NCBI GenBank assembly: GCA_001574975.1
Contig: KQ965835.1
Span: forward strand, 1 to 64,000
Origin: Gonapodya prolifera JEL478
Taxonomy: Eukaryota > Monoblepharomycota > Monoblepharidomycetes > Monoblepharidales > Gonapodyaceae
Length of the DNA stretch: 64,000 nucleotides
Direction: 5' to 3'
Shown one piece after another: positions 1-64,000 of this stretch (position 1 is its first letter; each line of letters starts with the position of its first letter). The notes under the pieces are model-generated. The model was not told the origin of the DNA and made no database searches. It saw nothing but the letters and a program-made list of their open reading frames with translations. Made by a program: the position numbers and the translations under genes.

Positions 1-671
1 AACTTTCTGAATACACATATATCCAAATTGGTCAACTGATTATGGTAGCCTTACATCATTTCACAGGTGCATCTTGCATCGATTTAAGGGGTGGGTGGAG
101 CAATCTACAGGGTGGGGGCACTCTCCAGGGTGTGGGGTGTAAAAAACGTGACAACGGCTCCTGAACGGGACCTAAGTAAGCTTGATACTTACTCAATATG
201 GATGGTTGTGGACTGAATATTGTACTTTGGTCAGTCGTCACTCTTAGTTGTTTCTATTTAGACAGACACGATTTCTTTTTCATTGAGATCTGTATTTACC
301 TCACAACCAGTCAGTGAACACACTATTCCATAAACATTAGTGGTCAAAAACTCAGTGAAACTTCTTCCGCCAATGTTTATTGGCATTTTAAGTCGTTGTA
401 CGGACGCCTGCTCTATTTTTTATCAGATGCGCGGATATTCGTTCCATTTTGCCGAGGGGGCTCGCATGTTGTGTGACCACCGCAGCTGCTTCCGCGATCT
501 CTTCTTCTCCCCGTCACCCATCGTTCGCAGCAGGAAGACTATTCCGGACATTCCTCCTAGCAGCACTCCTCATTCCAACACGGCTTCTTCCCTGTGTCTG
601 ACTGACCTCAACTAACTCAGCTCAACAACTCCCATCACTGCCCACCACTCCACCATCCCACAATCACACCC
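1..671. other. Upstream region without recognised gene
   Basis: I see no convincing gene here. Short open frames exist on both strands but have no recognisable domain and no good splice structure. The last ~100 bases are pyrimidine-rich and lead directly into the Rab5-like start codon, so the right end is probably its promoter and 5' leader. Confidence 0.5.
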
Positions 672-1915
672 ATGGCTTCCCGCACCTCCAACGTCTCATC
701 CTCCTCGCGGGGACGTGATGAGCCGGCGCGACCGGCTCCGACCTCTGTTGCCCCCGCACCGCCTGGAAAGCCCTTCCAAGTGAAACTGGTCCTACTCGGG
801 GAGGCTGCTGTTGGCAAATCAAGTCTCGGTGAGTTGATATCTCTGGTTGATGCGCGCTCTCGCGTTCGCGTTCCCGGAGGGAGCGGTCGGGCAGCGACAC
901 CTGCGTTTCGTATCCAATCGAGTCACTGACCCCATCCGTCCCTCTTCTCATCAGTGCTTCGATTCGTGAACAATGAATATCAGGATAATAAGGAGCCGAC
1001 AATTGGGGCCGCGTTCCTCACCCAAAAGTGCCGTCTGGACGACAAAGTGGTGAAGTTTGAAATCTGGGACACCGCCGGGCAGGAACGATTTCACTCTCTC
1101 GCCCCAATGTACTACCGGAATGCTCAAGCGGCTGTGGTTGTGTACGACGTAACCAAAGCGGTGAGTGCTCGGCAGGACGTGATTTCATCAAACGGGACGG
1201 GCAGCGCTGGAATGTCAAGAAACGAGAGGGGCATCCTCGTGAAGGGACCACGAGTCGCGGACACCCTCCAGAGTACAGTCGTGTCATGCTCCTTTCTCAC
1301 TCCGTTGCACTTTCAGCCATCCCTCGACCGCGCCAAGTCCTGGGTGAAAGAACTCCATCGACAAGCGAACCCCAACATTGTCATTGCCCTTGGTGAGTTC
1401 CGCTCTTCGGACTATTTCATAACTGCTTTTCAACTCTTCATACATCTTTCCGCCACGCTTGTGTTGACCCCCGTGGGGACATTCAGTCGGAAATAAGCTC
1501 GACCTCGTCGTATCGTCCGGCGTACCCCGGGCAGTGGACGCGGAAGAGGCGCGAGTCTACGCGGAAGAGATGGGGCTACTGTGGTACGAGACGAGTGCGA
1601 AGACAGGCGAAGGCGTGAGCGAGGTGTTTACAGAAATTGGTACGTCGTCGCGATCCACCTGAACATGGCGCGTCTCCCGATGTTTACTTACGTGAACCAT
1701 TTGTCGTCCACAACCTTTGAACCACGTCGGCTTCTTCGCGTCTTCCAGCAAAGAAGATACCCTTCGACCTTCTTACCCCCCGCGGCCGCCCGAACGCCAT
1801 AACCGGGGCCGCGGGTGCGAGCGCAGGGCAAAACCCTGTGGCGGCGGGAGCAGATGGGCGCGTGGACTTGGGCACGGCGGGAGGAGCGCAGACGCAGAGT
1901 GGTTGCGCGTGCTGA
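672..1915 (+). CDS. Rab5/Ypt5-type small GTPase
   Basis: Small GTPase that directs early endosome traffic and fusion in the Rab5/Vps21/Ypt51 group. Five exons (672-828, 955-1160, 1317-1392, 1487-1639, 1749-1915) join in frame to 252 residues. Visible motifs in order are the P-loop GEAAVGKSS, switch I with EPTIGAAF, the switch [18 protein letters not shown] for guanine binding, and ETSAKTG. The effector region ([11 protein letters not shown]) and [13 protein letters not shown] are typical of Rab5 rather than other Rabs. The protein ends in Cys-Ala-Cys, a CXC geranylgeranylation signal for membrane attachment. The start is the first ATG before the conserved core and gives a Ser/Pro-rich N-terminal extension of about 30 residues. 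All introns are short with GT-AG ends. The gene looks intact. Confidence 0.93.
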
Positions 1916-2220
1916 ACGGTTAAGGACGGTCGTCTCGGATGTGTTGTTGTCCGAGCGAAGTCGGCGCAGGATGGTGTGTCGTAGAGTGCGGGAAGGAGGG
2001 TGTTGATCTTGTCGACGTGTGAACGAGAGAGTTTCCATTATCAGTTTTAGTTTCCATATCGAGCTGTGGTAATTGTTTGGTGTTGTGTGCATGTTTCTCG
2101 TTGTACGAATGAACTATGATCACACACCCTAAAAGGGTATATTGTTCTTCAAGGCTTTGCTTGTACGTATGTCTTTTGTGCTCTCATAGGCTCTACATGA
2201 TTCAAGTTGGGTGTCCTACT
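1916..2220. other. Intergenic, convergent 3' regions
   Basis: Shared space between the ends of the Rab5-like gene (+) and the dioxygenase gene (-). It presumably holds both 3' untranslated regions. I see nothing else in it. Confidence 0.5.
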
Positions 2221-3511
2221 CTACAACCGCGCGGATGAACTAGGAACACCAGCCGTTCGCTTCCGCTGCTCGAGAACCTTCTGATACGGTTCCATATCCA
2301 TCTCTGGGTATCGCCACTGCACACCCTGAATGGTCTCCTCGGTCCAGTAGTCCGAGTCCACCTTTGGGAACCCAAAGAGATCCCTCTCCCTGAGACTGCA
2401 TCGCGCGATGTACGAGTCCCACCGGCGGTTGCTTGATATGTAGTCAGGCCACGCGTGCTTGCCGCCCCAGTGCGTCCCGCGCCGCTTGAAGTCGATGCCC
2501 ATGATGAAGCGGGAGCGGTTGTCGATACCTTTGAACGCAGTGCCACGGTGGAGAACGTCCGTGCGGTACTAGTTACGTGATTGACGCAAGCATTGTGTGA
2601 AAGGTGCGTTGTGCATCAGCGGACGTGTCCAATGCTCGTGGAGAATCAAAAGAATTGATCAACTCACAATCATAAGCGAGCCGGCTTTTCCGGTCACCGC
2701 GACCTCCTTGTCCTGAAACGCTCCCTTTGGTTGAAGCCGGGGAACTATGGGAACATTCTTCGTGTCTTCCAGAGACACTATTTTTGTCGGAGCGTCGAAC
2801 TCAGTCACGTCGGAGAGTAGAATCCACGTTGTATAATGGCGGTACTTTTTATCATTGCTCGGGACGACAAGAGAGTGATTTGCGTAGTCTTACAACATCG
2901 ATGTCGGCCCATGTCGAGGTGAGATAAAGTGACCGAGGTAATTGAAGACTGGCGAAACTCACCAAAGTGCAGTTGCTGATCGTAGTCGATAAGGCCTGGG
3001 AGCCTTAATGCATTGAGCGAAAACTTAGGAAGATCGCGAAACAGGACGACGCTCACCCGAGTACTTTGCCCAGAGCTCGACTTTGTAGAGATCGACCTCA
3101 GTTGTTCCAAGAAGGCGCTCGATCGCGTTCACGAGGTCTGGATGCGTTGGCAGACGGTTGATTCCCTCTGATTTGTAGGGAAAGTCCTTGATGTTGCCTG
3201 AGAACTGTATCGATAAGGCGACCGTTTTGGGTGAGACCCATGGAATATCGGGGAGCGTGACCCCGATTAGGACACTCCTGGTCAGCCATACACGAGAGTC
3301 ACTGACCGACAGACGCATGGCCCACCTGTGTGCTAGAGAGGTGTGCATACTTGGGGTTCTTGGGATCCGCGAAGAACTCCTCGGGGCGAGGGAAGTGCTT
3401 CCAAAGACCTTCACGAGCTGCAGCGACCTCTTCCGGGGTAAGGAAGTCGGGGATAATCGTGAATCCCTTCCGTTCGACCTCCTCCAGATGTTTGTCTGAA
3501 ACGTAAACCAT
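2221..3511 (-). CDS. Phytanoyl-CoA dioxygenase (PhyH) family protein
   Basis: Predicted Fe(II)/2-oxoglutarate-dependent oxygenase of the PhyH family; the substrate cannot be told from sequence. Five exons on the minus strand (3511-3351, 3277-3057, 2995-2963, 2888-2668, 2568-2221) join in frame to 327 residues. The N-terminus carries the family's opening (GFTIIPDFLTPEEVAAAREG). The iron-binding H-x-D lies in QLHFDYANHS, whose Asp codon is split across the exon 3/exon 4 junction. The distal His lies in VLHRGTAFKG, followed by NRSRF, a plausible 2-oxoglutarate-binding Arg. The C-terminal part is rich in Trp and Tyr (RRWDSYIARCS). Exon 3 is only 33 nt. The gene looks intact, and the family call is firmer than any statement about substrate. 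Confidence 0.85.
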
Positions 3512-3973
3512 TTGATGTTACCAAGTGGGTCAGGACAGTCAAGCCGGCTTGTCGGTTGCATTTCTACCGGCTTAGTTTTTCAAGTCACAACCAGTATCCG
3601 TGTAAATTTAAATTTAATTACACACAATAGCTTCGTTTCTTTTCTTCTGCCGTCCAATGTGAGTGTTTATGTCCTTTTCATTGTGAGTTCAAGTTTACCA
3701 GAGAAAAATATCTGTCCACTAATTTACCAGCAGTATGCCGAATTGTTTTCCTCTATTTTTCTGCGTTCTTTTCTGTGGGCTTCGAGCGGGTAAACGTCCT
3801 TTCGCGGCGAACGTGCCGACACCTTTCGTAATTTCCTCGCACTTTCACATTTCCCAGTGGGTGCACTCGTCTCGCTGCAATCGACATCGCGCTCACTGCA
3901 TGCGCTCACTCCGCGCGACCTCTCTCATCCTGATGGCTGTCGCTGCCCATCTCCCTCTCACAACACACAGCAA
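3512..3973. other. Divergent promoter region
   Basis: This lies between the diverging dioxygenase (-) and transaldolase (+) genes, so it should hold both promoters. It is AT-rich around 3600-3740 and pyrimidine-rich near the transaldolase start. No clear gene is visible. Confidence 0.5.
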
Positions 3974-5557
3974 ATGTCTGTTCTCGAGCAACTCAAGAAG
4001 TACACGACGGTGGTCTCAGACACCGGAGACTTCGAAGGTGTGTTGAACCTGCCAACTGCTCGAAAACTGACCGGAGACAAGATGGGAACATCTGAACTTC
4101 GTTACCTTTTCCCCATCGAAAATCGCCGAACACTTGGCCCGTTTTCCAGCCATCGCCGTATACAAGCCTCAGGATGCTACCACAAACCCCTCGCTCATTC
4201 TCCAGGCATCGCAGAAGCCCCAGTACTTGCCTCTGATCGATTCGGCAGTCGAGTACGCGAAGAAGCACGGAGGGTGAGTGAATCGAATGATTGAGTCTAC
4301 AGTCTCCCGCAAAATCGCTGATGATCATTCTATCTCGTGGGCCCCACCTGACACGACTCACGACTCGCAATGAATTGGCCGTATCTTCTCCATCAGTTCG
4401 CTCGACGAACAAATCACCTTGGCCTTCGACAAAGTCTGCGTGAACTTCGGCGTTGAAATCCTCAAGATCGTTCCCGGTCGTGTCTCCACTGAGGTTGACG
4501 CGTTCCACTCCTTTGACCGCGATGCGACAGTGAAGAAGGCGCTTCGCCTTGTGGAACTCTACAAGGAGGTCGGCGTGGACGCGGAGAAGCGAGTCTTGAT
4601 CAAGATCGCCAGTACTTGGTTCGTGTCTTTATCTGCGTTGAGCGGCGTCTGTTGTGTCTGATACCGGATCTCTGGGTGGTAATTCCCCGTGTCACCTTCA
4701 TAGGGAGGGAATCCAAGCGGCCCGTATCCTCGAGCGCGATCACAACATTCACTGCAACTTGACGCTCCTCTTCGGATTCCCTCAGGTGAGTTGTTCTCCT
4801 TAGTTTGGCGACATCTCCAAACTTTGCTCCGCCGAATCCGTATTCCGAATCCACCACCCAACCCTCACGCTCGACAACCAGGCCGTAGCCTGCGCCGAAG
4901 CTGGGGTGACGCTCATCTCTCCCTTCGTAGGGCGGATCCTGGACTGGCACAAGAAGGCCACTCCCAACCCTCCCAAACCGTTCGTGGGCTCCGACGACCC
5001 GGGCGTGCAGTCCGTGTCGCGCATCTTCAACTACTACAAGCGCTACGGGTACAAGACCATCGTCATGGGCGCGAGCTTCCGCAACACGACCGAGATTGAG
5101 GAGCTCGCCGGGTGCGACTTCTTGACCATCAGCCCGCAGCTTTTGGGCGAGCTGGCCAAGGACTCCAAGGTTCGTTTTCGTTGCTCCAATTACCTTCACA
5201 TGTGTCACTCACTGCTTCGCTTGGTATTTCGGTCGGATGAATATCGATGTTGTGTAGCCCCTCGCTCAGAAGCTCATCGCTTCCAGCGCTGCCACCCTCG
5301 ACATCCCCAAAGTCAGTTTTGTTGACGATGAAGTGAAGTTCCGGTGAGTCCTCCCTTATCATTCCAAGCTCGGACTTGTCAGGCAACCAGCCCTCGTCTC
5401 TGTGATCTCCCACAGGTGGGAAATGAACGAAGACGCCATGGCAACCGAGAAGCTGTCGGAGGGCATCCGCAACTTCTTCAAGGACGCGGAGAAGCTTCGG
5501 GGGGTGCTCAAGAGCAAGCTTGAGGCCGCGGGGGCGGCTCAGAGCAAGGCGAACTAA
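3974..5557 (+). CDS. Transaldolase
   Basis: Enzyme of the non-oxidative pentose phosphate pathway that moves a dihydroxyacetone unit between sugar phosphates. Seven exons (3974-4037, 4150-4273, 4397-4618, 4704-4785, 4882-5169, 5258-5343, 5416-5557) join in frame to 335 residues, the usual length for class I transaldolase. Visible signatures are DATTNPSLI near the N-terminus, [21 protein letters not shown] with the Schiff-base lysine, [12 protein letters not shown] and [16 protein letters not shown]. The C-terminus has the expected ELAKDSK and [18 protein letters not shown] blocks. The introns starting at 4619 and 5170 use GTTCGT donors rather than GTGAGT. The start ATG gives the standard [19 protein letters not shown] beginning. 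The gene is intact and very probably cytosolic. Confidence 0.96.
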
Positions 5558-5784
5558 TCGGGCGGTCGTCGAGAGATAGAAAAGTTTGCGACGCTTTTGT
5601 GTATCCAGAATATCACGTCTTGGACCTGTGATTTGTGAGCATTCCCGAGAGCGCGTTGATCGGGAGGTTACTTGGCATCAAGAGGGAAATCTGACAGAAA
5701 AGGTATATATCAGGACGCAATGTATCAAAATTGGTTGATCTTGCGCAGCATAAATTTAAGTGTCCGTCCCGCAAGAACTAGGAA

Positions 5785-6456
5785 CTATATGTGCGATTTG
5801 CTTTGCAAAGGGACTTTGCTTGCATACATGGCAAGTCCAGCAAGCAGAAACTTCGAGTACCACTGGTGGAAGAGAGTCACAACGGTGCCCACGGGCATGC
5901 GAAGTCCAGAGCCAAACCGGATTTGAATGGAAAGTACCTCCCCACCTTCATGACCCTTCTTCTCCCCCGACTTGTCCATTCTGTCCATATCCACGGCAAG
6001 ATACGTCACACCACTGAGCCATGGCTTCCCTCCGGCAGAACCTGGGAATGGCCATTGGAGAAGCACCTCGCTGTCTGTCCTCGAAATCACTGTCCAGGCG
6101 AGCGCGGAATCCCTCTCACGGAACTTCATGTCCATAATATCCCTGTCCGTCTTCGCCGCCATCGGGTCCATTGTGAAAACTGAACCCAAAACTGCTCGTT
6201 CGGGTCGGAACGTTGGTGCGGTGAAAAACCTCCTAGCGATTTCATCGAGGACTGCAGTAGTGTCGGGACGAGAGGTGCCAGGACGGATGCGTATAGTGCA
6301 AGGTACAGAGAACAAGTCTCGATACACGAGCGAACCGTCTTTGGCGATAAGTGATGAATTTGGAATTGGAATCGCTTGTACCTTGCGCGTGAAATAGGCG
6401 AACACGGAAGGAGGGACGACGATCGCAGCTAGAGAGAACGCCAAGAGACGCGACAT
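5785..6456 (-). CDS. Hypothetical membrane-anchored protein
   Basis: Uninterrupted frame of about 224 codons if it starts at the ATG at 6456; a further in-frame ATG at 6558 would add 34 residues. From 6456 the protein opens with MSRLLAFSLAAIVVPPSVFA, a hydrophobic stretch that could be a signal peptide or N-terminal anchor. The rest is soluble-looking, with aromatic blocks such as LAWTVISRTDSEVLLQWPF and a C-terminal VTLFHQWYSKFLLAGLAMYA that may touch a membrane. I do not recognise the family. The length, coherent composition and absence of stops support a real gene, but no function can be given. Confidence 0.6.
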   Translation of the reverse strand: MSRLLAFSLAAIVVPPSVFAYFTRKVQAIPIPNSSLIAKDGSLVYRDLFSVPCTIRIRPGTSRPDTTAVLDEIARRFFTAPTFRPERAVLGSVFTMDPMAAKTDRDIMDMKFRERDSALAWTVISRTDSEVLLQWPFPGSAGGKPWLSGVTYLAVDMDRMDKSGEKKGHEGGEVLSIQIRFGSGLRMPVGTVVTLFHQWYSKFLLAGLAMYASKVPLQSKSHI

Positions 6457-7360
6457 TGCCAACGCCTGGGGGAATGCACTCTTCTGACTGTCTTTTTGGA
6501 AGTCCCGAATCCCGATCGGGTGATACGTGTCTGGACCGCGAACACGTGTGTCCTTCATGGAACTCCACCGCCGCCCCGGGTGACCGGCGGCAAAAGGAAT
6601 GGAAGACTTTTAACGGTCCTAGGGCAATCTGTGCTTCGGGCATGTTTCCTTGTCGGGTGATCCATCCCATGGCACTTCGATGACTTCAATGATTCAAATT
6701 TAGGGTTTAATTATGGCTCCTTATCATGGCTGAATATATCTTAGACATCATGGACTTAAATGAGTACTCCTTGTCGTGCTGGACCGATATCTGCAATGTC
6801 TCCAACGCTGTCAGCTTCGAGTTCAAAGTAATGAGATAGTCCGATCTCACTCAAGCTTGCATTGGCGAGCAATATTACAAAACATAACTTCTTTGCCCCA
6901 TAAGTAAATACGAACTTCAACCTCAACCACCCTCACTCCCACTTTTCCCCCCTTGCCCCCGGAACTCCTCCCTCAGTCCACCACACCCATGCCTCTCATG
7001 CAGTATCGAAAAATCTTGAACCAGTCTCGAAGTGGCTTGAACCAGGTGGCCATTATCACAGGTGTCGCGCTTGACCGAGAACCAGGAGTCCAACTCTCTG
7101 AGAGATGTTTGCCCATGAAAGAGTCTCGTCCGTTTGCCTTTTGGCCTATCCCAGTTGAGGGGAACTTCCTTACGCACAGCGGAAGCCCAACGCATCCGTA
7201 AGCCCTGGTGCCGTTTCGGGCACCACCACTTCTGGCAACAACCCTCTGAGGGACTACAGGCTGGCACCCTGGGGAGACATTTATAAGGCGTTGGTCCATT
7301 CTGTGGTTGGGTGTTGCTGTCCTCGACTTATTTACCATGAACTCTACCTCTCGTTGAACT
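6457..7360. other. Non-coding or decayed stretch
   Basis: No supported gene. Open frames on both strands lack recognisable domains. The stretch leads into the MYND-finger relic at 7361, so part of it may be the eroded body of that gene. Confidence 0.4.
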
Positions 7361-7597
7361 TGCGCCAACTGCAAACGCATCAAATACTGCTCCAAGGAGT
7401 GTCAAAAGGCCGATTGGAAATGTCACAAAATATTCTGCGGCAGAAAGTCCATGCCACGACCCGAGGACGTTGGACTGGGAGCGTTGTGTGCGTCACAGAC
7501 CACTGGGTTCGGGGCCAGCGAGGCGCAAGCCTGCAGTGTAGACATTACCGGGTTTGAGAAGCGGATGAGTTGTTTTTGGACTCGGCAGATCCGGTGA
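7361..7597 (+). pseudogene. MYND zinc-finger relic (copy 1)
   Basis: A 78-codon stretch encodes a nearly complete MYND zinc finger (CANCKRIKYCSKECQKADW, then KCHKIFCG). The cysteine spacing C-x2-C, C-x3-C and the terminal H-x3-C match the second half of the MYND consensus. The first Cys pair of a full finger is not seen. In the same frame an ATG at 7338 is followed by only five codons and then a TGA just before the finger, so it has no usable start. Two similar MYND loci lie at about 43.8 and 49.1 kb. Fungal MYND proteins of this kind usually carry the finger at the C-terminus of a long helical body, which is missing here. Confidence 0.6.
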
Positions 7598-8382
7598 AGT
7601 AGACACTTCAGGAAACTGGCCCTGAGCTGCTGGTTATGTTGCTTGAGATTATCGTTCAGCGGGAAGGACGGCTTGGGGTAGCATTACGGTGTGCCCACTA
7701 CCCATATTCAACGGCTATGCAATTGATCTCGGCAAGCTGGTAGCACAGCCCCCTACATAAGAGCGATAGAGGGACTTTTTGATTCAAGTCGTCGGTATAT
7801 ATTTTGCATCACCCTGACGATTCAGAAACTGTTCCCTGTGGGTTTAATTTCGCACCTTGGAGTTTTCCGCCCGACCACCTCAAGCCAAACACTCCATCAC
7901 TCCCGCGACAAGCCCTGCAGGCACTACTGGGTACGCCACTGTGAGCTATGAGGTTGACTGCCATGCCGCCGTCTTCAAGGTCATCACGGACGATGGAATG
8001 TCAAGACGCACGCGCAGCCCGCGGGAAGACGTATTTCAGGAAGTGTGAAGGCGGAGATGACGGGACGACAGTGGTTCTCGGTTGTATTGCATCCTTGCCT
8101 TCCAGAAAATGCGATTATTAAATGGGACAACGTTTTTAAACTGTTCGACCAGCTTGCATAACGCAACTGTTCGGCAACGAAATACATTTTCAGACTTTAC
8201 ATCTTAGTTACACGACCAATCCCTAAGGCTTGCTTTCCAATACGGTTATCCAGGGCTCCTCCGAAAGAATTCAACGTGTTTCCATAAACTTGGCGGCTGT
8301 GAAGATAGCAAACAATGTTCGAATTCAGTTGTCTGTGTCACCACTTCCGCCCAAAGGACACGAAGACTTACTGCTGCTGCCT
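7598..8382. other. No recognised gene
   Basis: Short frames only. I see no domain, repeat or RNA signature here. Confidence 0.4.
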
Positions 8383-8652
8383 CTACTTCCAGTTGAACTC
8401 CATTGGAGTTTGGCAAATACCACACCCATGTCGGCCAATTCTATCCTGCCAGCAGAATTGGAAATTATCGTCCTCCGTGCACTTGTTGCACTGAATGTAT
8501 GCTCCAAACGTCAAGCACAATTGCTCGTCGCTCATTGGTTGCCACAGTTGGTCGCGGCGTGAAAAGCGGGACGAAAGAGGTGCCGCCGCGACGAATGGGG
8601 CCAAAATGAGCGGCAGAAGTACGGCGAGGAAGAGGAGAGAGCGAAGTGCCAT
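8383..8652 (-). CDS. Small secreted cysteine-rich protein
   Basis: An 89-residue protein with a clear N-terminal signal peptide (ALRSLLFLAVLLPLILAPFV, with cleavage likely after the following Ala residues). A short segment containing RFSRR could be a Kex2-type processing site. The mature part has six cysteines in about 40 residues (CLTFGAYIQCNKC ... FCWQD ... GCGIC), consistent with three disulfides. A TATA-like box lies about 42 nt upstream. No family is recognised. Small secreted cysteine-rich proteins in fungi are often effectors, adhesion factors or antimicrobial peptides, but nothing here decides between these. Confidence 0.62.
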   Translation of the reverse strand: MALRSLLFLAVLLPLILAPFVAAAPLSSRFSRRDQLWQPMSDEQLCLTFGAYIQCNKCTEDDNFQFCWQDRIGRHGCGICQTPMEFNWK

Positions 8653-8693
8653 AATCTTAGACTTTGCAGTGAGTTAGAGGGCTCGTGCGTGTC

Positions 8694-8700
8694 TTTATAG
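8694..8700 (-). promoter_or_regulatory. TATA-like box of the small secreted protein gene
   Basis: The minus strand reads CTATAAA here, about 42 nt before the ATG at 8652. Position and sequence fit a TATA element, although no transcription start is known. Confidence 0.4.
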
Positions 8701-8898
8701 CAAGGGCAAGTAGAAATACTTGACTCGGGGTTTTTCAAGGGGCAAGCAGTTGACTTTCCCCCCGCCAATGCGAATGAGGATATACTTGCAAATCTACTGC
8801 TTGCGTCTCTTTTCAATATTCAGGATTTTGAAATCGAATCTCGCAGAAGTTTCAGCTTGCAAATTGCCTGATCATCCTTACATGAGCCGTCAGTGAGA

Positions 8899-8940
8899 AT
8901 TCTTCATTCTTCATTCTTCATTCTACATTCTACATTCTTA
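8899..8940. repeat. Heptanucleotide tandem repeat
   Basis: Six consecutive 7-nt units: ATTCTTC three times, ATTCTAC twice and ATTCTTA once. A simple minisatellite in non-coding DNA. Confidence 0.9.
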
Positions 8941-11411
8941 TGTTATGAATATTCAGGTGCATCCGTGTATGTATATTCTACGCGCAAATTGCAAAATTGA
9001 TCATTGATTTGATTTACCGAGTGCTCGCAGCCCGAGTTTGCGACGTGAGCGGGTTGCGTATGGGCACACGCGGAGTGGGCACTCATGGGTGCCTTCCAGA
9101 GGGGGAGTGGCTCCCGCATGCGTGGAAGGTGTGTACGCTCGCCTTGCAGGAGGTTGGGCAGTGGCAGAGCTCCAATCGGCAGAATACAAGTATCAATGAC
9201 CTCACAATCCACCCACACGGGCAAAGTTCGGTTCTTGCCGTCCTCCTGCGCTGCCGGAGCGGCTCCCCACCCAATCTCACCCTTTCTTCTCTCTCGCCCC
9301 GCACTCTCCCCGCCAGGCCCATCCACTAGGACTTCCCTCGCCGTGCAGCTTCCTCCCCGGTCATCACTGCCGCTTCTGCGGGGAAATCACTCCTTATAGC
9401 CTGCTACTGGATGCCCCGTACAAGCTGAGTACACACATGGTTGGTCAACTGCTCGCAAACGTTCACCTTCCGTTGATGTCGATAGCCCGCGCCCATCAAC
9501 ACTCCGAATGTCTAGCTGTGTTCCAACCTGCGAGGGAAGACCTACGATGTCGTTCTGTTGCGCTCGTGAGTTCTAGTCACTCTTCCTCTCCGCACCGCAC
9601 CTCAATCCACACACCCAACACCACTTCTCAGGATTCCCACCCAGTAGTCTCGGAAATAAGCACGTAGAGAGCGTTACTTGGCACTAGATCCTTCCAAAAG
9701 GGGAGGTACTGGCGCTTGCTGGTGTCTTAGCCACTGGCCAGCGTGGGACGTGTCGTTACGCTCAACATGTGGTGGGAGGAAAGGTAGAAGAGAACGTTCG
9801 ACTTGGCTCTGGTCTTCGTCTTAAAGTATGACTTCGTGTCACGGTGAACTTCGTTTTCGATGTCTTGCATGACTTCGACGTCCTTCTTCGATGCCTTGGA
9901 ACTCAAGAGGGTCCGAACCTTTACGTTGTGCGCCTTTGGTTGTTGTCTCCTAGTAGGCGGGATTGGCAGGACTGATGTGACTTGAAATTGGCGTGGGACG
10001 GGTGTCCGTCGATGGAATGATACATACGCTAATTTTGCACTATTTTTGGAGACTTTCGTTGCTCATCGGCAATATATTACACTATTCTCTTTCATCCAAT
10101 CAAATCACTGCAGGTTCTTAGCCCTCCACCAATTACATTTGATGCGCGACAGAGATGGCTTCTACAGAAAATTTGGAGTTCCTTGTTCTCAGCAATGCAA
10201 TCGATCCTTCTGGTGGTTTCTTTCTTCAAATTTTCACGTTTGCCCGCCCTTTTACTCACCTTTTCACTCAGCAACCTTTCGGTGTCTCAAATTTGAAGCC
10301 GTTCAGCGTAGGATCCATTCTCATGCCCACCCCAAGCAAACGACCCATCCGTTTATTCTAGTGGTTCATCCCTGGGACATACTGGCTTCAGAGTACCTCA
10401 TGTAGTGGGTCGCGAGGGGCGTAATTAGAAAGCTGACCTTATGAAGCCGCTTGCAGGGTTGAATGGGTTGGTCTTTCTTGTGGTACCCGCGTCTGAAAAC
10501 GAGAGAACGCCATCCAGTGTGCTGGCGACATAAAGTCATTTTTCACAGCTTTAAAATTCAAGGCCGTTACTCAAGTCGATGCTTAAGCTGAATTTTAAGG
10601 TGGCTCTTAAGATTGTCTCAAGAGTCACTAGTGGTGAGTAAGGGTCATACATTCATCATTCATGTTCATGTTTGAAATTCTATCAAAATTCTAGTGAAGC
10701 TCAAATGTTGCGTGACGTCTACATGCTAAGAGTGTGTGTTGGTGGCGGCAGGAGGCGTTGTTGGAGACAGAGGTCGAAGTAACAGTGGTTGGTACACTTG
10801 GCAAGAAACCTGTGGGAAAGCGATTTTTGAGGGGAAACACAATTAGAGCCGCAGGTAGACTTTCCTTCAACTCTAAACATCAACTCACTCAGTTAAGCCA
10901 ACAATAAACCATCCAAATGTGCCTCAGCGTCTGGGAGGTCATTGTTTGGGTCCCCAATGGCCTTCCCATTGAGCACCAGTGCTTTTCGTGTCACGTTCTT
11001 GGCGCAGTTCAAAACCCTTGTCTGTGCCATCAAACTTGCCAACAATGCTGGCAAATTTATCCACCCAGTACTACTTGCCATGAATTGAGATAGTGTCAAT
11101 GTTGGGTTGGGGACAGAGAACACAAATGTTGTAGTATATCTGAAAATAGAATGAATGGAATCAGGGCGTACAAAAAGGAATTGCATAGAACCCACAAGGA
11201 GCTGGATACAGGCAACACTTTGGAAGGTCAACTTTGCATGGCCAGATTTGACGTGGGGTAGCCCTCCCCCTTGCTTGTTCACAAGAACAAAATTGACCAT
11301 ATCAATGAAGCCATTGTGAGCATAGAGTGATCTGTTCATCCCCTTCACAAACCTGCAGGATTTGCACAACACAATAAATGTGAGTTTGCAGGCCACAAAC
11401 TGAATTTGAAT
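8941..11411. other. Gene-poor stretch left of the transposons
   Basis: About 2.5 kb without a supported gene. A minus-strand frame of 178 codons at 10893-11429 overlaps the Harbinger left end and has no recognised domain. Around 10545-10630 several short A/T-rich inverted motifs built on TTAAG occur, possibly the scar of another small element. I see no rRNA, tRNA or CRISPR features. Confidence 0.4.
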
Positions 11412-11969
11412 AGGGAGTTTGCGCACCACACTTTTTTCCTGTAAATTTTACCTTGAGCCTCAGTGGCGCAGCCCCAAGGAAAAAATGAGGGTAAAATTTT
11501 CCTCTGGGCCCCCTCCACAGGAAAGTCAATTTTACCATGACTTTTCTCAGCAATGCGTGGTGGTAAACATGGAATGGCAGTTTGGAGACTTCAAGAGGCA
11601 AGTTTTTCTTGCGGATGCATGCCCCCTGCCCCCCCTCATCCTCATGGTGGTGCTCTCGTTGTTGCCAACTTTCAGGACCCGTTGCGGCAACTGTACTGGC
11701 CACCGACGGAGAAAACATGCCTCCGGACCTTCTATCAATGGAAAAAATTGCATGACCAGCAGAGGAAGTGGTCTCAACCATTGGTCCGGATGTGCTGACA
11801 CCTTCTGGTGAGTACTTGTTCCAAGACTTGATTTGAGGCCGATTCGACTGGGAATGGACTGCCCATCATTTACTCTACATTTCCTCCTACAGAAGTTGCA
11901 AATAGAGGCAATGGCAGTGTCCATGGGCCTCAATTTTGCAAGCTCGTTGGTCCTGTTGGTGAACCACCT

Positions 11970-12849
11970 TTGATGTGGATGCAACTTCTGACAGAGGTGC
12001 TTGCAATTCTCCCATTCTGGAAAAGCCCCTTGGAGGAAATTTCAGAGAAACAAGCACAGATGGTTTCAAACCTTCAAGCAATAGGACCAGAGTGGGATGG
12101 TGTCAAATGGAAGCCCATCAACACAGCCCTTACTCGTGCCCTCGCATGGATTGAAGAGCAAGAGAAGGATGATAGGAAGGCAACCGGCAAGGACAGGGAG
12201 TATACGGAACTTGAACAGCTTCTGGAACAGTGGCTAGATGCGGTGAGTGGTTTGAAGCTAGTGATGCCATCAACTGCTGTAACCTTCTGTTTACAACACA
12301 AATGCAGTATCGCAGGAAGAAAACAAGCAGGTGAGCAAGAAAAAGGGAAAGGCGGATTGGTGGCAGACAAGGAGCTTGTAAGGAGTGAGTGATGCATCAA
12401 GCGATTCCGATTCAATCTTTTGTTGCCAATCTTCATTCAAATCACTATTGGTCAAGTCAATGGAAGTCTATACAACTCCCAAACGGCCCACTGCAACATT
12501 GGACAGTGGGGAATTGGACAGGGACCACTCAAACCGGGATACACTGATTCCCTGGAGGAATCAAAGGAAACAATCACAGAAAAGCAACGAAGGCATAGCA
12601 CAAAGTGCGATCAAAGGACTTGTGGAACAACAGTGGGAGTCCACCACAAAAAACAAATGTTTTCACAAGGATGAGCTGAAATGGAAGAAGAAATTGCTGG
12701 AACTGGAGATGCAGAAAGCCCAACTGGACAGGGAGAAGTTTGAAGAGGATAAAAAGGACAAGGAGAATGCACGCCAAAAGGATGATGCACTTTTGATGCT
12801 GTTGGAGCAATTGAGTGGGGCACAACAACCCAAAATCGGATTGATTTGA
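11970..12849 (+). CDS. Harbinger accessory (Myb/SANT-like) protein candidate
   Basis: Plus-strand gene of the Harbinger element. The first long frame (11970-12392) contains GPEWDGVKWKPINTALTRAL, where trp-rich DNA-binding segments would be expected, followed by an acidic and charged part. The next frame (12385-12849) ends in a strongly charged coiled coil (WKKKLLELEMQKAQLDREKF). At least one intron must join them, probably between the segment ending near 12243 and the second frame. Harbinger elements normally carry such a protein, which works with the nuclease in nuclear import and end binding. The family assignment rests mainly on this context. The true start may lie in an earlier exon. Confidence 0.55.
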
Positions 12850-12918
12850 TGGACGTAATAGGACCTTATGTTATGTCACGCATCAAATGTATTAGCTGTA
12901 TATAAATACACAATTTCA

Positions 12919-13951
12919 TCAGGGAAGTGGACAAAGATACATCTCAAGAGTGGGAGGGTTGATGCCGAACAGGTCAACCACTTGGCTCCCATACAAACAA
13001 GTATGACAGTTTGTGAGCAAAACAGCAACGCTGTAGTACAGTGCAATTGGCTGCAGGAGGAACTTGAGGTTCTTCTTGAAGTCAATGAAAGCAAATAGTG
13101 TCACAGGTTTGCTGAAACTCCACTCTACTGCAATCCTCATGGTGCTCATATCAGCATTATGCTGTTGCTGAGCTTCAGTAAGGTTTGCCACATGAAATGG
13201 TGAGAGTAGGTGGAGGTTTTGGCCATATGCAGGGTCACCATAGAGTTGGAGTGGATCCCCATTTGCAGACCATGCTACAACAACACAATATCAGAAAACA
13301 ATGTCCCCCAACCTTGATAGTACACTCACCATGGTTACAAAGCAACCGTGGAAGGTTACTCTCCTGATAGACACATGCGTCGTGGCGTTTCCCACTAAAG
13401 GGTCCAAACAACTGAAGAATTCCATTGGCAATCAAAACTCCTTGAAACTTAATTGCGTGCACCTGCTTCCATCCATTGTACCAGAGCTCCTGGTGCCTGC
13501 TTGGTCGCGTCATGGGTCGAAGAGTACCATCAATGAAGCCAAAGACACTAGAAAGGGGTGCACCAGTGGCATGTACGTCCGCACAGCACCCATCCAGGTA
13601 CTCCGGCGTCAGGAGATGGTCATCGCACTCTATTATGTGCTGAAAATGCGCCGAGATGTGCGTTGCTACTTCCAGGACAATGCACAAGACTTGGGAAATA
13701 TCCTGACCGACCACAATTGCAATCTCCCCAAGATGCCCAGGATAAGACAGGTGCTTGAGAAGGATGCATAATGCATTTCTTCCTGAGAGTGCAAGCCAAT
13801 TTGAGGTTTCGAACCTCTCCGGAATCTCCAGAGCAATCCGCAACCGATTAATGTTGTCCTTCCTGAATCTGGTCCCAACACTGTCAACCAATGGCATCCA
13901 CACAATATTTCCATAGTTCTCACCTGAAGTGATCAATAAAGTCCGCGTCAT
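12919..13951 (-). CDS. Harbinger transposase (HARBI1-like DDE nuclease)
   Basis: DDE_Tnp_4-type nuclease that cuts and joins the element's ends. The main frame runs from 13951 to about 13330. It holds the hallmark block FGFIDGTLRPMTRPSRHQEL (first catalytic Asp), WYNGWKQVHAIKFQGVLIAN, and FGPFSGKRHDACVYQES (second Asp). The frame at 13191-12919 continues with RIAVEWSFSKPVTLFAFIDF, the region after the catalytic Glu, so a short intron lies near 13200-13330. A GDPAYG-like stretch just before it agrees with the family. Length and motif order match HARBI1-like nucleases. The catalytic Asp residues and the RxxxEW block are present, so it may still encode a full protein. Confidence 0.82.
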
Positions 13952-14236
13952 TCAATGAATAAAAGGAAACCGGGTCCAAAAATAGTGTCAATGACTGCGA
14001 CGGTGTTTGTTCCTGCGAACTTGCAATGGCAATTGCCATTGCCACCAGATGTGATGTATCTTGGTCCGATTCAACAGTGGAGACTTGCGCGGCCAGGAAT
14101 CAGAGCATGTGAGACAAGAAATGAGAGTTGGTGCTACAAGAAAGTGTGGGCGGGGTGCAAGGTCAATTCGGCGATTTTATTTTCTTCGGCTACAGGAAAA
14201 TCCTACAGGAAATTTTACTTGCTGCACAAACTCCCT

Positions 14237-15479
14237 AATATCACTCACTTGTACTTGTAAAGTAGATCTGCAATGGACATCTTCTAATCATCTGGGGAGC
14301 CAGGCAAGTTGTACTTGCCATTGAGAGACAACAACCTTGCCTGCACTTGCATTTGCACATTTGCACACTCCAACGTAGCTCCAGAATTGAACTTGTGAAC
14401 ACCATGTATCAGTCTCACAAAAGCTCAAGAAGCACAAGTGCATCACATTGTTTTTGCTTCCTTGCAAAATTCCATGTTGTCAGGTAGGTCACCATTCTCC
14501 AAGAGATTTTGCCCCTTGGTAGATGCCCATGTTGTGAGATATGCTCTCCTATAAACAATACTTGCTTCCTTTGCAATTTGGATGTGCCTTCAGGAACTTC
14601 AAAGGCAGATGAAATGGTCCATATTCAAGGCAGAAAATATGCCCAGCCTTTGCCATGGCCTTCGCATCACCCTCACTGTGGGAAAATGGATTAAGTCGCC
14701 TCAATAGATATTGTAATGGGGCGTGTGCCTGCTAAAAATCACGGCCCTGCCTAGCTTCTGAACCTTGCAGTCAGCCAAAAACAGGGAAGGAAGTTTGGCA
14801 TAATGCTACACAACCTAGGTGAGCTGCACGAGCCTGTAGTCTGCAGGACCGTGTATATATGATCAGATGTACATTGCAAGACATAATGTGCATAGAACTC
14901 ACCTGCAGGTACATGATGCCAAGCTTAGGGCACGTCCTGCAGGTGTGCACATCTAAACCCGCGGCCACAGTAGTGGCACAGCAGCTAATACCCAACAATC
15001 ATACTACACTATATACTCCACGTTAGTGGATGTCAGTGTCAGTGTGACACTATGGCCTGCTTACCATAACAGACTTGGACAAGGACTGACCCATTTCAGA
15101 GGATAGGACTCAATGCTCAGAGGACACAGAAGGGACCATAATGACTCTGTGCTCTACCAAGAGCGGCAAGTGCTATCCTCTCTTTTGGAATCAGATCTGG
15201 ACCTATGGCCAGCAGGGCCTGGTGATAGTGGGTTGGGCTTTTACGTTGGGCAGGCTCTGGCATTTTTTCTGTTGAGTTCAGGAAAGGGGAGCAACTTCCC
15301 CTTGCTCTTGTTCACCAGTTCCATGTATCATGGGGAGCCTCATTATTGAAAACTTAGACCTTGCCTCCTGACTGGAGAGCTCAAGGTTATGAGTGAGTGT
15401 GTTAATTGCTCACTTGCAAGATGTGTCAACTTGCAACTCACTCAGTCATTTATGTAGGTAACTTGCAACTCACTCACTT
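14237..15479. other. Low-complexity stretch between the two transposons
   Basis: No supported gene. Between about 15390 and 15510 the sequence is built from repeated ACTTGCAACTCACTCA-like units. Around 14300-14440 there are many TTGCACTTGCA-type motifs. These may be subterminal repeats of the neighbouring hAT relic. Confidence 0.4.
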
Positions 15480-16789
15480 GCAAGGATTCCTAACTTGCAA
15501 CTCGCAAGTTGCTGTCCCAAACTGCCACCAGAACTGGCTCTGAGTCCAAGTTTGCATCCTCCAGTTTGTCCATGACAATGTTGAACAGTAGGACAATCAT
15601 CACAAGGGTAGGATACCCTGCACCCTGAACCATAGAGAGCACTTGAGCCTTTGGCTGTAGAAGGAAGTAAACAGGTGTGCATGTTGCAAGAAAACCAATG
15701 TTTCAGTACTCACCTCAAGGAGTTTCTGGACCTTCTCTAAGTAGTTCCAATCCTTGTCCAACAGTGTCCACTCCCAAAGATCCCTGTGAGAAGCTATTAG
15801 CTTCTCAACCTCCTTCCTGTCCAAAATGGCATGGGTGATGGGACTTCCACCATGTCCCAACAGGAGCAATCAGCTCCTGAGCATTTGATGGCACTGCGAA
15901 TTGCAGTGCCTACAGCTTGCAAAGCTGTGGAGCACGTTGGACCTTGAAGATAAGCTTGTACAGCTTGTAATAACTGGGTTACTCAGGTTTTCAGCCACGC
16001 AGAAATGACAAAAAGCTGCTCACCTTTTCCACTGGCCCACTGTTCCCTTCAGTAATGCCCTCTTCATCAATATCTGAAAGCCAAAACTTGGTGAGACCTG
16101 CGTGGACAGCAAGGTGGAGAATGTGCGCAAAACAGTGGAGGGACATCATGGGCAGCTGCAATGGCACGCATAATTATCCCATTGTTAGAGGCGTTGTCCA
16201 TTGTGAAAGATTTCAACTGTTCATGTTGAGGGGAAATGAACAAGTGTGGTGTAAAATGTTTATATATATATCCCCTTAAATCGCACAGAACTCACCTTGT
16301 TACTAACACCCCTCTTCCTCAGTGCATCCAATATAATAGATGCTAGCCTTTCTCCTGTATGCTGGCCCTTCACATGAACAAAGTCCAGCAGGACCTTCTT
16401 CATGTTCCAGTCCTTCCCCACCCAATGTCCTGTGACAGCAGCAAAGCTATGCCACTGGTCCCGCAATGTCCAGACGTCTGTTGTACAAGCAATTTGCACA
16501 CAGTCGTCCAGTCGTCCTGGTTGGAGGGTCAAAAGGGCCTGAGACAGACAATGAACAGATCACTCACCTCCAATAGCTGATGCAGTATTCCCTGCAGTCG
16601 CTTGATTTCGTCTGGAATGTCCCCCCAAATCATGTCCACAGAGATTTGAGGTGCGTTGGGGTTCACAACAGCCATCATCTGCATGAACCACTGATTGGAT
16701 GGTTCAGACAGAGGCTGGTCAGAGGCTACAACCCAACTGAGAGTGGCCACTTGATCGCCATTAACGGTTATTATCCCCTTTAATGTCAC
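15480..16789 (-). mobile_element. Degenerate hAT-superfamily transposon
   Basis: Minus-strand pieces of an Ac-like hAT transposase follow in order. 16789-16530 holds SWVVASDQPLSEPSNQWF and DIPDEIKRLQG. 16532-16290 holds TTDVWTLRDQWHSFAAVTGH and WNMKKVLLDFVHVKGQHTGE, the family's first catalytic Asp region. About 16215-16030 has TMDNASNNGIIMRAIA and then, in a different frame, HCFAHILHLAVHAGL. About 15870-15480 has the insertion-domain helices (DWNYLEKVQKLLE, YPTLVMIVLLFNIVMDKLE). A 29-nt and a longer GT-AG intron can be placed between the first pieces. The BED finger and the C-terminal dimerisation region are not visible and at least one frame change is needed, so the copy is dead. Its outer ends are uncertain. 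Confidence 0.72.
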
Positions 16790-17192
16790 TTAAGCGAAAT
16801 CACACATCTATCTTACACATTAAGTGCGTCTTAAATGTATTTCAGTTACGCTGGCATTTAAATGCCCTTAAATGCAATCACTTCCAAAGTCCGATTTTCA
16901 GATGCGGAATTGAGTCGAAGAGCAGTTGTACCTATCTGCGGGCAAGAATATAGATGATTGTTTCTCGAAACTCTCGTGTATCCTGAAGCTGCTCTTTTGT
17001 CAAACGGTGTCCCGGCAAAGTGATCAATTGACATCGGGGCATATAGTCGCATCATATTCACTCGAAACCATCAGTTCAACATTACTGAATTGCACCACCG
17101 TACTTTTCCCACTTGGCCCAGAAATTGTATTTACATGCTTCCCTCTCCACACGTTGCAAACTCTGACTAAATGCAGACTAGACCCTCACTCA
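16790..17192. other. Intergenic, possible hAT end
   Basis: Between about 16785 and 16880 there are several TTAAATG/CATTTAA and CACTTAA palindromic motifs, which may be the remains of the hAT terminal region. The rest holds nothing I recognise and borders the 3' end of the CWF19-like gene. Confidence 0.35.
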
Positions 17193-19597
17193 TCACCCCT
17201 CAATCCCACCCTCCCACTTCTCCCACCGACTCTTCACGTCCTCAGCCTCTTTGGTCTCCTCCTCCTCGGTCCCAACGCACTTCTTCCAGTCCGACCGATC
17301 GTTCACGCCGAGGTAGTCCGCAAGGCAAATCCGGGCGAACTGGATAGGTACAGCTGTGGGGTTCGTACGGCCGGGGCGAGGCGGTAAGAAGGGTGGGACG
17401 CCGGAAGTATCCTGCACGTCTTCTGTTGATGCGTGCCGGACGAGGATGAGCAGTCGCGGAGTTCCGGTCAGATCGTCGGGGGAGTTGGGTAGCTGGAACC
17501 GCAGGTAAGGTTGCGTCACATCCTCCTGAGAAACAACGAGGTTGCAGTCAGAAATGTGCAACAGTGAAATCGGTCAAAAAGTCCAACTAACCGGCAAGTC
17601 TGGCTCCTCTGTCAGGTGCACTGCCGCCGCGCTATCCCGAATGAAATCGTCCACACCAGCCACCATACCTCCCGGAATGGACACACACTGTACGTGGTAA
17701 TGCTGCACCCTCTTACTCTCCGCCCCGCCCTGCGTCCCACCGCCTCCCGCAAACGCCTCGAATACCACCACCCCATTGCCGCGTTCCGCCTCCATCGCCC
17801 TCACACCACGAAGGTACGCGTCCACCTGCTTCCTCGCCGCCTGTGATTCCATCTCGCTCACGCCCGCGTTCTGCACCAGATGGTTAAGCGAGGGGTAGTG
17901 CCCCACCGTGACGGCAAGGTAATGCCCGCCGTTTACGAGCGACCCGCGCGGGATCGTGAGGTAGCACTCGGACGAGATCGACACGAGGAGGTGTGTGAGC
18001 AACGTTGGCGTGGAGAGGCAGAACCAGCAGTCGGTCGGCTCCTGCTGGCGCTTGTCCATGCGCGGCTTCCCGTGGTTCGTAGAGGCGCTCAACCCCGCCA
18101 TGACGCAGTCCTTGATCCAGTGCCCCTGCTCTCCGCACAGGCGGCACACGTACGTGTCAGGCGGCGGTCCTCCCTTTCGCCCTCGCTTGCCGCCCTGCTC
18201 TTCTCCACCGCCACCTCCGTTGCGTTGAGCGTCTCGTTCTGCTTTTTGGGGACAGTCCTGGATCCAGTGTCCCGGTTCGTTGCAGATACGGCACACGTAG
18301 CGAGCCGGGGGAGGTCCGTTGGCCTGCCGTTTGCGAGGTTGTGTGTCCGTCGCGGAGAAAAAGTAGTTCCCCCCGCCGCCACTTTCGTCGGGTATGTCGA
18401 AGTCCTCCCACGGGTCGCGCTGCCTCTTCCCACCTTTAGCGGGCGGCGCCTGATCCTGCCCCTCCCCGTTGGCGCGCTTTGTCGAGGTAGAGGTGGACGT
18501 CGCGAGCGTGTACGGATTCGGCGACGCGTTGGCAGGTTTGGCCGCCAGAGTCGCCTTGTCCATTCTTGGGAGAGGCGTGACGTTGGCCGCATAGAACCAG
18601 CGTGCCTTATGTTGAGCCGCGGGACTGGGCACCGCAGCGAGGACGATGAACCTCGTGTGCCAGGACGCACCCTGCCCCGTCGCGTATGGCTCGCGCTCCC
18701 AGAACGTATCCCGGTACTTCTCGAGCGGCGCGGGTGCGAAATGGTACCGCGGGCGAAAGCTTTTGGCGACATCGGCGACGGAGGAGGATGTGGGGAGGTG
18801 CGGGAGGTTTTTGTTGGAAGCGGCAGAGGGGGAGAGCAGTGTGACGCCGCGGGGGATGGCGAAGGTGAGGAGGATGTCGATTCCCGCCGGCGGTTCGGAG
18901 GCGGGGTCGGTGGGAGTGGGACAGGGGGTGTCTTTGGGGAGGTGCGGTGCGAGGGTCGCGTGGAGCGCGGCGACATCCGAAGGGAAGAAGCGCAGGTCGG
19001 AGGTGGTGGTGGACGTGTCCATGGGGTCGTCCGTGTCGGCAGCAGTTGCTCCACCGTTCCCGGCAGAGCCATTGATTTCCTCCGCCTGAGGCATTCCACC
19101 AAGGTAGGCGACTTTGACTCCCTGGGTCGTCTTGAGCAGGCCCTGGGTGCCGAGCAAGAACAAGTTCTCGCAGACCTCGCCCTCGGTCCCGCCCGCTGCC
19201 TGCAATCCGGGAAGCGCGCGCACACGCTCAGGCAGCTGACGGGATCCGGCAAAGATGTACGTCGGCGCGGGGACCTTGAGCGAGCCGTCGAGAAGGGCCG
19301 TCAGCTCGTCCTCGGCCCCGTCCTGTGCCATTATGGAACTCGCGCCATCGTTGCCGTTGCCGGTCTCCTGACTCGACAGCAGCGGGTCCCTCCAGGCGAA
19401 GAAGTCGCCGACAGAGAGAACGAGGTCGAATGGGCCGTGCTTGGAGTTGATGGCCTTGAGCTTTGTCAGAAAGGTTCGAATCGCGCCGTCGACGGGACCC
19501 GTCACGAGCCTAGGCGAGGCGTCAGTTGACGATCGTGAGAGTGATGCGGCAGAGTGTCGATGTGGGCTCACACTTTGACGGGCTTCGTGTCGGACAT
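17193..19597 (-). CDS. CWF19-like protein 1 (CwfJ family, debranching-associated)
   Basis: Homologue of CWF19L1/Drn1, a spliceosome-linked partner of the lariat debranching enzyme. Three exons (19597-19572, 19509-17592, 17525-17193) join in frame to 758 residues. Exon 1 is only 26 nt and supplies MSDTKPVKV; exon 2 then begins LVTGPVDGAIRTFLTKLKAI. The N-terminal half is the metallophosphatase-like domain (FDLVLSVGDFF, YIFAGS). Two CCHC zinc knuckles follow (YVCRICNEPGHWIQDCP and YVCRLCGEQGHWIKDCV). Next comes the CwfJ C-1 domain with TDCWFCLSTPTLLTHLLVSI and the HIT-like HYPSLNHL, then the C-2 domain ending in exon 3 with RWEKWEGGIEG. All expected parts are present. The large plus-strand frame lying over it is a GC-rich shadow. 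Confidence 0.92.
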
Positions 19598-19707
19598 CGT
19601 TTGAATGGGGAAATGGAAAATAATGCTTAAGTGAAGTGTAGTAACAAACATAATTAAATAAATCAACCAACTAATCTTCTCCTTCGCCGCACACCGCCAC
19701 CTCGCCA

Positions 19708-21153
19708 ATGTCGTCCGAGTACCCCGACGAGTGGGATACCCTCAGCGACCCGCCCTCAAAGCAATACGATGGGTACCCTCGCCCGTGCTGAACCAGAATC
19801 GGAACTTACATGACGACCCAACATGCCCAATTCGCGTCAGCCAAGTTTGATCGAGTGGAGGGCCTCAAAGTATCGGTGGAGGAAGACGAGAAAGTCCTGT
19901 GGATTAGGTTTAATGTAGGTGTTGAGATTCATCCCGTCTCGAATTCGAATCCGATCAGAAACTCACTCGTTCGACGAAATGCACTGCAGAGACCCCACCG
20001 CCTCAACGCCATCACACAGGCAGGGTGCAACGCTCTTCAAGGTATTCTGGACATGCTGCTGCTGGACCGGTAGATCAGGGTCGCGGTGTTGAGCGGGGAG
20101 GGCAAAGGGTTCAGTTCTGGGTTGGGTACGTCGGCTGCTCTACTTGGTACTGGGAGGAGCATAATCAAATTCAAAACCCACTCGTGTCGTCGCCATGACC
20201 GTGAACAGACTTTGACAGCGCAAACAAGGCACCGGGACCAGACCACAAGACGCTCTTCTTCAACCAGCGCAAGTACTCACTGCTTCCGCTTAAGTTCAGG
20301 ACGATCCTGCAACCCGTCATCTCGCTCATGAAGGGGAAGATTGTGGGGAGCGGGTTGGCGTGTAAGTTGATCGATGTCGTTCGGTGCCCGCCGGAAATCG
20401 AGGCGTGAGAGGCAGCGATCACTGCCCTATGCCCGCCGCCCAGTGAACTTTGGATTTTGATATTCACTGCCACTTTCTCAATATCCAACGCAACTCCCAA
20501 CATATTCACCCCTCACAGACGCCCTCTCCGCCGACGTCCGGATTGCTGACCCCACGCTCTCCATCTCCTCGGGCGCGAACCGGATGGGCCTTGGCGGGAT
20601 CGACATCGCGCTCGGGTGGCTGTTACCCCGTCTATGCGGGTGGTCGGCAGCGTCGGAAATCCTGCTGACGTTTCGCTGGCTTGATGCCGAGCGGTGTCTG
20701 AGGTCGTGACTGGTGACCAGTATTGTACCGGCGGAGAAGTTGGATGAGGAGGGGAGGAAGATGGCGAGGGATATGCTCGTGAGTTTATAAACTCATTGAA
20801 ATCTTCGTGTCCCAAAGTCGGCAATTCTGAAAGTTACGAATCTTTTGATGTTTTGCAATTGAATCAACAGGACCTCAGTCATCTGGGGTGAGTAAAACAG
20901 TGACTTGTCCTGTTACGTTATACGTCTCACCACTCTTTCAACTCCCATTTCTCTTCCACCCCCACGCCCCCACGTCAGCCTCGCCGTGACCAAAATGAAC
21001 CTCAACGCTGTCGCCGAAGGCGCGTCGATGCGATCGGCCATCACGGCCGAGGACACGGCGCAGATCTTTGCCGGGTCCAACCCCGAGGCGGCGGTGATCA
21101 ACGAGAAGCTGAAGAAAAATGTGCAGAGGGGGAGGTTGGGCTCGAAAATATGA
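19708..21153 (+). pseudogene. Enoyl-CoA hydratase/isomerase gene with in-frame stops
   Basis: Crotonase-fold enzyme of fatty-acid beta-oxidation. Spliced exons give, in order, FDRVEGLKVSVEEDEKVLW, RPHRLNAITQAGCNAL, IRVAVLSGEGKGFSSGLDF (oxyanion region), MKGKIVGSGLA and ALSADVRIADP. Then come GGIDIALGWLLPRLCG, GLVTSIVPAEKL-like text and a C-terminal helix ending near 21153. Splice sites are good, so this was a functioning gene. Two codons inside conserved blocks are stops: TAG at 20071 just before IRVAVLSG, and TGA at 20707 before LVTSIVP. Neither can be removed by a GT-AG intron because conserved text continues at once on both sides. The frame starts at the ATG at 19810, or at 19708 if a further TGA at 19789 is allowed. 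Likely a recent pseudogene, unless base errors are present. Confidence 0.72.
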
Positions 21154-21232
21154 GGAGTAACACATGAAATGTAGAATTAAAAACAAAACCTGATCTCCGG
21201 CCTTTTTGGGAGACCGGAGCTCCACCACGGAA

Positions 21233-23027
21233 ATGTCACTGAAACCATTTTCATCCGCTGCGTCACTGCGGCCACTCAGTGCATTCGACCGTCTCTTTGC
21301 CCGCCTCGCTAAGTCCGACGCCGTGCGGGCTCTCCTCGCGCTCAACATCGTGGGAGCGTGGCTGCTCAGGTGAGACGACACCGACACTGGGCACCAGTCA
21401 GATTACAAATCACATCTCTCGCTGTTGCATTTTCCCGCAGAAACTACTTGCTCAAGCGATGGACGTCGCTCTGGCGGACCATTTCTGGCCAACCCGCACC
21501 GAAACTGGAGATGGGAGACGAACGCAAGCGCGTCGCAAAATTCAAAATGCTCGAGGATGAAAGCGTGGGAAAACACAGGCGAGTGGCACGATTCGTGGTC
21601 CCGCTATGTATTTTCTTGGGCGTGTGTCGGGACCTGGTTTGCCGACATCCGCGGACTCGCAGGTACATCACCCTCAAGAGCGGTATCAAGCTGCACGCCG
21701 TCGAGGCCGGGTCGCTAAATGCTCCACTTCTTATTCTCTTACACGGGTGCGTATTCCCGCCCACAGTCGTCACTTTCATGACATGAATCATGTTCAATCT
21801 TGGCTTAACATTCAACCCCCATCAAGGTACCCCCAAAACTGGTACATCTGGCACCGCATTATCCCCCCACTCGCGCGTCACTTCCGCGTCGTCGCGCCCG
21901 ACATGCGCGGGTATGGCGGGTCTGAAAAGCCAGACAAAGTTCAATACTACCACGCAGATCATCTCACGACAGACGTCAAGGAGCTGGCGGAGGCTTTGCA
22001 AGTGGAGGCGGGGAAGAGTAAGAATGAGAATTTTATTCTCGGGGGGCACGACTGGGTGGGTACACGTTAAGCGATGGAGGCGCTATTGCAGGAGTTGCGA
22101 AGCGCGACCACGAAGGTCGAGGCCTAGGCGCAAAAGCACTGACCGAGTTGTTCGCCGGAGGCTAGTGATTCTATGGGCAGCGGAACGCTGCTTTGATGCC
22201 CCAGAGCGGCGCGAGAACAAATTCTAAAAGACAGAGTAAAAGTTTACTCGTAACTACTCTTCTACAGGGGGCGGTAGTATGCTGGGACTTTGCATCCCGG
22301 TACCCCACTCTCCTCTCTCGTCTCATCATCATCAACGTTCCGCCGCCGTGGACCCTGTTGGAGAACATGACGTTTCGGCAGCTGCGGAAGTCGTGGTGTA
22401 AGTTCTAGTTCGTCAGCCCCGTCTTTTTCCCTCCTATCCCACATCACTTACTTCCATCCCAACCGACAATCGCCTGTCCTACGCACCAGACATCGTCTGG
22501 TTCCAATTCCCCGGCCTCGCCGACGCGGCCCTCTCGGCCGATGACGCCGCGGGTCTGGTCGAGCACTTTCTGCGCCACACCAAGGGCGTGCCCGAGAGCG
22601 AGCTGGACGTGTATAGAGTGGGGATGGCGGAGGAGGGGCGGGCTGCGGCGGCGATCAATTTCGTGAGTTTGCGTTGATCTTCCGGCTCAGCCCACTTCCT
22701 TGAAGTAATCGCACGTCCTGTGTAAACCACACCCGCCCTCCCTCCCCCACCCAGTACCGCGCCAACATCACCCCCACCACCCAATCCACCCTCCTCGGCC
22801 CGCCCCCATCCTTCCCTCCCACACTCATCATCTGGGGCGACCAAGACTACTTCCTGGACACCGAGACGTGCCTGTGGGGTATCGAGCGCGGGATCCCCGA
22901 ACTGCAGGTGGAGATATTGAAGGGCGTGGGGCATTTCGTGCCGGATGAAGAGCCGGAGAGGGTCGTGCAGATTGTGGAGAGGTTTTTGGTGGTCGGGGAG
23001 GGGGTGGGGAGTGGTGTTACTGCGTGA
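21233..23027 (+). CDS. Epoxide hydrolase-like alpha/beta hydrolase
   Basis: Alpha/beta hydrolase most like soluble epoxide hydrolases, which open epoxides with water. The N-terminus is about 46 residues long and includes a hydrophobic segment (AVRALLALNIVGAWLL) that may anchor it to a membrane. Across short introns the core reads RYITLKSGIKLHAVEAG, LLILLHGYPQNWYIW (HGxP oxyanion loop), FRVVAPDMRGYGGSEKP and FILGGHDWGG with the nucleophile Asp. It continues with WDFASRYPTLLSRLIIINVP, LIIWGDQDYFLDTET (acid residue region) and KGVGHFVPDEEPERV with the catalytic His. The order and spacing match the family. Exact exon ends around 22060-22270 and 22390-22490 are less sure. The gene appears intact. 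Confidence 0.85.
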
Positions 23028-23650
23028 GTGGACTTGTATGGTGGGGTTTTGCGCGGGTGGCTTGGAGGGTAAGTGTTGAGTGGCGATACTAATGTGGTGA
23101 CGACGACCGAGGGCAACAAATTTTGAGTACGTTGGGAGAACATGAAGTGTACTTTCCGATGTATCCTTAAATGCAGTCTATAATATTTGCAGCGGTCAGT
23201 GCATCCCCGTGGGCAAGTCGGATATCGTTCCGTTTGGACAAATAGGCGCATCTGGAGCCGGCAGTTCGACCGCAACGCCGTGACCCAGAAAAGTTGGACA
23301 ACGCATGTCTGAGTTAATTTAATTAAACCCTACCATACTTGGCTATCGACATCTCTTCTCCTCGTGACGCCTGCTCCAACAAACGTCGACTGTCGCCAAC
23401 CAATGGTGCACGATTGGTCTGATCTCTGCTTCGGTACCAGTCTCACAGCTTTGCTCGCCGCCGTTCAGCCTCCTTCGCCGCCCGGTCCTTGCCCCTGTTC
23501 AGCATGCAGATCAGGCTGCGTGCCATGAACTCCGTTTGGGTATGTGTCAAAAAGGGGACGAGGGACGTGGGGGTTCGGGTATAGGAAGATTTCACTCTAG
23601 GAAAAACGTCGGTTCACTTTCTAAATGAAACCAAATAATCGTTGACAGAG
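23028..23650. other. Intergenic, no recognised gene
   Basis: I find no domain in any frame. The sequence between 23440 and 23560 is proline/alanine-codon-like but short. The right end may once have carried the missing N-lobe of the kinase that follows. Confidence 0.35.
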
Positions 23651-23678
23651 CTCAGTCCAGAAAGAGCGCCGAGACAGT

Positions 23679-25000
23679 TTGCAGGAATTAGGAACCATGG
23701 AAAGCGACGCCATCACCTATCCGAAGAAGAAGGAGTCTGAAGGAGTGTCATTGGCACCACTGAAGATTAAACTGGTAAGAATAGCCAAGCTGCCGGTACA
23801 AGAAATTGCGCTCAAAACCACCATTGCGAGGCAGTTACACAAAGTCGCTCTCAGAATGTATGTCTTGGAACAGCAAGGGATCGCACACTTGGACCTGAAA
23901 CCCGGGTAATATCCTTGTTTCAGGGGACGGCACTGGGGCTATCGGAGATTTTGGCATGGCAAAGTACGGGGCAGGAAGCAGGGATCCTCTATCTGGAACA
24001 GACCTGTACGTGCCACCAGAGGCATTGCGTCCTCGCCTGAATCGCTTTATCCCGGACACAAATCTAACCAATGGGCGAGACATTTATGCGTTCGGCATTA
24101 CTTGCTATGCAGTAAGCGCGAATCAAAGTCAGCGTTATAAAGCAATGTGGTGACCATTTGTACTGTAGATTTGGGTTCTTGGTCGTCCATACTCCGAAAG
24201 AGAGCTTGCATCATTTGACGAGCTGAAATATGCGATCGCATGTGCTGGAAAGCGACCAAATCTTTCGGATGCACGACTTGATGATATGCCAGATGCTCTG
24301 AAGAATATGATGGTACGGTGCTGGAACGACAATGTTGAGTCCCGTGCAACAAGTTTTGCACGTGGTATTGTTCTGGTGCTCGCAAGTCTCAGGTTAGTTA
24401 CAGTCATCTGCGACATGCTCTGGCATAAAATAGTAAGCACTTTTACCTCAGGGCACTTCCAGTGCCATGGGAATTCAGTGCCCGCACAAGTCAAGATGAC
24501 TCGGGATATACCTCACCACAGCGTGGACATACATCCTTGAAACTGTTTGATGAGGCCCAAAAGGAAGGTGCTGCTGGTAATCTGGAGGCAGCCGCTGCAC
24601 GCTATCAGGCGGCGGCAGAAATGGGACATGTGGAGGCCCAGTACCAACTTGGCCTTTGCTTTTGGAATGGGGCGGGAATAGTGAAGGACATCCGGCAGGC
24701 GCTCGAGTGGTTTGAGGAAGCCGCAAAATCTGGTGATAAAAATCAAAGTCAACGCTTGGTGACTGTTATCGCTTTGGAGAAGGACGGCCCAAGGTGCTTC
24801 TGCGGGCTGCTGAATTGTATCATGATGCTGCTGAACGGGGGCATGCTGAAGCACAACTGAAGCTTGGGGTGCTTTACAGTTGTGGTCTTGGGGTTGAGAG
24901 GGACCATCGGCTTGCACTCCAGTGGTTCGAGAAAGCAGCAACTCTCTATTTGGTCCCTTTTGTAGTCTACGTTCGCAAATTAATAACTGCAGACTTTATT
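23679..25000 (+). pseudogene. Broken protein kinase fused to Sel1 repeats
   Basis: The order of pieces is kinase C-lobe then Sel1-like repeats. The kinase part has HLDLKPG-NILVSG (catalytic loop, with HLD for the usual HRD), IGDFGMAKYG (DFG), GTDLYVPPEAL (APE region), DIYAFGITCYA and MVRCWNDNVESRAT. Introns near 24117-24170 and 24395-24455 splice well. The following exon gives EAAAARYQAAAEMGHVEAQY and ALEWFEEAAKSGD, then in another frame AERGHAEAQLKLG and ALQWFEKAATL, all Sel1-type helices. The N-lobe with the Gly loop and VAIK Lys is absent. One extra base at the LKPG/NIL step near 23903 breaks the frame, and a second frame change occurs near 24780-24860. Kinase-Sel1 fusions are common in early-diverging fungi; this copy looks inactive. 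Confidence 0.7.
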
Positions 25001-25303
25001 GTACAAAAGACCCACTCCTCAGATTTGCCGAGAGCCCAACGAGTACCGAAATCGGCAGCAAAAGACGAGGCAGGTGTCGTTTGGGGAGGCAAGCTGCGCC
25101 ACAGCTCACCCGTTTTGCACCAGTTCAGACGAAGACGAACAAGACTTACACGACAACGTTGTGTGAAAGAAGGAGAACAACTCTACCGCGTCGCGAAGCT
25201 TGGGTTGGTTTGGCTGGATATCGCGGATTAGGATTGAAGTAGTCGCCTCTGGCGGAAACGGTGGTTGCTGCGCGAAACAGAACGGATTGGAGGTTTTCAA
25301 GGA

Positions 25304-28141
25304 ATGGCAGGAGACGCAAAAAAGGCTGGAAAGGGGCCTTCGGCGAGCTCTGGACCTCCTGCCGCAGCTGCGACGTCTCAATCACCAACAGTGCGGATCG
25401 AGCAGAATGTACAGGGTTTCACGGGACTGTCAATGTGGAACCCTGCTGCAGCAATGATATATCCGGAGAACGTGCCATCGGGCCTATCATCGGAGGGTTT
25501 GATTGGGACTGGCGGGGCTGCCGTGGCAGGGGAGTCCGTGACAGGAGATGGATTGTCCATCACCTCTACCCAGCCCAGTCTGGCGTCAGCGTTCGCCACA
25601 AACGGCTCGAGCAGTACAGGAGAGTACGGACTCTTTTCGTTGTCACCTGCTTCGGCGACGTCGACGTTATGGTCGCCGTGGGCGGCTCAACCTCTAATTT
25701 CTGCGACAACTGGGTCTCACCAGGCCTCGCCACTCAGCAATCAAGCACACGTTGTCACAGCTGCGGCGGCTTGGGGAGCTGCGGAGTCGTGTGCGCTCTC
25801 ACCGCGATGCAACTTGGTGTCTTCAGGTTGGCAAACAGGAGTTCCTCAGCAGGAAACGAATGCCTCACCTTCCTCGAGGGCTGCCACGCCAATCGAGATA
25901 ATCGGCGGATACACGGAGCGTGCTACTGTAGCTGCACCGTCTCCTGGTCGCAGGACCTCTTCGGCGCGGGGGGACTCCAGTAACGGCTTCCCGCTGAACA
26001 CTTCTGAACACTCTGGTCCCCGTGCCAGAGCTGGATCACGGACGTCAATAAAGAACTCTGCTATGGACGGGCACCATTTCTTGTCGTCTGTCACGGTCTC
26101 GTCGCCCCTCTCCCTCGCTGCCCTGGTTGGAGAATCTTCCCCTTCCGCTGGTTGGAACCCCTTTCTGTACGCGGCTCCCGCACAGGCATCAGCCCAGTCA
26201 TCGTTGCAGCGTGCTGCAGATCCACATGCTGGCGGGGAGTATGGAGCCGAATATGACTACGCAGAGTACGCAAGGAGGATGGGACTGGGAATCGACGATA
26301 TTGTTGGAGAAGGAGGGGGAGGGGACGACACGACAGACGAAGAGACACTACGTATTCTCAGTGGGACGTTAGAGGCCGAAGGTGGCTCTCCATCAAGAAC
26401 ATTGACGGGAACGAAAGGTGCTTTAGTGCCACCTCCGGGGCTGCTTCGTACGGAGTTGAAAGCCCCTCCTGGAGTCGAGAGTGCAGATGAGTCGACTTCA
26501 AGCGAACTTGGACTCGATAGAACTGATAACGTATCTGCTGAACCGTCGGATCGGTCGGGGCGTGAGTCGAGCCTCGACAAGGCCATTGGAGCTGAAAGCG
26601 GAGAGGGAACACATACGTTTTCGAACATTAAGAATGTTCTCCCCGCTCAGGACAATTCGGAATCCAAAGTTTCTTCGGACCGGCCCAAAAGCGTCAAAGG
26701 ACTTGTTCCGGAATCAGCAAGCCCATCTGGCGCAAACAAGGACGCTGAACAGACTGAGACTGGCACTCAGGTGAATCGAACATTATCAGCCTCTCCGTTA
26801 TCGGTACCGGCACCAGTGGCGCCCAAGAAGCCGATGTCGTGGGCCAATATCGCGAAAGCCCAGTCGAAGTCGGGTCCTATTAGTTCAGGCGCTGTTCAGC
26901 CGTCATCCCATCCCAATGCAACAAACTCCCGGACGCAACTACCAGCTTCTGTAGTGACGCATGTTTCGGTGACCAGTTCGTCGGTCCCTGCAACCCGGCT
27001 TCCCGGGGGACCCGCCAACTGGGCTTGTTTGGCGGCCAACCGCAATGCTCCGAAGCCTAACATCCCTGCTACGGCCCCTACTCCAGTGGTGACCCCCCCG
27101 GCCAGCAACGGACCGTCGCCGTCGTCGGGATTGTCTCTCGTTCCAACAGGAACCGCGGTGGACTTGAAAGAGGCGAAGAAGAAGGTAGCTGATTTGTTCA
27201 AGGTAAGAAGAGTAAATCCCGGGCTAAAGGAATTCTGGGGCGGAATTGGAGGAAAGGTGAGCATTCGCGGCAATCCCGTCGGTTGTCGAGCTCAAGAACC
27301 CCTTTACATATCCCCGCCTTTGCAGTCTCGTTTCTTCGTGATTAAGTCATACACCGAAGACGACGTGCACAAGTCCCTCAAGTATTCAATCTGGTCGTCC
27401 ACTGACATGGGGAACCGTCGCCTCAATCAGGCATACCTTGATACTTCCGCCACTGGAGCCGGAAACCGCCCAGGAACCTCAGGCGGATCGGTATACCTTT
27501 TCTTTTCGGTGAACGCCTCTGGACACTTCTGTGGTGTGGCGACGATGACGAGCAAGGTGGATTGGGAGACGAGTGCGAGTGTGTGGGCCCAAGGGGGTAA
27601 GTGGAAGGGTGTCTTCGGTGTTCGGTGGGTCTTCGTGAAGGATGTGCCGAATGGTGAGTTGTGAGGTTCACCGTGATTTTAGTTTCGTGTCAAAAGTTGG
27701 AGTCTCTGACGTGTGTTCATTTATACTCCGCTAGGTGCTCTGAGGCACTTGCGGGTGATGTTAGTACAAGAATATGTTTGTGTGTACCCAACTTCTAATC
27801 GTTTCGACATTCCCAGCACCAACGAAAACAAACCTGTGACGAACTCCCGGGACACACAGGAGTTACCGACGGACATTGGTCGGGAAATGCTCCGCATATT
27901 TTGCGAGTACAGGCACACCACCTGTATTCTGGATGATTGGGGCTGGCATGAGAAGAAGGAGAGTGAGAAGAACGGAGACGCTGGAACAGTGGAACCAACG
28001 GTCGATGGAGGCTCTAGCGGTACATCGACTGGTTCGAATCTCCTTAACATCGGGGATGTGATGCGGATGAATGGTGCAGGGAATGTCGCAGATGGCAACG
28101 TTGCGAAACGGACAGGCAGTGGTGCGGGAGGGCGTTGGTGA
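25304..28141 (+). CDS. YTH-domain RNA-binding protein (m6A reader)
   Basis: Likely reader of N6-methyladenosine in RNA. Exons 25304-27256, 27326-27653 and 27735-28141 join in frame to about 895 residues. The first ~640 residues are low-complexity Ser/Ala/Gly/Pro-rich sequence typical of YTHDF-type proteins. The YTH domain starts at [20 protein letters not shown]. It continues with [18 protein letters not shown] and GHFCGVATM, then [18 protein letters not shown] and ends near [14 protein letters not shown]. Trp residues at IWSS and GKWKG fit the aromatic cage. About 20 residues between RHLR and NKPVTN look inserted relative to the family, so another short intron may lie at about 27767-27818. 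The start ATG at 25304 is the first in frame. The gene looks intact. Confidence 0.9.
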
Positions 28142-29292
28142 GGGTCCCCATTTGAGGAGGTACCCGTCGGCGCGGGGATCGAGCACGTTTTTGGGACTTT
28201 TGGACACATGCAGCTCATTGGGGGAAGAGCTTTTCAGTGGTGCGGGTAATGCAGGCTGTCGATTGAGTGGCACGCCTTGACATTTGATGGTTTGAGGATT
28301 CGGGCGGGGCACCCCTGCAAGCTGAAGCAGAAAGGTTGCTGAAGGAGTACGTTCATTGATTTAGTACTGGCCCTCGTATCGAGTTAGCTTGTTGCTTGTT
28401 GTCAACCGTCGCTTAGAGTCCAATGCACGATTCCATGGCTGACATGCCATTAAGCAACCCCAAATCATTTGTAACACAGAAAACAACCCGTCCACCTGCT
28501 TCAGAAATTCCGGAATGGAAACAGGTCCAATTAAGTTGCTGTGGTCTCACCAGGCAAGTCAGTTCATTTATCGCCTTGGACTCTTCCAGACGTCGATGAT
28601 GGATAAGGACTCACGCATTGACTTTACGCACTCCTTTTCCAAGGAGCGTGCCCCGTCTGGAGTGTCCGGTAGTGGATCGATACCCCGAGTCCGCCCACGA
28701 CTTGACGAAGTGCCAATAAAGTAACAACGTAAGACAAGCGGCAAGGCCGCTAGCTCGCAAATCGGGACCCCCCAGCTGAATGCCTTCTCGTGGCGACCGC
28801 CCCCTCTTAAGCCAAGCTTCTCAACTATCCCAATCCCAGATTCGTCTTTTCAGCAAATTCGGACTTGCGGGACATATCACGGATATCCCAGAACAGAGAG
28901 TGATAACAGTGGCCATCACGGTGGAATATCAGATCCAGGTCCCAACCACTCGTTCCTGCAAGTGAAAAGCATTCGAGGACCATGGAACCATGATCATGAC
29001 AGCAGAGAACCCAGTGCTTTAAGTAACCTAGATGTAGCAATTCGCCAGACAAGTCGCTTGGACTCTTTGGTTGCTGACTCTGCAGCAGCATCCACCGAGC
29101 CGTTGAAGAAGCTGTACCATCCCATGCCGCAATGGAAGCTTAGCCTAGGGCGCTTTGCACATGACGCCTTGCTAGCACAAGATGACTTTTCAGGTGATTC
29201 ATCATTCGACGCATCAAAACGGCTCTCCCCGACTCTTAACTCTCTATTCATAAGTTCGTAAAGGTCCAGAAGAAACCTTCGTCCAACAATCG
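28142..29292. other. No recognised gene
   Basis: Presumed 3' region of the YTH gene, then sequence with only short frames. No domain, repeat or RNA gene is recognised. Confidence 0.4.
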
Positions 29293-29982
29293 GTGAAAGC
29301 TTCGGACAGGAGCCAATTAAGGACCGCTGCCCCGGATACGAAGACTGGAAATGGTCCAAAGTGGGCAGGTGAGAACATTGCACATGCACGAAGCCACTTT
29401 CAACACATTGAAACCCTTGCGGTTTTAGTCACAGAACTTCACCGGACTGCAAAAGTATCGGCCGCTGCAATTAACCGGCATCCACCGATTGCTAGAGTGT
29501 TCCCCTTTCGCAAGATTTCAAGAAAAACTACCTCATCAGCTAACACCGGAGTCGAGAAATTCCGTGTGACACAATTTATTGGACGTGTGTCCTCAAAAGA
29601 TGAGGTAGGAGTCGGTGCTTTATCTTTAGTCGTTGTGGTTACAGGTCCCTCTACGATGGGTGTCATTAAGCGCTTCGATACCGAACACCATCCTTCTCAG
29701 AAGGAGCCGCTTCCTAAGCACATGCATAACAAACGTGGCCCCGGCGGACACGAGACGGCTGCTGCAAGTCAACTTAGTTCTCAACGGGCCGTGGATCGAG
29801 CGTTAGCGGAGCAGGAGAAGCAAAGGAGGCATGCACAGCGAAAACGAGAGAACCAACTCGCTGGATTATTGGAAGATATTGTACGCGGTGTAGATCTGGG
29901 AAAGGAGCGGAGCGGTGGCCACCTGGTGAGTGAATACGGGGGGTTTCCCCACCTCTCCAGTACCTGTGGAAAACCTGACTGA
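29293..29982 (+). CDS. Uncharacterised frame, possibly a relic exon
   Basis: A 229-codon frame without a known domain. It contains a basic, coiled-coil-like segment (RALAEQEKQRRHAQRKRENQ) near the C-terminus and a short hydrophobic stretch (VGVGALSLVVVVTGPSTMGV). It lies upstream of the lipase-like relic on the same strand and could be an early exon of that gene, or an unrelated remnant. I cannot assign a role. Confidence 0.3.
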   Translation: MKASDRSQLRTAAPDTKTGNGPKWAGENIAHARSHFQHIETLAVLVTELHRTAKVSAAAINRHPPIARVFPFRKISRKTTSSANTGVEKFRVTQFIGRVSSKDEVGVGALSLVVVVTGPSTMGVIKRFDTEHHPSQKEPLPKHMHNKRGPGGHETAAASQLSSQRAVDRALAEQEKQRRHAQRKRENQLAGLLEDIVRGVDLGKERSGGHLVSEYGGFPHLSSTCGKPD

Positions 29983-30347
29983 TGGTCCAGAGCGATGGAG
30001 GTGATTTCACGGAAATTGCATATATGCACCAAAAGCTTGCAATAACGTACCGGCTCACTCTCATGGCTCTTACACGTAAAATTCACCTTCTGTTGGCGAC
30101 ACGAGATGGTAATCAAGAGCAGGCTGGCGACTATTAGAATGAAATTGATTTGGCGAAGGAAAGTTTTCGGCGCCGTCATGCTCTCGCCCAGGGCAGTCTT
30201 GTTATTGAACAACGGAACTATCCGCTTGGCCAATGGTACCCTTTATTTGCGGAGCCGTTAGATTTCGAAGAGTACATGATCGCTTCTTCCTGGTTTGGTT
30301 GACTCAGGTGCCCAATCCCACCTTCCCCTGCGCCGATTACGGAAGTA

Positions 30348-32388
30348 ATGTACCCTTTTCCAGCTCCCGAAGCAGCTCGTTGCCTTCGCGAGGTGCTCCA
30401 TGGTACGGGTCTCTCCCCATCAGTTGTTGATCGTGTCTCAAACTTGTGTGGAGTGGACTTGCTTGAAATACTTGGCGGGCATGTGTCAGGAATTAACACG
30501 GTCCTGGATGGTCGTACGAATGCACCAGTGGTAACCGAACACGCTCTTAAGCCAAACACGCCTACAGATAAACTCACTCGCGAATAGACACTCGTTCGAA
30601 CTCTTGGCAGCCAAGACCCACAAAACAGGCCGGATGAAGGAGAAAGTCGCAAACCCCCAGGAGCAGCAGTTGAAGCAGGTGGAAGAATTCAAGGAACGTT
30701 TCCGATTGTACTCAATTATTTGCCAAATCTGATCGTTAGTGGACCGAAGCGCACGGACAATAAGCCGATCAAGCGCATACAACGCGAAAATTGTGGGCGC
30801 CCGAGGGGAAGAACACCAGTTGGATTACTCAGTCGTTCCGGATGCACAGTCAGATCCCAATATTGATCTTCCTTTTCCAGAAGCTGCCAGCAAACAGCAA
30901 GAGCAAATTATCACCACGAAAGTCATTTGAACGACCCGAAGACAGAAACGCAAAATGGAGAGAAGCCCTTGGGCCCAGTTTGCTTTCAGGGAGAGGGAGG
31001 TGAGACGTATATTGCAGAAGGAAACAGAGCCAACTGTCTCCGAGAGACTGGTGATGCAAGAATCAGGGCGCCCTCCCGGCAAGCGTCTTGAGGTGAGCCG
31101 ACTCCCTTTTCTCGCTTCCAAAAACACCAAACAAACCTCTTTTCCACCTCAGGTCCCAAAATTTGCTCAACGATGTCACCCCGGCCAGTATCAATGCTTT
31201 TCTGGAGCTTACTGAGACCTATATGGCTGCAATCGCGACTGTGGCACGTGTGCTAGAGGACCTTCTGTCCAAGGAATCGGAGTCGAGTGCTGTGATGGGT
31301 GGCGATGCTACATTGGGAAATGACGGACCATGGAACTTACACCGCTGGCCAAACTGTACATTTTGGGCAGCAACGTCAGCTGATGTCAAAGACACCGTGC
31401 ACGATTACGTGGGCGCAACTGGTTCCCGCTGGGTTCGAGGAACGATTAAGCAAAGGATCGATTCGGAACGCTGGTCCAATCTGCCGATACAGTCAGCACC
31501 GACCGCGAAAACCCGAATCATACCGGAGGCATCAGTGGAGCGCCGCCTGACCCCTCTTACAAGCCACCCCCGTCTCGAGCTCGAACACCAACGCCATCTG
31601 ACCGTGTCGCTGCAGTTGTGACCGGGTCGGGTCTCTCCCTCTCTGTAATCGATCACGTGTCGAGAGAAGTTGGCTTGGACGTGCTCGACCTATTGGGACG
31701 TAAGGTCATGGGCACGAGAATTGCGAGTGGGAGAAGGAGAAGAAACGAGCACGTGGTTGATACTTCGTGATATGGTACTTCACAAATCTCTGACAATGGT
31801 GGAGCCGGTTTGGAGTGTAGAAACGGAGAGAGACATTTCCGGAAGAGTTGCATATCGGCTGCGGGAGGTTGACTTGCACCCACGCCGGAAAAACTGCTGT
31901 CGGCAAAACCGGACACGGCGAGCGTGGTGGAGTATCTGGGGATTCGCAAGGAGGATTTGCTGGAGGGCGTGTTTGGAGATATTAGAGTGTTCGTGCCGGT
32001 GTATTATTTGCTATGGGTGAGTCGCAGTTTGAAGTTCGTTGTTTGCGTGGCAAGTGTTGCCGGTCGTTTTCAAAGGCGAAAACAGGGAATCCATCGTCCT
32101 CGCGATCCGAGGCTCCCTAGTAAGTCACCTCACAACTCCTCGTTTACGCATTTTTTGACTCACGTATCACTCCAACCTGGGCCAGTCCCACCTAGACACA
32201 CTCACGGACCTTCTCTGCGCCTACACGCACTACAACGGCGGACTCGTGTACTCGGGCATGCTGCACGATGGTTCCTCGAGAACGTCATACCCAAATGCGT
32301 CACGTGGATCAATGATAGGGGGTTTAGAAAGTTCCGCATCGTTGCGCATAGTTTGGGAGCGGGGACTGCGAGCTTGGTGGGGGCTTAG
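30348..32388 (+). pseudogene. Diacylglycerol-lipase-like (class 3 lipase) relic
   Basis: Plus-strand pieces resemble fungal sn1-specific diacylglycerol lipases. Near 31924-32020 is YLGIRKEDLLEGVFGDIRVF followed by VPVYYLL. Then NRESIVLAIRGSL (the family's IVLAIRGT block) is followed by an intron. The exon after 32170 has SHLDTLTDLLCAYTHYNGGL and VYSGML. In a different frame come ARWFLENVIPKCVTWI and FRIVAHSLGAGTASL, which contains the nucleophile G-x-S-x-G-like AHSLGAG. A frame change at about 32265 and a stop right after LVGA at 32388 leave no Asp/His part. Upstream frames with GTGLSPSVVDRVSNLCGVDL and GSGLSLSVIDHVSREVGLDV look like two copies of one segment. The locus is decayed. Confidence 0.55.
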
Positions 32389-34978
32389 GTGGGTATTGTG
32401 GTTGTCACGTGGCAAGTTGAAGTCATCCTCTTCAATATCCTCTGGATAGTTCAGGCCTGTTAATGTCTCTCGCTTGGTAGTTGATAGCTAACACATACCA
32501 GATACCATATATAGAGCTTAGATTGGTGTCGAGTCCAAACAACCACAATTCTGACTGCATCACGATTGCAGGAAGCCAAGGACCATCTCACACCACGTCT
32601 GTGCAACTACAAGACAAACCTTTGTTGCTTGGATATGCCCGACAAGGTGAATGTGATCTCAGTGCGATCAAAATTTGAGCCGATTGATGCAGAACGAGTA
32701 AAGACAAGAAAAATACTGTTTCTAATGATATTGCAGATTAGGCTTTTATGCTACGTGGACTAACCGTCTTGCTGATTGCACGCAAATGTCTGCGCTTCAA
32801 CAAACATGAACGTTAAAGCAAATTGTGAGGTGATGAAGTGCCAGAGCAACTAAAAGACCCGTCCTTGCGGTTTTGACTTTCGACTGCACCACATGCACTG
32901 CACTGATCTTACCCAAAAGCGAGTTTCCGTTTCGGGACGAGCGGCTATGATTGCTGGTGCGTTTGAGCACGAACAAAATTGGAGGGCTGGAAGGGATACG
33001 CGTCCGTGACAAAAATCACCGGAGTCATAACCTTCGAGGCTCTTGACAGAAGCATCACTCGATCACGCACACTTTCTCACTACTAGATGAGCCGTCGTCA
33101 TAGCAGGGCGTCAAAGTGTAAACAAATGGAAGGTGCCTGGAGCGGCAGCGGCGTAGCGATTCTAACTGCATCAAACCCGCGTGAAAACAAGGCCATCTCG
33201 CACTGTGCCAATTCTCAGAGGTGTTTCATTTTGTGGCATTGACAAGTCGGATCTTTCAAGGGCTTCTGTCCGAGCGCGAACAAATGAGGGTAGGGCACGA
33301 GATGACGTAATGTGCAAAGCCAGTCCTCACAGGTTTCGATTGCTTCACGCACATTCTACGCCACGCACACCACGCTGGTCTATTCTAGAAGAATTTATGT
33401 GCAGACGAGCCGCCAACGCGGCAGGTGTGTTAGGGTGTTTACAACGGGAGTGAGGACTGAGCACAACTCTGATGTGAAAACAAACAACAACCGCCGTGAC
33501 TCCAGCACGCACACATGGCGAAATGCTAGAACAAACAACCAGTATTTCATGTTTAGACAAGTCGCCGTCGCTGGGGGCACTGCTAGAGCATGAACAAACA
33601 AAATTGAAGATAGCACTTCACACTACTACCACTGATTGTCTATCTGTGTCCCTTCCTCAACATGCCAGGGACTGCTTTCCGCCATTCATGTGCTACATGA
33701 CAGCTGTATTTGTTACAAGACCTGGTCTGACTGGGTGAAGAATGAGTCCACTGGCGTGAGCCAACACGATCAAAGGTCAATGGCGGAGGTCGAAACAGCA
33801 GAACAGACGTCAACCGCGAGAGCCATGGTACCCGTCAAAACAGGCCGTACGTTTCATGGCTGAACGAGCCAAATCTATTTCGCATACGTCTGAACCCGAA
33901 CAAAGGTAGGTCTCGATGCTCAGCTGCACCAAGAATCAGCTTAATCTAGTGTGTCACTAAAATGAAGGAGCTATTGTGACTCCGGTGCCGGTCAATTGAT
34001 CGAACTGATCAGGTGACACTCTGCAAGCGCGAGTAGAAGCGAAGCCAAAGCCAATGTGGTGTACTCGGATTACCAGCGATGACTGCTCGATACTCAGTAA
34101 TCTCGGATGATGAATCGTAGCATCGAAGCCGCAGTGCTTCCACAACGCCGATTCACGCCCATTGTGTGCTCGGGCAGGAGAACCAAAAGAGGATGAGGCA
34201 TCAGCGCCTGTGGTCCACATGAAGGTTGTCGCCGATAAACTTCATGAAACGGTGAGCGAGGGCTATAATATGATGGATAAGTCCATCAGCCCACAACCAA
34301 GCAAGTATCAACCAACTGCGCTTTCCCCCAAACAGACCCACGATTTTGGAAAACGAAAGTTAGCTCAGGGAGTCAAAATAACCACGACAGCACGTTCAAG
34401 CTTACAATTTGGCCCGGCAAGAAATTTGCGCGTTTTCAGCAGAGCTACAGGGAGAATTTTGTTAGTTGACGTCATGTTCAAGGCGTCCGAACGACCCCAT
34501 TCCAAGGCCGCGTAGCGAAGAGTTACCTTCCAACAAAGAAAGTGCGATTGGCATAAGCTGCGGTCAGAGGTCTCCCCGAGTGCCCGGCAAGAGAGTCTGA
34601 GACCACCGACACTTCGCAATTCAGTCAGCGATCAATGGAGGACTTCGAGTTTAAAGCCATCGCGCTTGGTTTGTGCTGTCTGTCTCGACTCTCATCGCTG
34701 CAGTTGCTGCACAAAACTTTGCTTGGCGACAGAACTTGCCCAAAACTTGGTGACATAACTGACCTCAACAGAGGAGCACAAGGCAAAAACACAAAACTGA
34801 ATTGCAAACATTTAACTACTCCTGTTTGCAACGTATGGTGGAGAGGGAAGGGGAGCACCCTCCAAAGAACGTCACCGACCACAGCACGGGTAAATCAGCC
34901 GGATTGGCAGCTTCCACGTTACTCATGACAGATTACATCACTTCGTGCCTTCCGCTCACTCCCCTTTGAATCCCAGGC
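32389..34978. other. Long stretch without recognised genes
   Basis: About 2.6 kb in which only short, domain-free frames occur on both strands. I see no transposase motifs. The last ~50 bases before 34979 are C-rich and lead into the DUF218 gene. Confidence 0.45.
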
Positions 34979-36882
34979 ATGAGTCTCTCCACCTCATACC
35001 CCCACTTTCGCCGCCAAACCGACCAATCCAACAGCCAACTCTCTGCTGTCTACCGCCTGCCATCCCTGTACAACAACGTCGGGGCCGCGCAGAGAAAAAG
35101 TGCTTCCATGGAGGGAACTGCGAGCGAGCACTCCCGATGGCGAACAGAAGACGTGCTGGATCACACAGTACCTATTCTGCCGACCTCGCGATTCAATACT
35201 GGGGCACAAGCTCCTCACAAAGTATTTTCGTCACTTGGAACGTTGTGCCTCGCGGTCGCTCGCGCTTTCTGCCTGGTTGGGCGAAGAAAGCGGCCAGGTG
35301 ATCCGACGACCAGGGCGTGGACAGCAATACTTTTGGTCGTCGCAGTAATCGGGTTCCTATTGTTCACCTCGGTAACAGTGTCATCGCTGAGAGCACCGCC
35401 TAGTCCTCGGCGCGAGCATGGTCGGGTTGCAGGGGTCGCGGAGAAGACTTCTCAAATTGATACTTCAACTTCACGTGTCCAGTCAATAATGGATTCACAT
35501 AGTGTCACAACTATCAATCACGCAGAGGAGTCATTGGCGGTGAGCGCTCTCAAAATTGGACAATCCTCCAACCAGTCTGGGGCGCCCGCTCCGTTGCCAG
35601 CGAGTGGATCCGACCCTTTCGCGATTTTGACACCCCTATCCGACAAAAGACTGCAATCTACACTGACCGACCTCGTGCTTGTCGCCGGTCATGGGATTTT
35701 CAATCCATCGGGACTGACCCGTCTTCGAGACCGATTGAGCTCCAACAGAACTCTGCCGCCTGCTACAAGCGTGTTGATACAGGATCCTGAAAGCTGGTGG
35801 TTGGACCCATACCAAGGCAAGCTTGATGTGCTCACTTTTCTGGAGCACGTGAAAGCTGGAGTGAATTTGGCCGCGGAGAACGGCGAGGCCCTGTTGATGT
35901 TTTCTGGCGGTGAGATGTTGCGTCTCCCGTTTTACAACGACGAAAAACGCCCAGACGTCTTTCGTAAGGTCAATCAAAAGTAACTTCGACGTCGCTCTCT
36001 GAAGGGGCCTCCTACCACCTCATCTCCTCGCTCCTCGGCTGGTTCAACCTGTCTCGTCCTTCCAATCCTTCGGAAGATGCTCGCATCGGTGAATGGCCGA
36101 TTCACGAGCGAGTTGTCACGGAAGAACATTCTCGGGACTCGTACGAGAACCTCTTGTTTGGGCTGTGTCGGTTTCGTGAGGTCACTGGTGAGTATATTCC
36201 ATTACTTTTTCAACGGATACCCCCCCCCCCCCCCCGTATTTATTATTGACTTTTCCAAATTTCGTACCTTGATCAAGGGCGGTATCCTCGCAACGTGACC
36301 ATCATCAGCTACAAGCATAAAGCCTTCCGCTTCACCCACGTCCACCGAGCGAGCGTTCGCTTCCCCACCACGCGATTCAACTTCGTCGCCGTGGATCACA
36401 CCGGGACCTTAATACCCATTGTCGAGACTATCGAGTCTGAGGAACCCTTGGTTTCATCCTGGCAAGCAGGCCCCAACGGTTCCTCCGACCTTCATCTCCA
36501 CTTCAACTCCACATACATTCTCTCCCATGCCCCCTCCGACCTCCCACCTCACGAACTCGCCCTCTCCATCATGCCTTTCGTCGTCGACCCTCACGGTTGC
36601 GGCACTCCGGCGTCACTTCCGGCTCCGGACCGAGACCTCCTCGCATCTCGGGTCGGGACGGAACCGAGATTCAGAAATGTCGCGCACGACGTACTACAGG
36701 AGAAGAGGAGACTGCGGGATCCGGCGTTGAAGGGGTCGATGGGTTGGCAGCGGTGTCCTGAGATGAGGGGCCTGATGGAGGCGTGTGAGAGGTCGCGAAA
36801 ACCTGGCGGTGTGGGGCAGGATGGTGGTGGCTGGATTTGGGCAGGTGACATACCCTGGGACATTAGAACACATAGAACTTAG
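34979..36882 (+). CDS. DUF218-domain membrane protein
   Basis: Three exons (34979-35963, 36005-36187, 36278-36882) join in frame to 590 residues. Near residue 120 there is a single transmembrane segment (AWTAILLVVAVIGFLLFTSV) after a basic cytoplasmic-type N-terminus, as in a type II membrane protein. The later part is a DUF218-like (YdcF-type) domain. It has LVLVAGHGIF, TFLEHVKAGVNLAAENGEAL, LLMFSGGE, RDSYENLLFGLCRFREVTG and RYPRNVTIISYKHKAFRF, and then HRASVRFPTTRFNFVAVDHT. The substrate of eukaryotic members is unknown; bacterial relatives act in envelope metabolism. The first intron is short (about 41 nt). The second intron carries a run of about 16 C at 36220-36235. The gene looks complete. 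Confidence 0.82.
36220..36235. repeat. Poly-C run in an intron
   Basis: Uninterrupted run of about 16 C inside the second intron of the DUF218 gene. It may vary in length between reads. Confidence 0.9.
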
Positions 36883-37014
36883 ATGGTCTGAATGGATGTG
36901 TGGCGCAGTGACTGTCCCCACTCTCAGGGTTTGCCAGCATCGGCGGACCCCTCAAACTCAAACCCACCAAATCTTACAAATCTTCTCAATTCACGTCTCA
37001 CGTCTCACCAGCAC

Positions 37015-40000
37015 ATGTCTACTGCCGCTCCAGCCTCTTCCGCCGCGCCATCGCAGCGCGCCTTCGTGAAGCAAGTGGTCTCCTGCGACACCGTGACCCT
37101 CAGGGGGAAACCCACCGCGAACGGACCGCCGCCGGAGAAGCTGTTCTCGTTTTCCAACATTGTTGCGCCGAGGCTGGGGAATGCTAAAGAACCGGCCAAG
37201 GAGGAGGTGAGTGTTGGGAGACGGCGTGGATGCCTGAGTTCGAAACTGTCCGCGCTGGAGTGTGGTTGGCGGAAGGGGAGGCCATCGTTGGAATGAAAAG
37301 ACTACAGTGCTAAATGCTTCACGGGTACATTGCTTCTCGAGTATCCTGTGCCCTCATTCCAACGAAGGTGTTTCGGCGTGTCGGTTCCGCGACATCCGTG
37401 CGATTTGTGGCGCCAAAGGAGCCTCCCCAAGACCGTTCAGGCCATCACTCGTATATTTAACTCACTCATGTCGGAATTTTTATCCTATACTCTCACCCCA
37501 GCCCCACGCCTTTCTAAGTCGCGAAGAACTCCGGCGTCTCCTCGTCGGCCGCGAAGTAGCGTATCGCGTCGACTACACCACCTCTACGAACAAACGCGAG
37601 TTTGGTGTGCTCTACTTACCTCCCAACCAAGCCGTCGGCGGAGAGAATAACGTTTCGAGGATCGCTGTCCAGGAGGGTTGGGTCAAAGCAAAGCCGGCGG
37701 ACGCCAAAAGCGAGAGAGCTGAGTACGTAGCTGTGTGTTTGTATATCTTGTTAGTTTTACTGACAGTCGTTTGTAGAGAACAAACCTACCTCGTTCAGCT
37801 CGAAGCCCAGGCTCAAATAGCACAGAAGGGTATTTGGGCACCCGAAGCCACCTCAAAAACTCGTGACGTGCGATACGATCTCTCCAAGGATGAAAGTAAA
37901 GCACTCTTGGACCAATGGAAGGGAAAAGAGGTTGATGGTGCGTAATAAACGGCAAGAATGTTCCTTTCACCCACAGTGCAACTGAAACAACTTTCCAACT
38001 TTCTCGGCAGCCGTTATCGAGCAGATTCGGGACGGTTCGACGTACAGGGTTCTTTTCATACCTCCTACGGTACCTCAGGTCTCCTTCGTTTTCCAGCTGG
38101 CAGGTGTGCGATCGCCTGTGTACCGGAAAGACGTCCCAGGAGTAGAGGTGAGCGCTTGTCCTTTTTTGACTACAGCCATAAATGGTTTGAACCTCTTCCG
38201 GTTCTGTGTTTAATTTTAGGACCTTGTTGAACCTTTCTCCGAGGAAGCGCGATACTTTGTCGAACAACGGCTTCTTCAGCGTGATGTGAAGGTTCGCTTG
38301 GAAGGTCTGGCGCAAAACGGAACCACGTTCGTGGGGTCTGTCGTACATCCCAGAGGAGATATTTCGGAAGTCTTACTCCAGGAAGGGTAAGCCTTCTTGA
38401 ACACCCGCTTTTCACCGTTCTGATATAAAGATGTCTATCAACATGACAGATTTGCCAAAATCCAAGACTGGTCCCTCCCCCTCCGCACACTTTCTCCCGC
38501 TCCCCTCCGCGACGCCGAAACTGCCGCAAAGAACAAGCGCTTACGACTTTGGCGTGACCACGTCCCCAAGCCCTCCACTTCTCGCGGCGAGTTCGACGCC
38601 ACAGTCATCCGGATTGTCAGTGGCGAGGCCCTCGAGGTGGAGCCCGAGGGCAAGGAAGGAACAATACGGAAGTTGTGGTTGAGCAGTCTCAGACAACCGA
38701 CAAGACCAGCAAGCGCTGGAAAGGGTGTCGAAGGAGGATACAATTACGAAACAAAGGTGGGTCTCCTTTAGTTCAGTACCAATTTTCACTCTGCAAAAGT
38801 ATGTTTCAAATTAGGAATTCCTCCGGACGAAACTGATCGGCCGAAAAGTGCACGTCCACGTCGACTACGTCAAGCCTCCACAAGAAGGTTTCCCCGAAGA
38901 ACGGGAATGCGCCACAATCACTGTCGGAGGCCAAAACGTTGCAGAACTTGTCTTGGCACGAGTAAGTTGGAACACTCAGGGCTGTTGTTGCGACAATCAG
39001 TAAAGCATTACATTTCAGGGTCTTGGAACCGTTGTCCGCCACCGGAAAGATGACGACGATCGGTCACCCCATCTCGATGTTCTCCAAGCTGCGGAAGCAA
39101 AAGCTTTGGAGCAGAAGAAGGGGGTACACTCTGGGAAGGAACTCCCCGTCGTGAAACGCAACGATGCCAGCGAGAACGTGAACAAGGCGAAGCAGTTCTT
39201 GGGATTCTGGAGGAGGTCGAAAGGCATACCTGGTGTGGTGGAGTTTGTTGCAAACGCAGGGCGTTATAGGGTCTACAGTGAGTTCTACTTGTCAAGCAAG
39301 ATAATGTCGAGTCAGCTTTTAAGCGGGGTGTAGTTCCCAAGGAAAATTGTTCCCTTACTTTCGTCCTGGCTGGCGTTCGGGCCCAACGGCCTGGTCGCCC
39401 TGGTACCTCCGAGAAGCCCGAACCGTTCGCCGATGTCGCCACCACCTTTGCTTCCCGCCGCACCCTTCAACGAGACGTCGAGCTCGAAGTTGAAAACGTG
39501 GACAAGGTTGGAGGCTTCATCGGAAACTTGCTTGTAGTCACTCCAGCTGGGGAGCGTGTGAATATTGGTCGGCTTCTGCTGGAAGAAGGCTTGGCGACAG
39601 TCAACGAGTACAGCGCTGAACAGAGTGCGCGGGGTCGAGAGCTCGTGGAAGCCGAGAAAAAGGCTAAGGAAGCAAAGAAGGGCATCTGGTCTCTTCCCGA
39701 ATCGCAAGCCAAAATCGAGGCAGAGGCTGAAGCCGCAGCCGCCGCGGCATTGATCGCTCCGGGAGCCAAGGACGATGGCCTGGGTGGACGGGAACCAGAA
39801 CGATGGGCTCGATGTGTGGTTTCCGAGATTGTGTCGGAGGACGGAATCGGTGGGAGGTTATACGCGCAGGTTGTGGATGGAGGTGTGGAAGGCAAATTGG
39901 AGAAGTTGATGGACGATTTGAATGTTGGTGCAGATGGGAAGGGTGTGCGGAATGGAGTGGATGAGTACAAGTGAGTTCCTTGAACACCGTTATAGGCGGC

Positions 40001-40695
40001 TTGCACGTGTTATACATCACATGTTCAGGCCAAAGAACAATGAGATCGTCGCCGGTCGCTACACGTCTGATGACCAGTGGTACCGAGCCAAAGTCCGTCG
40101 CGCCAACCCCGACAAAACCTATGACGTGCTCTATATCGACTACGGCAACTCTGAAACTCTTCCAGCTTCCCGCATCCGTCACCTACCTGCTGAACTCGGC
40201 GTGAACCACTTACCTGCCCAAGCGAGAGAATGCAAACTGGCGTACATCAAAGTTCCCGCACAAGACGAAGACTATGGTGACGACGCGTACCAGAAACTGC
40301 GGAGCTCCCTGGAAGGTCGAGAGCTCTCGGCTCTAGTTGTCTCCAAAGCCGCACCCTCCGCCGTCATTCTATTCGATCCGAAAGCTGTCCCCAGTGGGAA
40401 GAAGGATGCGTCGAGTATCACTGATGTCAGTGTGAACGCAGAGTTGGTGAGGGATGGACTGTCAGTGGTTGAGAAGGCGTGGGTGAAGAGGTCGGCAGGA
40501 ACGTCTGGGCCTGTTTCGGCCCTTGTAGCGGCGATGGAAGATGCACGAAAAGCACACGTGAGTTCCAGGTCGGTAAACAAGCCCATTGTCTCAGTTGTTG
40601 ATTCGTATTCCTCATCTGTTCGCAGCGAGCAATGTGGAGGTACGGCGACTTTACGGAGGACGATTGAACGATTGCCATGGATGAAAGTGAAATAA
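37015..40695 (+). CDS. Tudor-SN / SND1 (p100) nuclease
   Basis: Multi-exon gene for the staphylococcal-nuclease-like plus Tudor protein that acts in RNA metabolism. Exon 1 starts MSTAAPASSAAPSQRAFVKQ and ends KEPAKEE, and after a ~295-nt intron it continues PHAFLSREELRRLLVGREVA. SN repeat 2 has AVIEQIRDGSTYRVLFIPPT. SN repeat 3 follows AKNKRLRLWRDHVPK with FDATVIRIVSGEALEV and KLWLSSLRQPTRP. SN repeat 4 has IPGVVEFVANAGRYRVY and NCSLTFVLAGVRAQRPG. The Tudor domain is EIVAGRYTSDDQWYRAKVRR ... YDVLYIDYGNSETLP with its aromatic residues. The C-terminal partial SN follows, ending at MKVK. Domain order and total length match SND1. About ten short introns are needed; their exact ends in the middle are less certain. 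The gene appears intact. Confidence 0.93.
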
Positions 40696-41250
40696 CAGTA
40701 TTCGTGTAATAAAGCATACATCGAAAAATATCTGTCTATGAATCGTGCACGTCCCGTTTCCTTTACCTCCCCCTGATGCATCTGCATCAACATTCGACTG
40801 ATCACTTACAATAAATACGTTTTGTTTCATCCATGCCGGAAGTCATCGCTATTTCCTCGAATTACACCACTCCACTAATTGCAAAGAAATGGGCACTTCC
40901 CCCTGCTATCTTTTATTGCATTGCGTCGATTGGACCGTGCCATTCTTCAGGTACAACGTAACTCTCGCGTTCAAGCCTCTTATCAACGTCTACATTGAGT
41001 TCCTTGGTCCCGCGAGAAAGCCAAGCGGGTGTCCCATCTCCTCTTTTTCCTGGAGGGATCATGCTCTCGGCTTTGCTTTCGCTAAGCTTTTGAGTGGCGC
41101 TATGTTTCGTGAGATATTCTAAAGCGCAATATAGTGCCGAGGAAGAGAAAAGCGTTGTGAAATTTCTGAGAAGATGAGCGTTTTCAACGACGCCAAGAAG
41201 TTTGCTTCGGTCTTGCGTGGCTTGCACGCCAACCGTACCAGACTCTCGCA
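40696..41250. other. Intergenic, promoter of metacaspase 1
   Basis: No supported gene. AATAAA-like signals just after 40700 probably end the Tudor-SN transcript. The right half should be the metacaspase 1 promoter. A 68-codon frame from 41174 overlaps the metacaspase start in another frame and is likely chance. Confidence 0.45.
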
Positions 41251-42668
41251 ATGGGCCCGTCCAAGGCGCTTCTCATCGGAATCAACTATCGCGGGACGGG
41301 GCACGAGCTGCGCGGTGCGTCTTAGTGCTCGTTCGCTGGGGATGTCCACGCTTAAGAGTTTCGTCCCTGACGGTGACTGATCCGATTCCCCCGACTGGCC
41401 AGGCTGCATCAACGATGTCAAGAACATGTCCGCGTTTCTTACTTCCAGGGCCGGTTACGACCCATCCAGAATGATCATCATGGTGCGTTGGCCCCTTGCT
41501 GAGACCCAAATCACAACACCCGTTTGACTCACCAACATCACATCGGTACGGCTCTCGTGACGTGATCGAAGACCGAAGATCACGCCCAGGAGGACCCCAA
41601 GTTCAATCCCACCGGTCGCAACATCCTCGCAGGGTTCCAGTGGCTCATTCGTGACGCGAGGCAAGGAGACCGGCTCTTCCTTCACGTGAGTTATGAGTTT
41701 CGACGTTTGCGAGTCTACATTTTTCACCCGGTGCCGATTTCCTCAAGTACTCTGGCCATGGGAGTCAAGTCAAGGACACGGACGGGCGGACCAGTGGAAT
41801 GGACGACACGATCGTCCCGCTTGATTATGAACAGAACGGACAAATAAACTCCGACGTAGGTCTCATGTTCGTCGTCTTTGCGGCACCACTGTCGAAGAGA
41901 CACAATACCCTTGCGAATGCACCTCAAGGTCCTCCACAAAGTCCTCGTCTCCCCCCTTCCCCCCGGCGTCCGCCTCACCGTCGTCATGGACTGCTGCCGT
42001 TCGTACCCTCCCCTCTCCCCTCCTTTCTCCCTGCCCGAATCGTAACACTCTCCCCTCCCGCCTACCTAGACTCGGGCTCCATCCTCGAACTCCCCTTCCA
42101 CTTCCGCCTCGACGCCCAGGGCAACGTGGTCAAAGTCGACCTCGTCAAACAGGCCATGTCGGCATTCACCGACATTGGAATCCTCATGAACCGCGGTATT
42201 CCGACGGGGAACAAGCTCCAGGCCGCGCAGGACCTGTTCCGAAACGTCAAGTCTATATGGAACGAGTTGAAGCACCCGGACGAGCAGCAGCAGCAGCAGC
42301 AGGCGAGCGGACCGGGTCTGGAGCAGGATGATTTCGGACACGTGGACTGGACGAGAGAGAATCGGGAGGTGTTTTGTTTCTCGGGGTGTTTGGACGAACA
42401 AACCAGGTACGTGTCCGCTCATCCCGCTTGCCCTGTACGGCTCCTAACTCGATCTCTTACCCCTACAAGCGCCGACGCTACTATCGGCGGCACGGCAAGT
42501 GGCGCCATGTCCTGGGCTCTGCTCACGACACTCCAACAGCAGCCGAATCAGACTTACTCCTCGATGCTCCAGAACACGAGGGGCTTGCTCGCGCAGAAGT
42601 ATAGCCAGGTGCCCCAGCTTAGTGTAGGCCGGGAGGGGGAGAATTTGGATGCGCCGTTCGCTCCGTAA
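41251..42668 (+). CDS. Type I metacaspase 1 (no prodomain)
   Basis: Cysteine protease of the caspase fold with Arg/Lys specificity in this family. Exons give MGPSKALLIGINYRGTGHEL, then GCINDVKNMSAFL, NILAGFQWLIRDARQGDRLF, and YSGHGSQVKDTDG with the catalytic His. Next comes LTVVMDCC joined across an intron to HSGSILELPF, giving the DCCHSG catalytic Cys. The C-terminal part has FCFSGCLDEQT, SADATIGGTASGAMSWALL and ends LDAPFAP. The intron inside the catalytic motif uses a GTTCGT donor. The long insert after DCCHSG contains a poly-Gln run of six codons near 42280. The start at 41251 is right at the core, so there is no Pro/Gln-rich prodomain. Its nearest relative in the window is metacaspase 2 at 45520-47002, on the opposite strand. 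Confidence 0.9.
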
Positions 42669-42964
42669 ATTACCACCGTCCAGGAGTGGTGGGATCTCTT
42701 TGAAAAAATGGGAGCGTTTGGAGCTGATGATGGTATACTACGACCTACGTTTTTTATGATCTTGAGAGGAAGCGGGAAAATGAAACGGGCACGTAATTTT
42801 CACCTACCAGCCTTCATCAATCTCAACCGTTCCATATATAGTGGCATCGGGTCATCTAACGCTCTGCAAAAATTCTGCGAAATATCCCAAGCAAGCATGT
42901 CTCATCCACGAAATGCGAACAATCGATCGCCCACGTCTCCTGTCAACATCGTCGCACGAACTCG

Positions 42965-43990
42965 GTGGAGTTGAGATTCCTCCACGACAACATCTGGCCG
43001 CCCCGCCATTTCGCCACCTGCGTCGCCCACCCCCTGTTCGAGTCGTGCCGCCGGTGCTGCACTACATGCAATAGTGCTCTTATCAATCTTTCGAGGATTG
43101 CAGTGAGTCGAGAGGGGAACACTTTGGGGACCATGGGTCAATACCAGACGGATTACATGGTATTGACACCAATGCTGGCGCGGCAAACCTGCGCGTTCCT
43201 CGTTACGACGCCTCTGGGAGGGGAGCTGGTTGGTCGGATTGTGCACGAGGTCGGACCGGTGAAAGAGATCCTCGCTGGTGCCAAGCTGGATCGCCGGCCT
43301 CTCTCCGTGCCGGATCTGGAGGAGACTTTGCAGAGCATGTTTTATCACATGTCGACATTTGTGGTCCTCGCTAAAAGCAATTGGGACTTTGCTGATACCA
43401 TCTATCGGACAAGACCGGACATCCAAGACATCTTGTGCGAAGCAGCCGTGCTTTTGGGAAGGCCCTCTGCTTCTCAACATTCAGCACTTGTAGCCATGGA
43501 ATATCTCGTGTTGGAATGCGTACTTTGTCTGCTTCGCACGTCCGTCGAGGACCCCAGTATCCGAATGCAGGTGCAGAACGGGAAGCATATTGCGAGACAC
43601 GGTGGCTTCGCACGCAAGCTTCGTGAGCATAGTGGGTCGCTTCACGAAAGACGTTACCGGCCACGGGACAAAGCTGTCCCGACTGGTCCTTTTTGAAAAT
43701 CGCAGTTCGTGGCATCAACCGTGGGTCGACATGCAATGCAATCTGCGGAAAAGAAGAAGTTCGGCGTCTTTTTGTAGATACTGAAAGTGTCCGCGGATGG
43801 CGGCCGAAGGTCCAAGGGACAGTTTGAGTGACCGCTGCATCACTGCAAGGATTGTGGTTTGGTGCGATACTGCAGTCTAGGTTGTCAGAGACTCGACTGG
43901 GCAGATCATATGATATTCTGCCCCAAAAAAGTGACTTTGGAATTTCTCAAGGTGCCTGTTGGGTCCCTCCTTGCGCTTGGGAAGATCTAG
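42965..43990 (+). pseudogene. MYND-finger protein relic (copy 2)
   Basis: The body (42965-43620) has LGTMGQYQTDYMVLTPMLAR, FLVTTPLGGELVGRIVHEVG and SALVAMEYLVLECVLCLLRT, the helical part typical of fungal C-terminal-MYND proteins. After an intron near 43615 a piece reads TCNAICGKEEVRRLF, the first Cys pair. The finger core at 43835-43930 reads HHCKDCGLVRYCSLGCQRLD and then WADHMIFC. Between TCNAICGKEE and HHCKDC the frame is lost: a TGA ends the first part (43829) and the finger lies in a shifted frame. No start codon fits the first frame well. The similar copy at 48979-49956 has the same architecture. Probably a recently dead member of a gene family. Confidence 0.62.
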
Positions 43991-44355
43991 ATATCTTCGG
44001 CGACATCGAAAACCTTGCCGAAATGTTCGACTATAATCCCAGGAAAGGCGAGCGCATGGTGACCCTGGACGACAAAGAGATGATCGGACATATGGTTGGC
44101 TTGCTCATGGCGCCAAGGTGCTCAGAATAGATGTGGATGAGAAGGTCGACAACTACAGCGTTTATCTTCTCCCTTGTCTTACGTTTGTCACGGTAAAGAG
44201 ATGGGTGAAAACTGAAATAAGGGAGCGCTACTTGGGACCAAATCATTACTTCCAACAATGAAGCGACCTCGCCATCCAACTCCCGTACGCAAGATAACCA
44301 CCTTTCATACGCGTACCGCTACTCCGAGCATATCTTTTTGCCAGCGACCGCACCG
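43991..44355. other. Short spacer
   Basis: Space between the MYND relic and the RPB1-tail-like relic. Frames here are short. I see no gene. Confidence 0.4.
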
Positions 44356-44835
44356 TCTTACGCGCCCACGTCACCTTCGTACAACCCCCCCCTCTCCCTC
44401 ATACGCTCCCTCGTCTCCCTCGCACTCATCCGCGTCCCTGTCGAACGCGCCCACTTCCCCCCTCGTACGCTCAAGCACCACTAGGCTACTACGCGCCCGT
44501 ATACCCCACCTCATACACGCCCACGTCTCCAGGATACACTCCAGGCCCAGCGCTATACGCTCGTGCGTACGAGTCCACTCACTTCTCGCCCTCATTCAAT
44601 TGTAACACACCTTCCTTTGGCAGAGACCGCCCCTTCCTACCTCCCCACCTCTCCCTCTTTCTCACTCAATCCAGACTCGATTGCAGGAAGCGCGGACGAT
44701 CGCGATCTTGCGGTTGGTACTCCTTCGAGATCGACAAAGGCACCGAACACACCGAGTGGCCCTTCGTCGTCTGGTGGCGGCGGTGGGAGCCAAAACCAGA
44801 AGTCAGACGAACGGAGAAATATCTTCGAGAGATAA
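44356..44835 (+). pseudogene. RNA polymerase II CTD-like relic (RPB1 tail)
   Basis: Pieces built on the RPB1 heptad YSPTSPS appear in order. First SYAPTSPSYNP, then in the next frame PPSPSYAPSSPSHSSASL with SNAPTSP, then back in the first frame YYAPVYPTSYTPTSPGYTPG. After a likely intron comes APSYLPTSPSFSLNPDSIAG and a tail ending GGGGGSQNQKSDERRNIFER. The two frame changes fall at C-rich runs (near 44386 and 44459), as expected from slippage. No polymerase body is visible upstream. This looks like a copied fragment of the 3' end of the RPB1 gene. A Ser/Pro-rich protein unrelated to RPB1 is possible but less likely, given the YxPTSPS spacing. Confidence 0.5.
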
Positions 44836-45519
44836 TACGGTCCCGACCGTACTGGTTCAACGCCAGAGAAATGAACGCAGGGAGAGATTGATCTTTTCAC
44901 ACCGAAAACTGCAACTGAAACTTGAATAAAATTTGCAAAAACAGCTTTCAAAACTTTGACATTTGATCATGGTGGATCACCACATGTGTAAACATGGGAG
45001 AGAATGATAGACGTTGTATCAATCTGCTGTGAGTTACATCTTTTGAGTGATTTTGCGGCCTTGGCCGTATAGTAGTCCGACATCTTGGAAGTTCGACGTC
45101 AACGGATGACAAAATGAATGATTTACAGCACCACGAATTTGATTTCTTTGGTAAGGTCGTCAGATAATGTAATAAAACACGGTATCGAGCTCCCCGTGAG
45201 GTCCTTAAAGTCACTGCCAAATCCCACCATGCTTCCACGAACAAACGCTCACAAAACGTTGAAACGATTAGAATGGGAATTTGGAGTGGTGGATCACCAA
45301 CCGGGGGGGGGGGGGGAAGCTAATTGAACATTTTGTCAACATGATTGACGTGAACTGAATAGCACCCTTTGAACAACTAAATGTTGACTTCTCTTCAATA
45401 AAAACTTCACAAGTGTAATAAAAACACGGCACCGAGCTCCTCGCTGAAGTCCTCTGAGAAGCTCCTGCCGCACAACAGCAGCGCAATACTACCCTCAGCA
45501 TCCATCCCATCCCACAGTC
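44836..45519. other. Intergenic, no recognised gene
   Basis: Only short frames. A poly-G run lies at 45303-45316. The right end borders the 3' end of metacaspase 2. Confidence 0.5.
45303..45316. repeat. Poly-G run
   Basis: About 14 G in a row in intergenic DNA, possibly variable in length. Confidence 0.9.
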
Positions 45520-47002
45520 TCAGAACGAGATAGTCTCATTCAAATTCGCATCCTGCCTCCCGACGCTCAACTGCGGGATCTGCGAATACTTGTTGGCGAG
45601 CATCTGCCTTGTATTGCGCAGCAGGTCCGCGTAGCTCTGGCGCGGGTTCTGGTGCAGGACGGAGAGGAGCGCCCAGGACATGGCTCCGACGGCCGTTCCG
45701 GCGATTTGGGTGTCGGCGCTAGAGAGGGGGAGGGATGGGGGATATGTGGGTGCGGTATGATGAGCGAACAGACGGGGAGAGGACGTATGGAAGGAGTACG
45801 GCTCACCTGGTCTGCTCATCCATACACCCCGAGAAGCAATACACAACCTTATTTTCATGGCCCCAATCATCCGTAAACTCCTCCTCGTCCTGGATCTGTC
45901 CTTGCCCAGCCGCGGCCTCAGCCGCTCTCTCCAGCCCCTTACTTCCAAACTTGTCGAGCTTCTCAAAATGGTGCCAGATATCCTTTACGTCGCTGAACAG
46001 GTCCTTTGCGGCCGCGATCCGGGTCTGCAGCGGTGCGTGCTTGTTGAATGCGATTTTGCCGTTGGAAATGGCGGATTTGGCGTATTCGGTGAATTTGTGG
46101 ACGGAGACGTTGCCTTTGGCGTCCGGGCGGAAGGTGTGGGGGAGTTCAAGCCTGAGGATGGCGACGGCGGACGGGACGGCATCAGGTAATGGTACGGCGA
46201 GGAGGGGGCAGTGGGAGGGTGAGAGAGGTCGCTTCGACTTACATGGTTCCGGAGTGGCAGCAGTCGAAAATAACAGTCAGTTTGACCCCCTGCGGAAGTG
46301 GGGACACGAGCATCTTGTGGAGTTGCTGTTCGGTGAGCAGTTTGGTCAGCATCACGGAGAAGCAAAGAAACTCGCGCTCGAGGAACTTACCGTGGAGGTG
46401 ATTTGACCAGCTTGCTTATAGTCAAGCGGAACAATCGTGTCGTCAAAATCGGGGTGGTCCGGTCTACTGTCGACGGGGTCTTGGACTTGGCTGCCGTGGC
46501 CGGACTTGAATATATCGAGTAGACCGGTAAGTAGTACACATTGGGGAACAGACTTGCCCGTCCTCGGACCAACAGGAACTCACGTAGTGAAGAAACAGGG
46601 TATCCCCGGGCCTGTTATCCCTTACCAGCCACCTGAACCCGGCAATGATGTTGCGGGAGTTTGGAAGGAAGTTTGGGTTGGTTGCATCTTCGGTCTTCCA
46701 TGAGTCGAGGGCGGGAACAGGAAGGGGTCACCGGGGGGGAGGGCAGGGACGATGGAAACAAGCGACTCACCATAACGACCATCTTGTCTTCGCTGTACCC
46801 ACAGCTCTGTGTCAGGTACTCGTGCATATGTGCGACATCGTTGATACAGCCTTGAAGTTCGTACACAATCGACCAGACCGTCAGCATCGCCCTTCCGAGA
46901 GCCGCCAAGCCCCGCCATATGGCCAATCGCCAGCCCACCTTTGAGTTCCTGACCAGATCCCCGGTAGTTGATTCCGATGAGGAGGGCTTTCTTGTTTCCC
47001 AT
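45520..47002 (-). CDS. Type I metacaspase 2 (no prodomain)
   Basis: Minus-strand paralogue of metacaspase 1. Exons give MGNKKALLIGINYRGSGQEL, GCINDVAHMHEYLTQSCGYS, NIIAGFRWLVRDNRPGDTLF, then SGHGSQVQDPVDSRPD with the catalytic His. DDTIVPLDYKQAGQI and LTVIFDCCHSGTM with the catalytic Cys follow. The next exon carries VSVHKFTEYAKSAISNGKIA and the long insert, then VVYCFSGCMDEQT. The last exon has ADTQIAGTAVGAMSWALL and ends LNETISF. Its coding order and intron positions parallel metacaspase 1, so both descend from one duplication. The two genes face each other about 2.85 kb apart. The start region is divergent from the MsrA gene, leaving about 370 bp of shared promoter. Confidence 0.9.
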
Positions 47003-47376
47003 TTATGTCCGGTGTCGGGTGTGTTGTGAAGAGCGAGGAGAGGGGAGAGTGGAGTGTATCCGGGCGATTGGCAAGAGCTGAGAAGATTGACGCGAGTGCG
47101 CACGAAAGAACGGGGAAGAGCTCGAGTTTGGTTGTCGCGGCAGGTGTTTTCAGTTCGATCCTCAGCAAAAAGGGACCACAAAGTATATTCGACAGCAGTG
47201 ACCCACGTTCCCAATATATATTGGCAAGTATGTATCTTTGCCTATGTTCTCGCAAACTTTCTCAACCACTATACGCTCGTCGGTGTGGCTGATGTGTTTC
47301 AACATCGTTACGTTACTGGGGCTGTGCCCCCCTTCGCTCATAAAACCGCTGGAACGCACTGCAATCCATTCCAGAA

Positions 47377-48357
47377 ATGAACGGAAACGCACCAGGCACA
47401 ACGATGGAGAAGGCAGTCTTCGGCATGGGATGATTCTGGTCGCCTGAGCCGGTCTTCGGCTCGTTGGTGAGTTGCTTCCCTTTTACTGGGCACCTTCTCG
47501 ACGTCAATCTCATCCCGCACACCGATACACCCCTGCAGAATGGCGTCGTTGCTACGCGTGTAGGCTACGCTGGCGGACGAACGCCCAACCCGACCTGTAC
47601 GTTTCAAATCGAGTGGAGCTCGGATCCGTGCTTACACTCACCCCCGCCAGACTACGACCTCGCGGACCACACCGAATCCGTCGAAGTCACATTTGACCCT
47701 TCCATTGTGTCATACGCCGACCTCCTCCGTGTCTTCTTTACCAACCACCACCCGGGGTACTCATACACGCCCCAATATGCCTCTCGTATTTTCGCTCTTA
47801 CCGACAAACAAGAGGCAGAGGCGATTGCTCAAGTCGATGCGAAACAGAAAACCAATCCCGAGGTGGCGACCGAGGTGTGGAGAATTGCCGGGATGCGCCA
47901 GGCCGAATTCGTGAGTTCCATCTCACTTCTCCCACACTCTGAGCTTGAGCTCGACGTCACCTCACTCTCGCATTAGTACCACCAGAAATTCTACCTCCAG
48001 GGGCACTCCTCGCTCTCCCGTCTCTTCCCCACGATCGAATCCACGCCTGACAAGTCCACGCCCTCCGATGACCCGCTCGTGAGCACGACGGCCGCCACGA
48101 AGATGAACGCGCTTGCGCATGGTGTGGTGGAGGACGTGGGGGAGTTCAGGCGAGCCCTCGACGACTGGTTCGAACAGGCACAGGCAAAACGGAAAGCTTC
48201 AGTGAGGTGGGAAGAGGCGGGCAAGGATGCGGTGGAGAGTGCACTAAAGCAGATTGAGGTTCGGAACCGACGCAAGGCGGCAGTGGCGAGTGGAAATGGG
48301 TCCGAGTACTTCTTCACCGAGGACAGCGGCGGTGGATCGTGTGGATGGCGCCGTTGA
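47377..48357 (+). CDS. msrA: Selenocysteine-containing peptide methionine sulfoxide reductase A (MsrA)
   Basis: Enzyme that reduces methionine-S-sulfoxide in free and protein form. Exons 47377-47466, 47539-47596, 47651-47910 and 47977-48357 join in frame to 262 residues. The family motif GCFW appears as G-TGA-F-W (TGA at 47431-47433, codon 19) inside AVFGMG-U-FWSPEPVFG. All other blocks are intact and in frame on both sides: VATRVGYAGGRTPNPTYYDL, HTESVEVTFDP, YTPQYASRIFALTD and YHQKFYLQGHSSLSRLF. So TGA most likely encodes selenocysteine at the nucleophile, and a SECIS-like hairpin lies downstream at 48418-48478. The protein has a C-terminal extension of about 110 residues after the core, with a late Cys (GGGSCGW). 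Read as a stop, TGA would leave an 18-codon peptide and no active site. It starts at the first ATG; codon 10 is another Met. Confidence 0.88.
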
Positions 48358-48417
48358 AATTGCCAATTGGACGACACGGGTGTGGAAGCGTTTCTGAGTA
48401 CAACTCCTGAACAGCAC

Positions 48418-48478
48418 ATGAAGCCACGCCACCGAAACGCAAGTGCTCTTTGTCAGCAGGCATGGTGGCGGGACTGAT
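48418..48478 (+). promoter_or_regulatory. SECIS-like element in the MsrA 3' UTR
   Basis: Hairpin starting 60 nt after the MsrA stop. It has ATGA at 48418-48421 and TGAT at 48475-48478, which can form the non-Watson-Crick quartet with tandem G.A pairs. After ATGA a helix of 12 positions forms between AGCCACGCCACC and GGTGGCGGGACT with 10 pairs, seven of them continuous (CGCCACC with GGTGGCG). An AAA run lies 13 nt after ATGA at 48435-48437, where the unpaired adenines of SECIS loops sit. Inside the apical part TGCT and AGCA can form a small extra helix, as in form 2 elements. The lower helix is less clear. An AATAAA at 48608 places the hairpin inside the probable 3' UTR. Confidence 0.82.
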
Positions 48479-48978
48479 TCGCGTACATACTATTGACGAA
48501 GTACGTTCTGTATCAGTTGAGCTGTCGAAAAGTGTATGCACTTGATCGTCATTAGGCTTTCTATTCTACCGTACTTGTGCGGGTCGAACGTGATATTTTA
48601 CCTTGTCAATAAAAAAGATGTCCACGTTTGAAGATGAGTCGCAATCATCGCTATCCTTCACTGACGATTGAGAGCGGTCAGGCATCAGAGCAGAAGCATC
48701 AAAGAATTTCGGTGTGCCATCACGAGAGCTCATCAGGTTTCAAGATCGAATCGAACGCAAGCTAAAATTCCCATTTCCCAGCCGCAGGCATCCGTTATTC
48801 AATGCATGTCAATTGAGGATATAATAAGTTTTACGTAAACGACATTGAAGCTTTATCAGTATTTGATTTTGATGTTCGAGGTTGTAGATTATAAAGTCAG
48901 CCTTGTGCTCGCTCTCCTCGTACCAACGTACTCAACGCACCCGCGAACCAATGCTTCTCCTATATACTGTTCGCTGAC
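48479..48978. other. Intergenic, MsrA 3' end
   Basis: Contains the probable poly(A) signal AATAAA at 48608-48613. I see no gene. The right part lies downstream of the minus-strand MYND relic. Confidence 0.5.
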
Positions 48979-49956
48979 CTAGGCACTATCGCCCGTCTTC
49001 ACTGAGAATTCAATCTGCAGTGCACTTCTATCTTGGACAGAGCAAAATCGGGGCGCCTTCCGTTCAGGTCGAAGTGCACCATAATTGTCGTCAAAAGTTG
49101 ACTTGCCACAGTAGAGCTTGTGGACAGACCAGTCGGTCTTTTGGCAGGACGCGTAGCAGTATCGAACAAGCCCACAGCCTTTACACCGGCGCACGCTCTT
49201 TTGCTTCTCGCGGCCTCACAGTTCAACTGGGTACTCAGAATTTGCAAAAAGAAGTGGCCGGACAGTGTCACGAGCACAACGACTGATTCCGGTTGATACA
49301 AAGCTGATGACGTCCACCAGAGTATCGGTGAGACTCTTCCATTCCGAAGCGAAATCCCCCTGACTTGGGTGCGCTCTCTGCAAAGGGTCCGCCCCACGCG
49401 CTTTCAGTTTTGAATAATGTTTTGTGTCTTTTGATAGCCTCGCAGATTCTCCCCTGAGCTGGAACGGCCGAACGATCAATCGCCAAGACCAAGAGATGAA
49501 GAACAAAACCGAGTGCTTTGTCTTGCATAGACATCCCATATTGCGGAATTATCACATCGAGTGTAGAAATTCGCTCGCCATCGAGTATGATTACAGCGTC
49601 GCACATGTGTCGGAGCAAGTTGAGTTTGGAGGTGGCATATACCCTGTCCGAAAAGCCCCACAGGTTTCGACCAGAACCGCGACCACCATGAGGTTTCTCA
49701 AGAGACTAAACAGGGCGTCGTTTCGTTGAGCGTCCGAAGATGGAGACGACTGCTTTTTTGCCAACAAGACTTTTATAGTATCGATCGAGCCCAGTCTTTC
49801 GGCTATCTGCACCCCCAGTGGGGAGGAAGCGAGGAGAACAACGGCGCGTTGGGCATTTGCGGGGGCGAAGTGCTCAATTGGGAGACCGATCGCAAGTAAA
49901 CAGCTCCCGCCTGTAACCAACTTTCCTGGATTAGCTTCCTTGCACAGTCTTGCCAC
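48979..49956 (-). pseudogene. MYND-finger protein relic (copy 3)
   Basis: Minus-strand copy of the same family. The body (49956 downward) has AVVLLASSPLGVQIAERLGS and LMVVAVLVETCGAF, then a second frame with GFVLHLLVLAIDRSAVPAQG. The frame near 49210 ends in STQLNCEA, and the finger core RRCKGCGLVRYCYASCQKTD then WSVHKLYCGK lies in another frame (49194 downward). One frame change separates the first Cys and the finger, and another lies within the body, although an intron may explain the latter. The body resembles copy 2 (FLVTTPLGGELVGRI against VLLASSPLGVQIAERL). Likely not functional as it stands. Confidence 0.58.
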
Positions 49957-50213
49957 CCCGACCTCTTCAAGATTGCTCAGGAATATGCGATCTCAATTGT
50001 GAGCTTGTACGATCGCAGCTCTGTTGTCATTATTCAATCACAGATGACTTCCCTGGTTTCCGTACCTGATCCTCTGGCGAGTCAGTCACCTCCTTTCCGG
50101 CGCATTCTACAATGTGGCTCCATCTGCGACTGCACAGTAAGGTCCCAGAGGCCCTCGATGCCCTGCAGAAGGGTTGACCACCTAGAAACATCACACTCAC
50201 ATTGCTTTTCCAG

Positions 50214-50800
50214 CCAAGCGTCCCATACCACGCGGCTTGTACAATATTGCTGCAACTCTGGTCGCCGAGCGGTGGTGCTCCTCGCCGTTTTTGAGAAACT
50301 TGAATGCGAGGGGCGTATGCCACCAAAACATCACGGGGCTACTCTCACGTCGTTTTCCCCGCCAAGGGTCATATACCACGCTCATCGTACAGTATGACGA
50401 GACATTATTCTACGGCGCGGGGTCCTGGGCGTCAATTTGTCAAAATTGGGTTTCATGTATGTTCCTACCTTCTCATCCAGAAGTCCACCTGAAGCTACTT
50501 TCTTAACCAAGAGACACATACTACGCGGATCGTATATCATGGCGAGACCTTTTACTATGGCGCCAGGTCCCTGGGCATCCATTTGGCAAACTTAGAATTC
50601 TATGTGAGTGCTCACACTCTCATCCAGAAGTCCATCTAAAGCTACTTTCTTAGCCAAGGGACATATGCCACGCGGATCGTACACTGTGGCTGCAACTCCG
50701 GACGCAAGGCAGTGGTGCTCCTCGCCGCATTTCAGAAACTTGAAAGTGTGATGGAGGTGCACACCCCAAAAAGCAGCAATGTTGGAAAGTGATCAACCAT
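50214..50800. repeat. Tandem ~147-bp repeat, four diverged units
   Basis: Units begin with a CCAAGxGxCxCATACCACG-like motif at about 50214, 50362, 50507 and 50654, giving a period of 145-148 nt. Units at 50474-50513 and 50621-50660 share a long CATCCAGAAGTCCAxCTxAAGC-type match. The first and last units also share GCTGCAACTC and GTGGTGCTCCTCGCC blocks. A period divisible by three suggests a coding repeat of 49 residues. The minus strand reads YDPRxxxxLVKKVAxxGLLDE in two units, but stops interrupt it. The repeat adjoins the F-box relic. Confidence 0.72.
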
Positions 50801-50867
50801 GGGCATGGGCAAGAGTGGGAAAGGTATCGCATCACCCCGCGTGACGGCTTCAGCTGCTGTTTGAAGT

Positions 50868-51784
50868 TAAATTTTATGAGAAAGTTCAAGTTGTTTCGGT
50901 TTCCCTTGCTCGAGGCTCTCCGCATTTCCGATTCCGTGCAGAACGAACTCCTCGAGGAACGGTGGGGTGCGGCTGACCTCGCCGTCAAAGATGATTTGCG
51001 GGGGTTCTTTATCGAAATCGGGGATTGGGAAAGCTGACCATGGGTTGAGGTCGCGGGGGTCGAATCCGAGAATTTCAGCAAGAGGGTGATTGGGGAGGCG
51101 AGCCTATGGCGAACTCTGCCACCATGTCCTGAGCTATTTTCCTGCGCTGCAGAAGATCCACGATTTCCCGCAGCACCAGCGCGCGAGGGAGCGCTTCGTC
51201 CCCGTTCTCGGGACTGAGAAAGTGGAGGAACCATTGCCGGGTGAACTTCCTTTTGACTCCAACGACGACTCCCGCATCCCTTCCCAACAAGTGCGCCTCC
51301 TCAAATGCTGCAACGGCCTGGTCAAGAGTGTCTTTTCCACATTTGGTCCGCGTCGCCGCCTTCATCTTGAGCAGGAAGCGGGGCGAACTCCTTGCCCTCC
51401 CAGACGTATTCTTTGCAGTAACAGAAAACACCGACAGGTACAGCTGGAATAGATTTGGTGGGGTATTTGTTCTGCGGGTTGGGATAGCACGCCAATTCCT
51501 TGTCCGCGAGGCATTTTAGGCAGAATGGGAGAGGGTCTTTGTTCGGATCAAAATGGTTTAGCAGCTGATGCATGTGCCCGGAGGTGGCGGGTTGTTGAAG
51601 TGCGTCGCCCCCCGCGGCACCATGAGTGGCCAAGTGACGTGAGTGGAGATGCGGTGTCGGCGCCGGACGGCTCGTGCAGCTGTGATGAGCGTGACAGTCT
51701 TGCAGCGTCGCGAATTGGCAGCTCGAGGAGAATTTGCTGATGCAGCTCCGCGGGAAGGTCGACGATGGGCGGCGCATGGATCAT
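50868..51784 (-). pseudogene. F-box-like protein relic
   Basis: The minus strand opens with IVDLPAELHQQILLELPIRD, which resembles an F-box helix pair. Further on, in changing frames, come NHFDPNKDPLPFCLKCLADK, GVFCYCKEYVWEGKEFAPLP, KMKAATRTKCGKDTLDQAVA and REIVDLLQRRKIAQDMVAEF. The 3' part has AEILGFDPRDLNPWSAFPIP and TPPFLEEFVLHGIGN. Three or more frame changes separate these blocks, and no set of GT-AG introns that I can find repairs all of them. A former F-box gene with an unknown C-terminal part is the best reading. F-box genes are often expanded and quickly lost in fungi. Confidence 0.5.
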
Positions 51785-52098
51785 CGCGGCTGGCTGTGAT
51801 GGCTCGTCGGTGTCGAGTCTTTGCGGGCAGCGAAAGGTCTGCGAGGCGGTTGGACCACCTGCAACCTGAGGGTCCTACACCCTGACTCCCGCTTGCCTCT
51901 CTCCCCCCACGCGACACACGCCACACACTCGCTCCAAACTGTTGTCGCGGGTGCAGCTTTGACTTCAGCCGTCCCCCAGCTTTGGTTTGATCAACACAAC
52001 CATCACGTAGCAAGTCACGTTATATTCCATTACAAAATCGCGTGTCATTCAAAAGTACACAATTATCAAACAACCGATCAACCTATTCCTATTTCTAT

Positions 52099-54579
52099 TC
52101 ATACTTTCCTCTCCCTCATCCTCACGGGCAACCCGCCCTTACCAACGCCCAGCGTGATGTAGGACTCGCCCACGATTTCTTTCGTCGTATCGAAGAGGGG
52201 CTCGAACTCAAATCGGCGGAACCTGAGTGAGTGGAGCGACAGAAGTCAGGGCAAGAGGGAGGAATGTGGAGTTTGATAGAGACCACTCACATGTGTCCGA
52301 GAATGACCCGCATTTCGTTCCAGGCAAAGTTCTTGCCGATACAGTCCCTGTGGCCGTCATGACAGAATTCGATCAATACGCTACCCCTCCTTGCAGAACT
52401 TTAAAATACACCCACCTAGATCCCATGGAGAACGGAATGAACCCTCCATCTTTCGCCAACATTTTGGGCTGCCCGTACACCGCCTTGTAAGCCGACTTGG
52501 GGTCCGCCCCGGCAGTCTCGGGAAGTACGCCCCAGGCTTCTTCTTCAGCAGGGCCGGCTCGCGCACCGGATGATTCGAGCCAGCGTTCGGGAATGAACTC
52601 TTTGGCGCGGAGCCAGACTGGTAAGGTGAGATGGACGTCACGACGTTAGGAAGATGGTATGAGTTCACGTTTGAAAGGCACAAAACACTTGCCTTTCTCA
52701 CTGATGTGCAGGCCATAGATCGCCACGATGATTTTTGTCCCACTCGGGATAGTATACGACGTGACTTCCCCATTGGGCTTGGTCCCCTGCATCACCGTAT
52801 CATTCTGTAACTCCCTCGAAATCACAGGCGCGACGGGCCTCAACCGCATCGACTCCTTGATACACGCGTCCAAATAGGGCAGCGACTTGAGTTTCTCCAG
52901 TCCCAACGGGGTCGTCATACCGTCAGGAAATGCCTCGAGAAGCTCCCGTTGAAGCTTTTCGAGCGCCGGAGGGTGCTTGAGCATCATGTACACGAACCAG
53001 GTCATGGAATTCGCCGTCGTTTCACTCCCGGCCACGAAGATGATGAACACGCTCGCGCCGATTTCCTCCTCCGTCATCCGGTCGCCGTCCGGGTCGCGGT
53101 AGTCCAGGAGCATTTGGAGGATATCCTCGCGCCGTTCTCCGCGGGCGTTCATAGCCTTGCGTGACGCGACGACTTCGGTGAGGAAGGTCGTGGTGGTGTG
53201 CGCGGCGTGGTTGATGGAGGGGAGGTAGGAGAGCGGGATGTATTTGAGGAAGGGGATGAAGACTTTGGTAATGCCGTAGCGGAAGAGGATCTGCGTCGAT
53301 TGGTAGAGTGTGACAAGGGCAGTGTCGGGTTGGGAGAGGTGGTGGAGTATCGCTTGAAAGAGAAGAACTCACCTCGCGAGCCTCGTGGAGCGGGTGATTA
53401 CCGGACTCGATCATGTTGAAGGAACAGCCGAACGCCGTCTCGCCAATGAGGTCCAGAGCAATGTTCTAGGACGAGAGTGTTAGTGAGTTTAAGCCAACGC
53501 CTACACAGTCGAACTTTCGATCATTCGCGTCCGGCGGACAGCCTCGCTCCATGGGTGATTCGCCTCCAGCGGAGGAATTCGCTCCGCGAGACTATATCCC
53601 GCTCCACGGTGAGTTCGCCTCCTGCAGGCAGCCTCGGTCAGAGCCTTATCGCGCTTAGGCCTCGGGTTCGCTCCTCAAAAGAATTTTCGGTCAGCAACTA
53701 GCGGCGCTTAGGCCTCGTTGTCCTCGCTTCGCTCAGCCAGCTCGGTCTTCGCACTCTCCAGATCTCTCACTCACTCACATGACAAATCTTGTTCACATCC
53801 ACACCCGCCCACCCCTCCGCATCCCTCATGCCCAGCAGCTTCTTTTCCAAGTCCTGCCAAACCTTGTCGATGTACACCTCGAGCCCGTTGAGGTACCTGA
53901 TAGAGAACGCAGGTGTCACCATCCGACGCGCACGCCGGTGGAAGACCCGGTCTGTGGTTTGGAAGATGTTGTCGGGGTCCTTTGACATTTGAGTATGGGA
54001 AGGAAAGAGGACAGAGGAGAGTTAGTTGGATTATCAATTTGTCGCTCAAGCGTAACACAGCCGGCTCACTCACCGTTTCGAGAATTCTCAGCCGCTTGTA
54101 GACCATCTGGTTCTTTGGCAGGTCCTGCTTCTTGCACATCTGCTCGATAATCTCGGGGTCCATTACCGAAATCATATTGGTGGTCGCCCTTTGATTCGCA
54201 ATGCAGAGACCAACCATCGGGATCAGACCTCTCTCACCCAACATCGCCAGCCGCCAAGCGACTCAAACTCACGCAGCAATCGTCCCGTTCTCCTCATGAC
54301 CCGTGGACGAATAGACAAAGCCCTTTCCTTTGAGGATGGGCAGGATGCCGATCCACGGGATCCATTTCGTCGCTCGATGACTGGGCAGCTCACGCAGAGG
54401 ATTGAAGAACCTGGATGGTGCGGGAGTGGGTTTCGTGAAGTAAATCGACGCCATTGGAGGTTCCAACTTTGAGAGCGTACTCACCACCAGTCGACAAGCT
54501 GCAACGCAACCACAGTCACCACAAGAATCCCCAGAGCAGATGCGACGTTGGACAGGGTGAGTAACGACCAGAGCGACAT
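52099..54579 (-). CDS. Cytochrome P450 monooxygenase
   Basis: Membrane-bound heme monooxygenase; substrate unknown. It starts at 54579 with MSLWSLLTLSNVASALGILV, an N-terminal membrane anchor. It continues through exons with WIPWIGILPILKGKG, RRARRMVTPAFSIRYLNGLE (helix C region), NIALDLIGETAFGCSF and EEEIGASVFIIFVAGSETTA (I helix, (A/G)GxE/DTT). Next are YLDACIKESMRLRPVAPVIS with the ExxR motif and GGFIPFSMGSR joined across an intron to DCIGKNFAWNEMRV. Together these give the heme loop F-S-M-G-S-R-D-C-I-G. The last exon ends RMRERKV at 52099. Introns are short except one of about 310 nt near 53470-53778. All key motifs are present, so it should be active. A broken relative lies upstream at 55190-56040. 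Confidence 0.9.
53467..53778 (-). repeat. Long P450 intron with internal repeats
   Basis: This intron lies between the exon ending DVNKICH and the exon starting NIALDLIGE. It is about 310 nt, against 50-110 nt for most introns here. It holds two copies of a CGCTTAGGCCTCG motif (around 53655 and 53704). It also has two copies of a CTCCAxGGTGAxTTCGCCTCC motif (near 53549 and 53602) with inverted TCCGC/GCGGA segments. This looks like an insertion of a short repetitive element. Confidence 0.5.
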
Positions 54580-55190
54580 CGAAGTGTAGTAACAAAGTGC
54601 AGAAAGTCGAGAGTGTCGTCGGTTGAATAGGGCTGCGGCTTTTGTGTCCTTTCGGATCCGGCTAATCTTTCCTGGCCGCTGTGCAAAATTTTGCATGTAC
54701 CAAAACAACCCGCTGCCGCAGCCAAGAGACAATAATATCACGTGCGACAGACGCAAGTACGGTAGAATTGGTAGTCTGATGATCGGTTATAGCCTTTTGT
54801 TCGTACATCACTCATCACTTATAACATTTGAAATTTGGAATACCCATCCATGTACAGAAGTCAAATACAACTACTAATCACCCTTCGAGCAAGTCAATTG
54901 TATCGGGTCACACCTTAGATCCATCCGAGCGAGGCTTGATGCGACCGATCACACGCCCAGGGCTGTAAGACGCACGTGGTTCGAGTGTCAACAGCTCGAG
55001 AGAACGGTAGTCGGCACTAAAAGAGGACGAACGCACTCCAATGTCATGGTGAGGTACGTCCTCGGAGGTCCTTGCGCCTGTCGTACTCCACGTCCCATCG
55101 GCGGACCCTTTCAGTGATGAAGCAGCGAAGCTCAAGCTGTTCCCAGTAGTGCGAGCAATATATAAGAAATTTTCTGCGGTGGAGGGATAG
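54580..55190. other. Promoter of the P450, no recognised gene
   Basis: Upstream of the P450 start. It may include the last remains of the P450 relic. I see no complete feature. Confidence 0.4.
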
Positions 55191-56040
55191 CTTTATCTCC
55201 CCACCTGAGCGAGTTTCATCCCCACACAGTTTTGGCCAGAGCGAGAACGGGGAGTGCGCCCTGGGGTCCATGTACAGCTTCGACCCCTCTTCCTACCGCT
55301 CGAGGATGAACTCGAGTGCACGCTCAAAGAATCGCTCTTGGTTGTGGATGAGGGGGGGGATGAACCATTATTCCGCCCTGTAACGAAATGGCTTTGAGTG
55401 TGACCAGATCTATGCACAAGATAAGAAAGAACGACTCACCCTTTAAGCAGCCTCACACCACCCAGTAAGGGTAGATTGACCATGCCGGAAGCTTGGAGCT
55501 CACCCGTCGCATCATGCCCCACAAACAGTAACGTCTTCAACTCATCCGCCATAAGCTTCTTGCTCATAATAGGCTCGCCGTGCTCGTCCAGGTCGGCAAT
55601 GGAGGTCAAGCAAAGTCCCCTCCCTCCCTCAATCACCCGCGCGTACCCAACCGCGACGCTGCTCGATCATACGGTCGACGACTTTCCTCACGAGGGCGAA
55701 ATGCTCGTGGTAGTTCCGACGACGGTTCTGTGTGGGTCGTGGGTGGGTGGTGTTTGTCAGGGGTGACGAAGTATGAGCTGCCGCCACCTGTGCATTTTTC
55801 CATCCCGGTGAATGCAACTCACAGAAAAGAAAACCGTCGGATCGATAAAACTCTTGATATCCGCCATAGTCGTCAACACCTGAGTGAACACCTCGTACAG
55901 GGGCTCTCTGTCGAGGGCGATTCGAAGTCGCGGCCGAATCCGACCTGAGTATGAAATGAGCATGCGTGAGAGGAAAGTTCGGAGTTGGGATACTGGCGAG
56001 GAGGAACATTCCCCATACCGCATACGTGGCAAATAACATC
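55191..56040 (-). pseudogene. Cytochrome P450 relic
   Basis: Minus-strand fragments in P450 order. ALDREPLYEVFTQVLTTMAD and SFIDPTVFF come from the central part, RKVVDRMIEQRRGW is next, and ELKTLLFVGHDATGE looks like an I helix. IHNQERFFERALEFILER resembles the RPxEF/ERW region, and SGQNCVGMKLAQ is like the heme loop. Several frame changes and a stop after ILER separate them, and the N-terminal anchor is not seen. The intact P450 at 52099-54579 is on the same strand, but the two are not clearly close relatives. Dead copy. Confidence 0.55.
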
Positions 56041-56376
56041 CATAGTCGTCCTCACAACACCAAAGATTATACCTTTTGTTGTCACAATCTGTTTGCTGCC
56101 GATCTGGTAGCGAATACCCACTGTTGACAAACGACTCATCTCAAGTATTTTGGTCGCATGCATAGAAAGCACATGGCATAGTAACAATCTCCGTGCCGTC
56201 CGCTTACTAACGCCCAGGTGCGGGTAAACCTGAAACCCCCTCACCCTGTGACCCCTCCGCTCAACCAGCTTACAAAACCTACCGCGCAACCTGCTTGCAA
56301 CACCTGACATGCGAATACTTCAATAGAATATTCTGTTGAACTCCTTTATCTCCCTGCCACTCTCATCCTCACCTCA
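56041..56376. other. Promoter region of the NAD(P)-binding gene
   Basis: No supported gene. Pyrimidine-rich just before the ATG at 56377. A minus-strand frame crosses it without any known domain. Confidence 0.4.
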
Positions 56377-57306
56377 ATGCCCTCCACAATTCTCCTCCTC
56401 GGCTGTACTGGCCCCACAGGCCTCACGCTCGCGCGCTCCGTCCTTGCTCGGGGCCACTTCGTGATCGGGTACGGACGCAGTCCGGACAAACTTGCCGCGT
56501 TGATCCAGCAGTACCCAGGAACGTTTCGCGCGGTCAAGGGCGCTATCGATGGCGAGAGTGTCGAGGCTGATTTGGAAACGGCGCTTGTGGCGTTCAGTCC
56601 TGAGAAGAAAGTGGACGCTGTGGTGTCATTTTTGGGCCCGACGGAGTCGAGGTGGAGCGGGGGGTACCCCTTTGCAAGGTTTTACGAGCGGATGATCCCC
56701 GTTTTGAGGCGGAATGGGGTGACGAGAGTATGGGCACTGTCCACGTTATCCAAGTGGGTGGATGGAGACGTGTGGTCGATTGGGCGGAGTGAGTCTCATG
56801 TTTTCTGGGTTTCGTTCGTGCCTGCGTGATTTGGTCAACCTCACGTGACACCCCAAACTTGCGCTGGCAGCCCTCTCCGTCGGCCTTATCACGGTGATAG
56901 CGCCAACCGCAAAAGCTGAGATGATTGCGATGGCGGACGTTTTTGGAAGTGTGGGAGAGGAAGTGGAGTGGACGGTGTTCCGAGTGGGGTTCATAACTGA
57001 CGGTGAGTTGGTGACTCGTGCGCGGTGCGAGGTGCATTGTGGTGACTGTCGACTCACTGGTGGTGGTTCTGTGCCCCTTGGCTGGTGTTAGGTGAGAAGG
57101 GCAAGGTAGCCGCCGGCCCTGTGGGAAGTCCAGGGTTCGGACTGAGCATATCGCGGGTACGTCTTTTTGTTCTTTGTTTTCGCCTCTTTCAGCTCAACTG
57201 TCCCATCCCATCCAAGGCCGGTCTGGGGTCGTGGCTCACGGAGCAGATCGAGAGCGGTGGGAAGGAGTGGGTCGGGAGGATGCCATATGTGTGTAACGTG
57301 GCGTGA
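56377..57306 (+). CDS. NAD(P)-binding Rossmann-fold protein (atypical SDR/NmrA-like)
   Basis: The protein starts MPSTILLLGCTGPTGLTLAR, with the GxxGxxG-type dinucleotide loop G-C-T-G-P-T-G right at the N-terminus. Then come GRSPDKLAAL (binding of the ribose/phosphate region), VDAVVSFLGP, RRNGVTRVWALSTLSKWVDG and, after an intron, TLSVGLITVIAP. The next exons give VEWTVFRVGFITDGE and KGKVAAGPVGSPGFGLSISR. The last reads AGLGSWLTEQIESGGKEWVG and ends YVCNVA. All junctions keep the frame. Length is about 250 residues, usual for NAD(P)H-binding proteins of the NmrA-like group. The reaction is not known, and no catalytic Tyr-x3-Lys is visible, so it may be a sensor or an atypical reductase. Confidence 0.78.
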
Positions 57307-59896
57307 GCGTAGTGTGGTGGGATGGGGATGGAAGTGAGAAAGAAGAATAAAAAGATGTGACCAGCACAGCTGTTCCCTTGCACCGTCCGCACGACCTCAT
57401 GCCACGTGCGTGAGAGCATGTCGGCGGCAAAAAGCCTTTCTGTGCTGTGGTGATGGCTGGAATTTACCCGGACTCAAACTCCCAGGAGCAAACTCACCAA
57501 CATCAACGCAGACTCTCACCGCACACGCTTCACTGTGTCTCTCCTTGCCACAATTGTCATGGAAACCGTCGCAGTGCTCGTGTTTACTTATGTTTCTTAT
57601 GAAGTCGTGACCTTCTGAAGAGAAAAGAGTCAGCCGATGAAAGGGAGACTTCAAAGCTCAATTGAAACAATAGTTGCTTTGCACTAAGAGATTTTGAGAT
57701 TAGCTTTCAACCTTTGTTTCTAATTGCTTCCTGCTTTGTGTTCGACAAGGGAAGGCAACTGGTGGTTTTGTCAACGAACGATGCCAGGTGCAGTTCGCCT
57801 GTTATCCGTCGCAGAAAAGCGTTTTCTGCCTACTCTCAGCTTAAATAACCATCAAAAGTTTTTTTCGACTGGACCGTCTCTTCTCTTCCTGGGCTCCGAT
57901 TGGTTGACATCTCGCTGAAGCCTGAAGCTTCAGCGGCCAACTTTCATGAAAAGAGGTTTTATTCTCACAAGATCCATGGCTTCAGCGTGTTTTGCAAAGT
58001 ATGGCAAAGAAGAATAGTCACATATTTCTCGAACAGATGCTGCTTTCTATGTGTTACGGTAAACTTCGGGTTAGCTATGAAATTTCAATTACAATGTAAT
58101 TGTCTGTTATAATCACCACGACTCCAGGACACGTGCACTAGAATTCGTGAGAGTGCTTGGAAAGTTATTCCAATTGGTTACGACCTCACCCTTTTGATTC
58201 ACTTCTCTCCGACTTGTATTCTTGCAATGGAAGAGTTCGACTCACACCGCATAAATATTACTCCTTTTGCTGTCTCACTCCCAATTCTGAACAGCCGCGA
58301 TCGTGGGCCTTCTCTCCCTGCTCACCCCAACCGGCAAGAACGAGATGACCGCGGGCGCCATCGCGGACACGTTTGAAAACGAGTAGCGAGTTGCGACCGA
58401 AGCGAGGTACACGTGCATTCGTGGGCGGGATCCCTGGTTGGACACTTACTGAGGGGAAATCGTTGGTGACATCAACAGACAGGTCGGTGGTGACGGAGAC
58501 GGCGTGAAAGCCGAACCTCACACCCGGATGGAGTCGAGACGTGAAGATGGGTGAGGGCTTCGTCCCAACGCGGGGTAACGGAAGCACGAAGCCGTCTCCA
58601 CATCTCCACATCTCCACATCTCCACATCTCTTGGCGTCAGCCCTCGAGACCCTCGGCATTGCTAATCGGCGTCGGGCTTGCAAAGTCGTTTGCCAGTGCC
58701 GAAGCCCGAAATTGGCCAGTACCGACGCCATCCATGACCGACGCCTCCACCGTCTGCCTTGCGCTGACCTTAACGACCTCACCGCCTGACGCCTCGGGTC
58801 ACTTCCTCGGGCGCCTCTCTCCGTAGGCGTCATAGATGCATAGATGGGCAGATGGTTGATCGCACGGGCGATATCGAATAGGAATACTCCCGGCGCCCTC
58901 CACGGTCTCCTCCTCCACAAGCCTAGCGTATATCCATGATTGTCTCCTTGGCACGGCCGCCCTACCTGATCGGGGGGTCATAATGGCAACGAGACTGATC
59001 TGGAGTCCGGGGTAGTCTAGGGAGAGTTGGACCAACGAGGGTACTCGGTCGACCGGGATCGTCGGGTTCCCGCGGGGTGTGCACAGCTTTTCCGCGGGTG
59101 GCAGGTGGCAGAACCTTTCGCAGTGGCATTGGCGGGGGAGCCACAGCGAGTGCGGGGTGGAAAGTGGCCGCCAGGGCTTTTTGCGTTGTTTGGGGAACGG
59201 GGGCTGGGGCGGGGAATAGGAGGCCGAGAGGACTCTCGGTGAAAGAGGTTAGGGTTGGGGCCGCAGGGTTGCACGGGCCGGTGCGAGAAAGGGTCGAGAC
59301 TGGACTGGAGAGCCAAGGAAGGAGAGGAAGAGAAGGACACGCGCGGTATTCGGAATTCGGTAGGAGAAGCAGAGAGCGTGCGAGGTGAGCAGAGGGGATA
59401 AAGAAAGGCAGGGTGTGTCGTGAAAAGGCAGGGCCGTCGGACAGCAGAGGCACAGGCTGCAAGGTGTTCGGGAGAGCTGCCGACACAGGGGACGGTGGCA
59501 GCGCGCACGGAGAGGAAGGAAGCAGCGACGAAAAAGAGAAAGAGAGAGAGAAGGGTGCGTGGTCGCTGGGGTGTGTCGGGGTGTCGGTGAGGTGGGTCCA
59601 GTGGGGAGAGTTTCGGGACCGGAGGCGTGAGGGCGAGTGGAGCCTGGACAGGGGACGGGATGCACGCGTGAGAGCGGAAAGAGTGCAGAGAGTGTACTGG
59701 GAGGAAAGCGGACGAAGGAATGCCAGGCGTGGCAGCGGACGCGACAGTCGACGTGTCATCTCGCGCTGCACGGGACATTTGCCTCCGGTGACTAACCCAC
59801 TCTCTTTCCCCTTTCCCCCCTGCCCTTCCCCTCTCCACCGCTCTCCACCCTCCTTCTCCACCCTCCCCCTTCCGTCCCCCCACCCCACCAGACTCA
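57307..59896. other. Long stretch without a supported gene
   Basis: About 2.6 kb. A short piece at about 58290-58375 reads IVGLLSLLTPTGKNEMTAGA on the plus strand, similar to the LITVIAPTAKAEMIAM part of the gene before it, so a partial copy may lie here. A 10-nt repeat CCACATCTCC occurs at about 58597-58632. Two long minus-strand frames at 58962-59913 are GC-rich and low in complexity, and they overlap each other. I take them as chance, and the region as promoter and 5' leader of the next gene. Confidence 0.4.
58597..58632. repeat. Short tandem repeat, CCACATCT-type
   Basis: About four copies of a 9- to 10-nt TCTCCACA unit in non-coding DNA. Confidence 0.7.
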
Positions 59897-62604
59897 ATGC
59901 CCTCCCCCGTCAAGAACTACTCCGCCCTCCTCAACTCTGCACCACACCACTACACAATGCGCTATTCCTCGCCTTCACCTTCCCCATCCTCTTCTGCTTC
60001 TCTCGCTGCGGGGTCTCCGCCTAAATCCCTTCCTTCGCACGGGGGTTCCACGGGGTCGTTGGACTCTCTCCCACTCAAGAATGGGCATGCTCACCCTCAC
60101 TCCCTCTCCATTATCACCCAAGTATCCGACACTACCCCTACTGCACCCGCCGCACTCGCAACCCCACCACCACCCATGACCCCGCGCTCCACATCCCCCG
60201 TCACAACCTCCTCCTCCACCACCACAACCACCCCGACAACACCACACCGACCATCCCGCCCCCGCTCCGCAGCTGCCCTGCTCGCCGCGCGCTCGTCGTC
60301 TTCGGTGCCTAAGGTATCCTCTCCGTTGCGGCGGTCGTCTACACGCGCCACGTCCGAGCAGGAGGATGGGGATGAACGACCGACCGTGTTGCGGACACGA
60401 AGCGAGAGTGCCGCTTCTACCCAGGTGTCGGCGACGGCGACCGCGGCGCACCGCACGTCAAGCGAGTCCTCCACGTCCAACACCACCACCACCACATCAT
60501 CCGAAGACGCTCTAGACGAAGGTGTCCTCGTGGTCGCGCGTTCCAAGGCGCGACGACCCGAAGCAGAGGAGGCTGCCACCGAGGGAGCAGGAGCAGGAGC
60601 AGGAGTGGTGAATGGGGGGTACGGACATAACCCCAACCACTGCACTGCCAATGGGATGAAGGAGATGGAAAAATTGGGGGACGGGGGCAGGCCGCCTACG
60701 GAGGTGAGTCTAGAGGGCGAGGGGTAGAAGGGGGCGGGAGGGCGGGGTGGGATGGTTGGGGATAAGGAGAGAAGCATGGAGGGGGACGTGGACGTGGACG
60801 ACTGCACGGACCGACTCGAAGTCGCCCTTTCGACCTCTTGGCTGATTCCTCCTTCCGCAATCGGATCCCCCGTCTACAATCGAAATTCCGCCTTCATATC
60901 CTCGATCTCTGTCGGTCACCGTTCTAACCACCACCCAACGTCCTACCCACCCTTCCCCAACCCCCCGTTTAGGCATCTCTCCCACCCCCCTCGGCAATCC
61001 CGTCACTCCCACCTTCCCCTACTTCACACACGCCCGGCTCGTCCACGACAACATCTCCCCACCAACCCCAACAACCCCACCCTGCGGCCCCTAACATTGC
61101 CGCTCCTCGCCCGACCCGGCCCGCTCGGTTGGGTCCGCACGCAGCCGCCCCGCCCCCGCCTCCACACGGGGGAGAGCAGCAACAACAACGAACAATCACA
61201 CGATCTCCCGTCTCTACGGACTCTGCCGAACATCTTCCCTCCCTCTCCCTTGGATCCCTCGCTCCCTCCTCCACCGCCGCGGGGCCCACCGCCGCGGGGG
61301 CTGCAGCGCCCATCGACCCAACCCGCCTTGCTGCCGCCCTCACCGCGCTCACCACCGCCGCCGCCACGTCCACACCAGGGTCCGAAGCCGACCCACACAA
61401 TCCCCTGGCTGCGTTCGCGGCCCTGTCGAGACGCGACCCCCGGGTGGCGGCGGCGTTGGTGGAGGAGTTGGGGAGGCAGGTTGCGGCGCAGCAGGCGGCA
61501 GCGGCGGCAGCTGCTCGGTCGGCGCAACATGGGCAAGGAAGGGTCCCAGCGGCAGCAGCAGCAACAACAGGAGCAGCGCGCCCCCGCCGCCCACCGACCC
61601 GCCCCACCCCCACATCCACGCACCTCTCACCTCCCTTCCTCGCCCACCTCGACCGTCTCACCGCCTCGACCGCCGCATGGCACCACCCGCACACCCGCTC
61701 CTTGGCCAGGCTCAAACGGTCCCCCGTGCACAGGTCGGTCCTGTGGAGTCACATGACACCCGACGAAAGGGTGGAAAGCGTCCTGGAGCATCCGGAGAAG
61801 GGCGTGGTTGTGACGCCGGGCGGGAGGAGGAGTAAAGCTGTGGAGGAGATGAGGGGGGTGTTGGGTAGGGATGAGGAGAAGAGGAGGGAGGGTGGTGGGG
61901 AGGGGAAGGGAGGTGGGAAGGAAGGTGGAGATGGGGAAGAGGAGGACGTGGCACAGGCACAGGCGTCCTGGTTGTGGAAGTGGATCGAAGGCGCGACGCG
62001 GCACTCGCGGGCCACGGCGGCGGGCGGGGACGTCAGGGCCGAGCCGAGGACACGGGGCCGGTCGGCGTCGCTTCCCCTACCCCCTCCGAGACGGTCGTCG
62101 CCTTCCCCCGCACCTGCTTCCACACCCGGATCCACACCAGCAGCACCACCCCGCACACTGACACGCGCCCCGACTTCAAGTTCAACAACCCGAGCCCCCA
62201 CACCACGCATCCCTCCCGCTCCTCGCTCCTACGTGAGAGTCCCAGGGACGCCGCTCGTGCTGGGCGGGTCGTTACCGCCCGGATCGTGGCGCACACCGAG
62301 AGACGGTGTGGGACCGGGCGTGGCGAGAGGGCCCGTTCCCGTGTTCCGGGCGGGAAGTGGGTTCGAGCGGTTCCCGAGTGAGAGTACGGTGGGCGTGTGG
62401 TATGGCGTGGGGGGCAAGGCGGGTGGTGTGGTCGGGCCCGTCAGCCAGGAGGTCGCTGGGGCCGGTGCCGGCGCGGCTGCTGGGACCAAGGATGGTGATG
62501 CTGCGGGACCTCAAGTTGCGCAGAAGGAGGCGGCCAAGGATGACGAAAGGGGCAAGGGGTGGGCTGAATGGATGTGGGGACGGCAGGGCGGGGCGGGGCG
62601 GTGA
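59897..62604 (+). CDS. Low-complexity hypothetical protein (812 aa)
   Basis: Two exons (59897-60703 and 60973-62604) join in frame across a 269-nt GT-AG intron to 812 residues. The N-terminal part is Ser/Thr/Pro-rich with runs of Thr (SSSTTTTTPTTPHRPSRPRS). The middle is Pro/Ala-rich with runs of Ala and Gln. A more ordered block lies near SARLKRSPVHRS-like text and LWSHMTPDERVESVLEHPEK. A Glu/Gly/Lys-rich stretch and WLWKWIEGATRHS follow. The end has RVPGTPLVLGGSLPPGSWRT and GWAEWMWGRQGGAGR. I do not recognise a domain. The composition suggests a mostly disordered regulatory or scaffold protein. The long uninterrupted frame and clean junction support it, but GC-rich bias can also leave long frames open. 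Confidence 0.6.
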
Positions 62605-63199
62605 ATGTGAGCGCGTGCGTGGCGCTTGTGAGGGTGTGCTGTTTCAGAACAGACGGGGCTGCGTCGAGGACGGACGGGGTATTTCTTTCCGATCAGTTTC
62701 AAGGAGTTGCGCTACAATTGGGCAATGACGTCCCGAATACTTACATGGACGGCGCGGCCCTGCACGGTTTGAATTGAGTTGGAGGTGTTACTAGACGTGG
62801 TACGGTTTTTTTTTGTCTTGAATGTTGTTACACGTGTGTTTGAATGTGTCAACGTGTTCTGAGTGATGTAAAGAATGAAATCTATGATTGTCGACGACTT
62901 TTACCATTCCGGAGTCTGTAATTGGCTAGGGTACTGGTTGGAACGTGTAGAGCGAGGATGAAGTCACGTATGTACTACCTGCGACAAACCGTCCGAGGAA
63001 AATCGAAAAGATTCCGTGTATGCTACGGCACTATTTATCATGTTACCTGACTTGAAGAACAAATCGGAGTTATTCTATCGGACGCTCAAACCTCATTCGT
63101 AAGTTTCGCAGGTCGATGTCACGCAATTTCTTCAGTATTCGAGCACTATTCCCACCTAAAAAGGTGTTGTCTCGCCTTTCCTCCTCCGATGATCAGTTA
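62605..63199. other. Intergenic
   Basis: No supported gene. The left part is the likely 3' region of the low-complexity protein gene. Confidence 0.4.
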
Positions 63200-63651
63200 T
63201 CAACTATCAATCGGATTCCGATCAGCCTCGTGAACAGGATTTGTATCGCTTGGATGACGAGGTAACATCTATTAGTTCGCATTTGCTGAGCTCTAAGTTT
63301 TCGTCACCCGATTCTTCTTGAATAGGCGGTTAACGCATACCTGACACTAACTGTTGAAAGATCTTCCTCGACGAGGGGAAGCGCCAAGGTAGCTATGTTC
63401 AGCACTTTCTTTCTCCCCAAATACATGAAGGAGGGCTTTGACGCTATCAAAAAGTGGACTGCGAAGGTGCATGAACAAGTTATAATACATCGATTGCAGT
63501 AACCTGATTTGGAATCAACCGTGGATAAGGTTGATGTCTTCGGCAGCGACATGGTGTTTGTCCCACTGTATTTGGAAGCTGTGAAGCATTGGTCAAAGAT
63601 TGTTGTTTTTCCGAAAACGAACGAGGTTGTGCGATACGATTCACTCTTTTG
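63200..63651 (+). pseudogene. Ulp1-like (C48) protease relic
   Basis: Plus-strand pieces look like the first half of a Ulp1/SENP-type SUMO protease. QPREQDLYRLDDE is joined across a short intron to AVNAYLTLTVERS, which matches the family's WLNDEVINFYL block. Then come FSTFFLPKYMKEGFDAIKKW, and DVFGSDMVFVPLYLEAVKHW with the catalytic His of the HW pair. In the frame after KKWTAK an intron would leave an immediate TAA, and the frame ends at 63651 without the catalytic Asp and Cys parts. So it is truncated and inactive. The weak upstream context leaves its original start unknown. Confidence 0.5.
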
Positions 63652-63932
63652 ATGAGGTCAGCTTTGACCACATGAAGGTGAGCCAAGGTCTGTGATTCAG
63701 ATAATGCCTGCAAGTTCTCATGACTAGTGTATCGCCGTCGGAAAAAAGAGGAGGCTGCGTCGAGAGGGTTACGCGTGGATGAGGTGCCGTCTCGGTCCAT
63801 GTTCTGTTGATGGCCGATGGTGGAGGAGACACCCACGTTTCTAGTAGGCAGCATCGACGTCCGACCAGCAGATTCCAGCGTGCGCTCGTCAGAGTCTGCG
63901 TCTGTCTGCCTGTCGCCGTCCGACTGCGACAT
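63650..63932 (-). CDS. Uncharacterised minus-strand frame at window end
   Basis: An open frame starting at 63932 encodes MSQSDGDRQTDADSDERTLE and later SFFRRRYTSHENLQALSESQ. It is Ser/Thr/Asp-rich and has no known domain. Part of the longer frame overlaps the Ulp1-like relic on the other strand, so only the first ~90 codons might be a real first exon. Weak evidence. Confidence 0.25.
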
Positions 63933-64000
63933 GGGTCCGTGTTCCGTGGAATCGTGGGAATATTCAGTCGGAGGTTTTGCCGGGCCGCAACCGCCTCCGA

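Follow-up and report, generated by a model that had tools for sequence, protein, structure and literature searches.

A predicted selenocysteine-containing MsrA in a probable chytrid fungus and the decay of its second copy

The MsrA of Clostridium oremlandii (CoMsrA) is natively a selenocysteine (Sec) enzyme, with Sec at the same catalytic place as the in-frame TGA described below; it contains no Cys, and its catalytic domain comprises residues 1-144 (PMC4479559). Among eukaryotes, the Sec-containing MsrA of the algae Ostreococcus and Thalassiosira is listed as a selenoprotein in a 2007 paper, in which the fungi then sequenced are described as being without selenoproteins and without Sec machinery (PMC2375036). 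In 2021 fungi were again said to encode no selenoproteins, and no U was found in the 134 fungal proteins so named (PMC8559351). Use of Sec has been described in nine early-branching fungal species, seven of which are Harpellales (PMC10386755, PMC10778597), and RNA reads show that selenoproteins and machinery are expressed in Zancudomyces culisetae, according to a 2025 paper (PMC12611240). Fungal selenoproteins are already known, and what is unusual in the present case is the within-genome view of decay. Among the literature matches listed, whose article bodies were covered in part, no title concerned a fungal Sec MsrA.

The window, which is the whole 64,000-nucleotide stretch of DNA analysed here, is part of contig C105 in an assembly of 47.6 Mb and 207 contigs, and it is this assembly that was searched for Sec machinery. 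The MsrA gene and the elements downstream of it are as follows.

47377..47466, + strand: MsrA exon 1, from the start codon to the first intron; holds the in-frame TGA
47431..47433, + strand: TGA in place of the catalytic Cys codon, codon 19, in GMG-U-FWSPEP; predicted Sec, also found in the C36 allele
47467..47538, + strand: intron 1, GT-AG, 72 nt
47539..47596, + strand: MsrA exon 2, NGVVATRVGYAGG...
47597..47650, + strand: intron 2, GT-AG, 54 nt
47651..47910, + strand: MsrA exon 3
47911..47976, + strand: intron 3, GT-AG, 66 nt
47977..48357, + strand: MsrA exon 4, with the YHQK motif, a C-terminal extension and Cys at residue 258; the TGA at its end is taken as the stop
48418..48478, + strand: SECIS-like element, with an ATGA quartet (48418-48421), a 13-nt helix strand, AAA (48435-48437), the return strand (48463-48474) and TGAT (48475-48478)
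48608..48613, + strand: AATAAA 3' of the SECIS-like element, observed at this position and possibly a poly(A) signal

The earlier note had placed a TGA at the catalytic Cys codon of a four-exon, in-frame MsrA gene, and this was borne out: the exons splice in frame to 789 nt and 262 residues up to the terminal TGA at 48355-48357, and the TGA at codon 19 is the sole internal stop in the translation. With X at codon 19, the protein matches PF01625 (PMSR) in Pfam with an E value of 4.4e-31, and it scores 94.0 bits against the NCBIfam msrA model TIGR00401, below the cut-off of 108.1 for that model. When aligned with 120 listed relatives of 1558 found, the G-C-F-W, GYAGG, DHTE and YHQK blocks are conserved at the columns looked at, and the TGA column holds Cys in 115 relatives and a gap in the other 5. 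It appears unlikely on these data that a lone stop, in a C105 copy that is otherwise unbroken, would by chance hit the catalytic one of the 262 codons. The only Cys in the protein is residue 258. Of the 120 relatives listed, 26 likewise have a Cys among their last ten residues, and Cys258 may therefore serve as the resolving residue. Elsewhere in the window, a Pfam-confirmed caspase-domain (metacaspase-like) gene (41697-42668, - strand) and a possible second caspase-domain copy without Pfam confirmation (46622-47002, - strand) lie upstream of MsrA, and a MYND-finger gene (48979-49194, - strand) lies downstream.

The SECIS-like element begins 60 nt past the MsrA stop and upstream of the AATAAA; 11 of its 13 helix positions pair, and its apical loop could accommodate a mini-stem. 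It satisfies, at 13 nt and 39 nt, the published limits for SECIS searches, namely NTGA, 10-13 nt, AA or CC, 15-39 nt and GA (PMC2375036, available part). In a scan of both strands of the 64-kb window with these limits and a pairing filter of our own, run without a known SECIS as positive control, 48418-48478 was the best of three lenient matches and the sole match at a stricter setting; the lenient scan of 200 simulated 64-kb strands gave 94 matches in total. With a first scorer, which was built after the candidate had been spotted by eye, the element scored 25.8, the second-best place on the + strand of the window 13.4, and the best other place in approximately 204 kb of other loci 17.6 (both strands, overlaps counted, window loci L005 and L036 excluded). 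In 100 simulated windows this scorer returned 34 matches of at least 18, one of which, at 26.8, was above the real element. No SECIS family was reported by Rfam in the MsrA 3'UTR, even at E values up to 10, and a microRNA family match there at an E value of 9.6 was taken as chance. The fold energy of the region is ordinary for its composition relative to shuffles (z 0.57 and -0.08).

The earlier note had predicted that the organism must possess Sec machinery, and had named the absence of all such machinery as evidence against its reading; most of the machinery genes are present in the assembly, with tRNA-Sec, SecS, eEFSec, an SPS with a TGA of its own and an SBP2-like domain found and PSTK not found. 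tRNA-Sec is represented by two alleles, both with a TCA anticodon (ARAGORN) and differing from each other at 2 of 86 bases; they score 74.0 and 72.9 bits, the gathering score being 47. SecS is located on C75 and C19, and eEFSec was matched in pieces on C5 (GTPase, third and fourth domains). C26 holds an SBP2-like domain of the L7Ae type, for which human SBP2 ranks first among solved relatives (E 1e-11, compared with 1.5e-4 for the best L7Ae), in a comparison confined to the domain and made with a hand-joined query carrying four wrong letters at its start. The second half of this domain runs into ankyrin repeats within one long open frame (L047:2616-4256), so a fusion of SBP2 with ankyrin repeats on C26 is possible; we know of no such fusion.

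The SPS gene on C1, spliced by eye and checked by script, reads FRLVDWAELKG-TGA-GCKVPQDDLYALLEG (FRLVDWAELKG-TGA-GCKVPQ) across an intron, with the TGA (L021:1241-1243) at the Sec site GUGCKVP immediately before that intron. Because a TGA again sits at a Sec site, SPS is a second predicted selenoprotein. The gene is split into exons, and its pieces score below the curated SelD cut-off. In its 3' region (L021:3109-3181) a looser SECIS-like fold, ATGA-AGTCTC...GAGACT-GAT, was seen by eye, with the same ATGAAG...CTGAT ends as the MsrA element; its z value is -1.92, and 9 of 200 shuffles were as good. The first SECIS scorer found nothing of at least 14 in this region, the best place reaching 10.1. 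Rfam listed three matches in the same region, all taken as chance; the best, to a viral 5'UTR family, scored 15.8 bits where the gathering score is 150.

PSTK was not found with PF08433, TIGR03575 or TIGR03574 in an exon-by-exon search of the genome run without a eukaryotic control. The single gene matched by PF08433 was rejected as PSTK, as it resembles KTI12 by eye; TIGR03575 gave no match, and none of the four weak matches to TIGR03574 (best E 0.101) was PSTK-like by eye. Because these searches work exon by exon, a divergent and split PSTK could be missed. SPS, eEFSec, the SBP2-like domain and the KTI12-like gene were each found once only, and since the last of these is also single, a single copy proves nothing.

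In two further families searched for selenoproteins, Cys was found at the sites that could be read. The GPx active site is readable at four loci out of five (C24, C147, C4 and C46) and holds Cys in each, and a SelW-like Rdx on C5 has YCPKCKW, that is, Cys; a weaker Rdx match on C152 is below cut-off. TGA flags at C41 and C5 were rejected as Sec codons, as by inspection the positions fall in introns.

A second copy of MsrA lies on C36, within a contig alignment of 2.7 kb at 81% identity (window 45262-47896). This copy is 84% identical to that of C105 over 47302-47896 and shares the TGA, but it is broken further on: relative to C105, exon 3 carries deletions of 5 nt and 1 nt, and neither exon 4, with its YHQK motif, nor the SECIS-like element is present. 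The claim of the earlier note that no other damage exists holds for the C105 copy and fails for this allele. Codons 1-77 and 93-129 (114 in all) were compared, those between the two deletions (78-92) and all beyond 129 being dropped, and dN/dS was 0.129 over these codons and 0.106 past the TGA (codons 20-77 and 93-129; p 5.6e-9), similar to the value of 0.111 for the SecS allele pair. The dS of the two TGA-bearing copies, 0.41-0.46, is similar to that of the allele pairs of Cys-type MsrA (0.414) and SecS (0.422), and C36 therefore looks allelic; since the TGA is common to both copies, it would predate the split of the haplotypes. A dN/dS of 0.106 past the TGA in turn indicates that the frame was under selection while carrying the TGA. 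In our judgement nothing speaks more strongly than this constraint against a pseudogene, which the earlier note had also held to be unlikely. Decayed orthologues in near relatives had been named there as contrary evidence, and C36 is in part such a case, yet its divergence from C105 shows long constraint of TGA-bearing sequence, and its decay looks later than that period.

Both haplotypes appear in the assembly (C24/C49, C41/C77, C75/C19 and C105/C36), at approximately 77-87% DNA identity and with dS near 0.42 where measured. Such divergence is very high for alleles, and a hybrid or a long asexual history is possible.

Overall, with machinery genes present, constraint past the TGA and a SECIS-like element downstream, the selenoprotein reading put forward earlier is supported, and we consider it very probable that the MsrA gene encodes a fungal selenoprotein in which UGA codon 19 is decoded as Sec, the insertion of which we infer from sequence. 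In this scheme eEFSec would deliver Sec-tRNA-Sec to the UGA, and the ribosome would be redirected by an SBP2-like protein that binds the 3'UTR SECIS. Sec19 would then be the nucleophile that reduces methionine-S-sulfoxide, with Cys258, the single Cys near the C terminus, as a possible resolver of the selenenic acid. Several observations weigh against this reading: the three PSTK models found no PSTK exon by exon, Rfam names no SECIS family in the 3'UTR, one of 100 simulated windows outscored the real element, the fold energy is ordinary, the C36 allele is decayed, and the four readable GPx loci and the SelW-like Rdx use Cys.

The TGA might instead be an ordinary stop, the gene being a pseudogene or a null that has persisted by chance, while a Cys-type MsrA elsewhere does the work. 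A Cys-type MsrA is indeed present on C41 and C77, with TGC at the catalytic codon, and the deletions and missing exon 4 of C36, together with the negative exon-by-exon search for PSTK with three models, would be in keeping with this explanation. However, the low dN/dS past the TGA, which is like that of the SecS alleles, an otherwise intact C105 copy of 262 codons with its stop exactly on the catalytic codon, and the SECIS-like element in the 3'UTR all speak against it, and we regard it as improbable. That the TGA is an error of sequencing or assembly in a Cys codon is scarcely credible, given that the TGA recurs in the copy on the other haplotype, which is 84% identical where the two match, and that an independent gene, SPS, has TGA at its own Sec site. 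A change of the nuclear code, by which UGA would be read throughout as Cys or Trp, had no evidence in its favour and is highly doubtful: the MsrA gene itself terminates in TGA, Cys-type MsrA uses TGC at the catalytic site, both in-frame TGAs found (MsrA and SPS) are at Sec sites, and tRNA-Sec is present.

The contig might also come from a contaminating eukaryote, in which case the gene would be that of a selenoprotein, yet a non-fungal one. The named MsrA relatives among the 120 listed of 1558 are archaeal, bacterial and insect, and SecS is just 47% identical to its best match, a fungal one, compared with 45-46% for coral and frog, both of which would be compatible with contamination. Against this, the best three of 34 matches of a CWF19-type protein encoded in the window, on the same contig, are from Cladochytrium replicatum, Zopfochytrium polystomum and Borealophlyctis nickersoniae (33-34% identity), and the best SecS match is from Hyaloraphidium curvatum, all of which we take to be chytrid-grade fungi. 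Neither set of listed matches included a near-identical protein, and the species therefore seems to be missing from the database searched. The host is probably a chytrid fungus on this evidence, and contamination seems quite unlikely.

With Sec insertion at codon 19 as the preferred reading, the state of the alleles can be considered. The SecS copy on C75 has Lys (AAG) aligned with residue 284 of human SepSecS, which we take to be the PLP lysine, and the C19 copy has Thr (ACA) at this site (L025:2301-2330 on C19 versus L024:2126-2155 on C75), so that the C19 copy is likely a null allele. Taken with the MsrA copy on C36, this substitution suggests decay of Sec genes on some of the haplotypes. 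We tentatively raise the idea, to which we would not give even odds, that the Sec trait is being lost allele by allele in this fungus, in which an intact copy each of MsrA and SecS persists. Loss of Sec is usually inferred from comparison between species; if the idea is correct, it would be visible here as heterozygous nulls within one genome, and through the broken alleles the process of loss may be directly observable.

Finally, in comparison with known systems, CoMsrA (PDB 4lwk and relatives) is the best solved relative of the present protein (E 4.3e-39), and the alignment extends beyond the catalytic domain (1-144) to chain residue 173. CoMsrA is bacterial and has no Cys, whereas the fungal protein has Cys258, a spliced gene and a SECIS-like element of eukaryotic type; with a TGA at the Sec place and Cys258 present, it departs from the 1-Cys type of CoMsrA, which has a catalytic Sec and no other Cys. 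The Sec MsrA of Ostreococcus and Thalassiosira is eukaryotic, like the one predicted here, but algal. The SPS of this genome, like SPS2 (SEPHS2-type), has TGA at GUGCKVP, with one copy found and only the looser SECIS-like fold in its 3' region. Most of the fungal selenoproteins described by Mariotti et al. in 2019 are reportedly without a consensus SECIS, whereas the MsrA element fits the published limits. If it does encode a Sec MsrA and a Sec SPS and carry a consensus-like SECIS, this chytrid-like genome would broaden the occurrence of the Sec trait and supply a fungal SECIS for testing.
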